Part shown: positions 1 through 64,000 of the stretch, piece after piece
Numbering within the stretch: position 1 is the stretch's first letter
How the letters are laid out: every line of letters starts with the position of its first letter
Assembly: GCF_001995255.1 (NCBI RefSeq)
Contig: NZ_MUZR01000010.1
Coordinates: 1-64,000 of the forward strand
Reading direction: 5' to 3'
DNA length: 64,000 bases
Source: Thioalkalivibrio halophilus
GTDB lineage: Bacteria; Pseudomonadota; Gammaproteobacteria; Ectothiorhodospirales; Ectothiorhodospiraceae
The notes under the pieces: model-generated
Databases searched by the model: none
Told to the model about the DNA's origin: nothing
Seen by the model: only the letters and a program-made list of their open reading frames with translations
Translations under genes and position numbers: made by a program

Positions 1-1
1 C

Positions 2-202
2 GCGCGCGAGGCTGCCCTGTCCACGGAGTCGGCGCGTTCGCGTGCCGCCGCCGGGGTCGGTTCGGTGGCGGAGGCGGCGGCGCTGGCGGTGGCCGGCGAC
101 GGGGCGCGCCTGCTGCTGCCGCGGCGGCTCTCCGCGCGGGCGAGCTGCGCGGTCGCGGTGCGCACGGTGAACGGGACGGACAAGCTTTTCGAGGAGGGAT
201 GA
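2..202 (+). CDS. Cobalamin biosynthesis protein, CobE/CbiG C-terminal part (5' end outside window)
   Basis: The window opens inside this gene and 66 codons remain before TGA at 200-202. The tail contains [15 protein letters not shown] followed by an Arg-Leu-Leu-Leu-Pro stretch, the glycine-rich signature of CobE and the CbiG C-terminal domain. The family takes part in ring contraction or nearby steps of corrin ring synthesis. The stop overlaps the ATGATG start of cobM, so the two are probably translated together. The missing N-terminus prevents a choice between a stand-alone CobE and a CbiG or CobJ fusion. Confidence 0.7.
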
Positions 203-966
203 TGACGGTTCATTTTGTCGGAGCGGGGCCGGGTGCGGCCGATCTGCTGACCTTGCGCGGGCGCGATCGTATCGCGGCCTGCCCGGTGTGCCTGTATGCC
301 GGTTCGCTGGTGCCGGAGGCGGTGCTGGAGCATGCCCCGGAGGGGGCGCGCGTGGTCAACACCGCGCCGCTGACGCTGGACGCGATCATGGAGGAGATCG
401 AACGCGCCCACGCGGCGGGCCAGGACGTGGCGCGCCTGCACTCCGGCGATCTTTCGGTCTACAGCGCGCTGGGCGAGCAGATCCGCCGGCTGGAGGCGGC
501 CGGGATCGATTACAGCATCACGCCCGGCGTGCCGGCGTTCTCTGCCGCCGCCGCGACCCTGGGGCGGGAACTGACGGTGCCGGAGGTGGCGCAGTCGGTG
601 GTGCTGACGCGCACGCCGGGACGGGCGTCCTCCATGCCGGAGCGCGAACGGCTGGCGAGCTTTGCCGCCACCGGGGCGACCCTGGCGATCCACCTGTCGC
701 TGCACAATATCGAGACCGTGGTCGAGGACCTGCGGCCGCACTACGGCTGCGACTGCCCGGTGGCCATCGTCTTCCGTGCCAGCTGGCCGGACGAGACCGT
801 GGTGCGCGGTTCGCTTGGGAATATCGCGGAACGGGCGCAGGCCCTGACCACGCGGCGCTCGGCGCTGATCCTGGTGGGCCCGGCGCTGGACCCGGGCGAT
901 TTCCGCGACAGTGCGCTGTACGACCCGGCGCACGTGCGCCGTTACCGCGGCATGGACGGGGACTGA
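202..966 (+). CDS. cobM: Precorrin-4 C(11)-methyltransferase
   Basis: A cytoplasmic SAM-dependent methyltransferase of the CobM/CbiF type that methylates C-11 of precorrin-4 in corrin ring synthesis. The 254-residue protein fits the family. It opens with [15 protein letters not shown] (residues 6-20, the glycine-rich loop), then [21 protein letters not shown] and [17 protein letters not shown], all characteristic of tetrapyrrole methylases. Two ATGs are adjacent (199 and 202). GAGGAGGG ends at 198, so the ATG at 202 has the better spacing. It overlaps the stop of the preceding CobE/CbiG gene, consistent with a cob operon entering the window from the left. Confidence 0.95.
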
Positions 967-981
967 ACGCTGGATGCAGGA

Positions 982-995
982 TTGATCTGTATCAA
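982..995 (+). promoter_or_regulatory. FNR/Anr-type box upstream of the cytochrome c peroxidase gene
   Basis: TTGATctgtATCAA is an exact match to the FNR/Anr consensus TTGAT-N4-ATCAA. It lies about 120 bp upstream of the ccp start. Centred at 988.5, it would place a class II start site near 1030. An AT-rich stretch (CAAAAATAC, 1014-1022) sits where the -10 should be. This suggests induction at low oxygen, as known for ccp genes in Pseudomonas. Confidence 0.75.
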
Positions 996-1113
996 TCTTG
1001 TCCAGCATTGGTTCAAAAATACGCCCTTAAGAAGCGGCAGGTCTTTTAGACTGAGTCCATGTGGTGACGGTTTTCCGCCGGGCCGCATCCAGCCCAATAA
1101 GAAGGAGCGAACC

Positions 1114-2115
1114 ATGCAGAAGAAGCGCATTTTCCGGGGCCTGCTCGTCTCGGCCTGTACGGCCGTGGCCCTGGGCCTTTCCGCCCCGACGTTCGCCGGT
1201 GACTACGACCAGTACCGCGACATGTTCGAGCCGCTGCCGGCCCTGCCGCCGATCCCGGCCGACAATTCCCTGACCGACGAGAAAGTGGAGCTGGGCAAGT
1301 TCCTGTTCTTCGAGCCGCGGATCTCCAGCTCGGGCGTGATCTCCTGCGCCACCTGCCACAACCCGGCGCTGGGCTGGGGCGACCGCATCCCGCGCGCAGT
1401 CGGCCACGACGGCCAGGTCGGCGAGCGCAACAGTCCGACGGTGCTGAACTCCGGCTTCTTCGAGGCCCAGTTCTGGGACGGCCGCGAAGATGACCTGGAA
1501 GGCCAGGCCCTGGGTCCGATCCAGGACGCCGTGGAAATGGCGATGCCGCTGGAAGAGGCGATCGCGCGTCTGGAGGAGTTCCCCGAATACATCGATATGT
1601 TCGACGCGGCGTACCCGGATTATGACGGCGACAACGTCGTGAACACCGATCACGTGGCCAAGGCCCTGGCCTCGTTCCAGCGCACCCTGAATACGCCGAA
1701 CTCCGATCTGGACCGCTGGCTGGTGGGTGACGAGGATGCGATGACCGAGCAGCAGAAGCGCGGCATGGCCCTGTTCGCGGACAACGGCTGCGTGGCCTGT
1801 CATCGCGGCCCGGCGCTGACGGACTCGAACTTCCACCAGATCCAGGTGCCCGGTTCCGAGGACAAGGGGCGCTATCTGGTGACCGGGGAGGAACGCGACA
1901 AGTACGCCTTCAAGACCCCGACGTTGCGCAACGTGGCCCTGACCTACCCCTACATGAACAATGGCGAGACGGAAACGCTCAAGGAAGCCATTGAGATCAT
2001 GGGGCAGGAGATGCTGGACACCGACTTCACGGAAGACGAGCTGGAAGACATCGAGGCGTTCATGCATGCCCTGACCGGCGAGATGCCTGATATCACCATC
2101 CCGGCCCTGCCGTGA
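1114..2115 (+). CDS. Dihaem cytochrome c peroxidase (CcpA/MauG family)
   Basis: A periplasmic dihaem peroxidase that reduces hydrogen peroxide with electrons from small c-type cytochromes. The 333-residue precursor has a signal peptide (residues 1-29, cleavage after TFA-G). Haem sites are CATCH at 78-82 and CVACH at 226-230. Conserved family stretches include NSPTVLNSGFF, FWDGRE, ALASFQRTL and YAFKTPTLRNVALTYPYMNNG. The ATG at 1114 is preceded by AAGGAG. A TTG 132 bp upstream is in frame but overlaps the FNR box and would place the signal peptide internally. A strong terminator follows. MauG-type tryptophan modification is less likely without methylamine genes nearby. Confidence 0.93.
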   Translation: MQKKRIFRGLLVSACTAVALGLSAPTFAGDYDQYRDMFEPLPALPPIPADNSLTDEKVELGKFLFFEPRISSSGVISCATCHNPALGWGDRIPRAVGHDGQVGERNSPTVLNSGFFEAQFWDGREDDLEGQALGPIQDAVEMAMPLEEAIARLEEFPEYIDMFDAAYPDYDGDNVVNTDHVAKALASFQRTLNTPNSDLDRWLVGDEDAMTEQQKRGMALFADNGCVACHRGPALTDSNFHQIQVPGSEDKGRYLVTGEERDKYAFKTPTLRNVALTYPYMNNGETETLKEAIEIMGQEMLDTDFTEDELEDIEAFMHALTGEMPDITIPALP

Positions 2116-2165
2116 TGCACGGGGGGTCGCGCAGCGCCTGAGCGTTGATGCGAATCCCTGCATCG

Positions 2166-2197
2166 AAGCCCCCTCCATGCGTGGAGGGGGCTTTTTT
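2166..2197 (+). terminator. Rho-independent terminator of the peroxidase gene
   Basis: AAGCCCCCTCC and GGAGGGGGCTT pair around a short loop and are followed by six T residues. It sits 50 bp past the ccp stop and before the convergent DUF4399 gene. No T run follows on the minus strand, so it acts mainly in the plus direction. Confidence 0.92.
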
Positions 2198-2228
2198 GTG
2201 CGTTATGGAGCCCGTGTGGCCGTAACGG

Positions 2229-2678
2229 TTATTCGACGGTGATGGTGATCTCTTCGGAGACCAGTGGGGGATCGAAGCTGATATGGCGGTAGTCCATGAA
2301 CAGGAGCTGCAGGGTGTGAGTCCCGGGCTCCAGCTCGATTTCCCCTTCGGTCTGGCCACCTCCGAAGTGGTGCTTGTGATCGGTGAATGGCAGGGAGGCG
2401 TCGAGATCAACCTCGTCCAGTGGTTTGTTCACGAGCAGGTGATGATGACCGGTGTCGTCGGCCTCCACACCAGCCGGAGCGATGCCCATGCCACGCAGGC
2501 CCATCTGGACGTGTACCGGGCCTTCCACGGTGTCACCGTCCTGCGGGCTGATGAAATAGACCTCGGCATCCTCCGGGGCGGCGATACGTTCGAGGTCGGC
2601 AAGGGCCCCGGAGGCCAGGGCCAGTCCGCCGGCCAGGAGGGCCAGGCTGGATACTCGGGGAAACGGGAAGCTTCTCAT
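2229..2678 (-). CDS. DUF4399 periplasmic protein
   Basis: A 149-residue exported protein of unknown role. After a signal peptide (residues 1-27, ending SGALA) comes the DUF4399 pattern: VYFISPQDGDTV, GVEADDTGHHHLLVN, HKHHFGGGQTE and LEPGTHTLQLLF. The histidine clusters (GHHHLL, HKHHFGGG) could bind metal, but this is a guess. The ATG at 2678 has AAGGAA at good spacing; an in-frame ATG at 2699 has no ribosome binding site. It is transcribed toward ccp and divergently from gltX. Confidence 0.82.
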   Translation of the reverse strand: MRSFPFPRVSSLALLAGGLALASGALADLERIAAPEDAEVYFISPQDGDTVEGPVHVQMGLRGMGIAPAGVEADDTGHHHLLVNKPLDEVDLDASLPFTDHKHHFGGGQTEGEIELEPGTHTLQLLFMDYRHISFDPPLVSEEITITVE

Positions 2679-2809
2679 GGCAGTTCCTTGGATCCGCATT
2701 CGGGTCTGCTGGGGGTTCCATTCGAGTGTAGTCCATGAAAGGCGTATGGGGTCGGGTCGTTCTGCTACCCTAGGCGGCCCTTTTGACTACCGGAAGCGAG
2801 TGTTCGCGC

Positions 2810-4216
2810 ATGGCCTTTCGTACCCGTTTTGCCCCCAGCCCGACCGGTTATCTGCACATCGGCGGTGCCCGCACCGCGCTGTTCTCCTGGCTGTACGCCC
2901 GTCACCACGGTGGCGAATTCGTGCTGCGCATCGAGGACACCGATCTCGAACGCAGCAGCGCGGAATCGGTGAACGCGATCCTCGAGGGCATGAACTGGCT
3001 GGGGCTGACCTATGACCACGGCCCGTTCTACCAGACCGAGCATTTCGACCGGTACCGCGAGGTGATCGACCAGCTCCTGGCCTCCGGGCACGCCTATCGC
3101 TGCTACTGCACGAAGGAAGAGCTGGATGCGATGCGCGAGGAACAGAAGGCACGCAAGGAAAAGCCTCGCTACGATGGCCGCTGCCGTGCGCGTACCGAAC
3201 CGCGCGAGGGCGTGGATCCGGTGATCCGTTTCCGCACCCCGGACGAGGGCGCGACCGTCGTTGATGACATGGTGCGCGGCAAGGTAGCGTTCCAGAACAG
3301 CGAACTGGATGACCTGATCATTGCCCGCTCCGATGGTTCGCCGACTTACAACCTCACGGTGGTGGTGGACGACATGGACATGGGCATCAGCCATGTGGTG
3401 CGTGGCGATGACCACCTGAACAATACCCCGCGTCAGATCAATATCCTCAAGGCCCTGGGTGTGGAGCCGCCGCGCTACGGCCACCTGCCGATGATCATGG
3501 GCCCGGACGGCGCCAAGCTGTCCAAGCGCCACGGGGCGGTGTCGGTGATGCAGTTCCGCGAGGAGGGCTACCTGCCCGAGGCGCTGCTGAACTATCTGGT
3601 GCGTCTGGGCTGGGCCCACGGGGACCAGGAGATCTTTTCGCTGGACGAGCTGGTGCGGCTGTTCGATATCGAGGACGTCAATCAGTCGGCCTCGGCCATC
3701 AACCCCGACAAGCTGCTGTGGCTGAATCAGCACTACATCAAGAGCCTTGACCCCGACCATGTGGCGCTGGAGCTGGGCTGGCACCTGGGCCAGCTGGGCG
3801 TGGACCCCGCCGAGGGGCCGGAACTGCGGCAGGTGGTGCTGGCGCAGCGGGAGCGGGCGCGTACGCTGCGCGAGATGGCCGAGAACAGCGTGTATTTCTA
3901 TCGCGACTTCGACGAATACGATCCGAAGGCCGAGCGCAAGCAGTTGACGCCGGAGGCCCGCGAGGTACTGCAAACCCTGCACGACGGCTTCAGTGCCCTG
4001 GGCGCCTGGGACAAGGAGGCACTGCACGAGGTGGTGCAGCATACGGCCGAACGCCTCGACCTCAAGCTCGGGAAGGTTGCTCAGCCATTGCGTGTGGCGC
4101 TGACGGGCGGTACTGTATCGCCTCCGATCGACGACACGCTCGTACTGATCGGGCGCGAGCGCTCGCTGGAACGGATCGAGCGGGCCATCGCGAAGATTTC
4201 CGCGCAAGCGGGTTGA
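2810..4216 (+). CDS. gltX: Glutamyl-tRNA synthetase
   Basis: A cytoplasmic class I aminoacyl-tRNA synthetase that charges tRNA-Glu. The 468-residue protein has the HIGH signature as [13 protein letters not shown] (HIGG at 16-19) and the KMSKS signature as KLSKR at 236-240. CYCTKEELD lies in the zinc/insert region. The length matches bacterial GltX. The ATG at 2810 gives the normal N-terminus [13 protein letters not shown]; a TTG 27 bp upstream is poorer. The next tRNA but one downstream is tRNA-Glu. The GltX stop codon lies inside the -35 box of the tRNA-Ala promoter. Confidence 0.98.
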
Positions 4217-4241
4217 CAGAAAAAAGGGGTGTGGCTACATT
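4213..4241 (+). promoter_or_regulatory. Sigma-70 promoter of the tRNA-Ala unit
   Basis: TTGACA (4213-4218), a 17 bp spacer and TACATT (4236-4241) form a near-consensus promoter. The -35 box overlaps the gltX stop codon. The expected start near 4248 is 12 bp upstream of the tRNA, with a GC-rich discriminator (GCACCTCGCC) typical of stringently controlled stable-RNA promoters. Confidence 0.8.
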
Positions 4242-4259
4242 ACGCACCTCGCCGGTTAC

Positions 4260-4335
4260 GGGGCCATAGCTCAGCTGGGAGAGCGCCTGCATGGCATGCA
4301 GGAGGTCGGCGGTTCGATCCCGCCTGGCTCCACCA
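4260..4335 (+). tRNA. tRNA-Ala (GGC)
   Basis: A 76-nt cloverleaf. The acceptor GGGGCCA pairs with TGGCTCC (one G-U). The D arm is GCTCAGCTGGGAGAGC. The anticodon loop ATGGCAT gives anticodon GGC, the T arm carries GGTTCGATCC, and CCA is encoded. Confidence 0.97.
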
Positions 4336-4359
4336 TTACGGCGAATGGCAGGATCAGCG

Positions 4360-4587
4360 ATGCATCGTTTTGGAATGATCTCCATCTACGTTGGGCTGGT
4401 TTTGTCGATTGTGGGATTGTTCGGCGGTTTCGGGTTGATGTTTGCCGGTGAGCAGACATGGTCCAAGCCACTGGTCGCAATGGTCCCGCTGGGGTTCCTG
4501 CTGGTTTTCAACGGTGTGGTGACAACCATCCTGCATCGTCCGAAAGGCAGCCGCGGAAGTGAAAGGCCGCAAGGACCTCCTGACTAG
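4360..4587 (+). CDS. Small two-helix membrane protein of unknown function
   Basis: A 75-residue predicted membrane protein lying wholly between tRNA-Ala and tRNA-Glu. Two hydrophobic helices (about residues 6-28 and 38-58) are separated by GEQTWSKP, and the tail is basic and polar. The ATG at 4360 has AGGA seven bases upstream; an earlier in-frame ATG at 4345 lacks a site. I do not recognise a family. Since the only strong promoter seen is that of tRNA-Ala, the ORF is probably carried on the tRNA transcript. The clean helix pattern makes it more convincing than a chance ORF. Confidence 0.55.
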   Translation: MHRFGMISIYVGLVLSIVGLFGGFGLMFAGEQTWSKPLVAMVPLGFLLVFNGVVTTILHRPKGSRGSERPQGPPD

Positions 4588-4611
4588 TTTGCAACATGAC
4601 GTTGCCTCTGC

Positions 4612-4687
4612 GTCCCCATCGTCTAGAGGCCTAGGACACTGCCCTTTCACGGCAGCGACCGGGGTTCGAATCCCCGTGGGGACGCCA
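4612..4687 (+). tRNA. tRNA-Glu (TTC)
   Basis: A 76-nt cloverleaf. The acceptor GTCCCCA pairs with TGGGGAC. The anticodon stem-loop CTGCC-CTTTCAC-GGCAG gives anticodon TTC. The T arm is CGGGGTTCGAATCCCCG and CCA is encoded. It is the substrate of the upstream gltX product. Confidence 0.97.
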
Positions 4688-4695
4688 TATTCCGG

Positions 4696-4732
4696 AGGCC
4701 CGGATCCAGTACCGCTGGATCCGGGCCTTTTT
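4696..4732 (+). terminator. Rho-independent terminator after tRNA-Glu
   Basis: AGGCCCGGATCCAG and CTGGATCCGGGCCT form a 14-bp stem with a short loop, followed by TTTTT. It begins 9 bp after the tRNA CCA end and closes the tRNA-Ala / small ORF / tRNA-Glu unit. Confidence 0.93.
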
Positions 4733-4753
4733 CGTTCTGGTCCGGAATCGGAA

Positions 4754-5203
4754 TCAGCCGCCGAAGATCTTTTTCTTCCAGCGCGACAGCCAGCCCCCTT
4801 CCAGGATCGGTCGGACATAGGGGACATAGTCGAGGTCATCGCGTTTGATGTGGTTCATCAACCACAGGCCCAGATCGGAGCGGATCTTGCGCGCCACGCC
4901 GAACGTGTCGTGCCCCTGTTCCAGTTCTCCGCGCAGCTTCTCGATGCGTGCGGCAAAGGCCTCGTGCACCTTGCGGTGGGCATCCAGGGCCGGGTAACCG
5001 GCCTTCTCCATCAGGCCCTCTTCGAACACCAGGTGGGACGAGGTGTAGTCGAGCAGTCCGTCCACCACCTCGCGCACTTCCTGTTCGTTCTCGGTGGCGA
5101 TCGCATGTTCGGTCTGCTGCAGGTATTCGAAGATCCGCTTGTGCTGTTCGTCGATCACATCCAGGCCGAGTTCCAGATTGGAGCTCCAGTTGAGGCTGGT
5201 CAT
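4754..5203 (-). CDS. Bacteriohemerythrin
   Basis: A soluble non-haem di-iron O2-binding protein of 149 residues with the full ligand set: H21 (DEQHKRIF), H57 and E61 (HLVFE), H76 and H80 (HRKVH), H118 and D123 (HIKRDD). It probably stores, senses or delivers oxygen. An ATG at 5203 with AAGGG upstream is preferred; a GTG at 5212 is too close to the site. A FNR/Anr-type box lies about 100 bp upstream, fitting a role under oxygen limitation. A candidate small RNA gene ends just upstream on the same strand. Confidence 0.92.
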   Translation of the reverse strand: MTSLNWSSNLELGLDVIDEQHKRIFEYLQQTEHAIATENEQEVREVVDGLLDYTSSHLVFEEGLMEKAGYPALDAHRKVHEAFAARIEKLRGELEQGHDTFGVARKIRSDLGLWLMNHIKRDDLDYVPYVRPILEGGWLSRWKKKIFGG

Positions 5204-5300
5204 GGGGAACACCCTTTCCGATAGTGGAGAGATAACCCTCTACCGTGTAACAGAATGAGCCGGGTTGCGCATCGCAGACGGGATCCGGACCGCTTCTTTG

Positions 5301-5314
5301 TTGATCCGTGTCAA
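5301..5314 (-). promoter_or_regulatory. FNR/Anr/Dnr-type box upstream of hemerythrin
   Basis: TTGATccgtGTCAA (read on plus) matches the Anr/Dnr form TTGAT-N4-GTCAA and is one base from the FNR consensus. It is centred about 104 bp upstream of the hemerythrin ATG on the minus strand. No convincing -10 is seen 30 bp downstream, so the promoter geometry is uncertain. Confidence 0.6.
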
Positions 5315-5341
5315 TTGAAGGGGCGGCGGATGGGAAGGGCG

Positions 5342-5371
5342 AAAAAAAGAAGCCCGGCCGGAAGCCGGGCT
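5342..5371 (-). terminator. Rho-independent terminator on the minus strand
   Basis: AGCCCGGC and GCCGGGCT (arms 5351-5358 and 5364-5371) are followed, reading on minus, by a T-rich run (seven A at 5342-5348 on plus). No recognisable protein gene ends here, so it terminates either a small RNA or an unrecognised short transcript. Confidence 0.85.
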
Positions 5372-5556
5372 CAAAGTACTGAAACAACCGTGTGACGGAG
5401 GGAGTCGGTTGTCTCGGTGTACCGGTCGGGGACCGGGTCAACACCATGCAGTGGCCACATCGTGACCGGGGTTACGGAAACACCCGTGGAGAGTTTTTCG
5501 TCACCACTCGTTAGCTGTGACGGGATAACCGGAGAGAGGTTCCGGTTGCGGGTGCG
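5342..5556 (-). ncRNA. Candidate structured small RNA
   Basis: This roughly 215-nt minus-strand stretch ends in the strong terminator at 5342-5371. It is preceded by a possible promoter: TTCACC (plus GGTGAA 5587-5592), an 18 bp spacer and TGTATC (plus GATACA 5563-5568). Within it several local stems can be drawn: AACCGGA/TCCGGTT, CGTCAC/GTGACG, GGTC/GACC and CAACCG/CGGTTG. A 67-codon ORF covers the span, but its start lies upstream of the putative transcription start and its sequence looks non-protein. I do not recognise a known RNA family. No gene is seen on either strand of 5213-5611 apart from this candidate and the FNR-type box. Confidence 0.4.
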
Positions 5557-5611
5557 ACATGCGATACAGTTCACGGTTTCTCTGGCGGTGAATCAATACG
5601 GAACGACGGAC

Positions 5612-6232
5612 ATGCGCGGACTGGAACAGATCCCCTGGCTTTACGATGGCTTCATGGTGCTGGCCGATGCGCTGGGCCTGCGTCGCTGGCGGATGCGCCT
5701 GGTATCCGGGGCCCGGGGACGGATCCTGGAGGTCGGTTGCGGAACCGGGCGCAATCTGCCGCTGTATCCGCAGGGGGCGGAAGTCATCGGCGTGGAGCCG
5801 GACTTCCTCGCGTTGCGGAGTGCGCGACGCCGCGCCCCCGGGGTGCCGCTGGTGGTGGCCCGCGCCGAGGCCCTGCCGTTCGTCGAGGGGCAGTTCGATG
5901 CGGTGGTATCCGGGCTGGTGTTCTGTTCGGTGCAGGATCCGCCGGCTGCTCTGGGCGAGGTGCGCCGGGTCCTGCGGGCAGACGGGGAACTGCGGATGCT
6001 GGAGCACGTGCGGCATACACGGCCGATGCTCGCCCGCATGCAGGACCGGGTGCAGCCGGCCTGGACCTGCGTGGCGGGGGGCTGTCATCCCAACCGGGAT
6101 ACCGAGGCGAGCGTGGAGGCGGCAGGGTTTGCCATCGATCCGCAGGATCGGGTCGCGCGGGGCGTGATGCGGCGGTTCACGGCGCGCCCGGTGGCAGAGG
6201 CAAAGATGGCCGGAGACGAGGCTCAAGGATGA
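5612..6232 (+). CDS. Class I SAM-dependent methyltransferase
   Basis: A 206-residue methyltransferase of the UbiE/Methyltransf_11 type. Motif I is ILEVGCGTGRNLPLY (about residues 38-52), the acidic post-motif residue lies in VIGVEPD, and FDAVVSGLVFCSVQDPPAALGEVRRVL gives motifs II-III. The substrate cannot be read from sequence; small-molecule or quinone/lipid methylation is usual for this group. The ATG at 5612 begins the conserved region; upstream in-frame codons cover the candidate sRNA and its promoter and are unlikely to be translated. No clear ribosome binding site is seen. Confidence 0.8.
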   Translation: MRGLEQIPWLYDGFMVLADALGLRRWRMRLVSGARGRILEVGCGTGRNLPLYPQGAEVIGVEPDFLALRSARRRAPGVPLVVARAEALPFVEGQFDAVVSGLVFCSVQDPPAALGEVRRVLRADGELRMLEHVRHTRPMLARMQDRVQPAWTCVAGGCHPNRDTEASVEAAGFAIDPQDRVARGVMRRFTARPVAEAKMAGDEAQG

Positions 6233-6306
6233 CCGGGACCTGCCGTTAGCGCCGGTGCGGGCGGTTTGTGTATTCGGAAGTGCCCGCCAATGCGAAGGAG
6301 GTGCCC

Positions 6307-6537
6307 ATGGATGTCAATGCAGCGGTTTCTCAATCCGTGCAGCTGCAGCAGGCAAACCTGATGCAGCAGAAGGATATCGCGGTGATGAATCGTGCCATGG
6401 AGGCCGAAGAGGCTGCGGTGACGCAGTTGATCGAAGGCATGCCCGAAACTTTGGGGAATGCCGGTGTGCAGGCGACGGCCGGCGCGGCAGAGGCGTTGCC
6501 CGACAACGTCGGTACGCTGGTCAACACCACGGCCTGA
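6307..6537 (+). CDS. YjfB-like putative motility protein
   Basis: A 76-residue protein resembling the YjfB family, described as a putative motility protein. It opens MDVNAAVSQSVQLQQANLMQQKD, a Gln-rich helix, and continues with an IAVMNRAMEAEEAAVTQLI helix. A very strong site (GAAGGAGGTG) precedes the ATG at 6307. The transcript ends in the hairpin at 6546-6575, so it is probably monocistronic. No flagellar or chemotaxis gene is in the window, so any motility role is by family name only. Confidence 0.65.
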   Translation: MDVNAAVSQSVQLQQANLMQQKDIAVMNRAMEAEEAAVTQLIEGMPETLGNAGVQATAGAAEALPDNVGTLVNTTA

Positions 6538-6545
6538 AGGCAGTC

Positions 6546-6575
6546 TCGGAGACTCGGCTCGGGTCTCCGAATTTT
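6546..6575 (+). terminator. Rho-independent terminator after the YjfB-like gene
   Basis: TCGGAGAC and GTCTCCGA form an 8-bp stem with a 9-nt loop, followed by ATTTT. It starts 8 bp after the stop codon. Confidence 0.8.
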
Positions 6576-6597
6576 CCCGGGCGGTTGCTGCGGGCAG

Positions 6598-7209
6598 CTA
6601 CTGCCGCTGCGCTTCGAATTCGATGATCAGTTCCACCGTGTCCCCCACGATGTCCCGGATCAGACCGTAGTCCATGCCGAAGTCGCTGCGCTGGAATTCG
6701 CCCCGCATCGAGGCGCCCAGCACGTAGGGGCGGGAGAAGATGCCGCCCAGCGGAAACGGGTAGCGTCCGACCTTGTTGATGGTTACGTCCAGGGTGATCG
6801 GCCGGGTTTCGCCCAGCAGTTCCAGATCACCGGTCAGCTGCCCGCTGTCCTCCCCGGTGGGTTCGTAGTCCGTGGCGATGAAGCGCATCTCCGGATGGTT
6901 TTCCACGTCGAGGAAGTCATCGCTGCGCAGATGATCGTCGCGTTCCTCGTGGTTGGAGAACACGCTGTCGGTCTGTACCACGAAGTACCCTTCTCCCAGC
7001 TCGCCCGTGTCCGGATCGAACATGAAGGCCCCCTCGGCCTCGAGGAACATGCCGAGCACCCGGGCGTATCCGGCATGATCCACCAGAAACCCGACCGCGA
7101 AGTGCTCGGTGTCGATCTCCCATTCGTCCATCGCCAGGCTGGCGCCGGGCAACATCCACGCCAGGGTCAACAGGGCCGTGGCGGCCAGGGTGGGGAATCG
7201 ATGGCTCAT
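6598..7209 (-). CDS. YceI-family periplasmic lipid-binding protein
   Basis: A 203-residue secreted protein with a signal peptide (residues 1-26, ending GASLA). The YceI lipocalin-like barrel follows: WEIDTEHFAVGFLVDHAGYARVLG, VQTDSVFSNHEERDDHLRSDDFLDVENHPEMRF, LTGDLELLGETRPITLDV and the terminal FGMDYGLIRDIVGDTVELIIEFEA. The family binds isoprenoid-like molecules such as polyprenyl pyrophosphate. Its ATG (7207-7209, with GGAGGAGA upstream) overlaps the TGA of the CDP-alcohol phosphatidyltransferase gene, so the two are translationally coupled. This suggests the barrel handles a lipid related to that enzyme's substrate or product. Confidence 0.9.
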   Translation of the reverse strand: MSHRFPTLAATALLTLAWMLPGASLAMDEWEIDTEHFAVGFLVDHAGYARVLGMFLEAEGAFMFDPDTGELGEGYFVVQTDSVFSNHEERDDHLRSDDFLDVENHPEMRFIATDYEPTGEDSGQLTGDLELLGETRPITLDVTINKVGRYPFPLGGIFSRPYVLGASMRGEFQRSDFGMDYGLIRDIVGDTVELIIEFEAQRQ

Positions 7210-7970
7210 GGTGTCTCCTCCGGGGCCTGTGGGCGTGAACCGGACTTCTTCCGATACAGATAGACGATATCCACGGCAAATGAAACCGTCAGCGCGGCGA
7301 GGGCGAAGCCCGCGGTGGCGATGGCAACTGACGTCGAAACCGCCGGGGCGAGGGCGACCAGCAGGGCCGGGGTTTGCAGCACGCATACCGTCTGGCGCCG
7401 CCGACTGGGTGGCAGCTCCGCGCGCAGCCAGGGCAGTGCGCGCCCGGCCAGCACGAACAGATAGCGCATGGCCCCGATCGCCAGCACCCAGACGCCCGCG
7501 GGTCCGGGCTGCCACGCGAGCACGGACAGCGCGAGGATGAGTGCCGCGTCCAGCTCCATGTCGAAACGCGCGCCGAAGGCCGACGCGGTGCCGCTGCGTC
7601 GTGCCACCGCTCCGTCCACTCCGTCCAGCAACAGCACCAGCAGGGCGAGGGTCACGACCCAGGCCGGCAGCCAGTAAACGGGCAGGTCGACCGTTGGTAT
7701 CAGGGCCAGCAGTGCGACCCCGCCAACCGGGGCGGCCAGGGCTGCGCGCACCAGGGTCACGCGGTTGCCGGGGCCCGGGATCCCGGACAGACCGTCCGCA
7801 TGCGCGGCCCCCCGGACCAGCAGGGCCCACAGCAGCCCCCACAGGAAAGCGGTCGCCAGCAGCAGCGCGGGACCGATCGGTGTCAGGGTTGCGACGCCGA
7901 TGGCAAGCAGTCCGGCGAGCGCCAGGTCGGCGGACCGGAGCGGCTTTCGCAGGGCGGCGGAGACGGACAT
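7206..7970 (-). CDS. CDP-alcohol phosphatidyltransferase family protein
   Basis: A 254-residue inner-membrane enzyme with a complete CDP-alcohol phosphotransferase motif: D116-xx-D119-G120-xx-A123-R124, G133, D137 and D141. Such enzymes displace CMP from a CDP-linked lipid or alcohol with a second alcohol. Several hydrophobic helices are visible (about 17-52, 72-92, 101-116 and toward the C-terminus). The ATG at 7970 has GAGGAAAGG upstream. The stop overlaps the yceI start. It is not obviously PgsA or PssA, so the acceptor alcohol is unknown. It is divergent from the dehydrogenase/QueD-like/GT operon. Confidence 0.85.
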   Translation of the reverse strand: MSVSAALRKPLRSADLALAGLLAIGVATLTPIGPALLLATAFLWGLLWALLVRGAAHADGLSGIPGPGNRVTLVRAALAAPVGGVALLALIPTVDLPVYWLPAWVVTLALLVLLLDGVDGAVARRSGTASAFGARFDMELDAALILALSVLAWQPGPAGVWVLAIGAMRYLFVLAGRALPWLRAELPPSRRRQTVCVLQTPALLVALAPAVSTSVAIATAGFALAALTVSFAVDIVYLYRKKSGSRPQAPEETP

Positions 7971-8079
7971 CGGCGACCTTTCCTCGGTGGGATTGCGGCG
8001 GGTGGTGGAGACTCGGCACACTGCGGATTCCACATCTTCGGGAGCATGGCGCAGTGTCCCTCTGGTCGCGAAAGCCCGC

Positions 8080-9084
8080 ATGAACCGCGCACGAGCCTTC
8101 TGGATTACAGCGCCCGGCGAGGGCGAGATCCGCGACATGGAACTGCCGCCTCCGTCCCCCGGGGAATGCCGGGTGCGAGCGCGTTATGGCGCGATCTCGC
8201 GCGGTACCGAGTCGCTGGTGTTCCGGGGCCGGGTGCCGCCGGATCAGTACGCCGCGATGCGGGCACCGCTGCAGGAAGGGGACTTCCCGGCACCGGTGAA
8301 ATACGGCTACATCAGCGCAGGCGTGGTCGAGTCCGGCGGGCGTGCCGGCGAACGGGTCTTCTGCCTGCACCCGCACCAGGACCGTTACAACGCACCGGAT
8401 TCCATGCTGGTGCCGATCCCGGACGCCGTCCCGGACGCGCGCGCGGTACTGGCGGCGAACATGGAAACGGCCGTGAACATCGTGTGGGACGCCGGGGTGG
8501 GTCCCGGCGACCGGGTGGCGGTGATCGGTGCGGGCGTGGTCGGGTTCCTGTGCGCCTGGCTGATCCGTGCGATCCCGGGCGCCCGGGTGGATCTGATTGA
8601 CCCCGAGCCCGCGCGGGCGGAACCGGCGCGGGCGCTGGGGCTGACCCTGCACACACCGGCGGCGGCCCGCGAGACCCTGCCGGCCGCGTCGCGCGATGCG
8701 GTGATCCATTGCAGCGGTCAGGGCGACGGGCTGGTGCAGGCGCTGGAGCTGGCGGGCACCGAGGCCCGGGTGGTGGAGGCCAGCTGGTATGGCGATGCGC
8801 CGGTGAGTCTGCCGCTGGGAGCCGGGTTTCATTCGCGGCGTCTGGAGCTGCGCAGCAGCCAGGTGGGCCGTATCCCGCCGGCACGCGCCGCGCGCTGGGA
8901 TTATCACCGGCGTCTGGCGCTGGCGCTGGAGCTGCTCGCCGATCCGGCGCTGGAGGTCCTGATCAGCGGCGAGGATCGTTTCGAGGACCTGCCGCGGGTG
9001 ATGCCGCGGGTAGCCGGGCCCGAGGCCGCCACGACACTGTGCCATCGCATCCGTTATCCCGATCCCGACCCAGTGTGGGTCTGA
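8080..9084 (+). CDS. Medium-chain dehydrogenase/reductase, BchC-like
   Basis: A 334-residue NAD(P)-dependent oxidoreductase. The Rossmann motif is VAVIGAGVVGFLCAW with GAGVVG at 150-155. The N-terminal domain carries ARYGAISRGTESLVFRGRVP, where zinc dehydrogenases have their catalytic Cys and GTD motif. No Cys is present there, so it probably lacks catalytic zinc, resembling the bacteriochlorophyllide dehydrogenase (BchC) subgroup. VEASWYGD and FHSRRLELRSSQVG are also typical of that subgroup. It leads an operon with a QueD-like protein, a glycosyltransferase and a methyltransferase. The substrate is unknown; a side-chain ketone of a pterin-like intermediate is one possibility. Confidence 0.8.
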   Translation: MNRARAFWITAPGEGEIRDMELPPPSPGECRVRARYGAISRGTESLVFRGRVPPDQYAAMRAPLQEGDFPAPVKYGYISAGVVESGGRAGERVFCLHPHQDRYNAPDSMLVPIPDAVPDARAVLAANMETAVNIVWDAGVGPGDRVAVIGAGVVGFLCAWLIRAIPGARVDLIDPEPARAEPARALGLTLHTPAAARETLPAASRDAVIHCSGQGDGLVQALELAGTEARVVEASWYGDAPVSLPLGAGFHSRRLELRSSQVGRIPPARAARWDYHRRLALALELLADPALEVLISGEDRFEDLPRVMPRVAGPEAATTLCHRIRYPDPDPVWV

Positions 9085-9120
9085 ACGAGCCCGACCGAAT
9101 TACCAAGGGGAGACGCCCGC

Positions 9121-9519
9121 ATGTACAGCCTGAATGTCCGCGATCACTTCATGATTGCCCACAGCTTCGCCGGCGAGGTGTTCGGTCCCGCGCAGAACCT
9201 GCACGGTGCGACCTACGTGGTGGACGTGACCTTCCGCCGGGCCGAGCTGGATGACGATGGTCTGGTGGTCGACATCGGCCGGGCCGGCGAGGTGCTGCGC
9301 AGCATCCTCGCCGAACTGAACTACCAGAACCTGGACGATCGACCCGAGTTCGAGGGGCAGAACACCACGACCGAATTCCTCGCCCGGGCGATTCACGGGC
9401 GCATCGCCACCGCCATCCACGAGGAGCGTCTGGGCGCTTCCGCACGGGGCCTGGACGCGGTCTGCGTGACCCTGCACGAATCCCACGTGGCCTGGGCCGC
9501 CTACGAGGCGGCTCCTTGA
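9121..9519 (+). CDS. QueD/PTPS-like protein with altered active site
   Basis: A 132-residue member of the 6-pyruvoyl-tetrahydropterin synthase / 6-carboxytetrahydropterin synthase fold. H14 (IAHSF) and H28 (LHGA) match two zinc ligands, but the third (second His of HGH) is A30. The catalytic Cys position is A24 and the catalytic His of the LDHHYLN region is replaced (LNYQNLD, 66-72). E120 (LHESH), which holds the pterin, is kept. So it should bind a pterin-like compound but probably not by standard chemistry. Its TGA overlaps the TTG start of the glycosyltransferase (TTGA). Confidence 0.8.
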
Positions 9520-10577
9520 GCGAGGCCGCCGATCTGCGCCTGCTGGTTCCCGGGGCGCTGGATCAGCCCACCGGTGGCTACCGATTCGATGCGCGCATGC
9601 TGGCGGGCCTGCGCGAGCGCGGCTGGAAGACGGCAGTCGACGAGCTTCAGGGCGACTTCCCCGGACCTTCCGCGGACGCTGCGGCGGCGCTGGATGCGGC
9701 CCTGGCGGCGGCCCCCGACGGCCAGCGGGTGCTGGTCGACGGCCTCGCGGGCGGCGCCTTCCCCGAGGTGCTCGAGCGCCACGCGCAGCGGCTGCGTCTG
9801 CTCGCGCTGGTGCATCACCCGCTCGGGCTGGAGACCGGCCTGGAACCCGCGCGCAGCCGCGAGCTCCTCGCGCTGGAGCGGGCCGGGTTGCGAAGCAGCC
9901 GCGGGATCGTCACCACCAGCGCGTATACCGCCGACGTGCTGGCCGGATGGGGAATCGAGCGTCCGCGCCTGCGGGTGGTCCCGCCCGGTGTGGAACGTCA
10001 GGCGGCGGCATCGGGGCCCGGTCCCGGGGAGCCGCCCTGCCTGCTGGCGGTGGGGGCCCTGATCCCGCGCAAGGGGCAGCACCACCTGATCGCTGCGCTG
10101 GCCGGACTGACGGATCGCGCCTGGCATCTGGTGCTGGCCGGGCCGGCAGATCGTGACCCGGTATTCGTGCGTCGCCTGCGTGAACGGATCGAGGACAGCG
10201 ATCTGCGCGACCGGGTCACCGTCACCGGAACCTGCGACGAGGCCGATCTCGATGCCTGGTTCGATGGCGCGTCGCTGTTCGTCCTGCCCAGCGAGTACGA
10301 GGGGTTCGGCATGGTGTATACCGAGGCCATGGCGCGCGGCCTGCCGGTGATCGCCACCACCGGTGGTGCGATCCCGTACACCGTGCCGGCCGCCGCGGGT
10401 GCCCGCCTGCCGCCGGGCGACGTCCCGGCGTTGCGCGCCGCGCTGACGGATTATCTGGAGCGCCCGCAGGCCTGGCTTGCCGCCGGGGCCGCCGGCCGGC
10501 GGGCCGCGCGGCAGATGCCCGACTGGCCCCAGGCGGTCGTCGCGATGGATCGGGCGCTGCGCGAGCTGACGCAGTGA
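9516..10577 (+). CDS. Glycosyltransferase, GT4/GT1-like GT-B fold
   Basis: A 353-residue cytoplasmic GT-B glycosyltransferase. The acceptor half opens with [26 protein letters not shown]. The donor half has [20 protein letters not shown], then [34 protein letters not shown], the nucleotide-sugar site with its EX7E-like Glu residues. Translation appears to start at TTG (9516), overlapping the QueD-like stop by four bases, and the stop overlaps the next GTG in the same way. Being coupled to a pterin-fold protein suggests glycosylation of a pterin-like acceptor, which is inference. Confidence 0.85.
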
Positions 10578-11434
10578 GCGAGCACTTCGATCGCGAGTGG
10601 CTGGGCCTGCGCGAGCCCGTGGATCATGCGGCGCGCCCGGCGTCCCTGGCCGACGCACTTGCGGAGTGGGTGGTGCGGGTTCGGGGAGCGAACGAGGCAC
10701 CGCTGCGGGTGCTGGATCTGGGCGCCGGCAGCGGTTCGAACCTGCGCTGGCTCGCTCCGCGGCTGCCGGACCCGCAGCTCTGGACCCTGGTGGATCATGA
10801 TGCCTCCCTGCTGGACGCGGCCCGCCGCGACGCCGGCGGCGAACGCGTGGAACACCTGCGGGTGGAGGACTTCGCTGCCGCGCCTCCGGCCTTGCCGGGT
10901 GCGGCGCCCGCCCCGCTGCTGGTGACCGGCGCGGCGCTGCTGGATCTGGTCTCGGCCCGGTGGCTGGATGCACTGGTCGCTGCCTGTGCCGCGCGCGGGG
11001 CCGCGGTCCTGTTCGCGCTGAGCTACGACGGCCGGATCGAATGGTCGCAGCCGGACCCGGAGGATGCGGCCCTGCTGGCGGCGGTCAATCGCCACCAGGG
11101 CACCGACAAGGGTTTCGGGCCGGCGCTGGGGCCGGGGGCGGCGATGCACCTGGAGCGAGCGCTGGAGCGTCATGGTTATCGCGTGGAGGCGGCCGCCTCA
11201 CCGTGGGAGCTGGATGCGGCCAGGCCGGCGCTGGTGCGGGCCCTGATCGACGGCTGGGCCGAAGCGGCGGCTGCCATGGAGCCGACACGGGCCGGGGACT
11301 TTCGGGCCTGGGCCGGGCGGCGCCGGGCTGCAGTGATCGGCGACGGCTGCCGCCTGCGCGTCGGGCATCGGGACGTTCTGGGGTTGCCCCCGGCCCCGGG
11401 CCGGGGCTCGGGCTCGGGGGTGGCTGCCGGGTGA
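10574..11434 (+). CDS. SAM-dependent methyltransferase of the QueD-like/GT cluster
   Basis: A 286-residue class I methyltransferase with motif I VLDLGAGSGSNLRWLAPRL near residues 49-67 and an acidic residue in LWTLVDHD. Later segments FALSYDGRIEW and PEDAALLAAVNRHQGTDKGFGPALGP are distinctive. It starts at GTG 10574, overlapping the GT stop (GTGA), and is the last gene of the operon; fabA converges 6 bp away. The C-terminus ends in a low-complexity Gly/Ser tail. The substrate is unknown, probably the product of the preceding three enzymes. Confidence 0.8.
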   Translation: MSEHFDREWLGLREPVDHAARPASLADALAEWVVRVRGANEAPLRVLDLGAGSGSNLRWLAPRLPDPQLWTLVDHDASLLDAARRDAGGERVEHLRVEDFAAAPPALPGAAPAPLLVTGAALLDLVSARWLDALVAACAARGAAVLFALSYDGRIEWSQPDPEDAALLAAVNRHQGTDKGFGPALGPGAAMHLERALERHGYRVEAAASPWELDAARPALVRALIDGWAEAAAAMEPTRAGDFRAWAGRRRAAVIGDGCRLRVGHRDVLGLPPAPGRGSGSGVAAG

Positions 11435-11440
11435 CGCCGC

Positions 11441-11953
11441 TCAGAAATTCTCGGTGGAGGTGAACAGGCCGACGCGCAGGTCACTGGCCTCGTAGATCGT
11501 GCGGCCGTCCACCTGCACCGTGCCGTCGCCGATTCCCAGCACCAGCTTGCGCGAGATCACCCGCTTCATCTCCACGTGGTAGGTGACCTTTTCTGCGGTC
11601 GGCAGGACCTGGCCGGTGAACTTCACCTCGCCCACGCCCAGCGCGCGTCCGCGCCCCGGGTTGCCCAGCCATGCCAGATAGAACCCCACCAGCTGCCACA
11701 TCGCGTCCAGCCCGAGGCAGCCGGGCATCACCGGATCGCCCGGGAAGTGGCAGGCGAAGAACCACTGATCGGGGTGGATGTCCAGCTCGGCCACCATCTC
11801 GCCCTTGCCGAACTGCCCGCCGTCGCTGTTGATCTCCGTGACCCGGTCCATCATCAGCATGTTGGGCACCGGCAGCTGAGCATTGCCCGGGCCGAACATG
11901 TTGCCGTAGCCGCAGGCCAGGAGTTCGTCGCGATCGTACTGATTCTTCTGCAT
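11441..11953 (-). CDS. fabA: 3-hydroxydecanoyl-[ACP] dehydratase/isomerase
   Basis: A 170-residue hot-dog-fold enzyme that dehydrates 3-hydroxydecanoyl-ACP and isomerises the product to the cis-3 form, the branch point to unsaturated fatty acids in type II synthesis. Catalytic H69 ([13 protein letters not shown]) and D83 (LGLDAMWQL) are present, two residues earlier than in E. coli. [16 protein letters not shown] and the ending FTSTENF are typical. The ATG at 11953 gives the normal length. No fabB is adjacent, unlike many gammaproteobacteria. Confidence 0.97.
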
Positions 11954-12002
11954 TGAAAGATGCTCGGGGGAAAAGCCCGGTATTGGACCGAAACCGGCGG
12001 GC

Positions 12003-12038
12003 AAAAGCAATTCCCGCCGCGTTGCACGGCGGCGGGAA
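12003..12038 (-). terminator. Probable minus-strand terminator after the 104-residue hypothetical gene
   Basis: TTCCCGCCG and CGGCGGGAA (12011-12019 and 12030-12038) form a stem. Reading on minus it is followed by TTGCTTTTGC. It sits 10 bp past the stop of the hypothetical gene and before fabA. Confidence 0.5.
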
Positions 12039-12047
12039 AAGGCCGGT

Positions 12048-12362
12048 TCAGGCGTCGGCCGGGTAGCGCAGCAACTCCGCAAGGGTAAAGAAACGGTCCC
12101 CGCGCAGATAGCCGGCCTGGACTTCCGGGACCAGGGCGCCGGGGCGCCCCCGGGCGTCGCGTTCGGCCACCCACTCGGCGGGCAGGGTGTCCAGGATGTG
12201 GGCGCTGGCCAGGCGCCCGTCCTCCAGATGGCTGGCATGGACCTGGCCGTTGCCCCGGTGACGAAAGGCCGGAATCCAGCCCGCGGTGAAGCCGGTGTCC
12301 AGCCATTCCGGTTCCTCGCGGGTGGTCACCGACGGGCCGGACAGGAGATCGAGATCAAGCAT
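12048..12362 (-). CDS. Hypothetical protein, 104 residues
   Basis: A soluble-looking protein with no family I recognise. It opens [25 protein letters not shown] and later has [20 protein letters not shown] and [14 protein letters not shown]. The ATG at 12362 is preceded by GGAGGA at ideal spacing, and a hairpin follows the stop, so the ORF is probably real. It lies upstream of fabA on the same strand and is divergent from the membrane protein gene at 12563. No signal peptide, membrane helix or cysteine cluster is seen. Confidence 0.6.
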
Positions 12363-12562
12363 CGCGGATCCTCCGAAGATTTACTCGGGGTATCGGCGCG
12401 GCCCCGCGGAACTTGAGGCCGGGACGATCGCCCTGCGTCGGTGGTGCGGGCGGCGAGCCGGGTACGGGTCGTGCATAATCGTGATCATCATACAGACCGC
12501 GAAACCGTTCCCGGGGACGCCGGCCTTCCGGTCGCTTCGGGTGCGGACCGAAAGGGGGAAGA

Positions 12563-13939
12563 GTGGCGGTTACCGTCCTGCTGTGGATCCTGGCGATCGT
12601 GATCGCCATCGGCGTGCTGGATCTTGCGCGACAACCGCTACGGCGTTTTCTCGTGGCGCTGGCGGGTGCGGTCGCACGGGGTGTGTGCGCCCTGCGACGC
12701 CAGGTCCTGCATCTGCGGGATGCGGTGCGCGACTGGCATGGGGGGCATCTGGAGCGCCTGGAGGCCGAACGCATCCATTCCGCGGTAGAGGCGCTGGAGC
12801 GTCGTTATGCCGAGATGGTCGGGCATGACCTCGCCCAGTTGCCGGCATTGCGGCAGCAGGCGCGCGACACGCTGCGCGTGCTGGACGAGGCCTATCAGCG
12901 CGACGAGCAGCGGCTGATCCAGGAGCCCGAATGGGTCGAACGGCTGGAGGCCCTGGCGCGCGGTCCTGCCAGTGATACGCCGGAAAGCCGGCGCCTGGCG
13001 CAGGACATGGAGGACACCATACTGCGTATCGCCCGCTCCGGACTGGAGGAGCAGCGTCGTTCGGCCAGCGCGCTGCTGTCGGCCCGGCGGCGCGCCGACA
13101 GCCCGTTGCGCGAGATGGTCGGCAGTCTGGAGCGGGTGCAGGAACGCCTGGCACGGCTCGAACGCCAGGGCGAGCGTCTGGACCGGGCACTGAACCGCTG
13201 CGAGGAGGTCGACCGTCCGGTCCGGCGCGCCCTCCCGGCCCATGCCCAGGCGGCGACCCAGTGGTTGATGGGGGCGGCCGGGCTGGCCCTGGCCGTGCTG
13301 GCTGTGGTGATCCACCAGCATGTGTTCGGCCCGGCGCTGGCCGGCATGTTCCCCGAGCCTTCGGATACCGGGATGCTCCTGGCACCGGGATCCGAATGGA
13401 TGCTGTATTTGCTGCTGGGCATCGCGGTGCTGGCGGGGTGGATCCTGGCCGAGACCCGGGGCGTGACTCGCGTCCTGCCGCAGGCCCTGATGGAGGGCGG
13501 AGGATGGGCGCCCCGGGCGTTGGCTGCGCTGTCCATCGCGGTACTGATCCTGGTGGCCGGCGTGTCAGCACTCACCGGTTTTCATCTCGACTGGCTGGTG
13601 TACCAGCACGAACTGGTGTCCCTGCTGCTGGAAGGCGAGGAGCGCGGCCTCCCGCCCGGCATCCGTCATGCCGAACAGCTGGTGGGGGCGGCGCTGGGGC
13701 TGCTGATTCCGCTGCTGCTGGCGCTGGTGCCGGTGTGGGTGGTGGGCTTTCTGCAGGCGACCCGCATCCTCGCCGGGGGTGTGCTGAGTGCCGGGCTCGG
13801 CGTGCTCGCGGGCATCCTGTACCTGGCGGCGGTAGGGGCCTGTCAACTGCGGCGTCTGCTGCCGGCGACCTTCGAGCTGATCATCTTCGTGCCGGCCGCC
13901 ATCCGGCGCTGGCTGGCCGCACGCCGCAACGGGGCGTGA
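12563..13939 (+). CDS. Coiled-coil polytopic membrane protein of unknown function
   Basis: A 458-residue protein starting at GTG 12563 with AAGGGGGAA upstream. One N-terminal helix (about 1-20) is followed by a long charged, Arg/Glu/Leu-rich region predicted as coiled coil (about 40-220). At least four or five hydrophobic helices follow (about 232-252, 272-295, 307-330, 365-390, 395-425). The layout, a large cytoplasmic or periplasmic coiled coil tied to a membrane bundle, recalls envelope organisers or mechanosensitive proteins, but no motif supports a specific call. It is transcribed alone; the inverted-repeat element follows 50 bp downstream. Confidence 0.65.
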   Translation: MAVTVLLWILAIVIAIGVLDLARQPLRRFLVALAGAVARGVCALRRQVLHLRDAVRDWHGGHLERLEAERIHSAVEALERRYAEMVGHDLAQLPALRQQARDTLRVLDEAYQRDEQRLIQEPEWVERLEALARGPASDTPESRRLAQDMEDTILRIARSGLEEQRRSASALLSARRRADSPLREMVGSLERVQERLARLERQGERLDRALNRCEEVDRPVRRALPAHAQAATQWLMGAAGLALAVLAVVIHQHVFGPALAGMFPEPSDTGMLLAPGSEWMLYLLLGIAVLAGWILAETRGVTRVLPQALMEGGGWAPRALAALSIAVLILVAGVSALTGFHLDWLVYQHELVSLLLEGEERGLPPGIRHAEQLVGAALGLLIPLLLALVPVWVVGFLQATRILAGGVLSAGLGVLAGILYLAAVGACQLRRLLPATFELIIFVPAAIRRWLAARRNGA

Positions 13940-13989
13940 ACCGTGTCACCGGAAGCCGGAGGGATGCGTGCACATTCGCCGACGGCTGC

Positions 13990-14022
13990 CTAGGGAAACA
14001 CTGATCAATGTACACGCTCGCG
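13990..14022 (+). repeat. Left terminal inverted repeat
   Basis: 33 bp, reading inward from CTAGGGAAACACTGATCAAT to a GC-rich inner part ending CTCGCG. It matches the reverse complement of 14246-14278 at 32 of 33 positions. Confidence 0.9.
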
Positions 14023-14245
14023 CTCGAGTCGCTTTTGCGTGCGAACAAGGCGCGGTGACTGCCGTGCAGTTACTCTGCACAAGGGAACCGCAACGCCGTG
14101 CGCGCGCAAAAGCGGCCGAGCCCCTGTGTTCAATGGCTTGTGGGGGTTGGCACCCCGGGTTCCCCGATCCTGCGTTGCGCCGCTTGCGGGTAGAACCACT
14201 ACCCGCTGCACGACGCGCCTTGTCTCGGAAAACCCGGGGTGCCAA

Positions 14246-14278
14246 CGCGAGCGTGTACATTGGTCAGTGTTTCCCTAG
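14246..14278 (-). repeat. Right terminal inverted repeat
   Basis: 33 bp, ending GTCAGTGTTTCCCTAG on plus. It differs from the left end only in GGTC versus the expected GATC. Confidence 0.9.
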
Positions 14279-14341
14279 AATGATCCCTCTTCCGAAACAT
14301 CGCCGCGCCCCGCTCGGGCGCGGCCAATGACGAGGCAAGGC

Positions 14342-15031
14342 ATGGTGCGCAGGTTGCAGATCCGAAACGGGCTGGTGGTGCTGTCGCTGGCGGGGGCCCT
14401 GATGGTCGCAGGCACTGCGCCGGCTGCGGCGCAGACGCGATACGTCTCGGACAGTCTGGAGACGGCCGTTTACAGCAGTCCGCAGGGCGGGCGGATCGTC
14501 AGTTCGGTGGATGCCGGTGACCAGGTGCAGGTGCTGGAGGACGATGGCGGCTACAGCCGTATCCGTCTGCCCAGTGGCAACGAGGCATGGATCCTGACCC
14601 GCTACCTGCAGGACGAGCCGCATGCGCGCGAACGCCTCGCCGAGGTGGAAGAGGAACTGGCCGAGATCCGTTCCGGCGCCGACGACCAGGAAGGCCGCAT
14701 CGCCGAACTGCTGGACGAGCGCAATGCACTGCAGCGCGAAGTCGAAGAGCAGTCCGAACGCATGGCCGGCATGCAGGAAGAGCTCGAGGAGCTGCGCGAC
14801 ATTGCCGAACGGCCGCAGGAAATCCAGCGGCGCAACGAGCGCCTGGAAGAGGAGCTCCTGGAGACCCGCGAAGCCGCCGAGGACTACCGGCGTCAGGTCG
14901 AAGTGATGCGCGCCGACAGCGACCGGCGCTGGTTCATGACCGGGGCCGCCGTGGCCGTGGGCAGCGCGATCCTGGGGATCATCCTCACACGGCTGCCGAC
15001 CCGCCGCCGGCGCAGCGACTGGCTGAACTGA
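14342..15031 (+). CDS. TIGR04211-type SH3 domain protein with coiled coil and C-terminal anchor
   Basis: A 229-residue envelope protein. A signal peptide (residues 1-31, ending PAAAQ) precedes a bacterial SH3 domain (TRYVSDSLETAVYSSPQGG.. to ..GNEAWILTRYLQ, about 32-90). A Glu/Arg-rich coiled coil follows (about 95-195), then one membrane helix (WFMTGAAVAVGSAILGIILTRL) and a basic tail. This order matches the TIGR04211/YgiM family, thought to act at the cell wall. The ATG at 14342 has GAGG six bases upstream; an in-frame ATG at 14327 lacks a site. It lies just after the inverted-repeat element, so its promoter may be in or beside it. Confidence 0.8.
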   Translation: MVRRLQIRNGLVVLSLAGALMVAGTAPAAAQTRYVSDSLETAVYSSPQGGRIVSSVDAGDQVQVLEDDGGYSRIRLPSGNEAWILTRYLQDEPHARERLAEVEEELAEIRSGADDQEGRIAELLDERNALQREVEEQSERMAGMQEELEELRDIAERPQEIQRRNERLEEELLETREAAEDYRRQVEVMRADSDRRWFMTGAAVAVGSAILGIILTRLPTRRRRSDWLN

Positions 15032-15055
15032 CCCTCCGGCCGGGGGTGGGGTCTG

Positions 15056-15084
15056 TTGCGCTGTCGGGGTTGACCCGGTAGCCT
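15056..15084 (+). promoter_or_regulatory. Possible promoter of the mrp operon
   Basis: TTGCGC (15056-15061), a 17 bp spacer and TAGCCT (15079-15084) lie about 65 bp upstream of mrpA. The match is moderate, but it is the best candidate in the short gap after the SH3 gene. Confidence 0.4.
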
Positions 15085-15147
15085 TCCCGCTTCCGTGACG
15101 GGCGCCCGGCGGGCGCTCCCCGATCCCCTTTCAGGACCCCCGTCTGG

Positions 15148-17451
15148 ATGCTGTTCGCGATTCTTTCAATCTTCGTGGTGGCGGCGCTGGCGCCCGTGGT
15201 GCATCGGGCGACCGGGCGCCACAGCGGCTGGGTTCTGGCCCTGCTGCCGGCGGCCCTGTTCGTTTATTTCGCGAGTTTCGTCCCGACTGTGGCGGCCGGC
15301 GAAACCGTGCGTCTGGCCTGGCAGTGGATGCCCGGGCTGGACGTCCAGTTCTCCTTCCTGATCGATGGCCTGTCGCTGATGTTCGCCCTGCTGATCGCGG
15401 GCATTGGCGTTTTCGTGGTCAGTTATGCCGGACGCTATCTGGAAGGCCACCGGGATCTCGGACGTTTCTATGTCCTGATCCTGTCGTTCATGGGCTCCAT
15501 GCTGGGGCTGGTCCTGGCGGACAACATCATCCTGATGTTCATCTTCTGGGAGCTGACCAGCATCACCTCCTACCTGCTGATCGGCTTCAATCACGAGCAG
15601 CTGAAGGCGCGCAAGGCCGCCCTGCAGGGCCTGATCGTGACCGTCGGCGGTGGCCTGGCCCTGCTGGCCGGATTGGTGCTGCTGGGCGTGGCCTCCGGGT
15701 CCTGGGAGCTTTCGGAGATCCTCGCCGGCGAGGATTCGCTGCACGAGCATGCGCTGTATCTGCCGCTGGTGATCCTGATCCTGCTGGGTACCTTCACCAA
15801 GTCGGCGCAGTTCCCGTTCCATTTCTGGCTGCCGAATGCGATGGCCGCGCCCACGCCGGTGTCGGCCTACCTGCATTCCGCCACCATGGTGAAGGCGGGC
15901 GTGTACCTGATGGCCCGCCTGAATCCGGAGCTGGGCGGCACCGAACTGTGGACCTGGACACTCGGCCTGTTTGGCGCGGTGACCATGTTCACCGGCGCCT
16001 GGATGGCCATCCAGAGCACCGAGATCAAGAAGCTGCTGGCCTACTCCACGGTGATGGCGCTGGGCACGCTGACGATGCTGATCGGCATCGATTCGCCCTA
16101 CGCCGCGATGGCCGGCGCGACTTTCCTTCTGGCGCACTCGCTGTACAAGGGCGCGCTGTTCATGCTCGCCGGTTCCATCGACCACGGCACCGGCGAGAAG
16201 GAAGTCCCGAACATGGGCGGGCTGCGCCGCGCGATGCCACTGACCGCCGCCTTCTCGGTGATTGCCGCGCTGTCGCTGGCCGGGCTGCCGCCGCTGTTCG
16301 GTTTCGTCGGCAAGGAGCTGATGCTCGAGGCGGCGCTGGGTGCGCCGGACGCGCTGGGCGTGGTCCTGCCGCTGCTGGCGGTGGCTTCGGCGATCCTGGT
16401 GGTGGCCGTGGCCGCCATCGTCGGCCTGCGGCCGTTCTTCGGCGCACGCCCGGAGTACGCGCGCACGCCGCATGAATCGCCCGGTGCGATGCTCGCCGGT
16501 CCGGCGGTGCTGGCCACCCTGGGCCTGATCTTCGGCATCTTCCCGGCCCTGGCGCAGCCGCTGGTGGTGGCCACGGCCACCTCCATCCACGGCGCCGATC
16601 CGGAGATGCAGCTCAAGCTGTGGCACGGCATCAACCTGCCGCTGGGCCTGTCCCTGCTGAGTCTCGCCGCGGGTCTGGTCATCTATCGCTTCTGGGATTC
16701 GGTGCGCGCCGGGATCGGCCGGGTCATGGCGCCGGCGTTCCGGGTTGCGCCGGAGCGCGGCTACGATCGTTTCATGGACGGGCTGGTGTGGTTCTCGGCG
16801 TTCCAGACCCGCGTTCTGCAGAACGGCTACCTGCGCACCTACGTGATGGTGACCATGCTGACCACCGTGGCCCTGGTGCTGGCGACCTTCGCCACCCTGG
16901 GCGGGCTTGAGATCACGGTCAGTTTCGCCGACATCCTGGTCCACGAGTGGGTGATCGCCGCGCTGGTGGCGCTGGCGGCGCTGTTCGTGGCGACCACCAA
17001 CTCGCGTCTGGCGGCGGTGGCCTCGCTGGGCATCATCGGTTTCGGTGTGTCGCTGATCTACGTGTTCTTCAGCGCGCCGGACCTGGGCATCACCCAGGTC
17101 CTGGTGGAGACCCTGACCGTGATCCTGCTGGTGCTGGTGCTGTTCCGCCTGCCCGGGTTCCTGAAGTTCTCCAATCCGCTGACGCGGGTGCGTGACGTGA
17201 TCGCCTCGCTGGTGGTGGGCGTGACCATGACCGCGGTCCTGATGGCCACCCTGGGCGTGCAGTACTTCCCGGCGATCTCCGAATACCACATCGCCGAGTC
17301 CGAGCCGTCGGCCTACGGGCGCAACATCGTCAACGTGATCCTGGTCGACTTCCGCGCCCTGGATACCCTGGGCGAGCTGTTCGTGCTCGCGCTGGCGGCG
17401 GTGGGCGTGTACGCGATGATCAAGTTCCGCGCGGAGGACCGCAAGTCATGA
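15148..17451 (+). CDS. mrpA: Na+/H+ antiporter subunit A
   Basis: The large membrane subunit of the Mrp (Mnh) cation/proton antiporter, homologous to the NuoL proton-pumping subunit of complex I. The 767-residue protein has the proton_antipo_M core ([61 protein letters not shown]) and the C-terminal DUF4040-type region ([38 protein letters not shown]). The length fits a separate MrpA with its MBH-like tail. ATG 15148 starts the first helix. The stop overlaps mrpB (ATGATG). The complex exports Na+ and takes up H+, central to pH homeostasis in alkaline brine. Confidence 0.97.
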
Positions 17452-17873
17452 TGGCCGGCTCGCTCATCCTGCAGACGGGGACGCGGCTGCTGCTGCCACT
17501 GCTGCTGCTGTTCTCGGTGTTCCTGCTGCTGCGTGGTCATGACGAGCCGGGCGGCGGGTTCATCGCCGGTCTGGTGGCGGCGATGGCGTTCGCGCTGTAC
17601 ATGTTCGCCTTCGATGTCTACAAGGCGCGCGCCATCCTGCGCATCGACCCGCGCAACATGCTGGGCATCGGTCTGCTGCTGGCGACCGTGTCGGGAGTGC
17701 CCGCGCTGTTGCAGGGGCGTGCCTATCTGACCTCGCTGTGGTGGGACGTGGAGGTCCCGCTGTTCGGCGAGCTCAAGCTCTCCACCCCGCTGGTGTTCGA
17801 CATCGGCGTGTACCTCGTGGTGATCGGCACCGTGCTGACCATCGTCCTGGCCCTGGCGGAGGCGGAAGAATGA
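17448..17873 (+). CDS. mrpB: Na+/H+ antiporter subunit B
   Basis: A 141-residue membrane subunit with four hydrophobic helices and the MnhB/MrpB signature [26 protein letters not shown], followed by [23 protein letters not shown]. It overlaps mrpA by four bases and mrpC by four bases (ATGA), so translation is coupled. It is needed for complex assembly. It is a separate gene here rather than fused to MrpA as in some proteobacteria. Confidence 0.96.
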
Positions 17874-18223
17874 CTGCGGAACCCCTGCTCGCGATCCTGG
17901 TGGGCGTGCTGTTTGCCACGGCCACCTACCTGATGTTGCGGCGCAGCCTGGTCAAGCTGGTGATCGGCCTGATCCTGCTGTCCAACGCCGCCAACCTGCT
18001 GATCTTTGCCACCTCGGGGCTGACCCGGGGTGCGCCGCCGCTGATCCCCGAAGGCATGCTCACGCCCGAAGGGCCGGTGGCCGACCCGTTGCCGCAGGCC
18101 CTGATCCTCACCGCGATCGTCATCAGCTTCGGTGTGCTCGCCTTTGCGGTGGTGCTGATCCATCGCGCCTATGAGGTCGTGGGTGCAGATGACCTGGACG
18201 AAATGAAGGATACGGACACGTGA
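17870..18223 (+). CDS. mrpC: Na+/H+ antiporter subunit C
   Basis: A 117-residue NuoK-like membrane subunit with three helices. Family features are [30 protein letters not shown] and [31 protein letters not shown], the latter a near-universal MrpC stretch. It starts at ATG 17870 overlapping the mrpB stop and ends overlapping the GTG of mrpD. The acidic tail ([11 protein letters not shown]) faces the cytoplasm or periplasm. Confidence 0.96.
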
Positions 18224-19734
18224 GGATCGAGGTCGCCCTTCCGGTCATCATCCCCCTGTTTTTCGGGGCCCTCGCGCTTGCCGTCTGGCAATGGCGCGGG
18301 GTCCAGCGCGCGGTGGGCGTGCTGGGCAGCGCGGCGCTGACCGCGTCCGGTATCTGGCTGCTGGTCGCGGTGTGGAATGATGGCGTCCTGGCCATGCACA
18401 TGGGGAGCTGGCAGGCGCCGTTCGGCATCGTGCTGGCGGCCGATCTGCTGAGCGCGACCATGGTCCTGCTCACCGGGGTGATGGGGCTGATCGTGGCCCT
18501 GTACTCGCTGGTGTCGATGACGCCGGATCACGAGCGCTTCGGCTACCACCCGCTGCTGCAGCTGCTGCTGGCCGGGGTGGCAGGGGCCTTCCTGACCGGG
18601 GACATCTTCAACCTGTATGTGTGGATCGAGGTCCTGCTGGTCGCGTCCTTCGCCCTGCTGATCCTGGGCGGGGAACGCGCACAGATGGAGGGGGCGATCA
18701 AGTACGTCACCCTCAATCTCATCTCCTCGCTGATTCTGCTGGCGGCGGTAGGCCTGACCTACGGCATGTTCGGTACCCTGAACATGGCGGATCTTGCCGC
18801 GAAGATGGGCGAGGCCGAGAATACCGGGCTGGTAACCGTGGTCGGCGTACTGTTCATGGTCGCCTTCGCCATCAAGGCCGCAGCCTTCCCGCTGTTCTTC
18901 TGGCTGCCGGCCTCCTACCACACCCCGCCGGTGGCGATCTCCGCGATCTTCGCCGCACTGCTGACCAAGGTCGGGGTGTATGCGCTGATCCGCTTCTTCA
19001 CCCTGATGTTCACCGAGGCCCCGGAGGTCACCCAGACCATCCTGCTCTGGGGTTCCGGCTTCACCATGCTGGTAGGCGTGCTGGGCGCGGCGGCGCAGTT
19101 CGAGTTCCGCCGCATCCTGGCCTTCCACAGTGTCAGCCAGATCGGCTACATCATCATGGGGCTGGCGCTGCATACGCCGCTGGCGCTCGCCGGATCGCTG
19201 TTGTTCATCATCCATCACAGCGTGGTCAAGACCAACCTGTTCCTGATCAGCGGGATCTCCTATTTCGCCCGCGGGACGCACGAGCTGAAGGACCTGGGTG
19301 GCCTGTACCGTACCCACCCCGGGCTGTCGGTGCTGTTCCTGATCTCGGCCCTGTCGCTGGCCGGCCTGCCGCCACTGTCCGGCTTCCTGGTCAAGCTGAT
19401 GCTGGTGCGCGCCGGTCTGGAGATCGAAGCCTACTGGATCGTGGGCATCGCCCTGCTGACCGGCCTGCTGACGTTCTACTCGATGGTGAAGATCTGGGCC
19501 GAGGCGTTCTGGAAGGCCGATCCACGTGGCGAGGAGGCCCCCGCCAACGGGGCCGCCTGGCCCGGCCGCGGCGGCCTGTGGCTGCTGTACGGTCCGGTGG
19601 CGGCGCTGGCGGCGCTGGCGGTGCTGATGGGCGTGGCGGCCGAGCCGTTCCTGCAGCTGTCGATCGCAGCGGGTGAGCAGATGCTGGATGTGGATGCCTA
19701 TGTCGAGGCGATTCTGGGGGCCGACGCGCGATGA
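18220..19734 (+). CDS. mrpD: Na+/H+ antiporter subunit D
   Basis: A 504-residue proton-antiporter subunit related to NuoM/NuoN. Core motifs include [63 protein letters not shown] and [13 protein letters not shown], with the Lys and Glu residues of the proton path. It begins at GTG 18220 in a GTGA overlap with mrpC and its stop overlaps mrpE (ATGA). Together with MrpA it probably carries the proton pathway. Confidence 0.97.
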
Positions 19735-20204
19735 ACCTGCTCGCACTCAACCTGCTGCTGGCGGTGGCCTGGATGATGCTGACCGGCAGCTTCACGGCCA
19801 ACAGCCTGCTTGCCGGGCTGGTTTTCAGCTATCTGGCGCTGTGGGTCGCGTTCAACCGCAAGGCGGATCACAGCAGCTTCTTCTGGAAGGTGCCGAAAGT
19901 GATCTCGTTTATCGGCTTCTTCATCTATGATCTGGTCAAGGCCAACCTGGTAGTGGCCTGGGACGTGCTCACGCCCACCCATTTGATGAAGCCCGGCGTG
20001 ATCGCATTCCCGCTGCGCGCCCATACCGATGCCCAGATCACCGTGCTGGCCAACCTGATCTCGGTGACACCGGGCACCCTCAGCCTGGATGTCTCCACCG
20101 ATCGCAAGGTGCTGTACATTCATGCGATGTATCTGCAGGACGAGGACAAGCTGAGGCGCGAACTGCAGGACCTGGAAAGCCGCGTGATGGAGCTGATCGA
20201 CTGA
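19731..20204 (+). CDS. mrpE: Na+/H+ antiporter subunit E
   Basis: A 157-residue subunit with two N-terminal helices, then a cytoplasmic domain with the MrpE pattern VANLISVTPGTLSLDVSTDRKVLYIHAMY and an acidic helical tail. It overlaps mrpD by four bases and touches mrpF at TGATG. It is thought to be structural in the complex. Confidence 0.95.
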   Translation: MNLLALNLLLAVAWMMLTGSFTANSLLAGLVFSYLALWVAFNRKADHSSFFWKVPKVISFIGFFIYDLVKANLVVAWDVLTPTHLMKPGVIAFPLRAHTDAQITVLANLISVTPGTLSLDVSTDRKVLYIHAMYLQDEDKLRRELQDLESRVMELID

Positions 20205-20485
20205 TGCCGATTCTCGACTGGGCCGTGACCGCGACCTTCGTGATCCTCAGCCTGGCGCTGGTGATCATCTTCATCCGTCTGATCAAGGGACCGAGCCTGC
20301 CCGACCGGGTGGTGGCGCTGGAGCTGATCGCATCGTTGACGGTCGGGTTCATCGCGACCCATGCGGTGGCCACGCGCATGGCCAACTTCCTCGACGTGGC
20401 CGTGGTCCTGGCACTCACCGCGTTCCTCGCCGCGGTGGGCTTCGCGCGTTATCTGGAAAAGGGAGGGGAGCGTAGTGATGATTGA
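20204..20485 (+). CDS. mrpF: Na+/H+ antiporter subunit F
   Basis: A 93-residue membrane subunit with three helices and the MrpF signature RLIKGPSLPDRVVALELIASLTVGFIA, then FLDVAVVLALTAFLAAVGFARYLEKG. The ATG shares its first base with the mrpE stop codon. The 3' end overlaps the start of mrpG. Confidence 0.95.
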   Translation: MPILDWAVTATFVILSLALVIIFIRLIKGPSLPDRVVALELIASLTVGFIATHAVATRMANFLDVAVVLALTAFLAAVGFARYLEKGGERSDD

Positions 20486-20876
20486 ACTGCTCACCGCGTT
20501 CCTGTTGCTGCTGGGTTCGTTGCTGATGCTGCTGGCTGCCCTGGGCGCCCTGCGCATGCCGGACCTGCTGACGCGCATGCACGCGACGACCAAGGCGGGT
20601 GCTCTGGGGGGCGGGACCATGGTGGTAGCCGTCGCCGTGTTTTTCGATGATGGTGCGGTAACCGCGCGGGCGCTGGCGATCGTGGTGTTCATCATCCTCA
20701 CCGCGCCGGTGGCCGCGCACCTGATCGGTCGCGCCGGGTATTTCGTCGGCATCCCGCTGTGGGAAGGCACCCTCAAGGACGAACTGAAGAATCGCTACGA
20801 TCCCGAGACCCATACCCTTGCCTCGGAGGATTCCGAGGCCTCGTCCGGCTCCACCGAAAAACGCGACCACGACTGA
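20478..20876 (+). CDS. mrpG: Na+/H+ antiporter subunit G
   Basis: A 132-residue membrane subunit with the MrpG signature GALRMPDLLTRMHATTKAGALGGG and a later helix ending TAPVAAHLIGRAGYF. ATG 20478 is preceded by GGGAGGGGAG at seven bases and overlaps the last codons of mrpF. The C-terminus carries an extra acidic, Ser-rich hydrophilic tail (about residues 100-132). It is the last gene of the seven-gene operon. Confidence 0.95.
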   Translation: MIELLTAFLLLLGSLLMLLAALGALRMPDLLTRMHATTKAGALGGGTMVVAVAVFFDDGAVTARALAIVVFIILTAPVAAHLIGRAGYFVGIPLWEGTLKDELKNRYDPETHTLASEDSEASSGSTEKRDHD

Positions 20877-20952
20877 CTTCCCGCTCCCCGCAGGACGCCC
20901 GTCGGACTCGGTGATCCCCGCCGGAGCCGCTCGCGCAGAACCGCTCGCGCAC

Positions 20953-20980
20953 AAAAAAGCCGGGGCCCGAAGGCCCCGGC
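20953..20980 (-). terminator. Terminator of the SOR-like gene
   Basis: GCCGGGGCC and GGCCCCGGC form a stem. Reading on minus it is followed by six T (AAAAAA at 20953-20958 on plus). It lies about 47 bp past the stop of the SOR-like gene. No T run follows on the plus side, so it does not serve mrpG. Confidence 0.9.
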
Positions 20981-21026
20981 AAGTTCACGCTTCTCGTACG
21001 AAGGGGTGTCCGGAGAGATGCCCGAA

Positions 21027-21476
21027 TCAGGCTGCGTGGGTCTCCTTGGCCTCGCGCGCGGCCTTCGCCTCTTCGGGATCGTAGGCCGCGCCGGACCACA
21101 ACATCTCGTAGGCGATCTCCTCGTTGCCGTTCTCGCACAGGTCCAGGACCTCCTGGAACAGCGGCTGGAAGGTCTCGCTGCGGTGCGACTCCTCGTGCTC
21201 CTCGAAGCTGCGCCAGAAGGTGATGATCAGCGCTTCCTTGTCCTTCATCGGGCTCTCCACGGCCTGGCCGATGGTGGAACCCTCGTTGGACACCGAGCCC
21301 GAGTTCAGGGCCACGAAGCCGCCGACAAAGCCGCTGTCCGAGTGGTAGGTCTTCACGTTCTCGCACAGTACGGCCACGCGTTCCTGCAGGTCGTCGATGC
21401 TGTATTCCGGCTTGAGGATGACCCGGTTGATGGTCACCACGCCGTCCGGCGGAAAGTTCTGGATCAGGTTGCTCAT
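21027..21476 (-). CDS. Short sulfur oxygenase reductase-like protein
   Basis: A 149-residue soluble protein resembling the N-terminal half of sulfur oxygenase reductase (SOR, about 310 residues). From memory of the Acidianus enzyme, C38 (AVLCENVKTYHSDSGFVGGF) lines up with the persulfide Cys31. H94 and H98 (TFWRSFEEHEESHRSE) line up with iron ligands His86 and His90, and E120 (EEIAYEM) is placed like Glu114. It would be a single ferredoxin-like domain without the C-terminal repeat. A strong site (AAGGAGGA) precedes the ATG. It faces an ArsR-rhodanese regulator across 217 bp with two dyads. Enzymatic sulfur oxidation is not shown; a sulfur or persulfide-handling role is inference. Confidence 0.6.
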   Translation of the reverse strand: MSNLIQNFPPDGVVTINRVILKPEYSIDDLQERVAVLCENVKTYHSDSGFVGGFVALNSGSVSNEGSTIGQAVESPMKDKEALIITFWRSFEEHEESHRSETFQPLFQEVLDLCENGNEEIAYEMLWSGAAYDPEEAKAAREAKETHAA

Positions 21477-21520
21477 AACGTCCTCCTTGGTTTGAGGAAG
21501 ATGCCCGGGGGCATTGTGGC

Positions 21521-21552
21521 TTCATTCAGCGAATCAGAATGTGCTGAATGAA
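21521..21552. promoter_or_regulatory. Inverted repeat upstream of the SOR-like gene
   Basis: TTCATTCAGC (21521-21530) and GCTGAATGAA (21543-21552) are perfect 10 bp arms 12 bp apart, 45 bp upstream of the SOR-like start. The ATTC/GAAT cores recall the second dyad at 21657-21680. It could be an operator for the neighbouring ArsR-family regulator. Confidence 0.5.
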
Positions 21553-21656
21553 TTGTTGACCAATTTACTCAGAAATAGGTGGCACGCAACAAAGGCACAA
21601 GGGCCGAAGGGCCTGTGGAAACCGGGGTTGTGTCGCCGGGCCGGTCTCGGTATCGT

Positions 21657-21680
21657 TCATTCCAAAGAATATTGGAATGA
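21657..21680. promoter_or_regulatory. Probable ArsR-family operator before the ArsR-rhodanese gene
   Basis: TCATTCCAA and TTGGAATGA are perfect 9 bp arms separated by AGAATA, ending 13 bp upstream of the regulator's ATG. The length and spacing suit a winged-helix dimer, and the position suits autorepression. Confidence 0.65.
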
Positions 21681-21693
21681 TAGTTACACCGGG

Positions 21694-22362
21694 ATGGACG
21701 AGCGCGAACTGAAGGATGTGCTGTACGAGCAGGTGGCGCGGATTACGCGCGCCGCGGCCAGCCCCAGGCGCCTGGAGCTGATCGAGGTGCTGGTGCAGGG
21801 CGAGAAGACCGTCGAGCAGTTGGCGGCGGACACCGACATCAGCGTCAAACTGGCCAGTGCCCACCTCAAGGCCCTGCGCGAGGCCCGTCTGGTGGAGGCT
21901 CGTCGCGCCGGGCGTCATGTCCACTATCGTCTCGCTGGCCGCCACGTCGCGGACTTCTGGGTGGTGCTGCGTTCGCTGGCCGAGGAGCGCCTTCTGGAGC
22001 TGCAGGCGGCCACCCGCGAGCTGACCGAGTGCGCCGACGAGCTGGCCCCGGTCGCCGGTCCGGAACTGCTGGAACAGGCCCGGCGCGGCGACGTGGTGGT
22101 GCTGGACGTGCGCCCCGGGGTCGAGTACGCCGCCGGGCATCTCCCCTGCGCGCGCTCCATCCCGCTGCAAGAGCTGAATCAGCGCCTGCAGGAACTGCCG
22201 GCCGACCGCCCGGTGGTCGCTTACTGCCGTGGCCCCTACTGCCTGATGGCGAAAGAGGCCGTCGCCCTGCTGCGCGAGCACGGGATCGCTGCGCAACGCG
22301 TGGAGGAGGGCGTGGCCGAATGGCGCCACGCGGGCCTGCCGCTGACCGACGAGCGGGACTGA
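21694..22362 (+). CDS. ArsR-family regulator fused to a rhodanese domain
   Basis: A 222-residue protein with a winged-helix DNA-binding domain (about 15-100; LELIEVLVQGEKTVEQLAA, SAHLKALREARLVEARRAGRHVHYRL). A rhodanese domain follows (about 118-218), with LDVRPGVEYAAGHLPCARSIPL and the active-site loop YCRGPYC (C178, C183). The ArsR domain has no Cys metal site, so sensing probably uses persulfide or thiol chemistry at the rhodanese loop. It starts at ATG 21694 just after a 9-6-9 dyad. An MFS transporter follows 51 bp downstream and a SOR-like gene is divergent, suggesting control of a sulfur-related pair. Confidence 0.88.
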   Translation: MDERELKDVLYEQVARITRAAASPRRLELIEVLVQGEKTVEQLAADTDISVKLASAHLKALREARLVEARRAGRHVHYRLAGRHVADFWVVLRSLAEERLLELQAATRELTECADELAPVAGPELLEQARRGDVVVLDVRPGVEYAAGHLPCARSIPLQELNQRLQELPADRPVVAYCRGPYCLMAKEAVALLREHGIAAQRVEEGVAEWRHAGLPLTDERD

Positions 22363-22413
22363 CGCGGCCGGGCCCCGGCCGCGAGACAACGCATTTCCAG
22401 AGGAAACCGGAAC

Positions 22414-23733
22414 ATGGACAAGCACAAGGCCGCCGAGGCCTACGATCACATCACGCACGGGATCCGCGAGAACCTCGGGCAGTTCAGCCAGCAGCTGATC
22501 CAGGTTTTCTTCGTCGGCCTGACGATCGGGATGATGCGTACGGTCATCCCGGCGCTGGCCGAGGAGGAGTTCGGCGTCGCCGAGGGCTCGTTCATGCTGC
22601 TGACGGCCTTCGTGGTGGCCTTCGGTATCGTGAAGGGGGCGCTCAATTTCGTCGCCGGCCGGCTGTCCGAGCGCATGGGCCGCAAGAATGTCCTGCTGCT
22701 GGGCTGGCTGTCGGCCATCCCGATCCCGTTCATGATCCTGTACGCCCCGACCTGGGGCTGGATCGTGGCGGCGACCGTGTTGCTGGGCGTGAACCAGGGT
22801 CTGGCCTGGTCGATGACCCAGACCGCCAAGATGGACATCACCCGGGCCGACGAGCGCGGCTTCACCATGGGGATGAACGAGTTCTCCGGCTATGTCGGGG
22901 TGGCGGTCGCCGGGATTGTTACCGGCTACATGGCGGCGGCGTTCGGTCCGCGTGTCGGTCTGCTGATCTTCGGTCTGGTGGTGATCGCGCTGGCGATCCT
23001 CATGACCGTGCTGCTGGTGCGCGAGACCCTGGATTGGGCGAAGGCCGAAGGGGCTCGCCACGCGGCCGGCCGCAACGACGGGCCGGTGGCGCGCTATCCG
23101 CAGAACATCGCGGATTCACCCACGACCTGGCAGGTGTTCACCCTGATGTCCTGGCGCGATCGCCGCATGGCCGCGTTTTCCCAGGCCGGCCTGGTGGAGA
23201 AGTTCGTGGATGCCCTGGTGTGGGTGTTCTACCCGGTGTTCCTCTATCAGCAGGGGCTCAGCCTTGCGGCCATTGGCTGGGTGGTCGGGATCTACGGTTT
23301 CGTCTGGGGCGGTTCCCAGTTTGCCACCGGACGGCTGTCTGACCACATTGGCCGCATGAAGCCGATCGTCTGGGGCATGTGGATCTGCGGTGCCGGGGTG
23401 GCCCTGACCCTGCTCGGCCAGGGCGTGTTTTGGTGGTCGTTCGCTGCGGCCGTGACCGGCTTCGGCATGGCGTTGCTGTACCCCAACCTGAGTGCCGCGG
23501 TGGCCGACATCGCGCATCCGAACTGGCGCGGTTCGGCGATCGGCACCTACCGTTTCTGGCGTGACCTGGGTTACGGGATCGGTGCGCTGGGGCTGGGTAT
23601 CGTGGCCCATGTGGGCGGTACGGTGGACTGGGGTTTCTGGTTCGTGGCCATCGCCATGTTCTTGTCCGGTGCAGCCGTCTGGTGGTGGGGCGAGGAGACC
23701 CATCCGCGCCTGAACCCGGCCGACCCGCAGTAG
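22414..23733 (+). CDS. MFS transporter
   Basis: A 439-residue inner-membrane transporter of the major facilitator superfamily with about 12 hydrophobic helices. The loop 2-3 motif is GRLSERMGRKNVLLLGW and the matching loop in the second half is GRLSDHIGRMKPIVWGM. The start, MDKHKAAEAYDHITHGIRENLGQFSQQLIQVF, has AGAGGAAAC upstream. It follows the ArsR-rhodanese gene by 51 bp, probably in one operon. Substrate unknown; the neighbours suggest a sulfur compound or a thiol-reactive toxicant. Confidence 0.88.
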   Translation: MDKHKAAEAYDHITHGIRENLGQFSQQLIQVFFVGLTIGMMRTVIPALAEEEFGVAEGSFMLLTAFVVAFGIVKGALNFVAGRLSERMGRKNVLLLGWLSAIPIPFMILYAPTWGWIVAATVLLGVNQGLAWSMTQTAKMDITRADERGFTMGMNEFSGYVGVAVAGIVTGYMAAAFGPRVGLLIFGLVVIALAILMTVLLVRETLDWAKAEGARHAAGRNDGPVARYPQNIADSPTTWQVFTLMSWRDRRMAAFSQAGLVEKFVDALVWVFYPVFLYQQGLSLAAIGWVVGIYGFVWGGSQFATGRLSDHIGRMKPIVWGMWICGAGVALTLLGQGVFWWSFAAAVTGFGMALLYPNLSAAVADIAHPNWRGSAIGTYRFWRDLGYGIGALGLGIVAHVGGTVDWGFWFVAIAMFLSGAAVWWWGEETHPRLNPADPQ

Positions 23734-23788
23734 GCCACCGCCGGGGTCGCAGCGGGCCGCACCGACCCCCGGCCGGAGCCCGGTCGGA

Positions 23789-23822
23789 GCCCGGCGCGTG
23801 CAGGCACGCCGGGCCGGCTTTT
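23789..23822 (+). terminator. Possible terminator after the MFS gene
   Basis: GCCCGGCG and CGCCGGGC flank a 10-nt loop and are followed by CGGCTTTT. The stem is strong but the T run is short. Confidence 0.5.
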
Positions 23823-23841
23823 CCGTCACGGGATCGGGGCG

Positions 23842-23871
23842 TTGGCGCGGGGCGACCGCGGTCCGTACACT
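23842..23871 (+). promoter_or_regulatory. mazG promoter, probably giving a leaderless mRNA
   Basis: TTGGCG (23842-23847), an 18 bp spacer and TACACT (23866-23871). The expected start is near 23878, about two bases before the mazG ATG, and no ribosome binding site is present. Confidence 0.6.
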
Positions 23872-23879
23872 GCCCGCAC

Positions 23880-24719
23880 ATGACGGAATCCAACCCCCTG
23901 ACCCGGCTGCGCGAGATCATGGCGCGACTGCGCGACCCCGAGCACGGCTGTGCCTGGGACCGTGCGCAGACTGCCGCCAGCATCGTCCCGCATACCCTCG
24001 AAGAGGCCTATGAGCTGGCCGACGCCGTCGCGCGTGACGCCGGTGACGCGGCCTCCACCGCCGAGCTGCGGGAAGAACTCGGGGACCTGCTGTTTCAGGT
24101 GGTCTTCCAGGCGCGCATCGCCGAGGAAGCCGGGCGCTTCGATCTGGATGACGTCGCGCGCGGGATCGCCGACAAGCTGGTGCGGCGCCATCCGCACGTG
24201 TTTGCCGGCCACGCCTTCGGTGACGATGCCGAACGCGAGGCAGCCTGGGAGGACGACAAGGCCGCCTCCCGCGAGCAGCGGGGCCATGCCAGCGCGATGG
24301 ACGACATCCCGCTGGCGCTGCCGGCGCTGGCGCGCGCGGTCAAGACCCAGCGGCGGGCCGCGCGTGACGGCTTCGACTGGGACGACGCCGGGCCTGTGGT
24401 CGACAAGATCCATGAGGAAATGGCCGAGGTGAGCGTGGCCGTGGCCGAGGGCGTGGACCCGGATGCGGTGGCCGAGGAGGTGGGCGACGTGCTGTTCGCC
24501 GTGTCCAACTGGGCGCGCCACCTGGGCGTGGATCCCGAGGGCGCCCTGCGCGGGAGTACCCGCAAGTTCGAGGCGCGCTATCGGCGCATGGAGGCCCTGG
24601 CGGCTGCCGAGGGGCAGTCGCTGGATGCGCTGGGATTCGACGCCCAGGAGCGCCTGTACCAGCGGGCCCGTCGCCAGCTGCGCGGCGAATCGGACGAACC
24701 CGAAGACCCGCAAGCCTGA
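23880..24719 (+). CDS. mazG: Nucleoside triphosphate pyrophosphohydrolase
   Basis: A cytoplasmic enzyme that hydrolyses NTPs and dNTPs to the monophosphate and PPi, clearing abnormal nucleotides and modulating ppGpp. The 279-residue protein has two MazG repeats. The first has CAWDRAQTAASIVPHTLEEAYELADA with ELREELGDLLFQVVFQARIAEE; the second has KIHEEMAEVSVAV with EEVGDVLFAVSNWARHLG. These give the EExxE and ExxD metal sites. The length matches E. coli MazG. The -10 box lies 9 bp upstream of the ATG with no Shine-Dalgarno, so it is probably leaderless. Confidence 0.95.
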   Translation: MTESNPLTRLREIMARLRDPEHGCAWDRAQTAASIVPHTLEEAYELADAVARDAGDAASTAELREELGDLLFQVVFQARIAEEAGRFDLDDVARGIADKLVRRHPHVFAGHAFGDDAEREAAWEDDKAASREQRGHASAMDDIPLALPALARAVKTQRRAARDGFDWDDAGPVVDKIHEEMAEVSVAVAEGVDPDAVAEEVGDVLFAVSNWARHLGVDPEGALRGSTRKFEARYRRMEALAAAEGQSLDALGFDAQERLYQRARRQLRGESDEPEDPQA

Positions 24720-24811
24720 GCGCGCGGACCGTCAGCCCGCCGTCCGCCCCGGGCCACCGTGCCGGTGGACCAACCCCCTGAACGATCCCGACAACCCACA
24801 AGGAATCCCGA

Positions 24812-25543
24812 ATGGAACATGGCCCGGACTCGTTGCCCGACCACTTCATGCCGGCGCGCATCGAGCGCATCGAACAGGTTACCCCGCTGATCCGGACCTT
24901 CACCCTGGCGGCGGATCCGCAGCGTTTTGTCTCGCGTGCCGGGCAGTGGCTGGATCTGGTGATCCCGCAGGGCGAGGCGAAGCCGTTCGTTGGCGGGTAT
25001 TCGGTGGTCTCGCCGCCGCGCGACGACGGCCGGTTGCAGCTGGCCATCAAGTACGCCGATCACCACGCCGCGACCCATCACCTGCATACCGCCGCGCGCG
25101 AGGGCGATACCGTCTACATCACCGCGGGGCAGGGCGATTTCTTCTTCGAGCGCGGCATGGCCGACAACGTGGTGCTGCTGGGCGCCGGTATCGGCGTGAC
25201 GCCGCTGTTCAGCATCCTGCGCTACGTGCACGAATCGGCCCCCGAGGTGAACGCGCATCTGGTCTACAGCGTCGCGCGGCGCGACGAGGTCCTGTTCCCC
25301 GAGGAGCTGGAGCGCCTCGCTTCAGCGTCGAATATCGACGTGACCCTGACCGTAACGCGTGAAGCCGAGGACTGGCTGGGGCATACCGGGCGCATCTCGC
25401 ACCCGTTGCTGGAGTCGCTGGAGCTGCCGCGCGACGCGCTGTTCTATTTCTGCGGCTCGCGCGAGTTCATCGAGGACATGGCGACCCTGCTGGGCGACTG
25501 GGGTATCCCCGAGACGCAGCTCAAATACGAGAAGTGGTGGTAG
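24812..25543 (+). CDS. Ferredoxin-NADP reductase-like flavoprotein
   Basis: A 243-residue two-domain reductase. The FAD domain (about 12-105) contains AGQWLDLVIP and GGYSVVSPP (61-69), where the usual RxYS motif has Gly instead of Arg. The NAD(P) domain has VVLLGAGIGVTPLFSILRYV and ends FYFCGSREFIEDMATLLGDWGIPETQLKYEKWW. AAGGAA precedes ATG 24812. It converges with nadC. It may pass electrons between NAD(P)H and ferredoxin or another acceptor; the precise partner is not visible. Confidence 0.85.
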   Translation: MEHGPDSLPDHFMPARIERIEQVTPLIRTFTLAADPQRFVSRAGQWLDLVIPQGEAKPFVGGYSVVSPPRDDGRLQLAIKYADHHAATHHLHTAAREGDTVYITAGQGDFFFERGMADNVVLLGAGIGVTPLFSILRYVHESAPEVNAHLVYSVARRDEVLFPEELERLASASNIDVTLTVTREAEDWLGHTGRISHPLLESLELPRDALFYFCGSREFIEDMATLLGDWGIPETQLKYEKWW

Positions 25544-25562
25544 GCACTGCGCGGGCGGCGGT

Positions 25563-26456
25563 TCAGCGGTCGTCGTCCAGCCGCAGCGACAGGTCCACCG
25601 CCCGCAGGTGCTTGGTCAGCGCCCCCACCGAGATGTAGTCCACGCCGGACGCGGCGACCTTTAGCAGGGTATCGGCCGAGACTCCGCCGGAGGCCTCGGA
25701 GATGGCGCGCCCGCGGATGCGCCGCACCGCCTCCGCGCGATCGCCGGTCTTCAGCTCGTCCAGCATGATCACGTCGGCCCCGGCCTCCAGTGCCTGGTCG
25801 ACCTCGTCCAGGTTCTCGGTCTCCACCTCCACCCAGCGACCCGCGCCCAGTGTCCGGGCCTGCTGCACCGCGGCGGCGATGGAGCCGCAGGCGGCGATGT
25901 GGTTTTCCTTGATCAGCACCGCGTCCCACAGGCCCAGGCGGTGGTTGTGGCCGCCGCCGATGCGCACCGCGTACTTCTGCGCGTGGCGCAGGCCGGGCAG
26001 GGTCTTGCGGGTGTCGAGGATGCGCGCGTGGTGGTCCTGCAGGCGCGCTACCCAGCGAGCGGTTTCGGTGGCGGTGCCGGACAGGGTCTGCAGCAGGTTG
26101 AGGGCGGCGCGCTCGCCGGCCAGCAGCGCGCGGGCCGGGCCCTCGATGCGGGCGATCCGGGTCTCGGCCGCGCAGGCCTCGCCCTCGGCGACCGCCCATT
26201 CGATGCGCAGGTTCGGGTCCAGGCGGGCAAGCACGCGTTCCGCCCAGGGCTGGCCGCAGATGACGGCGTCCTCGCGCAGCCACAGCGAGGCGCGCGCATG
26301 GCGCCCGGCCGGCACCAGCGCTGCGGTCACGTCGGCGGCCATGCCTCCGGGGCCGAGATCCTCCTCCAGTGCCGCGGCCACCTCGCGTTCCAGTGCGGCG
26401 GGGTCGGGTGCGGCAGGGCCGCGGACGAACGGGTCGCGGGGGGCGGTGTCGGTCAT
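25563..26456 (-). CDS. nadC: Nicotinate-nucleotide pyrophosphorylase (carboxylating)
   Basis: The cytoplasmic NAD synthesis enzyme that converts quinolinate and PRPP to nicotinate mononucleotide with loss of CO2. The 297-residue protein has the family stretches ERAALNLLQTLSGTATETARWV, ILDTRKTLPGLRHAQKYAVRIGGGHNHR and LWDAVLIKENHI, holding the quinolinate and PRPP-binding Arg, His and Lys residues, then VEVETENLDE. The start ATG overlaps the xseA stop (ATGA). nadB lies elsewhere in the window; nadA is not seen. Confidence 0.97.
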   Translation of the reverse strand: MTDTAPRDPFVRGPAAPDPAALEREVAAALEEDLGPGGMAADVTAALVPAGRHARASLWLREDAVICGQPWAERVLARLDPNLRIEWAVAEGEACAAETRIARIEGPARALLAGERAALNLLQTLSGTATETARWVARLQDHHARILDTRKTLPGLRHAQKYAVRIGGGHNHRLGLWDAVLIKENHIAACGSIAAAVQQARTLGAGRWVEVETENLDEVDQALEAGADVIMLDELKTGDRAEAVRRIRGRAISEASGGVSADTLLKVAASGVDYISVGALTKHLRAVDLSLRLDDDR

Positions 26457-27948
26457 GACGGGTCTCCGTCGGAGCGGGATGCCGGGCGGTTGCTGGCGGT
26501 CCCGGGGGCTGCCTTGCGGTCTGACTCGGCGCCGGCATCCGTTCCCTGCGGATGTGTACCCGTTACGGCCAGCTCCAGCGAGCCGCGGGCCAGGCGGGCA
26601 TGGACCGCGCTGCCGGTGGAGACCGCCGCGGCATCGCGCAGGAGCTCGCCGGCCTCGGTGGCGAGGATGGCGTAGCCGCGTTGCAGCACCGCGGTCGGGT
26701 CCAGGGAGCGCAGCTGGCGCCGGCTGGCCTCGAACTGGCGTCGTTGCGCGTCCAGTTGCCGGCGGGTCGTCCCCTCGAGACGTGCCTGCAGGCGTCGCAG
26801 GTGTTCGCGCCGCGCGGCCAGATCCCGATCGGGCCGCTGGTGCTGCAGGCGGTTGTGCAGGTGCTCCAGGCGCAGCCGGGCCTGCTGCAGGCGCGCCCCG
26901 GGGGAGGCGCCGGCCAGCCGCAGCCGAGCCCGATGCACCCGTTGCTCGGCCCGTTCATGGTTCAGGCGCCAGGCTCTTTGCAGGCGTTCGCGCTGTTCAT
27001 CCAGGCGCTGGTCGTGGCGCTCGAGGAGCTGGCGCGGATGGCGGCGCTGCAGCCGTGTGGCCAGGGCCTCCAGGCGCGCGCGGTCGGTGGTGATGCGGCG
27101 CTCCAGGCGTTGTTCCAGGCGGGCGCGGATCTCGCCGAGCTGCTGGCGCAGGGCCGGGCCGTCGGGGCTGACCGCCTCGGCCGCGGCAGTGGGGGTGGAG
27201 GCGCGCAGGTCGGCGACGAAATCGGCGATGGTGACGTCGCTTTCGTGGCCCACGCCGGTCACCACGGGGATCGGACAGGCGGCGATCGCGCGCGCCACGT
27301 TCTCCTCGTTGAATGCCTGCAGATCCTCCAGCGAGCCGCCGCCGCGGGCCAGCAGTAGTACGTCCACTGCCTGCTCCGCGCCGGCGCGTTCCAGCGCGGC
27401 GACGATCTGGTCGGCGGCGGCCGCGCCCTGCACCGCGGTGGGGTAGAGGGTGACCGGCAGCAGCAGCGGGAAGCGCCGCGCCAGGGTGCGTTCGATGTCG
27501 TGGCGCACGTCGCCCTGGGCGGAGGTGATGACCCCCAGGCGGTGGGTCCAGGCGGGCAGCGGGCGCTTGCGCGCCGGGTCGAACAGGCCCTCGGCTTCGA
27601 GCTGCTTCTTCAGCCGCTGGAAGGCGGCCAGCAGCCGGCCCTCGCCGGCCGGCTCCAGCCGCTCGACCACGATCTGGAACTGCCCGCGGGCCGGGTAGAT
27701 GCCCGCGCGCCCGCCCACCTGCACCGCGTCGCCGTCGGCGAAGGGCGCCGCGCGCCGGGCGTTGCCGCGGAACAGCACGCAGTTGACGCTGGCGTTCTCG
27801 TCCTTCAGCGAGAAGTACTGGTGGCCCGACGGGTAGCGGCGCAGGTTGGAGACCTCGCCCTCGACCCGCACCGATCCCAGCCCGTCGCGCAGCAGTCCGT
27901 CCGCGCACTGGTTCAGCTGGGCCACGGTCAGGACCGCGGCGGAATCAT

Positions 27949-27952
<4 letters not shown>
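26453..27952 (-). CDS. xseA: Exodeoxyribonuclease VII large subunit
   Basis: A 499-residue single-strand exonuclease subunit. The N-terminal OB-fold (VRVEGEVSNLRRYPSGHQYFSLKDENASVNCVLFRG) is followed by the catalytic domain (HRLGVITSAQGDVRHDI, LLLARGGGSLEDLQAFNEENVARAI, TGVGHESDVTIADFVADLRASTPTAAAE). A long Arg/Gln-rich coiled coil makes up about residues 270-430. The C-terminus has a Ser/Ala/Asp-rich extension beyond RGYAIL. Overlaps on both sides (ATGA with the DUF4197 gene and with nadC) show a coupled three-gene unit. xseB is not in the window. Confidence 0.96.
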
Positions 27953-30326
<2,374 letters not shown>

Positions 30327-30391
30327 TTCGGCCCGCCGGCCGGATCCCCGACACACCCCCCGGCCGCCCGGCCGGGGCAGTGGATGACCTC

Positions 30392-31969
30392 ATGACCCAG
30401 GATCTGCACGCCCACCGCATTCTGGTACTGGACTTCGGTTCCCAGTACACCCAGCTGATCGCCCGCCGCGTCCGCGAGGCCGGAGTCTATTCCGAGGTGC
30501 ATGCCTGGGACATGCCGGCGGAGGACATCCGCGCGTTCGCGCCCACCGGCATCATCCTTTCGGGCGGGCCCGAATCGGTGAACGTCGAGGCACCGCCGCG
30601 CGCCGAGGACGTGGTGTTCGAGCTGGGCGCGCCGGTGCTGGGCATCTGCTACGGCATGCAGACCATGGCCGCACAGCTGGGCGGGCGCGTCGAACCCTCC
30701 GAACGCCGCGAGTTCGGCTATGCCCAGGTGCGTGCCCGCGGCCATACCCCGCTGCTGCGCAATATCGAGGACCACACCACGCCCGAGGGCTACGGGATGC
30801 TCGACGTGTGGATGTCGCACGGCGATCACGTGACCGAGCTGCCGGAAGGCTTCCGCCTGATGGCCTCCACCGACTCCGCGCCGATCGCCGGCATGGCCGA
30901 CCCGGACCGCGGCTTCTACGGCGTGCAGTTCCACCCCGAGGTCACGCATACCACCCAGGGGCAGCGGATCCTCGAACGCTTCATCTACGAGATCTGCGGC
31001 TGCGAGGCGCTGTGGACCGCCGACAACATCATCGAGGACATGGCCGCGCGGGTGCGCGAGCAGGTCGGCGACCAGCGCGTGGTGCTGGGCCTGTCCGGCG
31101 GGGTGGATTCCTCGGTGGTCGGCGCGTTGCTGCACAAGGCGATCGGTGATCAGCTCACGTGCGTGTTCGTGGACACCGGCCTGCTGCGCGAGGGCGAGGG
31201 CGACCAGGTGATGGCGACCTTTGCCCGTCATCTGGGCGTGAACGTGATCCGCGTGGATGCCGAGGACCGCTTCATGAGCGCCCTGGCCGGTATCGAGGAC
31301 CCCGAGGCCAAGCGCAAGATCATCGGCGGGCTGTTCATCGACGTCTTCGACGAAGAGGCGGGCAAGCTCGAGAACGTGAAGTGGCTGGCCCAGGGCACGA
31401 TCTACCCGGACGTGATCGAGTCGGCCGACTCCAAGACCGGCAAGGCCCACGTGATCAAGTCGCATCACAACGTGGGCGGCCTGCCGGAGAACATGAAGCT
31501 GGGGCTGGTCGAGCCGCTGCGCGAGCTGTTCAAGGACGAGGTGCGCAAGATCGGCGTCGAGCTGGGCCTGCCTACCGAGATGGTCTACCGCCATCCGTTC
31601 CCCGGGCCCGGCCTGGGCGTGCGCATCCTCGGCGAGGTGAAGAAGGAATACGCCGATCTGCTGCGGCGGGCGGATGCGATCTTCATCGAGGAACTGCGCA
31701 AGGCCGACCTGTACGACCGGACTTCGCAGGCGTTTGCGGTCTTCCTGCCGGTCAAGTCGGTGGGGGTCATGGGCGACGGCCGGCGCTACGACTACGTGGT
31801 CGCGCTGCGCGCGGTGGAGACCATCGACTTCATGACCGCCCGCTGGGCTCATCTGCCGTACGAATTCCTCGACCACGTCTCGCGGCGCATCATCAACGAG
31901 ATCCCCGGGATCTCGCGCGTCACCTACGACATCTCCGGCAAGCCCCCCGCTACCATCGAGTGGGAGTGA
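30392..31969 (+). CDS. guaA: GMP synthase (glutamine-hydrolysing)
   Basis: Converts XMP to GMP using glutamine and ATP. The 525-residue protein has a class I amidotransferase domain with nucleophile C86 ([10 protein letters not shown]) and its His/Glu partners (QFHPEVTHT). The ATP-PPase domain has the P-loop LSGGVDSSV, and the C-terminal dimerisation domain contains [15 protein letters not shown] 30392 gives [20 protein letters not shown], aligned with E. coli; a GTG four codons upstream is also in frame. No clear terminator separates it from the convergent orphan gene. Confidence 0.98.
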
Positions 31970-32054
31970 CCGGAACGGGCGGGCATCGCAGCCGGGGCTT
32001 CATGACCCGGCAGTCGAGCGATGCCCATGCCGCAGGTGACGGCCAGGACAGCCA

Positions 32055-34184
32055 TTACCGGCTCGTCCCGTCTTGCTCTCCCTCCTCCTTCTCGGGCTCT
32101 GGTTCGCCCGGCTGCGGGTCGGGCCAGGGCGGGGCAACCGGGACGGCGACCTCGACGTCCTCGGCCATGCCCTTGCCGGTCGCCGATTCCATCGCGATGT
32201 AGTAGTACAGGTCGTCGAATTCGTCGCCCTGTATGTCCCGCCGGCCCTGCGCATCCAGCCACTTGCGGAACGCCTGCTCGTCCATGGCCCCCAGGTCGTC
32301 GATGGTCTCCCGGCCGAAATGCCCGTTGCCGCGCGGCCCGTGGACCAGCTCCAGCGCCGGGCGGTACGGGGACGGCGCACGCCGGAAGGCACGGCGACCG
32401 CGCTTGTACCTGGCGTTGTTGATCTTTGGGTCGCTCTCGCGTTTGCGAGTGACACGCATGAGGCCGGTATTGCCCCCGTACCACATGGCGCCGCGCCCGA
32501 CGATGCACAGGTTGTTGTATTTCATCCGGCTGGCGCGGTTCCAGTCGCGGTCATAGCCCCCGCCGTCCGGAAAGAAGCTGGGGATGCCGAGGTTCTCCCC
32601 GTCTACGCTGAACAGCACGTCGGAACGGTCGTCGCCGGCGGTGACGATGAAGTCGTCCACCGCGTACAGCGAACCCTCCCGGTCCACCGAGACGGTCATG
32701 TACTCCTTCCGGTAGTACTGGACGTCGCCCAGGTGCTCGATCGTCACGGGATCGCCCAGGCGGATCCTGGAGATCGAGAATTGCAGGTCGTGCGTGCAGA
32801 TCAGGTCGCCGGTGGAGGTGAAGTCGATCTGCGTCGGGTACAGGAACGCGGCCTTGCCGGCTTCGCCCCACACCGCCCGCTCGCGCATCACTTCGACGTC
32901 CTGGTCGAAATGTACGTCGATCTCCTGGGTGCCGTCCCAAAAGGGGAAGTCCTGTCTCCGCGACAGGCCGCTCGGACGCATGCTGGCAATGACTTCCTCG
33001 AGTCCTCCGCTGCCGTCCAGGGGCGTCCGGACGATACGCAGGTTGCGGTAGTCGCTGATGTAGAGCCAGCCGTCGCGGGCGGCGACGCCGCGAGGCTCGG
33101 ACAGGCCGCGCTGGTAGCCCTTTTCGTGCTCGGTCCCGGCGAACACCTCGATCTCGCCCGTGCGCCGGTCGCCCCGATAGATGCAGTGATGGTGGGACGC
33201 CGCGATGAACACGATCCCCTCGTCGTCCGGGTGCGGGCAGATCTGCCAGCAGTGCCCGATGTCCTTGCGAACCGTCTCGAAATGGTCGGGGTGGTGCACC
33301 GTCCAGACATGCGGGTTGCCCGGCGCCGGAGTGATCAGGTCTTTCTTGTTCCGGACCCCCCACAGGGTTTTCATCGTGCCGTGGACGTCCACCTCCACCA
33401 CACGCCCCGGGGCGCTCAGGATCACGGCGGTCTGGTCCTCGTCGATGAATCCGGAGCAGGTGGACTGGATCGTGCTTTGATTCCGGTGGCCGTCGCGGAA
33501 CAGGCCTACTTGCAGGTGCAGGGGTTTGAAGTAGTCGTGCCGGCGGTACTCGTGCTTGAAGTGACTCGCGACGTGGCCCTTGTCGGTATACTGGAATTCC
33601 GAGCGCTGATAGACGGTGCAGAACGTCATGCGCTGCGCCCACAGGTCGTGCTCGCCCGGCCGGCCCCGGACAATCAGGGGGTCACGGCGCTTGTGGTAGC
33701 TGGGGGTGATGTCGGGGAACCGCCCCGGATACCAGACGTAGCCGACACCCCGCCAGATGTCTCCGTCGCCCGGATTCCGGGTAAAGCGCACGGCTACCCA
33801 GCGCGGGGTTTCCAGCGACGCAGGCGCCCCGATGTAGACCGGCTCGCAGCGCGGCCAGACGGCAAAGTCGCCGTTGTCGCGGATCTCGGTCGTCAGGATG
33901 AGGGCATCGGTCGGCTCGAACTCCAGGTCGGCAGGGAGCGTCCCGGTAAAGGTCGTCCCGGTCTGCCACTCGCCTGCCCAGATGCGCTCCTGTTCGGGGC
34001 CCTTGTAGAGGACGACACGCCCCGTGCGGGCTTCGTCGACATTCTGTCCGCGCTCCCGCGTGATGCGGGCCTCGATGTCGTAGGGAAGGTCGATCTCGGT
34101 GGCGCGCCCGCGACGCTGCGTTTGTCGATAGGACCTGGTCCCGGTTTCGGGGCTGTAGAACTGAACAAGATGGCGTTCACTCAT
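32055..34184 (-). CDS. Orphan 709-residue protein with propeller-like repeats
   Basis: A large soluble protein of no family I recognise. It lacks a signal peptide. The middle part (about 270-560) has repeated motifs resembling NHL/SMP-30 propeller blades, such as GLSEPRGVAARDGWLYISDYRNLRIVRTP, PTQIDFTSTGDLICTHDLQFSISRIRLGDP and MTVSVDREGSLYAVDDFIVT. The N-terminal 250 residues look beta-rich (RTGRVVLYKGPEQERIWAGEW). The C-terminus ends in Pro/Glu-rich PWPDPQPGEPEPEKEEGEQD. A good site (CGGAGA) precedes the ATG. It stands alone between guaA and a relic repeat end at 34301, which suggests acquisition. Secreted or lyase roles of propeller families cannot be inferred here. Confidence 0.7.
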   Translation of the reverse strand: MSERHLVQFYSPETGTRSYRQTQRRGRATEIDLPYDIEARITRERGQNVDEARTGRVVLYKGPEQERIWAGEWQTGTTFTGTLPADLEFEPTDALILTTEIRDNGDFAVWPRCEPVYIGAPASLETPRWVAVRFTRNPGDGDIWRGVGYVWYPGRFPDITPSYHKRRDPLIVRGRPGEHDLWAQRMTFCTVYQRSEFQYTDKGHVASHFKHEYRRHDYFKPLHLQVGLFRDGHRNQSTIQSTCSGFIDEDQTAVILSAPGRVVEVDVHGTMKTLWGVRNKKDLITPAPGNPHVWTVHHPDHFETVRKDIGHCWQICPHPDDEGIVFIAASHHHCIYRGDRRTGEIEVFAGTEHEKGYQRGLSEPRGVAARDGWLYISDYRNLRIVRTPLDGSGGLEEVIASMRPSGLSRRQDFPFWDGTQEIDVHFDQDVEVMRERAVWGEAGKAAFLYPTQIDFTSTGDLICTHDLQFSISRIRLGDPVTIEHLGDVQYYRKEYMTVSVDREGSLYAVDDFIVTAGDDRSDVLFSVDGENLGIPSFFPDGGGYDRDWNRASRMKYNNLCIVGRGAMWYGGNTGLMRVTRKRESDPKINNARYKRGRRAFRRAPSPYRPALELVHGPRGNGHFGRETIDDLGAMDEQAFRKWLDAQGRRDIQGDEFDDLYYYIAMESATGKGMAEDVEVAVPVAPPWPDPQPGEPEPEKEEGEQDGTSR

Positions 34185-34300
34185 GGGGATCTCCGGACGG
34201 CGCTGGCAAACCGGATCCGCTTACCCGCGCGTTACCTCCGAACAGAGAGCTGGCCGGAGCGATTCGGGCGTCGATCTCCCTTATGTAGCCCGGGCTCGCG

Positions 34301-34333
34301 CGCGAGCGTGCGCATTCATCCGTGTTTCCTTAG
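34301..34333 (-). repeat. Degenerate relic of the 13990-14278 element end
   Basis: CGCGAGCGTG, then a variable middle, then GTGTTTCCTTAG matches the right terminal repeat of the 13990-14278 element at about 27 of 33 positions. No partner end was found nearby, so it is a solo relic. It lies 117 bp upstream of the 709-residue orphan's start. The gap 34185-34426 holds no gene that I can see. Confidence 0.6.
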
Positions 34334-34426
34334 ACCAATTCGGGGCGATTTTCCGCTGTCGGCGGATTTGACGTTGTGGGTGGCCTGCCGGAGAACCTGT
34401 AGCCAGGGCGGGACGAGCGCGCTGCG

Positions 34427-35278
34427 CTACTCGAAGATCTGGTTGATGTGCTTGAGCCCGGCCTCGTCGGTGTCCCAGTCCAGGGTCAGACGGTCGGGAT
34501 CGCCGGTCAGCCGGCGGAAGGCCGGGATTTCGTGGCGGTCCACCGCCGCCAGGCGGTGCCCGGTAGCGCCGTAGGATTCGACGTTGGCGGCCTGCAGGAT
34601 GTCGGTGTAGGAGACGGGTTCGCTGTCTCCGGGATCCTGGCGGATCTTTTCGTGGTCCCCGACCGCGCGCACGATCTCCGGGTCGAAGTTCCAGCTCTTG
34701 AGCATGGCACGGCCCATCGCGACGTGGGCCGCGTCGATGGCCGCCTGCACCGCGCGCGGGTCCTCGTAGATGACTTCCACCTTCTCCGCGCGCCGCAGGA
34801 TCGGAACCGCGCCGATGTCGTGGACCAGTCCCGCGAGCAGCGCGATGTCCGGGTCGAGGTGCCGCTGCTTGCGCGCCAGCAGGTAGCTGAGTATGGCGAC
34901 CTCCAGGCTGTGTTCCCACAGCTGCTCCATGCGCTCGCGGATCGCCTCGTTGCCGGTCTGGAAGACCTCCTTCATGGAATGGGTCAGCACGACCTGCCGC
35001 ACCCGCTCCATGCCCAGGCGGGTGACCGCCGAGTGGATGGTGGAGCAGCGATGGAGTCCGCGGTAGGCGGGGCTGTTGGCCTGACGTACCAGGCGGGAGG
35101 CGAGCGCGGTGTCGCGCGAGATCAGGTTGACCAGATCGGCGATCGTGCTGTTGTCATCCTGCACGATGAACAACGCCTGGACCGAGATGTCCGGCAGGGT
35201 GGGGATATCCACCAGCTGCCGGTCCAGGTCCCCGCGCAGTTTTTCAAGGAAGTTTTCGACGTCCGTGCGGGTAGCCAA
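34427..35278 (-). CDS. HDOD domain protein
   Basis: A 283-residue signalling-type protein with an HDOD domain. Conserved stretches are LPDISVQALFIVQDDNSTIADLVNLISRDTALASRLVRQANSPAYRG, TIHSAVTRLGMERVRQVVLTHSMKEVF and LLAGLVHDIGAVPIL. The catalytic HD pair of true HD-GYP enzymes is only partly kept (VHDIG). Such proteins are usually non-enzymatic partners in stress or second-messenger signalling. The start is uncertain: TTG 35278 has GGAG at nine bases, whereas an in-frame GTG at 35323 has no site. It lies downstream of gor on the same strand. Confidence 0.82.
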   Translation of the reverse strand: MATRTDVENFLEKLRGDLDRQLVDIPTLPDISVQALFIVQDDNSTIADLVNLISRDTALASRLVRQANSPAYRGLHRCSTIHSAVTRLGMERVRQVVLTHSMKEVFQTGNEAIRERMEQLWEHSLEVAILSYLLARKQRHLDPDIALLAGLVHDIGAVPILRRAEKVEVIYEDPRAVQAAIDAAHVAMGRAMLKSWNFDPEIVRAVGDHEKIRQDPGDSEPVSYTDILQAANVESYGATGHRLAAVDRHEIPAFRRLTGDPDRLTLDWDTDEAGLKHINQIFE

Positions 35279-35402
35279 AAGATGCACTCCGGGCGGCTTT
35301 TTCCGTAGCGCGGAGTATGCCACAGGCGTGCGCGTTCGGGGGGTCCCGGGCCTGCCGGACGTCTGTCCGGGCGCGACCCGCGACCCTGTGGCGCGGGGGA
35401 GC

Positions 35403-36797
35403 TCAGGCGGCTTCGGCCAGACCCTCGGCGCGACCGGGACGGCCCTGCTTGAGGGTCACCAGTTCCTCGGCGCTGGTCGGGTGCAGCGGGATGGTCAGGT
35501 CGAGGTCGCGCTTGGTGGCGCCCATGCGCACCGCGACCGCGAAGCCCTGCAGCATCTCGTCAACGTGGGGGCCGATCATGTGGATGCCGACGACCTTTTC
35601 GTCATTCCCGGCGCACACCAGCTTCATCACCACCGGCGGGACCTCGCCCTCGGCAAACGCCCGGTCCAGCCCCCCGAAGCTCGTCTCGTAGACCCGCACC
35701 GAGTCGCCGTGACGCTCCACGGCCTCGGGCTCGGTCAGTCCGACCATGCCGGCGGTGGGATGGGTGAAGGTCACCGTGGGGATCTGTTCGTAGTCCACCG
35801 GCACCGGGTCGTTTTCGGGGGCATACCAGTGCTCGGCCAGACGCCGCCCGGCGGCGATCGCCACCGGGGTCAGCGGGGCCTTGCCGATGATGTCGCCCAG
35901 GGCGTAGATCCCCTCGACATTGGTGGCCTGCCACTCGTCCACCGGGGTGGTGCCGTCGCGTGCGAGCTCGACCCCGGCTTCTTCCAGCCCCATGTCCGCG
36001 GTGGCCGGTTTGCGGCCGACGGCCCACAGCACCTGCTCGAACGGGCCCAGTTCCTGTCCGCCTTCCAGCTGCACGGTGACCGCGCCCGGTTCGCCGCCCA
36101 GCCCGGCCACCTTCACCCCGAGGTGACGGCCGATGCCCTGGTGCTCCATGTGCTGGTCCAGGGCCGCGCTGATGGCGGGATCGAACATCTCCAGCACGCG
36201 GTCCTCCATCGCGACCACGTCGGTCTTCACGCCCATGGAGCGCAGCATCCCGGCCATCTCCAGGCCGATGTAGCCGGCCCCGATCACTGCGATGGATTCC
36301 GGCAGTTCGGTCCACTGGAAGAAGTCGTCCGAGGTCGCGCCCAGTTCGGCCCCCTCCAGCGGCGGCACCACCGGCGCGCCGCCCATGGCCAGCACGATGC
36401 GGTCGGCCCGGTATTCGGCCCCGCTTTCGCTGATCACGCGGTCGCTTCCGTTCAGCCGGGCACGCTCGGCGATGTGGGTCACGCCCAGCTTCTCCAGGTG
36501 GCCAGCCCAGAAGTCGTTGAGGTTGCCGAGCAGCTTTTGCCGACGCTCGGCCAGCTCGCCGTAGCGAATGCCCCGGATGTCCACGTCGACGGCAAATTCG
36601 CCGGCCTGGCGGGCCTGGCCCATGTGTTCCGCGGCGTACCAGGTGAGCTTTTTGGGCACGCAGCCCTCGTTCACGCAGGTCCCGCCCAGCGGCTTCGGGT
36701 CGAACACGGCGACGCGGGCGCCATGGGGCGCGGCGCGCTCGGCCACCGCCAGGCCGCCGCTGCCGCCGCCGATCACGATGATGTCGTAGTGTTCCAT
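35403..36797 (-). CDS. gor: Glutathione-disulfide reductase
   Basis: A cytoplasmic FAD-dependent enzyme reducing GSSG with NADPH. The 464-residue protein has the FAD motif IIVIGGGSGGLAVAERAA, the redox-active disulfide GGTCVNEGCVPKK (Cys pair near residues 42 and 47) and the NADPH motif IAVIGAGYIGLEMAG. YALGDIIGKAPLTPVAI and the C-terminal catalytic HPTSAEELV are also present. Asn-Glu between the Cys residues differs from the usual CVNVGC. CAGGGAACA precedes ATG 36797. It follows a peroxiredoxin-glutaredoxin gene that needs glutathione, and the pair form a peroxide-detoxifying set. Confidence 0.93.
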   Translation of the reverse strand: MEHYDIIVIGGGSGGLAVAERAAPHGARVAVFDPKPLGGTCVNEGCVPKKLTWYAAEHMGQARQAGEFAVDVDIRGIRYGELAERRQKLLGNLNDFWAGHLEKLGVTHIAERARLNGSDRVISESGAEYRADRIVLAMGGAPVVPPLEGAELGATSDDFFQWTELPESIAVIGAGYIGLEMAGMLRSMGVKTDVVAMEDRVLEMFDPAISAALDQHMEHQGIGRHLGVKVAGLGGEPGAVTVQLEGGQELGPFEQVLWAVGRKPATADMGLEEAGVELARDGTTPVDEWQATNVEGIYALGDIIGKAPLTPVAIAAGRRLAEHWYAPENDPVPVDYEQIPTVTFTHPTAGMVGLTEPEAVERHGDSVRVYETSFGGLDRAFAEGEVPPVVMKLVCAGNDEKVVGIHMIGPHVDEMLQGFAVAVRMGATKRDLDLTIPLHPTSAEELVTLKQGRPGRAEGLAEAA

Positions 36798-36873
36798 GCT
36801 CTGTTCCCTGTTCGTTGTCGGTCTGATTCGAAGTCTGCCACGGCGAGCGCTCAAGGAGCGGTCGCCGGGGTCC

Positions 36874-36929
36874 GCCATCCGTGTCCGCACGTCCGGCGAA
36901 CCGTCGTGAAACCTGCGGACACGGATGGC
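36874..36929. repeat. 16 bp inverted repeat between gor and the prx-grx gene
   Basis: GCCATCCGTGTCCGCA (36874-36889) and TGCGGACACGGATGGC (36914-36929) are perfect arms around a 24 bp loop. It is placed between two co-oriented genes, about 80 bp upstream of gor. It may be an mRNA stem controlling relative expression or a binding site for a dimeric regulator. Confidence 0.8.
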
Positions 36930-36981
36930 CACCCGGGGTGGCCGGGGCCGGAACGGGCGCGGGCCCGTCCCGGCCGGGGGG

Positions 36982-37731
36982 TTACGCTGCCCGGCGCTCG
37001 CGGTGGATCCACTGCTCCAGATCTTCGGAGCCGCCGATGCGGTGGCCGCCGACGAACACCTGGGGCACGGTCATCGCGCCGGTGGCGGCGCGCAGGCTGC
37101 GCAGACTGGCGTCACGGCCGAGGACGATCTCCTCATAGTCCAGGTCCGCGTCCTCCAGCATCTGCTTGGCGCTGGCGCAGTAGGGGCAGCCCGGCTTGGT
37201 GAAGACCACCACGTCCTCGGGGCAGGCCGCATCCGGCGCCACGTGCGACAGCATGGTGTCGGCATCGGAGACTACGAAGGGGTCGCCCGGTTCATCCGGC
37301 TCGATGAACTGTTTCTCGATCACGCCGTCGCGCACCAGCATGGAATAGCGCCAGGAACGCTCGCCGAAGCCCAGGTCGCTCTTGTCCACCAGCATGCCCA
37401 TCTTCTCGGTGAACTCGCCGTTGCCGTCCGCCAGGAAGGTGATGCGGTCGGCCTCCTGGTCGGCCTGCCAGGCCTCCATCACGAAGCCGTCGTTCACCGA
37501 GATGCAGACGATCTCGTCGATGCCGTGTTTCTTCAGCACCGGCGCCAGCTCGTTGTAGCGGGGCACGTGGGCCGAGGAGCAGGTCGGGGTGAACGCGCCC
37601 GGCAGGGCGAACACCACCACGTTGCGGCCGCTGAAGATGTCCGCGCTGCGGACGTCGTTCCAGTCGTTGTCCTTGCGGCAGCGGAAGGTGACTTCCGGGA
37701 CGCGCTGACCTTCGCGATTTTCCAGTTCCAT
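36982..37731 (-). CDS. Peroxiredoxin-glutaredoxin fusion
   Basis: A 249-residue hybrid Prx5/glutaredoxin. The N-terminal Prx domain (about 1-160) has the peroxidatic Cys in [17 protein letters not shown]. The C-terminal glutaredoxin (about 170-249) has [19 protein letters not shown] with the CPYC site and [14 protein letters not shown] for glutathione. It reduces peroxides with electrons from glutathione, recycled by the Gor encoded next. AGGAGAGAG precedes ATG 37731. The upstream region (37800-37880) is strikingly AT-rich and carries a dyad, suggesting oxidative-stress control. Confidence 0.95.
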
Positions 37732-37810
37732 GTTCTCTCTCTCCTGTTGCAGATTGCGGTTACGGAAACGGGTGAAAAGTCATGTGCCGGCCTGTGGCCG
37801 ACGACAGGTG

Positions 37811-37880
37811 CAAGATTAAGGGCGCTCGATTGGTAAATCCAATCTTGATTAGTTAATTGATAGTTAGGCTCATCCTATCG
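37811..37880 (-). promoter_or_regulatory. AT-rich control region with dyad upstream of prx-grx
   Basis: Within an otherwise GC-rich sequence, GATTGG-TAAAT-CCAATC (37828-37844) is a perfect 6-5-6 dyad with the T-N11-A shape of LysR-type sites. It is followed by TTGATTAGTTAATTGATAG. OxyR is a plausible regulator given the target, but the tetrameric ATAG-N7-CTAT pattern is only loosely met. Confidence 0.45.
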
Positions 37881-38027
37881 TCGCGGCTCCGCCCGGCTTG
37901 TGCCCATGATGCCGGGGTCGGCGTTCGGGCGGAATCCTCTCCGGAGTGGAGGTCCACGGAACTTGACGCAATGGCCCGAAACCCGGACCCTTGCGCATCT
38001 GGCCGGACTCGCGGCCAACAGCGTTAT

Positions 38028-38139
<112 letters not shown>

Positions 38140-38197
38140 TCCCTTCCAGTTTCGCTTTCCGGTGGGGCCGTGTGCCCGGAGGTCACGGTGACTGCTC

Positions 38198-38218
38198 CAT
38201 TAATCAGCGTTTCCTTAA
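38198..38218 (-). repeat. Second relic of the inverted-repeat element end
   Basis: CATTAATCAGCGTTTCCTTAA matches the outer 21 bp of the right terminal repeat (14258-14278) at about 16 positions. The preceding CGGTGACTGC (38186-38195) matches a stretch inside the element near 14054. It lies between ffs and the dnaX start, 11 bp from the ATG. Confidence 0.45.
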
Positions 38219-38228
38219 TGGGGGAGGC

Positions 38229-40112
38229 ATGAGTCACCAGGTTCTGGCCCGCAAGTGGCGGCCCGCGCGTTTCGGGGATCTCGTCGGTCAGCCGCATGTG
38301 GTGCGCGCACTCACTAACGCCCTGTCCGGGGAGCGGCTGCATCACGCCTATCTGTTTGCCGGCACCCGCGGGGTGGGGAAGACTACCGTCGCGCGGATTC
38401 TCGCGCGCTGTCTCAACTGCGAGACCGGGGTCACCGCCGAGCCCTGTGGTCAGTGCCGTTCCTGCGTGGAGATCGCCGAAGGCCGGCACCTTGACCTGAT
38501 CGAGGTCGACGCCGCGTCGCGCACCCGGGTGGACGACACCCGTGAGCTGCTGGACAACGTGTCCTATGCCCCCACCACCGGCCGCTTCAAGGTGTACCTC
38601 ATCGACGAGGTGCACATGCTGTCGGAGAAGAGCTTCAACGCGCTGCTCAAGACCCTGGAGGAACCGCCGGAACACGTGAAGTTCCTGCTGGCGACCACGG
38701 ATCCGCAGAAGCTGCCGGTGACGGTGCTGTCGCGCTGCCTTCAGTTCAATCTCAAGCCGATGCCGGCGCCCCTGATCGCCGAATACCTGACCGGGGTGCT
38801 GGAGACCGAGGGCGTGACCGCCGAATCCGGCGCCCTGCTGCGTCTGGCCGAGGCGGCCGAGGGCTCGATGCGCGACGCCCTCAGTCTTACCGATCAGGCG
38901 ATTGCCTACGCGGGCGAGGAGCTGACCGAGGGCGCGACCTGCGACATGCTGGGGCTGCTGCCGCGCACCCGACTTACGGGGCTGCTGGATGCGGTGTTCG
39001 CCGGTGACGGCGCGGCCCTCGTCCACGGTCTGGCCGAGCTGGATACCCTGGGGCCGGACTGGTCTCGCCTGCTGGACGAACTGGCCGCGCTGTTGCACCG
39101 GGTGGCGGTGCTGCAGGTGGCGGGCGAGGTGGCCGACAGTGGCGAGGCGGGGCTGGATTGGGTCCGGGATGCCGCCGGCCGCGAGGATCCCGAGCTGATC
39201 CAGCTCGCCTATCAGATCCTGATCCACGGCGTCCGTGACCTGCCGTATGCCCCGGACCCGCGAATGGGGGTCGAGATGACCCTGCTGCGGCTGCTGGCCT
39301 TCCGCCCCGAGGGGGCGCCGGACACGGAGCCCGGGGGCGCCCCGTCGGGAGGTACGACTGCCGGCCGGAGCGCGGGCACGGGGAGCTCCCCGGCTGCAGC
39401 GCCGGTATCCCCCTCGGGATCGGGATCGGGATCGGGGTCGGCGGTCGCATCGCGCCCGGTCCCGCCGGCGGAGGAAGAGGAAAAGGCCGGAGATGCGGCC
39501 GTGGCTCCGGACCGGGATTCGGTGCCCGCGGCGTCGCGCGCCAGCCCCCGGTCGGAATCCGGGGGGGCGGCCGCGGTACGGGAACCGCGGGCCGAAGCGA
39601 AGCCGGAACCGGCCGCGGGCGCCGGTGCCGTGCCACCGTCGTCGGAGCCCGTCGGGGATCCCGACGGTCCGGCCGTGCCTGCCGGCGAGTTCGACTGGCA
39701 TGCGTTCGCTGCACGTCTTCCCGCAGGCACCGCGCGCGAGCTCGCGTTGCAGGCCGAATTTCGTTCGCTGGACACGGAGCGGCTGACCCTCGCCCTGCCA
39801 CCCGACTACCGCATGCTGTGTACGGAACGGGCCAGGGAACGCTTGTCCAGGTCCCTGGAGGCGCATCTCGGTCGCAGCGTGCGTCTGGAGATCGTGGACC
39901 AGGAAGAAGCCGGCGGCGACACGCCGGCCGCGCGTCTTGCGGCAAATGCCGAGGCGCGTCAGGCTGAGGCCGAGTCCGCCATGCGGCAGGATCCGGTGGT
40001 GCAGGCGCTGCATGAACGCTTCGGCGCCGAGCTTGGCCCGGTGCGCCTGCACGATGACGACCCGACACTTAATCAGGACCCCGGAGCAGCGGGACAGGAG
40101 AACCGAAAATGA
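38229..40112 (+). CDS. dnaX: DNA polymerase III tau/gamma subunit
   Basis: The clamp-loader subunit. The 627-residue protein has Walker A GTRGVGKT (45-52), the zinc site C64/C73/C76/C79 ([19 protein letters not shown]), Walker [11 protein letters not shown] and the SRC motif LSRCLQF. A low-complexity Gly/Ser/Ala/Pro linker (about 360-495), including a TCGGGA hexamer repeat, leads to the tau C-terminal domain ([13 protein letters not shown]). No A-AAA-AAG slippery site was found, so separate gamma production is not evident. The GGGGAGG site is unusually close to ATG 38229. The stop overlaps ybaB. Confidence 0.96.
39414..39440 (+). repeat. Hexanucleotide repeat in the dnaX linker
   Basis: Four tandem copies of TCGGGA with one variant (TCGGGG) encode a Ser-Gly run. 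Unit length six keeps the frame, so copy-number change would only alter linker length. Confidence 0.7.
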
Positions 40113-40435
40113 TGAAAGGCGGCATGGGCAACATGATGAAGCAGGCCCAGAAAATGCAGGAAGAAATGCAGCGCGTGCAGGCCGAGCTGGCCGAGATGGA
40201 GGTCGAGGGTCAGGCTGGCGGCGGGCTGGTGAGCGTGACCCTGACCGGCAAGCACGAGGCGCGCAAGGTTCGGATTGATCCGAGCCTGTTTCAGGATGAT
40301 CCGGACATGATCGAGGACCTGGTGGCCGCGGCGATCAACGATGCGGTGCACAAGGTGGACACCACCAGCCAGGAACGCATGAGTGAACTGACCAGCGGCA
40401 TGGGCCTGCCGGCGGGCATGAAGCTGCCTTTCTGA
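40109..40435 (+). CDS. ybaB: YbaB/EbfC nucleoid-associated protein
   Basis: A 108-residue DNA-binding protein that forms dimers and helps organise the nucleoid. It has [51 protein letters not shown], which is typical, and the C-terminal [18 protein letters not shown]. The start overlaps the dnaX stop (ATGATGA) and AGGAG lies upstream. It is part of the conserved dnaX-ybaB-recR cluster, with recR 11 bp downstream. Confidence 0.95.
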
Positions 40436-40446
40436 GCCGGGTCGCG

Positions 40447-41037
40447 GTGGATACCGAACTCGACGATCTGGTGCAGGCGCTGCGCTGTCTGCCGGGCGTG
40501 GGCGGCAAGTCCGCCCGGCGCATGGCGCTGCACCTGCTGGAACGCGACCGCGAGGGCGCGCGGCGCCTGGCGCGGGCGGTGGACGCCGCGGTGGAGAACA
40601 TCGGCCACTGCTCGGTGTGCCGGACGCTGACCTCGGCCGAGACCTGCGAACGCTGCCTCGATCCCGATCGCGACGACCAGGTCCTGTGCGTGGTCGAGAG
40701 CCCCGGCGACGTGATGGCGATCGAGGCGGCCACCGATTTCAACGGTCGCTTCCACGTGCTGCTCGGACGGCTCTCGCCGCTGGACGGGATCGGCCCGGAG
40801 GAGCTGGGGCTGGACCGGCTGGAGGAACGTCTGCGCCAGCAGGGCACCGAGGAGCTGATTCTCGCCACGAACACCTCGGTGGAGGGTGAGGTTACCGCTC
40901 ACTATCTGGCCGAGATGGCCGGGCGCCTGGGAATCCGCGCCACGCGCATCGCGCAGGGGATCCCCAGCGGCGGGGAGCTGGAATACACGGATGCGGGGAC
41001 CCTGGCGCACGCCTTGTCGGGGCGCCGCGATTACTGA
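40447..41037 (+). CDS. recR: Recombination mediator protein
   Basis: A 196-residue protein that works with RecF and RecO to load RecA at gaps. An N-terminal helix-hairpin-helix (LRCLPGVGGKSARRMALHLL), a four-Cys zinc finger (C55, C58, C67, C70) and a Toprim domain beginning LCVVESPGDVMAIE are present, with the Walker-like C-terminal segment GIPSGGELEYTDAGTL. It starts at GTG 40447. recO lies 15 kb downstream. Confidence 0.97.
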   Translation: MDTELDDLVQALRCLPGVGGKSARRMALHLLERDREGARRLARAVDAAVENIGHCSVCRTLTSAETCERCLDPDRDDQVLCVVESPGDVMAIEAATDFNGRFHVLLGRLSPLDGIGPEELGLDRLEERLRQQGTEELILATNTSVEGEVTAHYLAEMAGRLGIRATRIAQGIPSGGELEYTDAGTLAHALSGRRDY

Positions 41038-41072
41038 TATAAACCGCGCCGGCCGGGCGCGGTGGAGGCACC

Positions 41073-41417
41073 ATGGAAGACTGTATCTTCTGCAAGATCG
41101 TCGCCGGGGAGATCCCCGCGACCATCGTCCGCGAGACCGATGACGTGATCGCCTTCGAGGATCTGCATCCCCAGGCGCCGCACCATGTGCTGGTGATTCC
41201 GCGGCGGCACATCGCGACCCTCAACGACCTTACCGCCGAGGATGCCGTGACGGTGGGCAACATGGCCCGGGTTGCGGCGGAGGTCGCGGCCGAACGCGGC
41301 TTTGCGGAGGCCGGATACCGGACTGTGATGAATTGCAACCAGCAGGGCGGTCAGACGGTCTATCATATACATATGCACCTGCTCGGCGGTCGGCCCCTCG
41401 GCTGGCCCCCGGGCTAG
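41073..41417 (+). CDS. HIT family (HinT-like) purine nucleoside phosphoramidase
   Basis: A 114-residue cytoplasmic histidine triad protein. The active site HIHMH (H98, H100, H102) is followed by LLGGRPLGWPPG, as in the HINT branch. C4 and C7 plus H49-region residues recall the zinc site of some family members. HINT enzymes cleave AMP-lysine and other nucleoside phosphoramidates. A ribosome binding site (GTGGAGG) precedes ATG 41073. An extended -10 (TGATATAAA) at the recR end may give it a promoter of its own. Confidence 0.92.
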   Translation: MEDCIFCKIVAGEIPATIVRETDDVIAFEDLHPQAPHHVLVIPRRHIATLNDLTAEDAVTVGNMARVAAEVAAERGFAEAGYRTVMNCNQQGGQTVYHIHMHLLGGRPLGWPPG

Positions 41418-41447
41418 CGAACGCGACGGTCCGGGGAGGCCGGCGCG

Positions 41448-42287
41448 GTGACAAACGGGGGAACGGGCGTGACGCAACGCGGATATCATGACGGGACAAC
41501 GGCCATGGGCGGGGGGGGAAATGCCCCGGGCCGTGCGCGCGTCGTTGCCCGGCTGGCGGTGCCGCTGATGCTGGTCGTGGTTTTCGCGACGCCGATGGTT
41601 GCGGCGGCCGAAGACGACACCACCCGCTATTCTCTGACCCGCACCCTGAATCTCGACGGCGGCGATCAGGTTGCGGCCGTGGGCGACCTGTCCTCCTTTT
41701 CCGGCGCGGCGGGTGCGGGCGGGGAGGCCCGGCCCGACCCGCGTTACCGCCTGATGCTGGATGCCGACGCGGTGTCGCGTCCGGCGGACGACATCACCGG
41801 CCTGGGCGATCGTTTCGAGGCGACCGGCGCTTTCCGTCAGCGCCTGGGGGCCAGTGGCCTGGGGTACGGGATCGATCTGGGCTTCGGCATGGAGTCGCGC
41901 AGTGCGCCGGGGCAGCTGCGGGAGGATGCGGGTACCACTTCCTATTTCACCGACTTCAGTTTCGGACCCACCTTCGAGTCGGGCGGTTTTGACAGCCAGC
42001 TGCGGGTCGGCGTGCGTCAGCCGCTGGCGGGCGATTCGCGGGAAACGGTCGGTGCGGGGACTGGCCTGCAACCGCGCGACCACACGCGCGGCGCCAGCTA
42101 TCTGAGCCTGGACGGCAGCCTCCGCCTGCGCAACGACAGCGAGCTGTCGATGAGCCTGTTCTACGATGACTATTCGCTGGAATCGTCCGAAGGCTGGATG
42201 GAGGAGCGGCTGGAATTCGACGGCATGCGTCCCGAATCCGGCGGTTCCTCGTCGGTGTTCGGCGTGGAGATGGGCCTGACCTTCTGA
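41448..42287 (+). CDS. Exported outer-membrane-like hypothetical protein
   Basis: A 279-residue protein with a signal peptide and a beta-rich mature part ending in VFGVEMGLTF, the C-terminal Phe typical of outer-membrane barrels. Alternating segments (RYRLMLDADAVSRP, YGIDLGFGMESRS, FDSQLRVGVRQPLAG, ELSMSLFYDDYSLE) fit beta strands. No family recognised. The start is uncertain: GTG 41448 has GGGGAGG upstream but gives a long n-region, while ATG 41505 (MGGGGNAPGRARV) gives a normal signal peptide ending MVAAAE. It converges with rsgA. Confidence 0.6.
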   Translation: MTNGGTGVTQRGYHDGTTAMGGGGNAPGRARVVARLAVPLMLVVVFATPMVAAAEDDTTRYSLTRTLNLDGGDQVAAVGDLSSFSGAAGAGGEARPDPRYRLMLDADAVSRPADDITGLGDRFEATGAFRQRLGASGLGYGIDLGFGMESRSAPGQLREDAGTTSYFTDFSFGPTFESGGFDSQLRVGVRQPLAGDSRETVGAGTGLQPRDHTRGASYLSLDGSLRLRNDSELSMSLFYDDYSLESSEGWMEERLEFDGMRPESGGSSSVFGVEMGLTF

Positions 42288-42323
42288 TTCGTTCTGAATC
42301 GTGCCGCGGGGCCGCTGCCGGGC

Positions 42324-43256
42324 TCAGTCCCGGCGCCGGGTCTCCGCCCGCAGCTCCTGCCAGGCCTCCAGCCGTTCCCGCGGCAGCTCGCAGGCGGCGA
42401 CCGCCGCTCCCACCGCACACCCCGGTTCGGCCGCGTGCCGGCAGTCGCGAAAGCGGCATTCCCGGGCCCGTTCGGCGATGTCCGGGAAGCCGCGCTCGAG
42501 CGCGTCAGCGTCGTCCAGCTCCGGTGTGAAGTCGCGCACCCCGGGGGAATCGATCCACGCGCCATTGCCCGCCAGCGGATACCAGCGCGCCGTGGTCGTG
42601 GTGTGGCGCCCTTCGCCGGTCTGCCCCAGGGTCGCGGTTTGCAGGGCCTGGTCCGGCGCGTTGCCGGCGCGGCGCAGCAGCGCATCGATCAGCGATGACT
42701 TGCCGGTTCCGGACTGGCCAACCAGGATGTTGCTGCCCCCCTCGGCGGCCGCCGCCAGGGCGTCCAGCCCGGTGCCTTCGTGCACGCTGACCGGCAGCGC
42801 GTGCAGGCCCAGATGGCCGTACTGCCGGTCCAGCCGCCGCGCCCCCCCGGGGTCCAGCTCGCATTTGTTGAACAGCAGTCGTGGCTCGGCTGGCAGGTTG
42901 TGGATTGCGACCAGGAAGCGGTCGATCAGGAAACGTGCCGGGGCCGGTTCCGGCGCCACCACGATCCAGACCCGGTCCACTCCGGCGGCGATGGTCTTGC
43001 GGCGGCCGTAGCCGTCGCGCCGCACCAGCGCATTGCGGCGCGGCTCGCGGCGCAGGATGCGGTGGCCGTCGGTTTCCACGCGGTCCCCGCAGACCAGATC
43101 CCCCGTGCGGCGCTGCAGCTGCACGCGATGCAGATGGCCGTCCTCGTCGAGGAGGTCGGCCCTCTGGTTGAGGCGGGCGGCGACACGCGCGCGGGCGGGC
43201 AGGGGATCCGCAGTCGTGCTGTCCGCGGATCCCGGGTTCCGGGCGGACCGGCTCAT
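42324..43256 (-). CDS. rsgA: Ribosome small subunit GTPase
   Basis: A circularly permuted GTPase in late 30S maturation. The 310-residue protein has an N-terminal OB fold, then G4 (NKCE, 130-133), G1 (GQSGTGKSS, 180-188) and G3 (DSPGV), in the permuted order. A C-terminal zinc region has Cys residues in ARECRFRDCRHAAEPGCAV. G4 has Glu where Asp is usual. It is followed on the same strand by genes on its 5' side: the carbinolamine dehydratase lies 18 bp upstream, so the two may share a transcript. Confidence 0.94.
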   Translation of the reverse strand: MSRSARNPGSADSTTADPLPARARVAARLNQRADLLDEDGHLHRVQLQRRTGDLVCGDRVETDGHRILRREPRRNALVRRDGYGRRKTIAAGVDRVWIVVAPEPAPARFLIDRFLVAIHNLPAEPRLLFNKCELDPGGARRLDRQYGHLGLHALPVSVHEGTGLDALAAAAEGGSNILVGQSGTGKSSLIDALLRRAGNAPDQALQTATLGQTGEGRHTTTTARWYPLAGNGAWIDSPGVRDFTPELDDADALERGFPDIAERARECRFRDCRHAAEPGCAVGAAVAACELPRERLEAWQELRAETRRRD

Positions 43257-43274
43257 GCAGGCTGCATCGACGGG

Positions 43275-43610
43275 TCAGTCGAACAGCGCATCCACGCGCG
43301 CGGCGCAGATGAAATCATTTTCGGTCAGTCCGCCCACCGCGTGGGTGGAGAACTGGACCCGGCAACGGTTGAAGCCGACTTCCATGTCGGGATGGTGATC
43401 CTCGACATGGGCGATCCAGGCCACCGCGTTCACGAAGGCCATGGTCTCGTGGAAGTTGCGAAAGCGGAACTCGCGCCGGATGTCCTTCGTGTTGCCGCCC
43501 AGTTCCCAGGATTCGTGCAGCTGGCCCAGGGCCCGGGTCGCCTCCTCGGCCGGCATCGGGTCGGTAAAGCCTTCGCAGGCCTGGCAGTGACGCGTCTTCA
43601 GGTCGCTCAT
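43275..43610 (-). CDS. phhB: Pterin-4a-carbinolamine dehydratase
   Basis: A 111-residue enzyme that dehydrates 4a-hydroxytetrahydropterin to recycle tetrahydropterin. The active-site set is H72-H73 (EDHHPDMEV) and H90 (FSTHAVGGLTENDF), matching DCoH/PhhB. N-terminal Cys residues (HCQACEG) are seen in many bacterial members. No phenylalanine hydroxylase gene is in the window, so it may serve another pterin-dependent enzyme, possibly moco metabolism as proposed for similar proteins. It sits 6 bp downstream of the small cytochrome gene on the same strand. Confidence 0.93.
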   Translation of the reverse strand: MSDLKTRHCQACEGFTDPMPAEEATRALGQLHESWELGGNTKDIRREFRFRNFHETMAFVNAVAWIAHVEDHHPDMEVGFNRCRVQFSTHAVGGLTENDFICAARVDALFD

Positions 43611-43616
43611 GGGGGT

Positions 43617-43922
43617 TCAGTCGAATCCGTAGTATTCATCGTTGAGGTAGGCCACGATGGCTTCGATCTCGTCATCGAAGAAGGCGGTGCCGATGTTGGC
43701 ATCGCATCGCCGGACCATCGCGACGAGTTCTTCGCGGTCACCGACCATGCGTCCGTCGCGGGTATAGATGTCGGAGCCGTCACCGCCGTGCATGTCGGCA
43801 TGGCAGCTGACGCAGTTGTTGTCGTGCAGATCCTGGCCCATCCGGATGTCGTCGGCCTGCGCGGTGGCGGCCATGCCGCCGGCCAGCGTCAGGGCGGCCA
43901 GACTGGTGGTGAGGTGTCGCAT
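43617..43922 (-). CDS. Small monohaem cytochrome c
   Basis: A 101-residue periplasmic cytochrome. The signal peptide (1-23, ending TAQA) precedes the haem site CVSCH (C37, C40, H41) and then HADMHGGDGSDIYTRDGRM. FDDEIEAIVAYLNDEYYGFD is the usual C-terminal helix. It probably acts as an electron carrier, for example to peroxidase or oxidase. A very strong site (AAGGAGGG) precedes ATG 43922. Divergent from orn across a region with a perfect palindrome. Confidence 0.9.
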   Translation of the reverse strand: MRHLTTSLAALTLAGGMAATAQADDIRMGQDLHDNNCVSCHADMHGGDGSDIYTRDGRMVGDREELVAMVRRCDANIGTAFFDDEIEAIVAYLNDEYYGFD

Positions 43923-43969
43923 GTGGCCCTCCTTCTTCGTCGGTGCCGGTCTTGTTCGTTGTTCGATGC

Positions 43970-43990
43970 GACGGGCCCCCGGGGCCCGTC
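43970..43990. repeat. Perfect 21 bp palindrome in the cytochrome/orn divergent region
   Basis: GACGGGCCCC and GGGGCCCGTC flank a single C. The 10-1-10 symmetry is exact. It lies 47 bp upstream of the cytochrome ATG and 63 bp upstream of orn. It could form a cruciform or bind a dimeric protein. Confidence 0.85.
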
Positions 43991-44053
43991 CCCATGATGA
44001 TAGACTGCATCGCGCCATCATAGGGCACCACCGAGTGCCGCAGAGGAGAGACA

Positions 44054-44623
44054 ATGACGGCGAGTGCGGAAAATCTGATCTGGATCGATCTGGAAATGAC
44101 CGGCCTGGAGCCGCAAACGGACCGGATCATCGAAGTGGCGACCATCGTAACCGACAAGCACCTCGAGATCCTGGCCGAGGGCCCGGTGATCGCGGTGTTC
44201 CAGTCGCTGGAGGTCCTGGACGGGCTGGACGCCTGGAACCAGCGCACGCACGGCGAATCGGGCCTGCTGGATCGCGTCCGCCACAGCGACCACGACGAGG
44301 CCGCCGCGGAGCGCGAGACGCTGGCGTTTCTGGAAAAGTGGGTACCGAAGGGGCAGTCGCCGATGTGCGGCAATTCCATTTGTCAGGACCGGCGTTTCCT
44401 CGCCCGCTGCATGCCCGAGCTGGAGGCCTGGTTCCACTATCGCAACCTCGACGTATCCACGCTCAAGGAGCTGGCGCGGCGCTGGGCGCCGGACGTGCTC
44501 CAGGGGCTGTCGAAGAACGCTTCGCACCAGGCCCTGCAGGACATCCGTGACTCGATCGACGAGCTGCGCCACTACCGCGAAAAGTTCATTCAGCTCCCGC
44601 CGGCCGCGCGCCCGGCCAGCTGA
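44054..44623 (+). CDS. orn: Oligoribonuclease
   Basis: A 189-residue DEDDh 3'-5' exonuclease that degrades di- and short oligoribonucleotides, including pGpG from c-di-GMP. Catalytic D12/E14 lie in [12 protein letters not shown], and the later Asp/His in [14 protein letters not shown] and the [11 protein letters not shown] motif. Essential in many gammaproteobacteria. Its 3' end overlaps the convergent nadB by 34 bp. Confidence 0.97.
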
Positions 44624-46239
44624 CCGGCGGGCGAGGGCGGCACCAGAACCGTGGGGATGCCGTCCAGTTCCGGGTCACGCTCGGGGTAGTCCAGCAGATA
44701 GTGCAGGCCGCGGCTCTCGCGTCGGGCCAGCGCGCTCTGCACGATGATCTCGGCCACCATGCCGAGGTTGCGCAGCTCGATCAGGTCGGGCGAGATCCGG
44801 TAGTGGCTGTAATATTCGTGGATCTCTTCCTGCAGGATGCGGATTCGGCGCTGCGCGCGCAGCAACCGGCTACGGGTGCGCACGATCCCGACATAGTCCC
44901 ACATCAGCCGACGCAGTTCGTCCCAGTCGTGCGCCACCACCACTTCTTCTTCCGATTCGGTTACCCGTGATTCGTCCCAGGCCGCCGGTACCGGCAGGGC
45001 CTCCGGAGCGGGCAGATCGGTCTGCGACAGGATGTGCTCGGCCGCGGCGCGGGCGTAGACCAGGCATTCCAGCAGCGAATTGCTGGCCATGCGGTTGGCG
45101 CCGTGCAGCCCGGTGCATGAGACTTCACCGGCGGCATACAGGCCCGGAAGATCGGTCTGGCCGAAATGATTCACCACAACCCCGCCGCAGGTGTAGTGCG
45201 CGGCGGGAACCACCGGCAACGGCTCGCGCGTCATGTCGAAGCCGTATTCGAGGCAGCGTTCGTGAATGGTAGGGAAGTGCTCGCGGATGAAATCCGCCGC
45301 CTTGTGGCTGATGTCGAGATAGACATGGTCGATCCCGAGGCGTTTCATCTCGTGGTCCACCGCGCGCGCCACGATGTCGCGCGGGGCCAGTTCGGCGCGC
45401 TCGTCGAAGCGCGGCATGAAGCGTTCCCCGTCCGGCAGCTTCAGTAGCCCGCCTTCGCCGCGCACTGCCTCCGAGATCAGGAACGACTTGGCCCGGGGGT
45501 GGTACAGGCAGGTCGGGTGGAACTGCATGAATTCCATGTTGGCGATGCGGCAGCCGGCGCGCCAGGCCATCGCAATCCCGTCGCCGGTGGCGCCGTCGGG
45601 ATTGGAGCTGTAGAGATAGACCCGGCTGGCGCCCCCGGTAGCCATGATCACCGTGGGCGCCATGATCGTCTGTACCTCGCGGGTCGCGGTATCCTGGACA
45701 TAGGCCCCGACCACACGGCGCACGCCGTCCACCCGCGAGGTGATCAGATCCACCGCCACATGGCGTTCGAGTACGTCGATGCTGGCGGTGTCGCCGGTGC
45801 TGCGCACCAGCGCGTCCTCGATCGCGCGGCCGGTGGCATCGGCGGCATGTGCCACGCGGCGGGCGCTGTGCCCGCCCTCGCGCGTCAGATGCAGCCGGCT
45901 GCGGCCCTCGAACGATTCGCGCGTGAACGGCACCCCGAGGTTGAGCAGCCACTGGATCGCCTCGGGCCCGGCCGCGACGGTGCGGCGCACCGCGTCCGCA
46001 TCGCACAGCCCGGCACCGGCGTCGATGGTGTCGTCGATATGGGCGTCGAAGGAATCCTGGCGGTCGAGCACTGCCGAGATGCCGCCCTGGGCATAGCGGG
46101 TCGAGCCCTCGTCCACCGGGCCCTTGCTGAGGACCACGACCCGGCGATGCGGGGCGAGATGCAGGGCCGCGCTCAGTCCGGCCGCACCGCTGCCGATTAC
46201 CAGCACGTCGGCTTTGCGGGCTTGTTGTGCTGTATCCAT
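44590..46239 (-). CDS. nadB: L-aspartate oxidase
   Basis: A FAD-dependent enzyme oxidising L-aspartate to iminoaspartate, the first step of NAD synthesis; NadA then makes quinolinate, the substrate of NadC. The 549-residue protein has the FAD motif [15 protein letters not shown], the substrate loop [12 protein letters not shown], and [29 protein letters not shown] and [29 protein letters not shown], all diagnostic. The C-terminus extends over the end of orn on the opposite strand. Divergent from rpoE. Confidence 0.97.
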
Positions 46240-46311
46240 GCGTCAGGTAACGTTTTGCGCTTGTTGCGCAATGGCCGGGAAGCCGGGAGCAATCCCCGGC
46301 GAGCGGGTTTC

Positions 46312-46339
46312 GAACTTCATGCAGGTCAGGCGGTCCATG
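46312..46339 (+). promoter_or_regulatory. Possible sigma-E promoter of the rpoE operon
   Basis: GAACTT (46312-46317), a 16 bp spacer and TCCATG match the sigma-E -35 exactly and the -10 loosely. It starts about 72 bp upstream of rpoE and would give positive autoregulation as in E. coli and Pseudomonas. Confidence 0.55.
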
Positions 46340-46383
46340 AACCCTAGAATACTGGAGACGAGTCGCCGAACGGGAGTCCCCGG

Positions 46384-46962
46384 ATGAGCGAGAAGGCTTC
46401 CGACGAGGCCCTGGTTCGGCGTGTCCAGAATGGCGAGAAAGAGGCCTTCGATATCCTGGTCCTGAAGTATCAGCACAAGATCGTGAATCTTGTCGGCCGC
46501 TATGTGCACGACCACGCCACGGCCCTGGACATCGCCCAGGAAGCCTTTATCAAGGCCTATCGCGGTCTCGCGAACTTTCGCGGCGAAAGTGCGTTCTACA
46601 CCTGGCTGTACCGGATCGCCATCAACACCGCGAAGAATCATCTCGTCTCCCAGGGGCGCCGCCGGCCCGAATCCGAAGTCGATGCGCAGGATGCCGAACA
46701 AATGGGGGGCGATTCCGCTCTCAAGGATAATGCAACCCCCGAGGGGGAAGCGCTGTCGCAGGAGATAGAGGCGGCCGTCCAGCGCACGATCGACGAGCTG
46801 CCGGACGATTTGCGGACCGCGATCACTCTGCGCGAGATCGAAGGTCTGAGCTACGAGGAAATCGCGCAGACCATGGGATGTCCGATCGGCACGGTCCGGT
46901 CGCGCATCTTCCGGGCGCGCGAGGCCATCGACGAGACCTTGCGACCATTGTTGAACGACTGA
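46384..46962 (+). CDS. rpoE: RNA polymerase sigma-E factor (AlgU/RpoE)
   Basis: The ECF sigma factor for envelope stress. The 192-residue protein has region 2 (FDILVLKYQHKIVNLVGRYV, DIAQEAFIKAYRGLANFRGESAFYTWLYRIAINTAKN) and region 4 (LPDDLRTAITLREIEGLSYEEIAQTMGCPIGTVRSRIFRAR). Near-identity to AlgU/RpoE over these parts makes the call firm. It is followed by rseA, rseB, rseC and mucD, the algU-mucABCD arrangement. A sigma-E-like promoter lies upstream. Confidence 0.98.
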   Translation: MSEKASDEALVRRVQNGEKEAFDILVLKYQHKIVNLVGRYVHDHATALDIAQEAFIKAYRGLANFRGESAFYTWLYRIAINTAKNHLVSQGRRRPESEVDAQDAEQMGGDSALKDNATPEGEALSQEIEAAVQRTIDELPDDLRTAITLREIEGLSYEEIAQTMGCPIGTVRSRIFRAREAIDETLRPLLND

Positions 46963-46976
46963 ATGAGCATGATCGT

Positions 46977-47582
46977 ATGAGTGAACAAGTCAGCAAGACG
47001 GAGCGTCTCTCGGCCCTGGTGGACGACGAGACCGAGGCGTTCGAGACGCGTCGCCTGGTGGACGAGCTGCTGCAGTCGGAGGAAGATCGCAAGCAATGGG
47101 AACGCTATCACCTGATCGGGGACTCGCTGCGCGGCGGGATGCGCATGACCGCGCCACCGGACCTGCTTGAGGGCGTGCGCGAACAGCTGGCCGAGGAAGA
47201 GCCGCTGCATGTCGCGCCGGCTCCCGCCGGCGTCGAGCAGGCAACCCGTTCGCGGTGGTTCCGGCCGGTGGTCGGTACCGGGGTCGCGGCCGCCGTGGCG
47301 GTGGTGACCCTGGTGGGCATGCAGATGATGGGTGCCGGCCAGCCCGGTGGTGACGCGACGCCCGGCATGGCCGAAGGCGGGGCGCCCCCGGCCGAGGTGC
47401 AGACGGCGCGCTCGGCCGAGGGCCCGGAGCAGGCGTCCGCCGGCGCCGGCATGCCCGAGGCCGACGGACCTGGCGAGGAGCTGGACCCGCGCTTCGTGCG
47501 CTACTTCGAGAACCACGCCGATCTGACCGGTCCGGGCTCCGCGGCCTTCGGGCGCGTACGTTATTCGGTTGGCGAAGAGTAA
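46977..47582 (+). CDS. rseA: Anti-sigma-E factor
   Basis: A 201-residue inner-membrane protein. The N-terminal cytoplasmic domain (SALVDDETEAFETRRLVDELLQ, residues 12-33) binds RpoE. One membrane helix (about 98-115, GTGVAAAVAVVTLVGMQM) leads to a periplasmic domain that RseB binds and stress proteases cleave. The periplasmic part here is unusually rich in Gly, Ala and Pro. ATG 46977 follows rpoE by 14 bp. Family signals MucA/RseA. Confidence 0.93.
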   Translation: MSEQVSKTERLSALVDDETEAFETRRLVDELLQSEEDRKQWERYHLIGDSLRGGMRMTAPPDLLEGVREQLAEEEPLHVAPAPAGVEQATRSRWFRPVVGTGVAAAVAVVTLVGMQMMGAGQPGGDATPGMAEGGAPPAEVQTARSAEGPEQASAGAGMPEADGPGEELDPRFVRYFENHADLTGPGSAAFGRVRYSVGEE

Positions 47583-47585
47583 ACC

Positions 47586-48581
47586 ATGATGTACGGAGGT
47601 CTGCCCTGGGTGCTGGCGGCTTCCGTCGCCCTGCTCCCGCTGCCGGTGATCGCCAGTGATCCCGGCCCCGCCGAGTGGCTGGAACGCATGTCCGCGAGCG
47701 TCCACTCGGAAAGTTACCGGGGGACATTCGTCCTGCAGCGCAAGGATCGCCTCGATACGGTGCGCGTGATCCACGCCGTCGAGGACGGAGGCTATCGCGA
47801 GCGGCTGCATACCCTCAGTGGCCAGGAGCGCGAGGTTGTGCGCTCGGTGGACCGTCTCAGTGCCCAGTCCGGGACCGGGGCCGCCTCCGGCGGGCAGGCT
47901 GCGGAGGCCGGCTCCACCCCGCGCTGGCCGGTAAGTTCCCCGGTTCACCTGCTTGCGGAACACGATGGCTATTCCCTCAAGGATCAGGGTCGCAGCCGCG
48001 TGGCCGGGCATGCCTGCCGCATGCTGCTGGCCCGCGCCGGTGACCTGCTGCGCTACAGCCACCGCTACTGCCTGCACGAAGACACCGGCCTGCCGCTGCT
48101 CAGCGAACTCTATTCCGGGAGCGGCCAGCTGCTCGAACGCCTGGCGTTTACCGATCTCGAACTGCTGGACCGCGTGCCGGACGCCGCCCTCGAGCCGGTC
48201 AGTGAAGGGGCTGACCGCATCGAGGTGCGCGCCGAGCGCGGACATCTGCGCCCCGACCCCGACGGCCGGGACTGGGGCTTCAGTGAACTGCCGTCGGGCT
48301 TCCGCCTGGTGGTGGCGCGTGAACGCAGCAGCGATGATCCGGAACAGCCCGGCCGCTATTTCGTGGTCAGCGATGGCCTGGCCTCGGTCTCGGTGTACGT
48401 AGAGCCGGTGGAAGGTGAGCGCCGGTTCGAGGGCGCGACCCGCGCCGGTGCCACGCACGCGGTGGCCCGGATCGAAGGCGATTATCAGATCACGGCCGTC
48501 GGCGACGTGCCCCGCGAAACCGTGGAGCGCCTCGCTGCTGCCATGCATCCGCCGCAGCCCGTTGGGGGGCGGCATGAGTGA
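47586..48581 (+). CDS. rseB: Periplasmic regulator of sigma-E (RseB/MucB)
   Basis: A 331-residue periplasmic protein protecting RseA from cleavage and sensing lipid or LPS signals. A signal peptide (1-23) precedes the MucB/RseB two-domain fold: WLERMSASVHSESYRGTFVLQRKDRLDTVRVIHAVEDGGYRERL and the C-terminal GFRLVVARE and SVSVYVEPVEG region. It starts three bases after rseA and its end overlaps rseC. Two consecutive ATGs begin the gene. Confidence 0.94.
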   Translation: MMYGGLPWVLAASVALLPLPVIASDPGPAEWLERMSASVHSESYRGTFVLQRKDRLDTVRVIHAVEDGGYRERLHTLSGQEREVVRSVDRLSAQSGTGAASGGQAAEAGSTPRWPVSSPVHLLAEHDGYSLKDQGRSRVAGHACRMLLARAGDLLRYSHRYCLHEDTGLPLLSELYSGSGQLLERLAFTDLELLDRVPDAALEPVSEGADRIEVRAERGHLRPDPDGRDWGFSELPSGFRLVVARERSSDDPEQPGRYFVVSDGLASVSVYVEPVEGERRFEGATRAGATHAVARIEGDYQITAVGDVPRETVERLAAAMHPPQPVGGRHE

Positions 48582-49053
48582 CTGGATCGAGGAACAGGGT
48601 GAAGTCATCGAAGTGGACGGGCACACCGCCCGCGTGCGCATCCAGCGCCGTTCCACCTGTGGCAGCTGTTCCGCGCGCAGCGGTTGTGGCAGCGGGATTC
48701 TGTCGGACGTCCTCGGGCGCAAGCCCATCGAAGTTCGGGTCGGCCATTCCGGCGACCTGCAGGCCGGCGATACCGTCACTCTCGGCGTGCGCGATACCGC
48801 GCTGGTTGCGGGTGCGCTGATGATGTATCTGCTGCCGCTGGCCGGACTGATCGGCGTGCCCGCACTGGGCATGGCCCTGTTCCCCGGGGCCGGCGAGGGC
48901 ATGCTGCTCCTGGCGGGCCTCGCGGGACTGGGGGCAGGCCTGCTCAGCGTGCGCCGCTGGATGAGCCAGCGCGATGCCGCGTTCCAGCCGGTGGTGCTCG
49001 CGCGCCAGCCGGGCAGCGGCGTAGTGCGGCCGGTTGCCACCCGCACCGGCTGA
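48574..49053 (+). CDS. rseC: RseC/MucC family integral membrane protein
   Basis: A 159-residue inner-membrane protein. The N-terminal part carries a Cys-rich motif (CGSCSARSGCGSG, about 28-40), and two helices lie about 75-98 and 105-125. It is homologous to the RseC positive regulator of sigma-E and to RnfH-like electron transfer systems. ATG 48574 overlaps the rseB stop by eight bases. It follows the usual operon order. Confidence 0.9.
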   Translation: MSDWIEEQGEVIEVDGHTARVRIQRRSTCGSCSARSGCGSGILSDVLGRKPIEVRVGHSGDLQAGDTVTLGVRDTALVAGALMMYLLPLAGLIGVPALGMALFPGAGEGMLLLAGLAGLGAGLLSVRRWMSQRDAAFQPVVLARQPGSGVVRPVATRTG

Positions 49054-49135
49054 TCCTGCCGCGGCCCGCGGGGAACTTGCGCGCTTTCGCGGCGTCCAGA
49101 GGCATGTCCTTTCAAGCTTCCCGGAGAGGGGTTCA

Positions 49136-50557
49136 ATGATGCTGAAACCGATGCAATGGGCGCTGGTCGCCCTGGTCTTTCTGGCCCTGTCCCTGCCCGC
49201 TTCGGCGCGGCCTCTGCCTGATTTCGTGCCGCTGGCGGAAGAACACAGCCCGGCGGTGGTGAACATCTCGGCCACCCGCACCACCGAGGTGCCCGAGCAC
49301 GGCGGCATGCGCCAGTTCGAAGGGACACCGTTCGAGGACCTGTTCGAGCGTTTCTTCGGCGAGCCCCCGGGGTCCGGTGGCGACCCGCGCCAGCGCGAGC
49401 GTGATTCGCTCGGCTCCGGCTTCATCTACAGCGAAGACGGCTACATCGTGACCGCCAACCACGTGGTCGAGGGTGCCTCGGAGATCGTGGTCCACCTGTC
49501 CGATCGCCGCGTGTTCAATGCCGAGGTCGTCGGTACCGACCCGCAGAGCGACGTGGCCCTGCTGAAGATCGACGCCGAGGACCTGCCCACGCTGGAGCTG
49601 GGTTCCTCCGAGGAGCTCCGGGTCGGCGAATGGGTCCTGGCGATCGGCTCGCCGTTCGGCTTTGATCATTCGGTCACCGCCGGGATCGTCAGCGCCAAGG
49701 GGCGCAGCCTGCCGAGCGAGAACTACGTGCCCTTCATCCAGACCGACGTGGCCATCAACCCGGGCAACTCCGGCGGCCCGCTGATGAACCTGGACGGCGA
49801 GGTGATCGGCATCAACGCCCAGATCTACAGCCGTACCGGCGGGTTCATGGGGCTGTCGTTCGCAGTGCCCATCGAAGTGGTGGGCGACGTGGTGACCCAG
49901 CTGCGCGACCATGGCGAAGTCACCCGCGGCTGGCTGGGCGTGCTGATCCAGGAGGTTACCCGGGATCTGGCCGAGTCGTTCGGCATGGACAAGCCCTCTG
50001 GTGCTCTGGTGGCCCGCGTGCAGGCGGACAGCCCCGCGGAGAAGGCGGGGTTCGAGGCCGGTGACGTGATCCTGCGCTTCAATGGCCTGGACGTGCCGAA
50101 TTCCAGCGCGCTGCCGCCGATCGTCGGCCGCACGCCGGTGGGTGCCGAGGTCGAAGTGGACATTCGGCGCGGTTCCGAGGACAAGACCCTCGAGGTCACC
50201 ATCGAGGCGCTGCCCGAAGACATTGCCGAACGCCGCGCGGCCCCCGAACAGCCGGGCGAGGCCCGGCCCGAGCCGCAGAGCCTTCTGGGCATGCGCCTCG
50301 AGCCGCTGGATGCCGAAACGCGCGAGGAGCTCGGCGTCGACAACGGCCTGGTGGTGCTGGAGGTCGAGGACAACCCCGCGCGCAGCGCCGGCGTGCGGCC
50401 GGGCGACGTGATCGTGCAGTTCGCGCGGCAGCCGGTGGGATCGCTGGAAGAGCTGGAAGAGCGCGTCGAGCAGGCCGGCCCCGGCACGACCGTGCCGGTG
50501 CTGATCCAGCGCGGTGGCAACCCCACCTTCATCGCCCTGCGCATTCCGCAGGATTGA
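49136..50557 (+). CDS. mucD: Periplasmic serine protease/chaperone (DegP/MucD)
   Basis: A 473-residue Deg-family protease. A signal peptide (1-25, ending ASA) precedes the trypsin-like domain with catalytic His (ANHVVEG), Asp (SDVALLKID) and Ser (GNSGGPL), then two PDZ domains (GWLGVLIQEV; GDVIVQFARQPVG). It degrades or refolds misfolded envelope proteins, matching its place in the sigma-E operon. GGAGAGG lies nine bases before ATG 49136. rseC ends 82 bp upstream. Confidence 0.96.
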   Translation: MMLKPMQWALVALVFLALSLPASARPLPDFVPLAEEHSPAVVNISATRTTEVPEHGGMRQFEGTPFEDLFERFFGEPPGSGGDPRQRERDSLGSGFIYSEDGYIVTANHVVEGASEIVVHLSDRRVFNAEVVGTDPQSDVALLKIDAEDLPTLELGSSEELRVGEWVLAIGSPFGFDHSVTAGIVSAKGRSLPSENYVPFIQTDVAINPGNSGGPLMNLDGEVIGINAQIYSRTGGFMGLSFAVPIEVVGDVVTQLRDHGEVTRGWLGVLIQEVTRDLAESFGMDKPSGALVARVQADSPAEKAGFEAGDVILRFNGLDVPNSSALPPIVGRTPVGAEVEVDIRRGSEDKTLEVTIEALPEDIAERRAAPEQPGEARPEPQSLLGMRLEPLDAETREELGVDNGLVVLEVEDNPARSAGVRPGDVIVQFARQPVGSLEELEERVEQAGPGTTVPVLIQRGGNPTFIALRIPQD

Positions 50558-50606
50558 CGGCCATCACGCGCCGGCCTCGGGCGCTCCCGGGGCCGGCCCA
50601 TCGCAC

Positions 50607-50846
50607 ATGAAGCAACTGACGGTGTACCATCGAGAAGGTTGCGGGCTCTGCGAGCACATGCTCGCGGAGCTTTTTGCTTTGCAAAGCCGTTATACTTTCA
50701 CGCTCGACGTCGTCGACATCGACGAGGACCCGGACCTGCGGGAGCGCTACAACACCAAGGTGCCGGTGCTCGCGGTCGACGGCGACATTCTCTGCTGCCA
50801 CTTTCTTGATCGAGAGGCACTGCTGGACCTGCTGGGGCCCGCATGA
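50607..50846 (+). CDS. Glutaredoxin-like protein (DUF836)
   Basis: A 79-residue thioredoxin-fold protein with CGLC as its redox site (CGLC at 12-15) and KVPVLAVDG, the cis-Pro loop. It belongs to the short glutaredoxin-like family often placed before lepA. Its TGA overlaps the lepA ATG. The local sequence around 50671-50700 (TTTTTGC..TTATACTTTC) is unusually AT-rich for this genome and could include an internal promoter for lepA. Confidence 0.85.
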
Positions 50847-52645
50847 GTGATACCCGTCTGACCCGCAATTTTTCCATCATCGCCCACATCGACCACGGCA
50901 AGTCGACCCTGGCGGACCGCCTGATCCAGGGCTGTCGCGGGCTGACCGAGCGCGAGATGTCGGAGCAGGTGCTGGACTCCATGGATCTCGAGCGCGAGCG
51001 CGGGATTACCATCAAGGCGCAGAGCGTGTCGCTGTACTACGACGCCAACGACGGCCAGCGCTACCAGCTGAACTTCATCGACACCCCGGGCCACGTGGAT
51101 TTCTCCTACGAGGTCTCGCGCTCGCTGTACGCCTGCGAGGGCGCGCTGCTGGTGGTGGATGCCTCCCAGGGCGTGGAGGCGCAGAGCGTGGCCAACTGCT
51201 ACACGGCCATCGACCAGGGGCTGGAGGTCGTGCCGGTCCTCAACAAGATCGACCTGCCCGCGGCCGAACCCGACCGCGTGGCCGACGAGATCGAGGACGT
51301 GATCGGGATCGAGGCCACCGACGCCCTGCGGGTGTCGGCCAAGACCGGCGAGGGCATCAGCGAGCTGCTGGAGGAGCTGGTGCGGCGCATCCCCCCGCCG
51401 CAGGGCGATTCGGAGGCCCCGCTGAAGGCGCTGATCATCGACTCGTGGTACGACAACTACCTGGGCGTGGTGGCCCTGGTGCGGGTCAAGGCCGGGCGCC
51501 TGCATGCCGGCCAGAAGATCAAGGCGATGGCGGTGGAGCGCCCGCACGAGGTCAATCGCGTGGGGGTATTCACGCCCAAGCCGGTGGATCGCGAGTATCT
51601 GGACGTCGGCGAGGTGGGCTACATGATTGCCACCATCAAGGACATCTCCGGGGCCAAGGTCGGTGACACGATCACCGACTTCAACAACCCGGCGGACGAG
51701 CCGATCCCCGGGTTCCAGGAGATCCAGCCGCGGGTGTTCGCCGGCCTGTTCCCGGTCTCCGCGGACGACTTCAACGACCTGCGCGACGCGCTCGACAAGC
51801 TGCGCCTGAACGATGCCGCGCTGTCATTCGAGCCGGAGACCTCGGCGGCCCTGGGCTTCGGCTTTCGCTGCGGCTTCCTCGGCATGCTGCACATGGAGAT
51901 CGTGCAGGAACGCCTGGAGCGCGAATACGGCCTGGACCTGATCAATACCGCCCCCACCGTGGTCTACGAGGTGGAAAAGAACGACGGCAGCGTGGTGTCC
52001 GTGCACAATCCCTCGGAGCTGCCGCCGAACAACGAGGTCGCCGAGATCCGCGAGCCGGTCATCGAGGCGAATATCCTCGTGCCGCAGGAGTACGTCGGCG
52101 CGGTCATGACCCTGTGCGTGGAAAAGCGCGGGGTGCAGACCCGCATGGCCTATCACGGGCGTCAGGTGCAGCTGTCCTACGAACTGCCGATGGCCGAGGT
52201 CATGCTGGACTTCTTCGACCGGCTCAAGTCCGCAACCCGAGGCTATGCCTCGTTCGACTACCACCCGCTGCGTTTCCAGGCGGCCCCGCTGGTGCGGGTC
52301 GATATCCTGATCAACGGCGACCGGGTGGATGCGCTGTCGGCCATCGTGCACCGGGATCAATCCGAGTCGCGTGGACGCGAGATCACCGAGCGCATGGCGA
52401 AGATCATTCCGCGGCAGATGTACGAGGTGGCCATCCAGGCGGCGATCGGCTCCAAGATCATCGCGCGCTCGACGGTCAAGGCGATGCGCAAGAACGTGCT
52501 CGCCAAGTGCTACGGCGGGGACGTGAGCCGCAAACGCAAGCTGCTGGAGAAACAGAAGGAAGGCAAGAAGCGGATGAAGTCCATCGGCAAGGTGGACGTT
52601 CCGCAGGAGGCCTTTCTCGCGGTACTCTCGGTGGACGAGAAATGA
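50843..52645 (+). CDS. lepA: Elongation factor 4
   Basis: A 600-residue translational GTPase that back-translocates or remodels ribosomes under stress and high salt. G1 [15 protein letters not shown]3 DTPGHVDF, G4 NKID, and the LepA-specific C-terminal domain ([53 protein letters not shown]) are all present. Length equals the E. coli protein. It is followed by lepB, the usual pair. Confidence 0.98.
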
Positions 52646-52692
52646 CGGGAACCACCGGGCCGTCGGGCCGGTAGCGGGGGCGGGGAAACAAC

Positions 52693-53463
52693 ATGGCGAA
52701 TCTGGAACTGATCCTGGTCGTGGCGACCGCGGTAACCGGCCTGATCTGGCTGGCATGGGCGGTGCTGCGCCGACGGCTGAGCCCCGAACGTCGGGCGAAG
52801 ATGCCGTGGTACGTGGACTACTCGCGCTCGTTCTTCCCGATCCTGCTGATCGTGCTGGTCCTGCGCTCGTTCGTTGCCGAACCGTTCCGCATCCCCTCGG
52901 GCTCCATGATGCCGACCCTGCTGGTGGGCGATTTCATCATGGTGAACAAGTTTTCCTATGCCGTACGCCTGCCGGTGACGCGCACGAAGATCCTCGACAC
53001 CGGGGCCCCGGAACGCGGCGAGGTCGCGGTGTTCAAGTATCCGCGCAACCCGGCCGAGGACTACATCAAGCGCGTCGTGGGCCTGCCCGGCGACGAGATC
53101 GAGTTTCGCGACCGCGTGCTGTACGTCAACGGCGAGCCGCAGCCGGCCGAAGAGGTCGGTACCTTCGACGGCGAGGGCTCCGGTGCGGTGATGTCCGGTG
53201 CCACGCTGTTCGAAGAAAACATGGGCGACCGGACGTACAACACCCTGATGCGCGAGGATCGCCCGACCGCGGAAGGGCGCGTGGTCGTGCCGGAGGGGCA
53301 CTACTTCATGGTCGGGGACAATCGCGACAACTCCAACGACAGCCGGTCGTGGGGCTTCGTGTCCGAGGAGCTGCTGGTGGGGCGCGCGCTCTTCATCTGG
53401 CTGCACTGGGATTACAATGGTAACCATAGGGACTTTTCCCGAATCGGACAGACCATACGCTGA
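52693..53463 (+). CDS. lepB: Signal peptidase I
   Basis: The inner-membrane serine/lysine protease removing signal peptides. The 256-residue protein has two N-terminal helices, catalytic S71 (PSGSMMPTLL) and K126 (EDYIKRVVGLPGD), and the C-terminal box GDNRDNSNDSR. An insertion (YLRR-like region around 155-190) is typical of gammaproteobacterial LepB. It lies 47 bp after lepA with GGGGGCGGGG upstream. Confidence 0.97.
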   Translation: MANLELILVVATAVTGLIWLAWAVLRRRLSPERRAKMPWYVDYSRSFFPILLIVLVLRSFVAEPFRIPSGSMMPTLLVGDFIMVNKFSYAVRLPVTRTKILDTGAPERGEVAVFKYPRNPAEDYIKRVVGLPGDEIEFRDRVLYVNGEPQPAEEVGTFDGEGSGAVMSGATLFEENMGDRTYNTLMREDRPTAEGRVVVPEGHYFMVGDNRDNSNDSRSWGFVSEELLVGRALFIWLHWDYNGNHRDFSRIGQTIR

Positions 53464-53487
53464 TACATGACAGGGACGGGGGTAACC

Positions 53488-53862
53488 ATGCAATCGAAGA
53501 CCAGAATGAAGGGCGCCGGGGCAACCACCATCATGGCCATGATCTTCCTGGCCCTGATCGTGCTGACCTTCATCATCCAGATGGGCACGCAGTACACCCA
53601 GTACATGACGGTGCGCTCGATCATGCAGGACGTGGCGGAGCAGCCGGGGGCGGCCGACAAGAGCGAAGACGAGCTGTGGAGCGAGATGAACCGGCGCTTT
53701 CAGCTGAACACGGTGCCGGAGGAGATCGAGGAGGAGCACTTCTCGGTTGGCGAGGGCGACGAAGGCCCGGCGATGATGATCGACTACGAGATCCGGCGCG
53801 GCTTTCTGGGCAACATCGACATCGTCGCGCAGTTCTCCTATTCCGCGACCCTGGCGGACTGA
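53488..53862 (+). CDS. DUF4845 membrane protein
   Basis: A 124-residue protein with one N-terminal helix (about 12-32, TTIMAMIFLALIVLTFIIQM) and a periplasmic domain with YTQYMTVRSIMQDVAEQPG and IDYEIRRGFLGNIDIVAQFSYS, typical of DUF4845. It is nearly always placed between lepB and rnc in gammaproteobacteria; function unknown. ATG 53488 has GGGGG upstream; ATG 53467 has no site. Confidence 0.88.
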   Translation: MQSKTRMKGAGATTIMAMIFLALIVLTFIIQMGTQYTQYMTVRSIMQDVAEQPGAADKSEDELWSEMNRRFQLNTVPEEIEEEHFSVGEGDEGPAMMIDYEIRRGFLGNIDIVAQFSYSATLAD

Positions 53863-53903
53863 CGACATGCGACCGGGACGGGAACGGAAGGATCCAGACG
53901 TGC

Positions 53904-54584
53904 ATGGCTGAACGGGATTTTCGAACCCTGCTGCCCGAGGCGGTGCGGGATGGCGAAGGCATGCGCCAGGCGCTGACCCATCGCAGTGCCGGCGGGCGCA
54001 ATAACGAGCGCCTGGAATTTCTCGGTGACGCGGTGCTCGGCCTGGTGGTCGCCGATGCCCTGTACGAGCGCCTGCCGGACTCGCCCGAGGGGGACCTGAC
54101 CCGGCTGCGGGCCGCGCTGGTGAATCGCGAATCGCTGGCGGCCCTGGCGCGCGAGACCGGCCTGGAAGGGACGCTCAATCTGGGCCAGGGCGAGCGCAAG
54201 AGCGGCGGCCAGCGGCGCGACTCCATCCTTGCCGATGCGGTCGAGGCCCTGATCGGGCTCACCTATCGCGAGGCGGGCTTCGACGCCGCGCGCGACTTTA
54301 CGCTCGCGCTCTACGCCGAGCGTCTGGAAAACCTCCCCGCCGCCGAGACCCTGAAGGACCCGAAGACCCGGCTGCAGGAGAAACTGCAGGGCCGCAACGC
54401 GGAACTCCCGGTCTACGAGGTTCTGGAGGTCTCCGGACCCGACCATCAGCGCCATTTCACCGTGGCCGTGCATCTGCCCACCCAGGGCTGGGGACAGCAC
54501 GGACGCGGCTCCAGCCGTCGCCGGGCCGAACAGGCCGCGGCCGAAGCGGCCCTCCACCGGCTCCAGCAGACCCAGGAACAATGA
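53904..54584 (+). CDS. rnc: Ribonuclease III
   Basis: A double-strand-specific endoribonuclease processing rRNA and mRNAs. The 226-residue protein has the signature NERLEFLGDAVLGLVVAD (E38, D42), a second acidic cluster (DSILADAVEALIG) and a C-terminal dsRNA-binding domain (DPKTRLQEKLQGRNAELPVYEV, GRGSSRRRAEQAAAEAAL). GGAAGGA lies upstream of ATG 53904. The stop overlaps era (ATGA). Confidence 0.97.
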   Translation: MAERDFRTLLPEAVRDGEGMRQALTHRSAGGRNNERLEFLGDAVLGLVVADALYERLPDSPEGDLTRLRAALVNRESLAALARETGLEGTLNLGQGERKSGGQRRDSILADAVEALIGLTYREAGFDAARDFTLALYAERLENLPAAETLKDPKTRLQEKLQGRNAELPVYEVLEVSGPDHQRHFTVAVHLPTQGWGQHGRGSSRRRAEQAAAEAALHRLQQTQEQ

Positions 54585-55501
54585 ATACACCCGAGAACGA
54601 GGCACGCGACGGCACGCGTTGCGGGCTGGTCGCGCTGATCGGCCGCCCCAACGTGGGCAAGACCACCCTGATGAACCGCCTGGTGGGCGAAAAGCTGGCG
54701 GCCACCACTCGCCGGCCGCACACCACGCGCAACCGCATCCTCGGCATCGTCACCGAGGGTGACGACCAGATCGTGCTGATGGACACCCCGGGGATCGACC
54801 AGGAACGGACCAAACTGGTGAACCAGGTGCTCAACCGCACGGCCAGCCAGGCGCTGGCGGATGCCGACCTGATCTGTTTCCTGACCGAAGCGGGGCGTTT
54901 CGGCGAGGGCGACGAGCGCATCGAGGCGGCGATACGCAGCTCCGGGCGCCCGGCACTGCTGGTGATCAACAAGGTCGACCGGCAGAAGAACAAGGAAGAT
55001 CTGCTGCCGTTCATCGAGGAGCGCATGGCCGCCTTTCCGTATGCCGGCGTGGTACCCATCGGCGCGCGCCGCGGAACCAACGTGCCGGGGCTGATCGAGG
55101 AGATCCGCAACCACCTGCCCGAGGGCCCGTTCCTGTACGACCCGGACCAGCTCTCCGACCGCCCGGAGCGTTTTCGCGCCGAGGAGATGATCCGCGAGGC
55201 CATGCTGGAACAGCTGGGCGAGGAGGTGCCCTACTCGGTCGCCGTGCGCGTCGAGAACTGGGAAGACGCCCCGCGCACCGCGCATATCGACGCGGTGATC
55301 CTGGTCGAGCGCGACAGCCAGAAGGGCATCGTCATCGGCAAGAGCGGGCGCCGGCTCAAGCAGATCGGCCAGGCCTCGCGCCACCAGCTCGAATCGCTGC
55401 TGGAGCGCAAGGTGATGCTCAACCTCACCGTGCGGGTCGAGGCGGACTGGTCGCGCAGCCCGCGGGCGCTGCGCGAGCTCGGGATCGAGGAACCGCGGTA
55501 G
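54581..55501 (+). CDS. era: GTPase Era
   Basis: A 306-residue GTPase needed for 16S rRNA maturation and 30S assembly. G1 GRPNVGKTTLMNRL, G3 DTPG, G4 NKVD and the C-terminal KH domain with IVIGKSGRRLKQIG are present. It is coupled to rnc and followed by recO 16 bp on, the standard order. Confidence 0.97.
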   Translation: MNTPENEARDGTRCGLVALIGRPNVGKTTLMNRLVGEKLAATTRRPHTTRNRILGIVTEGDDQIVLMDTPGIDQERTKLVNQVLNRTASQALADADLICFLTEAGRFGEGDERIEAAIRSSGRPALLVINKVDRQKNKEDLLPFIEERMAAFPYAGVVPIGARRGTNVPGLIEEIRNHLPEGPFLYDPDQLSDRPERFRAEEMIREAMLEQLGEEVPYSVAVRVENWEDAPRTAHIDAVILVERDSQKGIVIGKSGRRLKQIGQASRHQLESLLERKVMLNLTVRVEADWSRSPRALRELGIEEPR

Positions 55502-55517
55502 CCACCGGAATCCGTAC

Positions 55518-56177
55518 ATGAGCAGCGCCGCCAGCGAGGTCACCCCGGGCGTGGTCCTGCATGCGCGTCCGCTGCGCGAGAACAGCCGCGTGGTGGAACT
55601 GGTCACCGAGCGGGCGGGGCGCGTCGCCGCGGTGGCGCGCGGGCGCGCCGGCAGCGTGCGCCCGTTCGTGCTGCTGGATCTGGCCTGGCGCGGGCGCGGC
55701 GAACTGCCTTCGCTGAGCGTGGCCGAGGAACGCCGGGTGTACCCGCTGACCGGGCGCCGGCTGGTCTGCGGCCTGTATCTGAACGAACTGGTGCTGCGGC
55801 TGTTCCCGCGCGACGCCCCGCTGGAGGACACCCTGCAGACCCTGACCGGGGCCTACACCGATCTCGCGCAGGACCGTCCGGCGGATCGCATCCTGCGCCG
55901 GGCCGAGTGGCAGCTGCTGGGGGGGCTGGATTCCGGTCTCGCGTTCATCGACCCGGAAGAGCTGGAGCCGGAGGCGTGGTATCGCTACGAGCCGGAACAC
56001 GGCCTGCACGACGTGCCTGCCCGCACCGCCGGCGCCGTGCCCGGCGCCGCACTGCAGGCACTGGCCAGCGGCCGGGACGTCCCGGATAATCTCGCCCGGG
56101 CCAGCCGCGACTTCATGCGCGCGCTGATCGACGCCCATCTCGACGGCCGGCCGCTGCAAACCCGCGGTCTGCTCTGA
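55518..56177 (+). CDS. recO: DNA repair protein RecO
   Basis: A 219-residue protein that anneals single strands and loads RecA with RecR. An N-terminal OB fold (VVLHARPLRENSRVVELVTERAGRVAAVARGRAG) is followed by a helical domain. The zinc-finger Cys residues found in some RecO proteins are absent, as in many gammaproteobacteria. It has a weak site before ATG 55518. Next is pdxJ. Confidence 0.93.
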   Translation: MSSAASEVTPGVVLHARPLRENSRVVELVTERAGRVAAVARGRAGSVRPFVLLDLAWRGRGELPSLSVAEERRVYPLTGRRLVCGLYLNELVLRLFPRDAPLEDTLQTLTGAYTDLAQDRPADRILRRAEWQLLGGLDSGLAFIDPEELEPEAWYRYEPEHGLHDVPARTAGAVPGAALQALASGRDVPDNLARASRDFMRALIDAHLDGRPLQTRGLL

Positions 56178-56193
56178 ACAGGAAACCGATATC

Positions 56194-56970
56194 ATGACCG
56201 ACGCCGCATCCGTTCCCGCGCTCAAGCTGGGGGTCAACCTCGACCACATCGCGACCATCCGCCAGGCGCGGCACACGCCGTACCCGGACCTGATGCAGGC
56301 GGTGCGCCTGGCCGAGGCCAGCGGGGCCGACTCCATCACCCTGCACCTGCGCGAGGATCGCCGGCACATCCAGGACGACGACGTGTTCGGCATCAAGCCG
56401 CGCCTGACCGTGCCCATGAACCTGGAGATGGCCGCCACCGACGGGATGCAGACGATCGCGCTGGAACTGCGGCCGGAATACTGCTGCATCGTCCCCGAGC
56501 GCCGCGAGGAACTGACCACCGAGGGCGGACTGGATGCTATTGGCCAGCGCGAGCGCCTGACCGCCTTTGTTACTCCCCTGCGCGAGGCGGGCATCGCGGT
56601 GTCGCTGTTCGTCGAGCCCGACGTGCGTCAGCTGGAGGCCGCCGTGGCCATCGGCGCCCCGGTGGTGGAACTGCACACCGGGGCATATGCCAACGCCACC
56701 GAACCCGCCGAGCGCGAACGGCTGCTGGCGCAGATCAACGAGGCCGCCGAGGCCGGGCGGCAGATGGGGCTGGTGATCAACGCCGGCCACGGCCTGGACT
56801 ACGACAACGTGCGCGCGATCGCCGCCAACCCGGTGTTCAACGAGCTCAACATCGGCCACTCGATCGTTGCCCGCGCGCTGTTTACCGGGCTGCCCGAGGC
56901 GGTCAGCCACATGCGCGGGCTGATGGACGCCGCGCGCGAGGGCGCGCCGGTCGGCCAGTACCCGGTGTGA
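56194..56970 (+). CDS. pdxJ: Pyridoxine 5'-phosphate synthase
   Basis: A 258-residue TIM-barrel enzyme that condenses deoxyxylulose-5-phosphate and 3-amino-2-oxopropyl phosphate to pyridoxine 5'-phosphate. Diagnostic segments are KLGVNLDHIATIRQARHTPYPD, ITLHLREDRRHIQD, NLEMAATDGM, and VINAGHGLDYDN. The ATG follows GGAAA. AcpS is next, as in E. coli. Confidence 0.97.
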   Translation: MTDAASVPALKLGVNLDHIATIRQARHTPYPDLMQAVRLAEASGADSITLHLREDRRHIQDDDVFGIKPRLTVPMNLEMAATDGMQTIALELRPEYCCIVPERREELTTEGGLDAIGQRERLTAFVTPLREAGIAVSLFVEPDVRQLEAAVAIGAPVVELHTGAYANATEPAERERLLAQINEAAEAGRQMGLVINAGHGLDYDNVRAIAANPVFNELNIGHSIVARALFTGLPEAVSHMRGLMDAAREGAPVGQYPV

Positions 56971-56989
56971 CCCGGGCGAGGGCCTCGGC

Positions 56990-57367
56990 GTGATCCTCGG
57001 GATCGGCACCGACCTGGTGCAGGTGGCGCGCATGCAGGCGCTGTGGACGCGCCACGGCGAACGTTTCGCCGAACGTATCCTGCATCCGGTGGAACGCGCC
57101 GATCTCCCCGCACAGGACCCGGCGGGTTTCCTCGCGCGGCGCTTCGCCGCCAAGGAGGCCCTGTCCAAGGCGCTGGGCTGCGGCGTCGGCGCCGGCATGG
57201 CCCTGGTCGACGCCGGCGTCACCCACGATGCCCGCGGCCGCCCGGAATTCGTGCTGGAAGGCCGCGCCCGCGCCACCGCCGAACGCCTCGGCGCCGGCCC
57301 CGTCCACCTCAGCATCTCCGACGAACGCGACTACGCCCAGGCCTTCGTCATCATCGAACGCGCCTGA
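56990..57367 (+). CDS. acpS: Holo-[acyl-carrier-protein] synthase
   Basis: A 125-residue enzyme that attaches phosphopantetheine to ACP. MILGIGTDLVQVARM contains the metal Asp, and FLARRFAAKEALSKALG the catalytic Glu and Lys. It starts at GTG 56990. The last gene of the lepA-to-acpS run; it converges with dnaE2 7 bp away. Confidence 0.96.
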   Translation: MILGIGTDLVQVARMQALWTRHGERFAERILHPVERADLPAQDPAGFLARRFAAKEALSKALGCGVGAGMALVDAGVTHDARGRPEFVLEGRARATAERLGAGPVHLSISDERDYAQAFVIIERA

Positions 57368-57374
57368 GCCTGCG

Positions 57375-60300
57375 CTAGCCGAAGTCGCGGGAGTGGGTCA
57401 CCAGGTCGCCGAGCCAGGTGCTGCGGTCGATGAGGCGGCGGGCGACCAGGTGGCCGACGCCGTCGGCCCACTGCCATTCGCCGTCGATCTCCAGCAGCTG
57501 GCCGTGCAGGACCTCGGCACGGAAGCGTTCCACGCGGTCGGGCCAGACGATCACGTTCAGCGTGCCGTGTTCGTCCTCCAGGGTCAGGAATACCGTGCCG
57601 TTGGCCGAGCCCGGGCGCTGGCGGGTGATCACCAGACCCGCGTAGCGGGCCGGGCCGGGGCGCCGCCGCGCGGAAAGCGTCGCGGAATCCGGCAGGCGCC
57701 GGCGTTCGAGCTGCGGGCGCAGCAGGGCCAGCGGGTGCGGCCCCAGCGTGAGGCCGGTGGTGGCGTAGTCCTGGACCAGGTCGTCCACCGCGTCGGGCAC
57801 CGGCAGCAGGGGCGTGCGGGCGTCGTCCCCGGCCGGCGCCGGCTCGTGCGGCTCGCGTGGCTCGTGCGGGGCGTCGGCGGGCTCGGCGTGTTGCGGCAGG
57901 CCCTCGAACAGCGGCAGCGGCGCCTCCACCGCATCGGCGGCCCAGCGCGCCTGGTGGCGGTTGCCGGCCAGCGCCGCCAGGGCCCCGGCGCGCGCCAGGC
58001 GGCCGGCCTCGGTCCGGCTCAGGCCGGCGCGCGCGACGAGCTCGGGCACGTCGCTGAACGGGCCCTCGGCGCGGGCCGCCTGGATGCGTTCGGCGACCTC
58101 CCGACGCAGGCCCTGAACGCGGTTGAAGCCCAGACGCAGGGCCAGCGGCGCATCCGGCGCGTCCGGTGCATCGCTGGCGGGCTCCAGGCTGCATTCGGGC
58201 AGGCTGTGGTTCACGTCCACCGGCCGTACCTCCACGCCGTGGCGGCGGGCATCGGCCACGATCTGCGCCGGGCCGTAGAAGCCCATCGGCTGGCTGTTGA
58301 GCAGTGCACAGGTGAAGATCGCCGGCTCGAAGCACTTGAGCCAGGCCGAGACCCAGGTGATCAGGGCGAAGCTGGCGGAATGTGACTCGGGGAAGCCGTA
58401 TTCGCCGAAGCCGCAGATCTGGCGATACAGCCGCTCGGCGAACTCCGCCGAATAGCCGCGCTCGCGCATCCCCTCCAGCAGCCGCTCGCGCCAGCGGCCG
58501 AGATCCCCGCGGCGGCGCCAGGCGCCGATGGAGCGGCGCAGCCCGTCGGCCTCGCCGGCGGAGAACCCGGCCGCCACCATCGCCAGTTCGATCACCTGTT
58601 CCTGGAAGATGGGCACGCCCAGGGTGCGCCCCAGCACCCGCTCGATCTCCGCATTGGGGAAGCGCACCCGTTCGGGGCGCGCCCGGCGCTTGAGGTAGGG
58701 ATGCACCATCTCGCCCTGGATGGGGCCGGGACGCACGATGGCGATCTCGATCACCAGGTCGTAGAAGTTCTTCGGCTTCAGCCGCGGCAGCATGCTCATC
58801 TGCGCGCGCGACTCGATCTGGAACACCCCCAGGCTGTCGGCCTTCTGCAGCATCGCGTAGACCGCCGGGTCCTCGGCCGGGATGTCGGCCAGGCCCCAGT
58901 CGCGGCCGCGGTGCCGGTGCATCAGCTCCAGCGCGCGGCGCACGCAGGAGAGCATGCCCAGCGACAGCACGTCGATCTTCAGCAGGCCGGCGGCGTCGAG
59001 GTCGTCCTTGTCCCACTGGATCACGCTGCGTTCGGGCATCGCCGCGTTCTCGATCGGCACCAGCTCGTCGAGCCGCCCGGCGGCGATAACGAAGCCCCCG
59101 GTGTGCTGCGACAGATGGCGCGGGAAGCCGACCAGCTCGGCGGTCAGGGCCTGCCACTGGCGGGCCAGGCCGCCGTCGGGTTCCAGGCCGACCTCGCGCA
59201 GGCGTTCGGGCGGGATGCCCTCGTCCCAGCCGGCGAGGTTGGCGGTCAGGGCATCCAGCCGCGCGCGCGAGATCCCCAGCGCCCGGCCCACGTCGCGCAG
59301 AGCGCTGCGGCGGCGATAGCGGATCACGGTACAGGCCAGTGCCGCGCGGTCGCGGCCGTAGCGCCGGTAGATGTACTGGATGACTTCCTCGCGCCGTTCG
59401 TGCTCGAAATCGACGTCGATATCCGGCGGCTCGCCGCGTTCGGCGGAGATGAAACGCTCGAACAGCATGTTCGAGCGCGACGGGTCCACTGCGGTGATGC
59501 CCAGCACGTAGCACACCGCCGAATTGGCCGCCGACCCGCGCCCCTGGCACAGGATGCCGCGCTCGCGCGCGAAGCGGACGATGTCATGGACCGTCAGGAA
59601 ATACGGCTCGTAGCCCAGCTCGGCGATGATCCCCAGTTCACGCTCGATCTGCGCCTGCACCGCCTCCGGGATGCCGTCGGGCCAGCGCTCGCGTGCCCCG
59701 CGCAGGCTCTCCTCGCGCAGGTACTCGGTGGCCGTGCGCCCGGGTGGCAGCGGGTCGGTGGGGTAGTGGTATTCGAGTTCGTCCAGGGAAAAGCGGCAGT
59801 CGTCGGCGATGGCGACCGCGTGGCGCAGCCAGGCGGCGGGATACAGCGTGGCCAGATCGGCGCGCGGGCGCAGGCAGCGTTCGCCGTTGGGGAACAGCTC
59901 GCCGGCGGCCTGCGCGACCGTGCAGCGGTGATGCAGGGCGGTCAGGACATCCTGCAGTGCGCGGCGGCCGCGGGCATGCATGTGCACGTCGCCGCAGGCC
60001 GTCACCGGCAGGCCGTGTTCCTGCGCGAGCTGCCGTGCCCGGGCGATCTGCGCCGGATCCCCGGGCGTGCGCAGCAGCGCTACCGCCAGATGTCCCTGGC
60101 CCGGCGCGGCCCATGCCCGCAGCCAGGCCGCCGCGTCGGAGAGGCCGGGGGCGTCGGTTTCCGGCCACAGGTGCAGCAGCACATGCCAGCCGGCGCGGGC
60201 CTGCGGCGGGACCGCCTCCAGATCCGCCCGCGTCAGGTGGTGCTCGCCCTTGTCCGCGGCCCCGCGTGCGGTGGTGATCAGGCGGCACAGGGCGGCGTAG

Positions 60301-60584
60301 CCCGCGCGGTCGCGCACCAGCACGGTCAGCTCGGGTCCGTCCGCCAGCTGCAGGCGGGCGCCCGGGATCAGATGCAGCCCGACCCGCTGCGCCGCCTCGT
60401 GCGCGCGCACCGCCCCCGCCAGCGAGGCGGTGTCGGTCAGCGCCAGTGCGCGATAGCCCAGTGCCGCCGCGCGCTCTACCAGCTCCTCCGGGTGCGAGGC
60501 CCCGCGCAGGAACGAGAAGTTGCTCAGCGCCGTGAGTTCGGCAAAGGCCGGGGCGGTTTCGCCTTCGGGTGCGCGTTCGTCCAT
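57375..60584 (-). CDS. dnaE2: Error-prone DNA polymerase DnaE2 (ImuC)
   Basis: A 1069-residue C-family polymerase for SOS translesion synthesis. It has a PHP domain (LTALSNFSFLRGASHPEELVERAAALGYRALALTDT), the palm aspartates (PPDIDVDFEHERREEV), FPRHLSQHTGGFVIA, QWDKDDLDAAGLLKIDVLSLGML and the OB-fold C-terminus. The lack of a clamp-loader/tau-binding tail marks DnaE2 rather than replicative DnaE. An exact LexA box lies directly before the ATG. The usual imuA-imuB partners are not nearby; gloA lies upstream instead. Confidence 0.95.
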   Translation of the reverse strand: MDERAPEGETAPAFAELTALSNFSFLRGASHPEELVERAAALGYRALALTDTASLAGAVRAHEAAQRVGLHLIPGARLQLADGPELTVLVRDRAGYAALCRLITTARGAADKGEHHLTRADLEAVPPQARAGWHVLLHLWPETDAPGLSDAAAWLRAWAAPGQGHLAVALLRTPGDPAQIARARQLAQEHGLPVTACGDVHMHARGRRALQDVLTALHHRCTVAQAAGELFPNGERCLRPRADLATLYPAAWLRHAVAIADDCRFSLDELEYHYPTDPLPPGRTATEYLREESLRGARERWPDGIPEAVQAQIERELGIIAELGYEPYFLTVHDIVRFARERGILCQGRGSAANSAVCYVLGITAVDPSRSNMLFERFISAERGEPPDIDVDFEHERREEVIQYIYRRYGRDRAALACTVIRYRRRSALRDVGRALGISRARLDALTANLAGWDEGIPPERLREVGLEPDGGLARQWQALTAELVGFPRHLSQHTGGFVIAAGRLDELVPIENAAMPERSVIQWDKDDLDAAGLLKIDVLSLGMLSCVRRALELMHRHRGRDWGLADIPAEDPAVYAMLQKADSLGVFQIESRAQMSMLPRLKPKNFYDLVIEIAIVRPGPIQGEMVHPYLKRRARPERVRFPNAEIERVLGRTLGVPIFQEQVIELAMVAAGFSAGEADGLRRSIGAWRRRGDLGRWRERLLEGMRERGYSAEFAERLYRQICGFGEYGFPESHSASFALITWVSAWLKCFEPAIFTCALLNSQPMGFYGPAQIVADARRHGVEVRPVDVNHSLPECSLEPASDAPDAPDAPLALRLGFNRVQGLRREVAERIQAARAEGPFSDVPELVARAGLSRTEAGRLARAGALAALAGNRHQARWAADAVEAPLPLFEGLPQHAEPADAPHEPREPHEPAPAGDDARTPLLPVPDAVDDLVQDYATTGLTLGPHPLALLRPQLERRRLPDSATLSARRRPGPARYAGLVITRQRPGSANGTVFLTLEDEHGTLNVIVWPDRVERFRAEVLHGQLLEIDGEWQWADGVGHLVARRLIDRSTWLGDLVTHSRDFG

Positions 60585-60587
60585 ATA

Positions 60588-60603
60588 CTGTATATTTGTA
60601 CAG
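60588..60603 (-). promoter_or_regulatory. LexA (SOS) box of dnaE2
   Basis: CTGTatatttgtACAG matches the CTGT-N8-ACAG consensus with an AT-rich centre. It lies 3 bp before the dnaE2 start codon on the minus strand, so bound LexA would block transcription and the start site lies in or just upstream of it. Confidence 0.92.
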
Positions 60604-60625
60604 TATCACGGGCGAAGCAAGCCGC

Positions 60626-60642
60626 CCCCCGGAATCCGGGGG
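60626..60642 (-). terminator. Weak terminator-like hairpin after gloA
   Basis: CCCCCGG and CCGGGGG pair around AAT, 44 bp past the gloA stop reading on minus. The following GCGGCTTGCTT has few T residues, so termination may be partial. Confidence 0.35.
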
Positions 60643-60685
60643 ACGGCAAGGGGTTGTCAGGGGGCTTCAGGGGTGTAGCAGGGGA

Positions 60686-61189
60686 TCAGCGGCCCAGGCC
60701 GGTGAGGCGCGCGGGCTCCAGGATCTCGATCCAGTAGCCGTCTAGGTCCTTCACGAAGGCGATGTCCTTCAGCCCGCCCTCGTCGGGGCGCTTCACGAAC
60801 TCCACGTTATTCTGGTCGAACCAGCGCACGGCGGCGTCCAGGTCGGGCACCGAGAAGCAGATGTGGCCGAAGCCCTGCGGTTCGGAATTGCCGTCGTGGT
60901 AGTGAAAGTCCGGATCCTTCTCGGTGCCGTAGTTGTAGGTCAGCTCGAGGATGCCGCGCTGGCTGAACATCCAGCGGGTGCGTTCGCCCTCGTCCTGCGG
61001 CGGCGCCGGCTCACCTTCGTCCTGGCGGGCGAGGAAATACAGCGTGAACTCGAACTCCGGGAAGTCCAGGGTCTTCACCAGCTCCATGCCGAACACGCGC
61101 CGGTAGAAATCCAGCGACGCGTCCGGGTCCTTCACGCGCAGCATGGTGTGGTTGAAGCGGAAGCCTGCGGTCGGGTTGTCGCTCATCAT
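60686..61189 (-). CDS. gloA: Lactoylglutathione lyase (glyoxalase I)
   Basis: A 167-residue metalloenzyme that isomerises the methylglyoxal-glutathione hemithioacetal. Metal ligands include H14 (NHTMLRV) and Glu/His in LELTYNYG and GFGHICFSV, with the terminal WIEILEP Glu. The length and insert (QDEGEPAPPQDEGE) match the longer Ni-type/human-like GloA. AAGGAA lies before a tandem ATGATG start. Together with gor and prx-grx it uses glutathione. Confidence 0.95.
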   Translation of the reverse strand: MMSDNPTAGFRFNHTMLRVKDPDASLDFYRRVFGMELVKTLDFPEFEFTLYFLARQDEGEPAPPQDEGERTRWMFSQRGILELTYNYGTEKDPDFHYHDGNSEPQGFGHICFSVPDLDAAVRWFDQNNVEFVKRPDEGGLKDIAFVKDLDGYWIEILEPARLTGLGR

Positions 61190-61262
61190 GCGTTCCTTTG
61201 GGACGTAGGGATGTGCAGGAGACTGGTACCGGGTCCGACCGGTTCCCGGGCCGGGCCGCGTG

Positions 61263-61904
61263 TCAGCTGCAGAACGGCCCGACCTGCCAGAAGCGGCGAC
61301 AGCGGAACTCGGATTCGCAGCTCTCCAGCTGGCTCGCGTACCGGCCGGCGCGGTCGCGCACCTGCCGCGCGGCCCGCTGCACCCCCGGCTTGCCGCGGTA
61401 GCTGCCCCGGTTATAGCCGCCCTGGCCCTCGTGGTAGGCCAGATACAGGTGCTCCGGGTTGTGCAGGGAGACCCCGGTCATGCGGCGGGTGCGGTCGTTG
61501 TACCAGCCGATGAAATCGGTTGCATGCTTCATGTGCGTGCGTCGGGCGAAGCGGCTGCCGGCATCCTCGCGGTATTCGCCCCACACCGGGTCCTGGGCCT
61601 GGGCGTAGCCGTAGGCCGAGGACGGCCGCCGCCAGGGGATGATCCCCAGCAGGCGCTCGCGGTCGGGGCGTACGTGCGAGCGGAACGAGGATTCCTGCTG
61701 GATGATCGCCATCTGCGTGGCGATGGGCGTGCCCCATTCCTGCTCGGAATCCCGGGCGTAGTCGTACCACCGGGGCTCCTCGCGGAAGATCTCGCAGATG
61801 TTGCTCTGCTCCTGCGGCGGCGAGGGCGAGAACATCGCACAGCCGCTGGTGGCCAGGATCAGCACCAGAACGACCAGGGTACGCAGTGCCATCGTCGAAT
61901 TCAC
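61263..61904 (-). CDS. Lytic transglycosylase-like lipoprotein
   Basis: A 213-residue probable lipoprotein. The signal (LRTLVVLVLILATSGC) ends in a lipobox-like TSGC. The mature part has an SLT-like fold with the catalytic Glu in AIIQQESSFRSH, then SSAYGYAQAQDPVW and LYLAYHEGQGGYNRGSYRGKPG, typical of small SLT proteins that cleave peptidoglycan glycan strands. GTG 61904 has GGGGAGG at ideal spacing; ATG 61892 is internal. It stands alone. Confidence 0.82.
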   Translation of the reverse strand: MNSTMALRTLVVLVLILATSGCAMFSPSPPQEQSNICEIFREEPRWYDYARDSEQEWGTPIATQMAIIQQESSFRSHVRPDRERLLGIIPWRRPSSAYGYAQAQDPVWGEYREDAGSRFARRTHMKHATDFIGWYNDRTRRMTGVSLHNPEHLYLAYHEGQGGYNRGSYRGKPGVQRAARQVRDRAGRYASQLESCESEFRCRRFWQVGPFCS

Positions 61905-62009
61905 CCGGACCTCCCCGAGGTGGTTGCGTGGAATACCCGGAGTATAAAGCAGGGTGAACCGGGGTGACATCGGCCGGGCAAGCGCGCGGGAGCGGTGTCC
62001 GGGAGGTCG

Positions 62010-62789
62010 TCAGGGCCGCGCGGGCGTGGCGGGCCGGGCCAGCCAGTTCGCGTCGAGCGGGTGCAGTGCGGGGTCGAGGGTCCACGGGCCCGGGGGTGGT
62101 GCGCCGGGGTCGTGGACCAGCGGGCGGATGTAGCGCAGGAAGGTGTCGCGCGGGAGTTCCACGGCGCCCAGGTTCACCAGGTGTTCGGTGGCCATCTGGG
62201 TGTCGATCAGCGGCCAGTCCCAGGCGACCATGTGGCGGCACAGCCAGGCCAGGGCCACCTTGGAGGCGTCACGCTCGTGGCTGAACATGGATTCGCCGCA
62301 GAACAGCCGGCCGGCGGCCACGCCGTAGAGCCCGCCGATCAGCCGCGGCCCCTGCCAGACCTCTACCGAATGGGCGTGGCCCACCCGGTGCAGCGCGAGA
62401 TAGGCCTCCTGCATGTTCTGGGTGATCCAGGTGCCGGCGGAGCGGGCGCGCGGTCCGGCACAGCCGGCGATCACGCGCTCGAAGGCGCGGTCGAACGTGA
62501 CCGTGTAGCCGGCGTTGCGCAGGGTCTTGCGCAGCGAGCGGCGGATGCGGAGGGCTCGCGGTTCCAGCACCGCGCGTGGGTCGGGGCTCCACCACAGGAT
62601 CGGCTGGCCAGCCTCGAACCACGGGAAGATCCCGCAGCGGTAGGCGTTGAGCAGGCGCGGCACCGAGAGATCGCCGCCGGCCGCGAGCAGGCCGTTGGGT
62701 TCGTCCAGTGCCGTCTCTGCCGGTGGGAACGGCGCCTCCGGGTGATCCGGATCCAGCCAGGGGAGGGTGATGGGGCTGCGGGGGCTCAT
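62010..62789 (-). CDS. aat: Leucyl/phenylalanyl-tRNA-protein transferase
   Basis: A 259-residue N-end rule enzyme adding Leu or Phe to Arg/Lys N-termini for ClpAPS degradation. Signature stretches are [66 protein letters not shown] and [29 protein letters not shown]. Length is normal, with a Pro/Arg-rich C-terminus. It probably follows the COG3146 gene through the REP-like gap. Confidence 0.97.
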
Positions 62790-62826
62790 GCGGCGCCTGG
62801 TGGGTCGGTGCCGGGTCGGCCAGCGC

Positions 62827-62998
62827 CGGATCGGCCAGAGGGCTGGCCTCCTACCGGGGTTGGTCGGGCGGTGCCGGATCGGCCGGAATCGGATCGGCCA
62901 GAGGGCTGGCCTCCTACGATGGTGGGAGGCCGGCCCTCCGGCCGATTGTGCGTCGGGGCGGTCTCCTGCGCCGGATCGGCCAGGGGCTGGCCTCCTGC
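62827..62998. repeat. REP-like palindromic repeat array
   Basis: Three direct copies of a 27-28 bp unit, CGGATCGGCCAGAGGGCTGG followed by CCTCCTAC (62827-62854, 62890-62917, 62972-62998, the last slightly shortened). An inverted variant lies at 62922-62945 (GGGAGGCCGGCCCTCCGGCC). Each unit contains an imperfect GGCCAG..CTGGCC palindrome and a GTAGGAG end, the architecture of Pseudomonas-type REPs. The short ORFs here on both strands come from the repeats. No other gene lies in 62790-63020. Confidence 0.8.
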
Positions 62999-63020
62999 GG
63001 ATACGGGATGGATCGCGGGG

Positions 63021-64000
63021 TTAATCGGGGGCATGGCCGGATTCTCCGTGGCGAAACGGGGAATGCTCGTGCAGGCGTTCGCAGTGGCTGCGCATCATGT
63101 CCGCCTCACGTTCGCAGAAATCGCGCACCGGCCCCTCGAAGCCCGGGGTCAGGATTGCGTGGATCGACCAGGTGGGTGTGGGCAGGAAGCCGCGCGGGAT
63201 CTTGTGTTCGCCCTGGGCGCCGGGCTCGAAGCGCGTGAGCCCTTCGCGGATGCAGAACTCGATGCCCTGGTAGTAGCAGGTCTCGAAATGCAGGGCGTCC
63301 AGCTCCTCGGTGGCGCCCCAGAAGCGCCCGTACAGGGTGTCGTGGCTGCGGTAGCACAGCGCGGCGGCGATGGTTTCGCCGTCGCCATCCTCAGCATTGC
63401 CATTCTCCGGGCGGCGGGCCTCGAACAGCACCACCTGGTCGCCCAGCGCGGCGGCCGTCTCCACGAAGAATGCCTCGGTGAGCGTGGGGATGCCCATGTG
63501 CTTCTCGAAGGTGTCGACGTAGAAGCGATGGAAGCGCGCCCAGTCCTCCGGCGAGCCGGTGGCCCCGGTGACGGTACGGAAGGTGATGCCGGACTCCGCC
63601 ACGCGCCGGCGTTCGCGCTTGATGTTCTTGCGTTTTTTCGACGACAGCGCGGCGAGAAACGCCTCGAAATCCGCATAGCCCCCGTCCGCGGCGTTGGTCC
63701 AGTGGTACTGGCAGCCCATGCGCTCGGGCAGCCCCAGCGGGGCCAGCGCCTCGCGGTCGGCGGACTCGGGGAACAGCACGTGGACCCCGGAGGCCTCCAG
63801 TTCGCTCCCGCGCGAGACCAGCGCGCGCAGCAGCTGGCGGCGCAGGCGCTCGGGGTCGGGGGCTTCGGGGTGCACCAGCAGACGGTGACCGGTGGCCGGG
63901 GTGTAGGGCACCGCGACCACCAGCTTGGGGTAATACTGCAGGCCCTGGCGCTGCCAGGCACCTTCCCAGGCGAAGTCGAAGACGAACTCGCCGTAGTTGT
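63021..64000 (-). CDS. COG3146/DUF482 GNAT-like acyltransferase (5' end outside window)
   Basis: A protein of the COG3146 group, sometimes labelled peptidogalycan biosynthesis. The visible 326 residues run from the window edge: NYGEFVFDFAWEGAWQRQGLQYYPKLVVAVPYTPATG, then KKRKNIKRERRRV, HRFYVDTFEKHMGIPTLTEAFF, LCYRSHDTLYGRFWG and FETCYYQGIEFCIREGLTRFEPGAQGEHKIPRGF. The frame is open to base 64000, so the true start is beyond the window; GTG 63920 is internal. Function not established. Confidence 0.85.
   Translation of the reverse strand, partial: NYGEFVFDFAWEGAWQRQGLQYYPKLVVAVPYTPATGHRLLVHPEAPDPERLRRQLLRALVSRGSELEASGVHVLFPESADREALAPLGLPERMGCQYHWTNAADGGYADFEAFLAALSSKKRKNIKRERRRVAESGITFRTVTGATGSPEDWARFHRFYVDTFEKHMGIPTLTEAFFVETAAALGDQVVLFEARRPENGNAEDGDGETIAAALCYRSHDTLYGRFWGATEELDALHFETCYYQGIEFCIREGLTRFEPGAQGEHKIPRGFLPTPTWSIHAILTPGFEGPVRDFCEREADMMRSHCERLHEHSPFRHGESGHAPD

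Follow-up and report, generated by a model that had tools for sequence, protein, structure and literature searches.

Introduction

The usual picture of sulfur oxygenase reductase (SOR) is that of an enzyme found in thermoacidophiles and in a restricted group of bacteria. It consists of two tandem ferredoxin-like domains, some 300 amino acids in all, assembles into a 24-subunit hollow sphere and disproportionates sulfur in an O2-dependent reaction at a bound non-haem iron. Persulfide dioxygenases of the ETHE1/SDO type also rely on mononuclear iron, take a persulfide as substrate and have a metallo-beta-lactamase fold. In Sulfurisphaera SOR, replacement of C31, H86, H90 or E114 by alanine abolishes activity, whilst the C101A and C104A mutants keep about a tenth of it (PMC7398979).

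The window analysed here, a stretch of 64,000 nucleotides from Thioalkalivibrio halophilus, encodes a protein about half as long as SOR, which we refer to as half-SOR. A preliminary description, made from the DNA alone, had likened it to the Cys31, His86/His90 and Glu114 segments of SOR and noted that the second, C-terminal repeat is missing. In the open papers searched, most subscription papers lying outside that search, we came across no account of a family of half-length SORs.

Results

The half-SOR coding sequence, stop codon included, occupies 21027..21476 on the minus strand, a detail missing from the preliminary description, and specifies 149 residues. Both motifs quoted for it earlier, AVLCENVKTYHSDSGFVGGF and TFWRSFEEHEESHR, are present, and C38, H94, H98 and E120 stand in the translation exactly where they had been numbered. 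A ribosome-binding site, AGGAGG, precedes the gene at 21482..21487 (minus strand), and a purine-rich site likewise occurs in an upstream alignment of 13 Thioalkalivibrio loci. The CAI of the gene, 0.887, is the highest among the 55 likely genes of the window, measured against 18 ribosomal-protein genes that themselves score 0.66-0.77; this would fit high expression, although base composition may contribute. With 379 homologous stretches in the reference genomes scanned, the AGGAGG site and the top CAI, the open reading frame is a real gene.

The window protein matches the NCBIfam SulOxRed model over residues 10-121 (E 2e-4, 20.5 bits against a curated threshold of 400) and the Pfam SOR model at E 0.0066 (15.8 bits, threshold 25), and thus scores below the curated level of both families. 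Among 19 diverse half-SOR members, 13 match SulOxRed (best E 1.4e-5) and 17 match Pfam SOR (best E 1.1e-4); a profile search of PDB sequences places SOR first (E 6.5e-4), and weak triosephosphate isomerase matches in PDB were disregarded. Full-length SOR sequences were then collected and split into N- and C-halves for profile-profile comparison. The half-SOR family scores 40.1 in hhalign against the N-half, 17.7 against the C-half and 21.0 against an ABM control profile built from eight sequences only, whilst 300 column-shuffled controls average 13.2 with a maximum of 24.6 and the reversed profile gives 14.7. Since the SulOxRed E-value is 2e-4 and the N-half score of 40.1 clearly exceeds the best shuffle, the resemblance to SOR goes beyond chance. 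A maximum-likelihood tree unites half-SORs with SOR N-halves, the C-halves standing apart (100/99), and within the joint clade separates half-SORs from SOR N-halves (94/81); the tree is unrooted and compatible with both an ancestral and a derived placement of half-SORs. By these profile comparisons, the window protein and the iron-binding N-terminal half of SOR are truly, if remotely, homologous. The proposed relationship is thereby borne out and narrowed to that half, and the lack of a second repeat holds as well, the protein being a single domain matched by the N-half alone.

A joint alignment of 149 sequences (118 close homologues forming group A, 18 members of group B and 13 full-SOR N-halves) contains eight strictly invariant columns, namely C38, F50, G60, T86, W88, H94, H98 and E120. 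Both hhalign and the joint alignment put C38, H94, H98 and E120 in register with SOR C31, H86, H90 and E114. All codons lie on the minus strand: that of C38, matching the substrate-binding cysteine C31, at 21363..21365, and those of H94, H98 and E120, matching the iron ligands H86, H90 and E114, at 21195..21197, 21183..21185 and 21117..21119. The four parallels drawn earlier thus hold without exception in 136 half-length homologues as well as in the 13 SORs, and the loss of conservation that would have spoken against them is not seen. C114 (codon at 21135..21137, minus strand) aligns with C101, helpful but non-essential in SOR; the cysteine is kept in 147 of the 149 sequences and replaced by alanine in two group-B members. 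C104 of SOR has no counterpart in half-SORs, where the alignment shows a gap. Judged from the alignment, conservation in half-SORs mirrors the SOR mutant data: the four essential residues are fixed, the C101 position varies and C104 is absent.

The AlphaFold2 monomer model (pLDDT 86, pTM 0.74) has the ABM-type beta-alpha-beta-beta-alpha-beta order. C38 lies in helix 1, the helix that follows strand 3 carries H94 and H98, and E120 is part of the last core strand; in the model, these are the topological places expected from SOR. A structure search placing generic ABM folds ahead of SOR had been named beforehand as grounds for refuting the SOR interpretation, and taken literally this outcome was obtained. 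Foldseek and VIA-align place single-domain ABM proteins above SOR, with SnoaB at Z 14.1 (1.5 A over 97 residues) and SOR 2cb2 at Z 11.3 over 123 residues. This search discriminates poorly between the two, given that SOR itself consists of a pair of ABM-type domains in one chain and that targets of a single domain are favoured; nor does it bear on the active site, as VIA-align put the model on the C-half of SOR. Sequence profiles are able to separate the two and speak for the SOR N-half. The Pfam scan returned no ABM (PF03992) match for the window protein, and 11 of the 19 half-SOR members match that family weakly (best E 0.0066).

Of the 379 related stretches, 80 were kept, with 78-93% identity to the window protein. 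Genus names among them are mainly Thioalkalivibrio, Thiobacillus and Sedimenticola, with Thiohalophilus and Halochromatium in addition; many others are assigned to uncultured Chromatiales or to other gammaproteobacteria, and a single metagenome bin bears the label Rhizobium. All near-complete genomes searched of the window's genus have half-SOR. It is also present, with 70-76% identity, in other classes of the phylum, and two of the genomes that carry it measure only 1.0-1.1 Mb. A second subfamily, B, of about 130 amino acids and 37% identity (L090), is found in the same kinds of genomes, at times beside the first. In the class sample, 56 of 274 genomes carry half-SOR (a few of these matches being fragments), 9 full SOR and 113 SoxB, which makes half-SOR about six times more widespread than full SOR; both forms are present in G429, G457, G468, G536 and G652. 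Plasmids, phages and IMG/VR viral contigs were searched and contained no copies, and a mobile origin was dropped on that account.

Thiobacillus genomes (L038/L074, L041/L072) have two paralogues each, one by an S24-like gene and MutL and the other near an MFS transporter, and a partial second copy (residues 115-148; G219:C1:1972511-1972612) directly follows the intact gene of L091. Several sulfur-oxidiser genomes also have full-length SORs of another, divergent type (L093, L094, L095, L102, L113-L115). Their scores to PF07682 are about 204-218 bits, where classical SORs reach 416-481, and G400 has both types.

The company that half-SOR keeps in genomes is that of sulfur oxidation. SoxB is present in 51 of the 56 class-sample genomes with half-SOR and in 62 of the 218 without (Fisher p 4e-18, kinship ignored), and in the phylum sample in 8/9 and 52/389, respectively. 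Reverse DsrA was found in 37 of 40 half-SOR genomes as against 21 of 40 SoxB-bearing genomes lacking half-SOR; SoxC, at 5/40 versus 12/40 (p 0.10), was set aside. The distribution of half-SOR follows that of organisms processing zero-valent sulfur, whether or not full SOR is present. In the window's own genome, the dsrA match (G000:C6:48315-49520) lies within an open frame of 999 residues, compared with about 410-505 elsewhere.

At the locus itself, half-SOR does face an ArsR-rhodanese regulator, as had been pointed out: the divergent gene at 21694..22362 (plus strand) has HTH_5 (E 2.7e-12) and Rhodanese (E 1.4e-13) domains. This neighbour deserves little weight, because it was seen beside half-SOR in Thioalkalivibrio only among the loci examined, and it is probably no functional part of the system. 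An inverted repeat around CATTCCAA/TTGGAATG at 21650..21687, by the start of the regulator, recurs as the same motif in L002, L010 and L063 and is likely the regulator's own operator. A perfect 10-nt inverted repeat, TTCATTCAGC/GCTGAATGAA, at 21521..21552 upstream of half-SOR is a possible operator, conserved in position in other strains with its sequence partly replaced. Just before the ribosome site, a short leader hairpin (ATGCCC/GGGCAT, 21501..21514, minus strand) is predicted from folds calculated for six sequences and has its stem as GTGCCC/GGGCAC in relatives; between strains, an A-T end pair gives way to G-C without loss of the stem.

No conserved operon surrounds half-SOR across the loci examined, and genomic context was dropped as a functional clue, the neighbours differing by lineage. 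An S24-like gene lies beside it in Thiobacillus, whilst other gammaproteobacteria have Hsp20-DnaJ-HtrA genes or ATP sulfurylase there. The one sulfur-pathway gene clearly and repeatedly seen next to half-SOR is that of ATP sulfurylase, which follows it directly downstream in L014, L016, L049 and L062; three further loci have a rhodanese gene within about 1 kb. In L172, L173 and L174 (also L014, L016, L064 and L075), half-SOR follows Hsp20-, DnaJ- and/or HtrA-type genes on the same strand, and in L207 and L209 a group-B member is directly downstream of ccoG-/ccoH-like genes of cbb3 oxidase assembly.

Discussion

Computation shows half-SOR to be homologous to the N-half of SOR, to have an ABM fold, to keep four residues invariant and to be associated with sulfur genes; it probably works like the catalytic half of SOR. 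The interpretation we favour, with slightly more confidence than doubt, is that of a stand-alone, single-domain relative of the SOR N-half, forming a homodimeric iron barrel that processes persulfides or polysulfides in sulfur oxidisers. Its retention in genomes of 1.0-1.1 Mb, the top CAI in the window and the ATP sulfurylase gene downstream in four loci also speak for this interpretation; the want of a conserved operon, the absence of C104 and of the C-terminal domain, and the place of generic ABM proteins above SOR in the structure search speak against it. From the dimeric barrels of the ABM superfamily (PMC4835899) we infer that two copies probably pair into an alpha+beta barrel like the one that SOR forms within a single chain. 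A mononuclear iron would be bound in each copy by H94, H98 and E120, and C38, near the iron, would hold zero-valent sulfur as a persulfide. In the redox reaction so envisaged, cytoplasmic persulfide or polysulfide sulfur would most likely be converted to sulfite, or otherwise moved or reduced, with half-SOR acting alongside the reverse-Dsr or Hdr-like pathways. A strictly O2-dependent reaction is not its role everywhere, because one host, Halochromatium glycolicum (L059), is a phototroph that grows without oxygen; this occurrence is compatible with a role as a reductase, in transfer or in sensing.

The same host lends something to a different explanation, namely that half-SOR is a persulfide carrier, buffer or sensor, where C38 would accept sulfane sulfur and either pass it on or signal its presence, the metal at the His/Glu residues being structural or redox-sensing only and no oxygenase reaction taking place. 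Occurrence beside reverse Dsr would fit such a role too, and the 54 invariant positions of group A, spread from one end of the chain to the other, suggest protein partners. Against it stands the invariance of all the catalytic residues of SOR, the cysteine being only one of them, even in group B with its 37% identity. We regard this explanation as rather unlikely. Less probable still is that half-SOR is a generic, cofactor-free monooxygenase or isomerase of ABM type acting on an organic substrate, its likeness to SOR being convergence on a common fold. The leading place of SnoaB in the fold search and the weak Pfam ABM matches do point that way, but the profile score against ABM (21.0) does not exceed that of the best shuffle, the four catalytic residues of SOR are invariant, and the genomic association is with sulfur oxidation. 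That half-SOR is a truncated remnant of full-length SOR, or its accessory subunit, is very hard to credit: the few genomes with both forms would allow it, but the far wider distribution of the half-length form largely refutes it, its lineage is separate from the SOR N-halves, and identities of 70-93% across classes indicate strong selection, not decay.

Returning to the iron-enzyme interpretation, it is tempting to extend it. Half-SOR might be an unrecognised SOR-type iron enzyme of the core sulfur-oxidiser machinery, reverse-Dsr or Hdr-like, that acts on protein or low-molecular-weight persulfides and belongs to the lineage whose fusion with a second ABM domain gave rise to SOR; taken as a whole, we offer this as a conjecture, more apt to fail than to hold. 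A family of this distribution that carries the catalytic set of SOR would be a missing piece of zero-valent sulfur handling in bacteria, and would offer a small protein in which the chemistry and evolution of SOR could be approached through sharp mutational predictions at four residues.

Among known systems, the persulfide dioxygenases could be functional analogues of half-SOR, but their fold is unlike its predicted ABM fold, and the Pfam and NCBIfam scans gave no match between the two. With the ABM/dimeric alpha+beta barrel proteins (PF03992, Pfam clan CL0032), half-SOR shares its predicted fold and a length of a single barrel half; it differs from them in having no significant sequence match and in its SOR-like His-His-Glu-Cys set. 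As SOR is defined, half-SOR is not a member, being a single domain, below the family thresholds and without C104. It lacks the second ABM domain, and of the pocket cysteines C101 and C104 of SOR keeps the equivalent of the first. Half-SOR is set apart from SOR also by a subfamily-specific SNEGS segment. Even so, SOR (PF07682, NF047630; structures 2cb2 and 6m35) is the system to which it is homologous, through the N-half, with the equivalents of C31, H86, H90, C101 and E114 in register and the GF and TxW motifs common to both.
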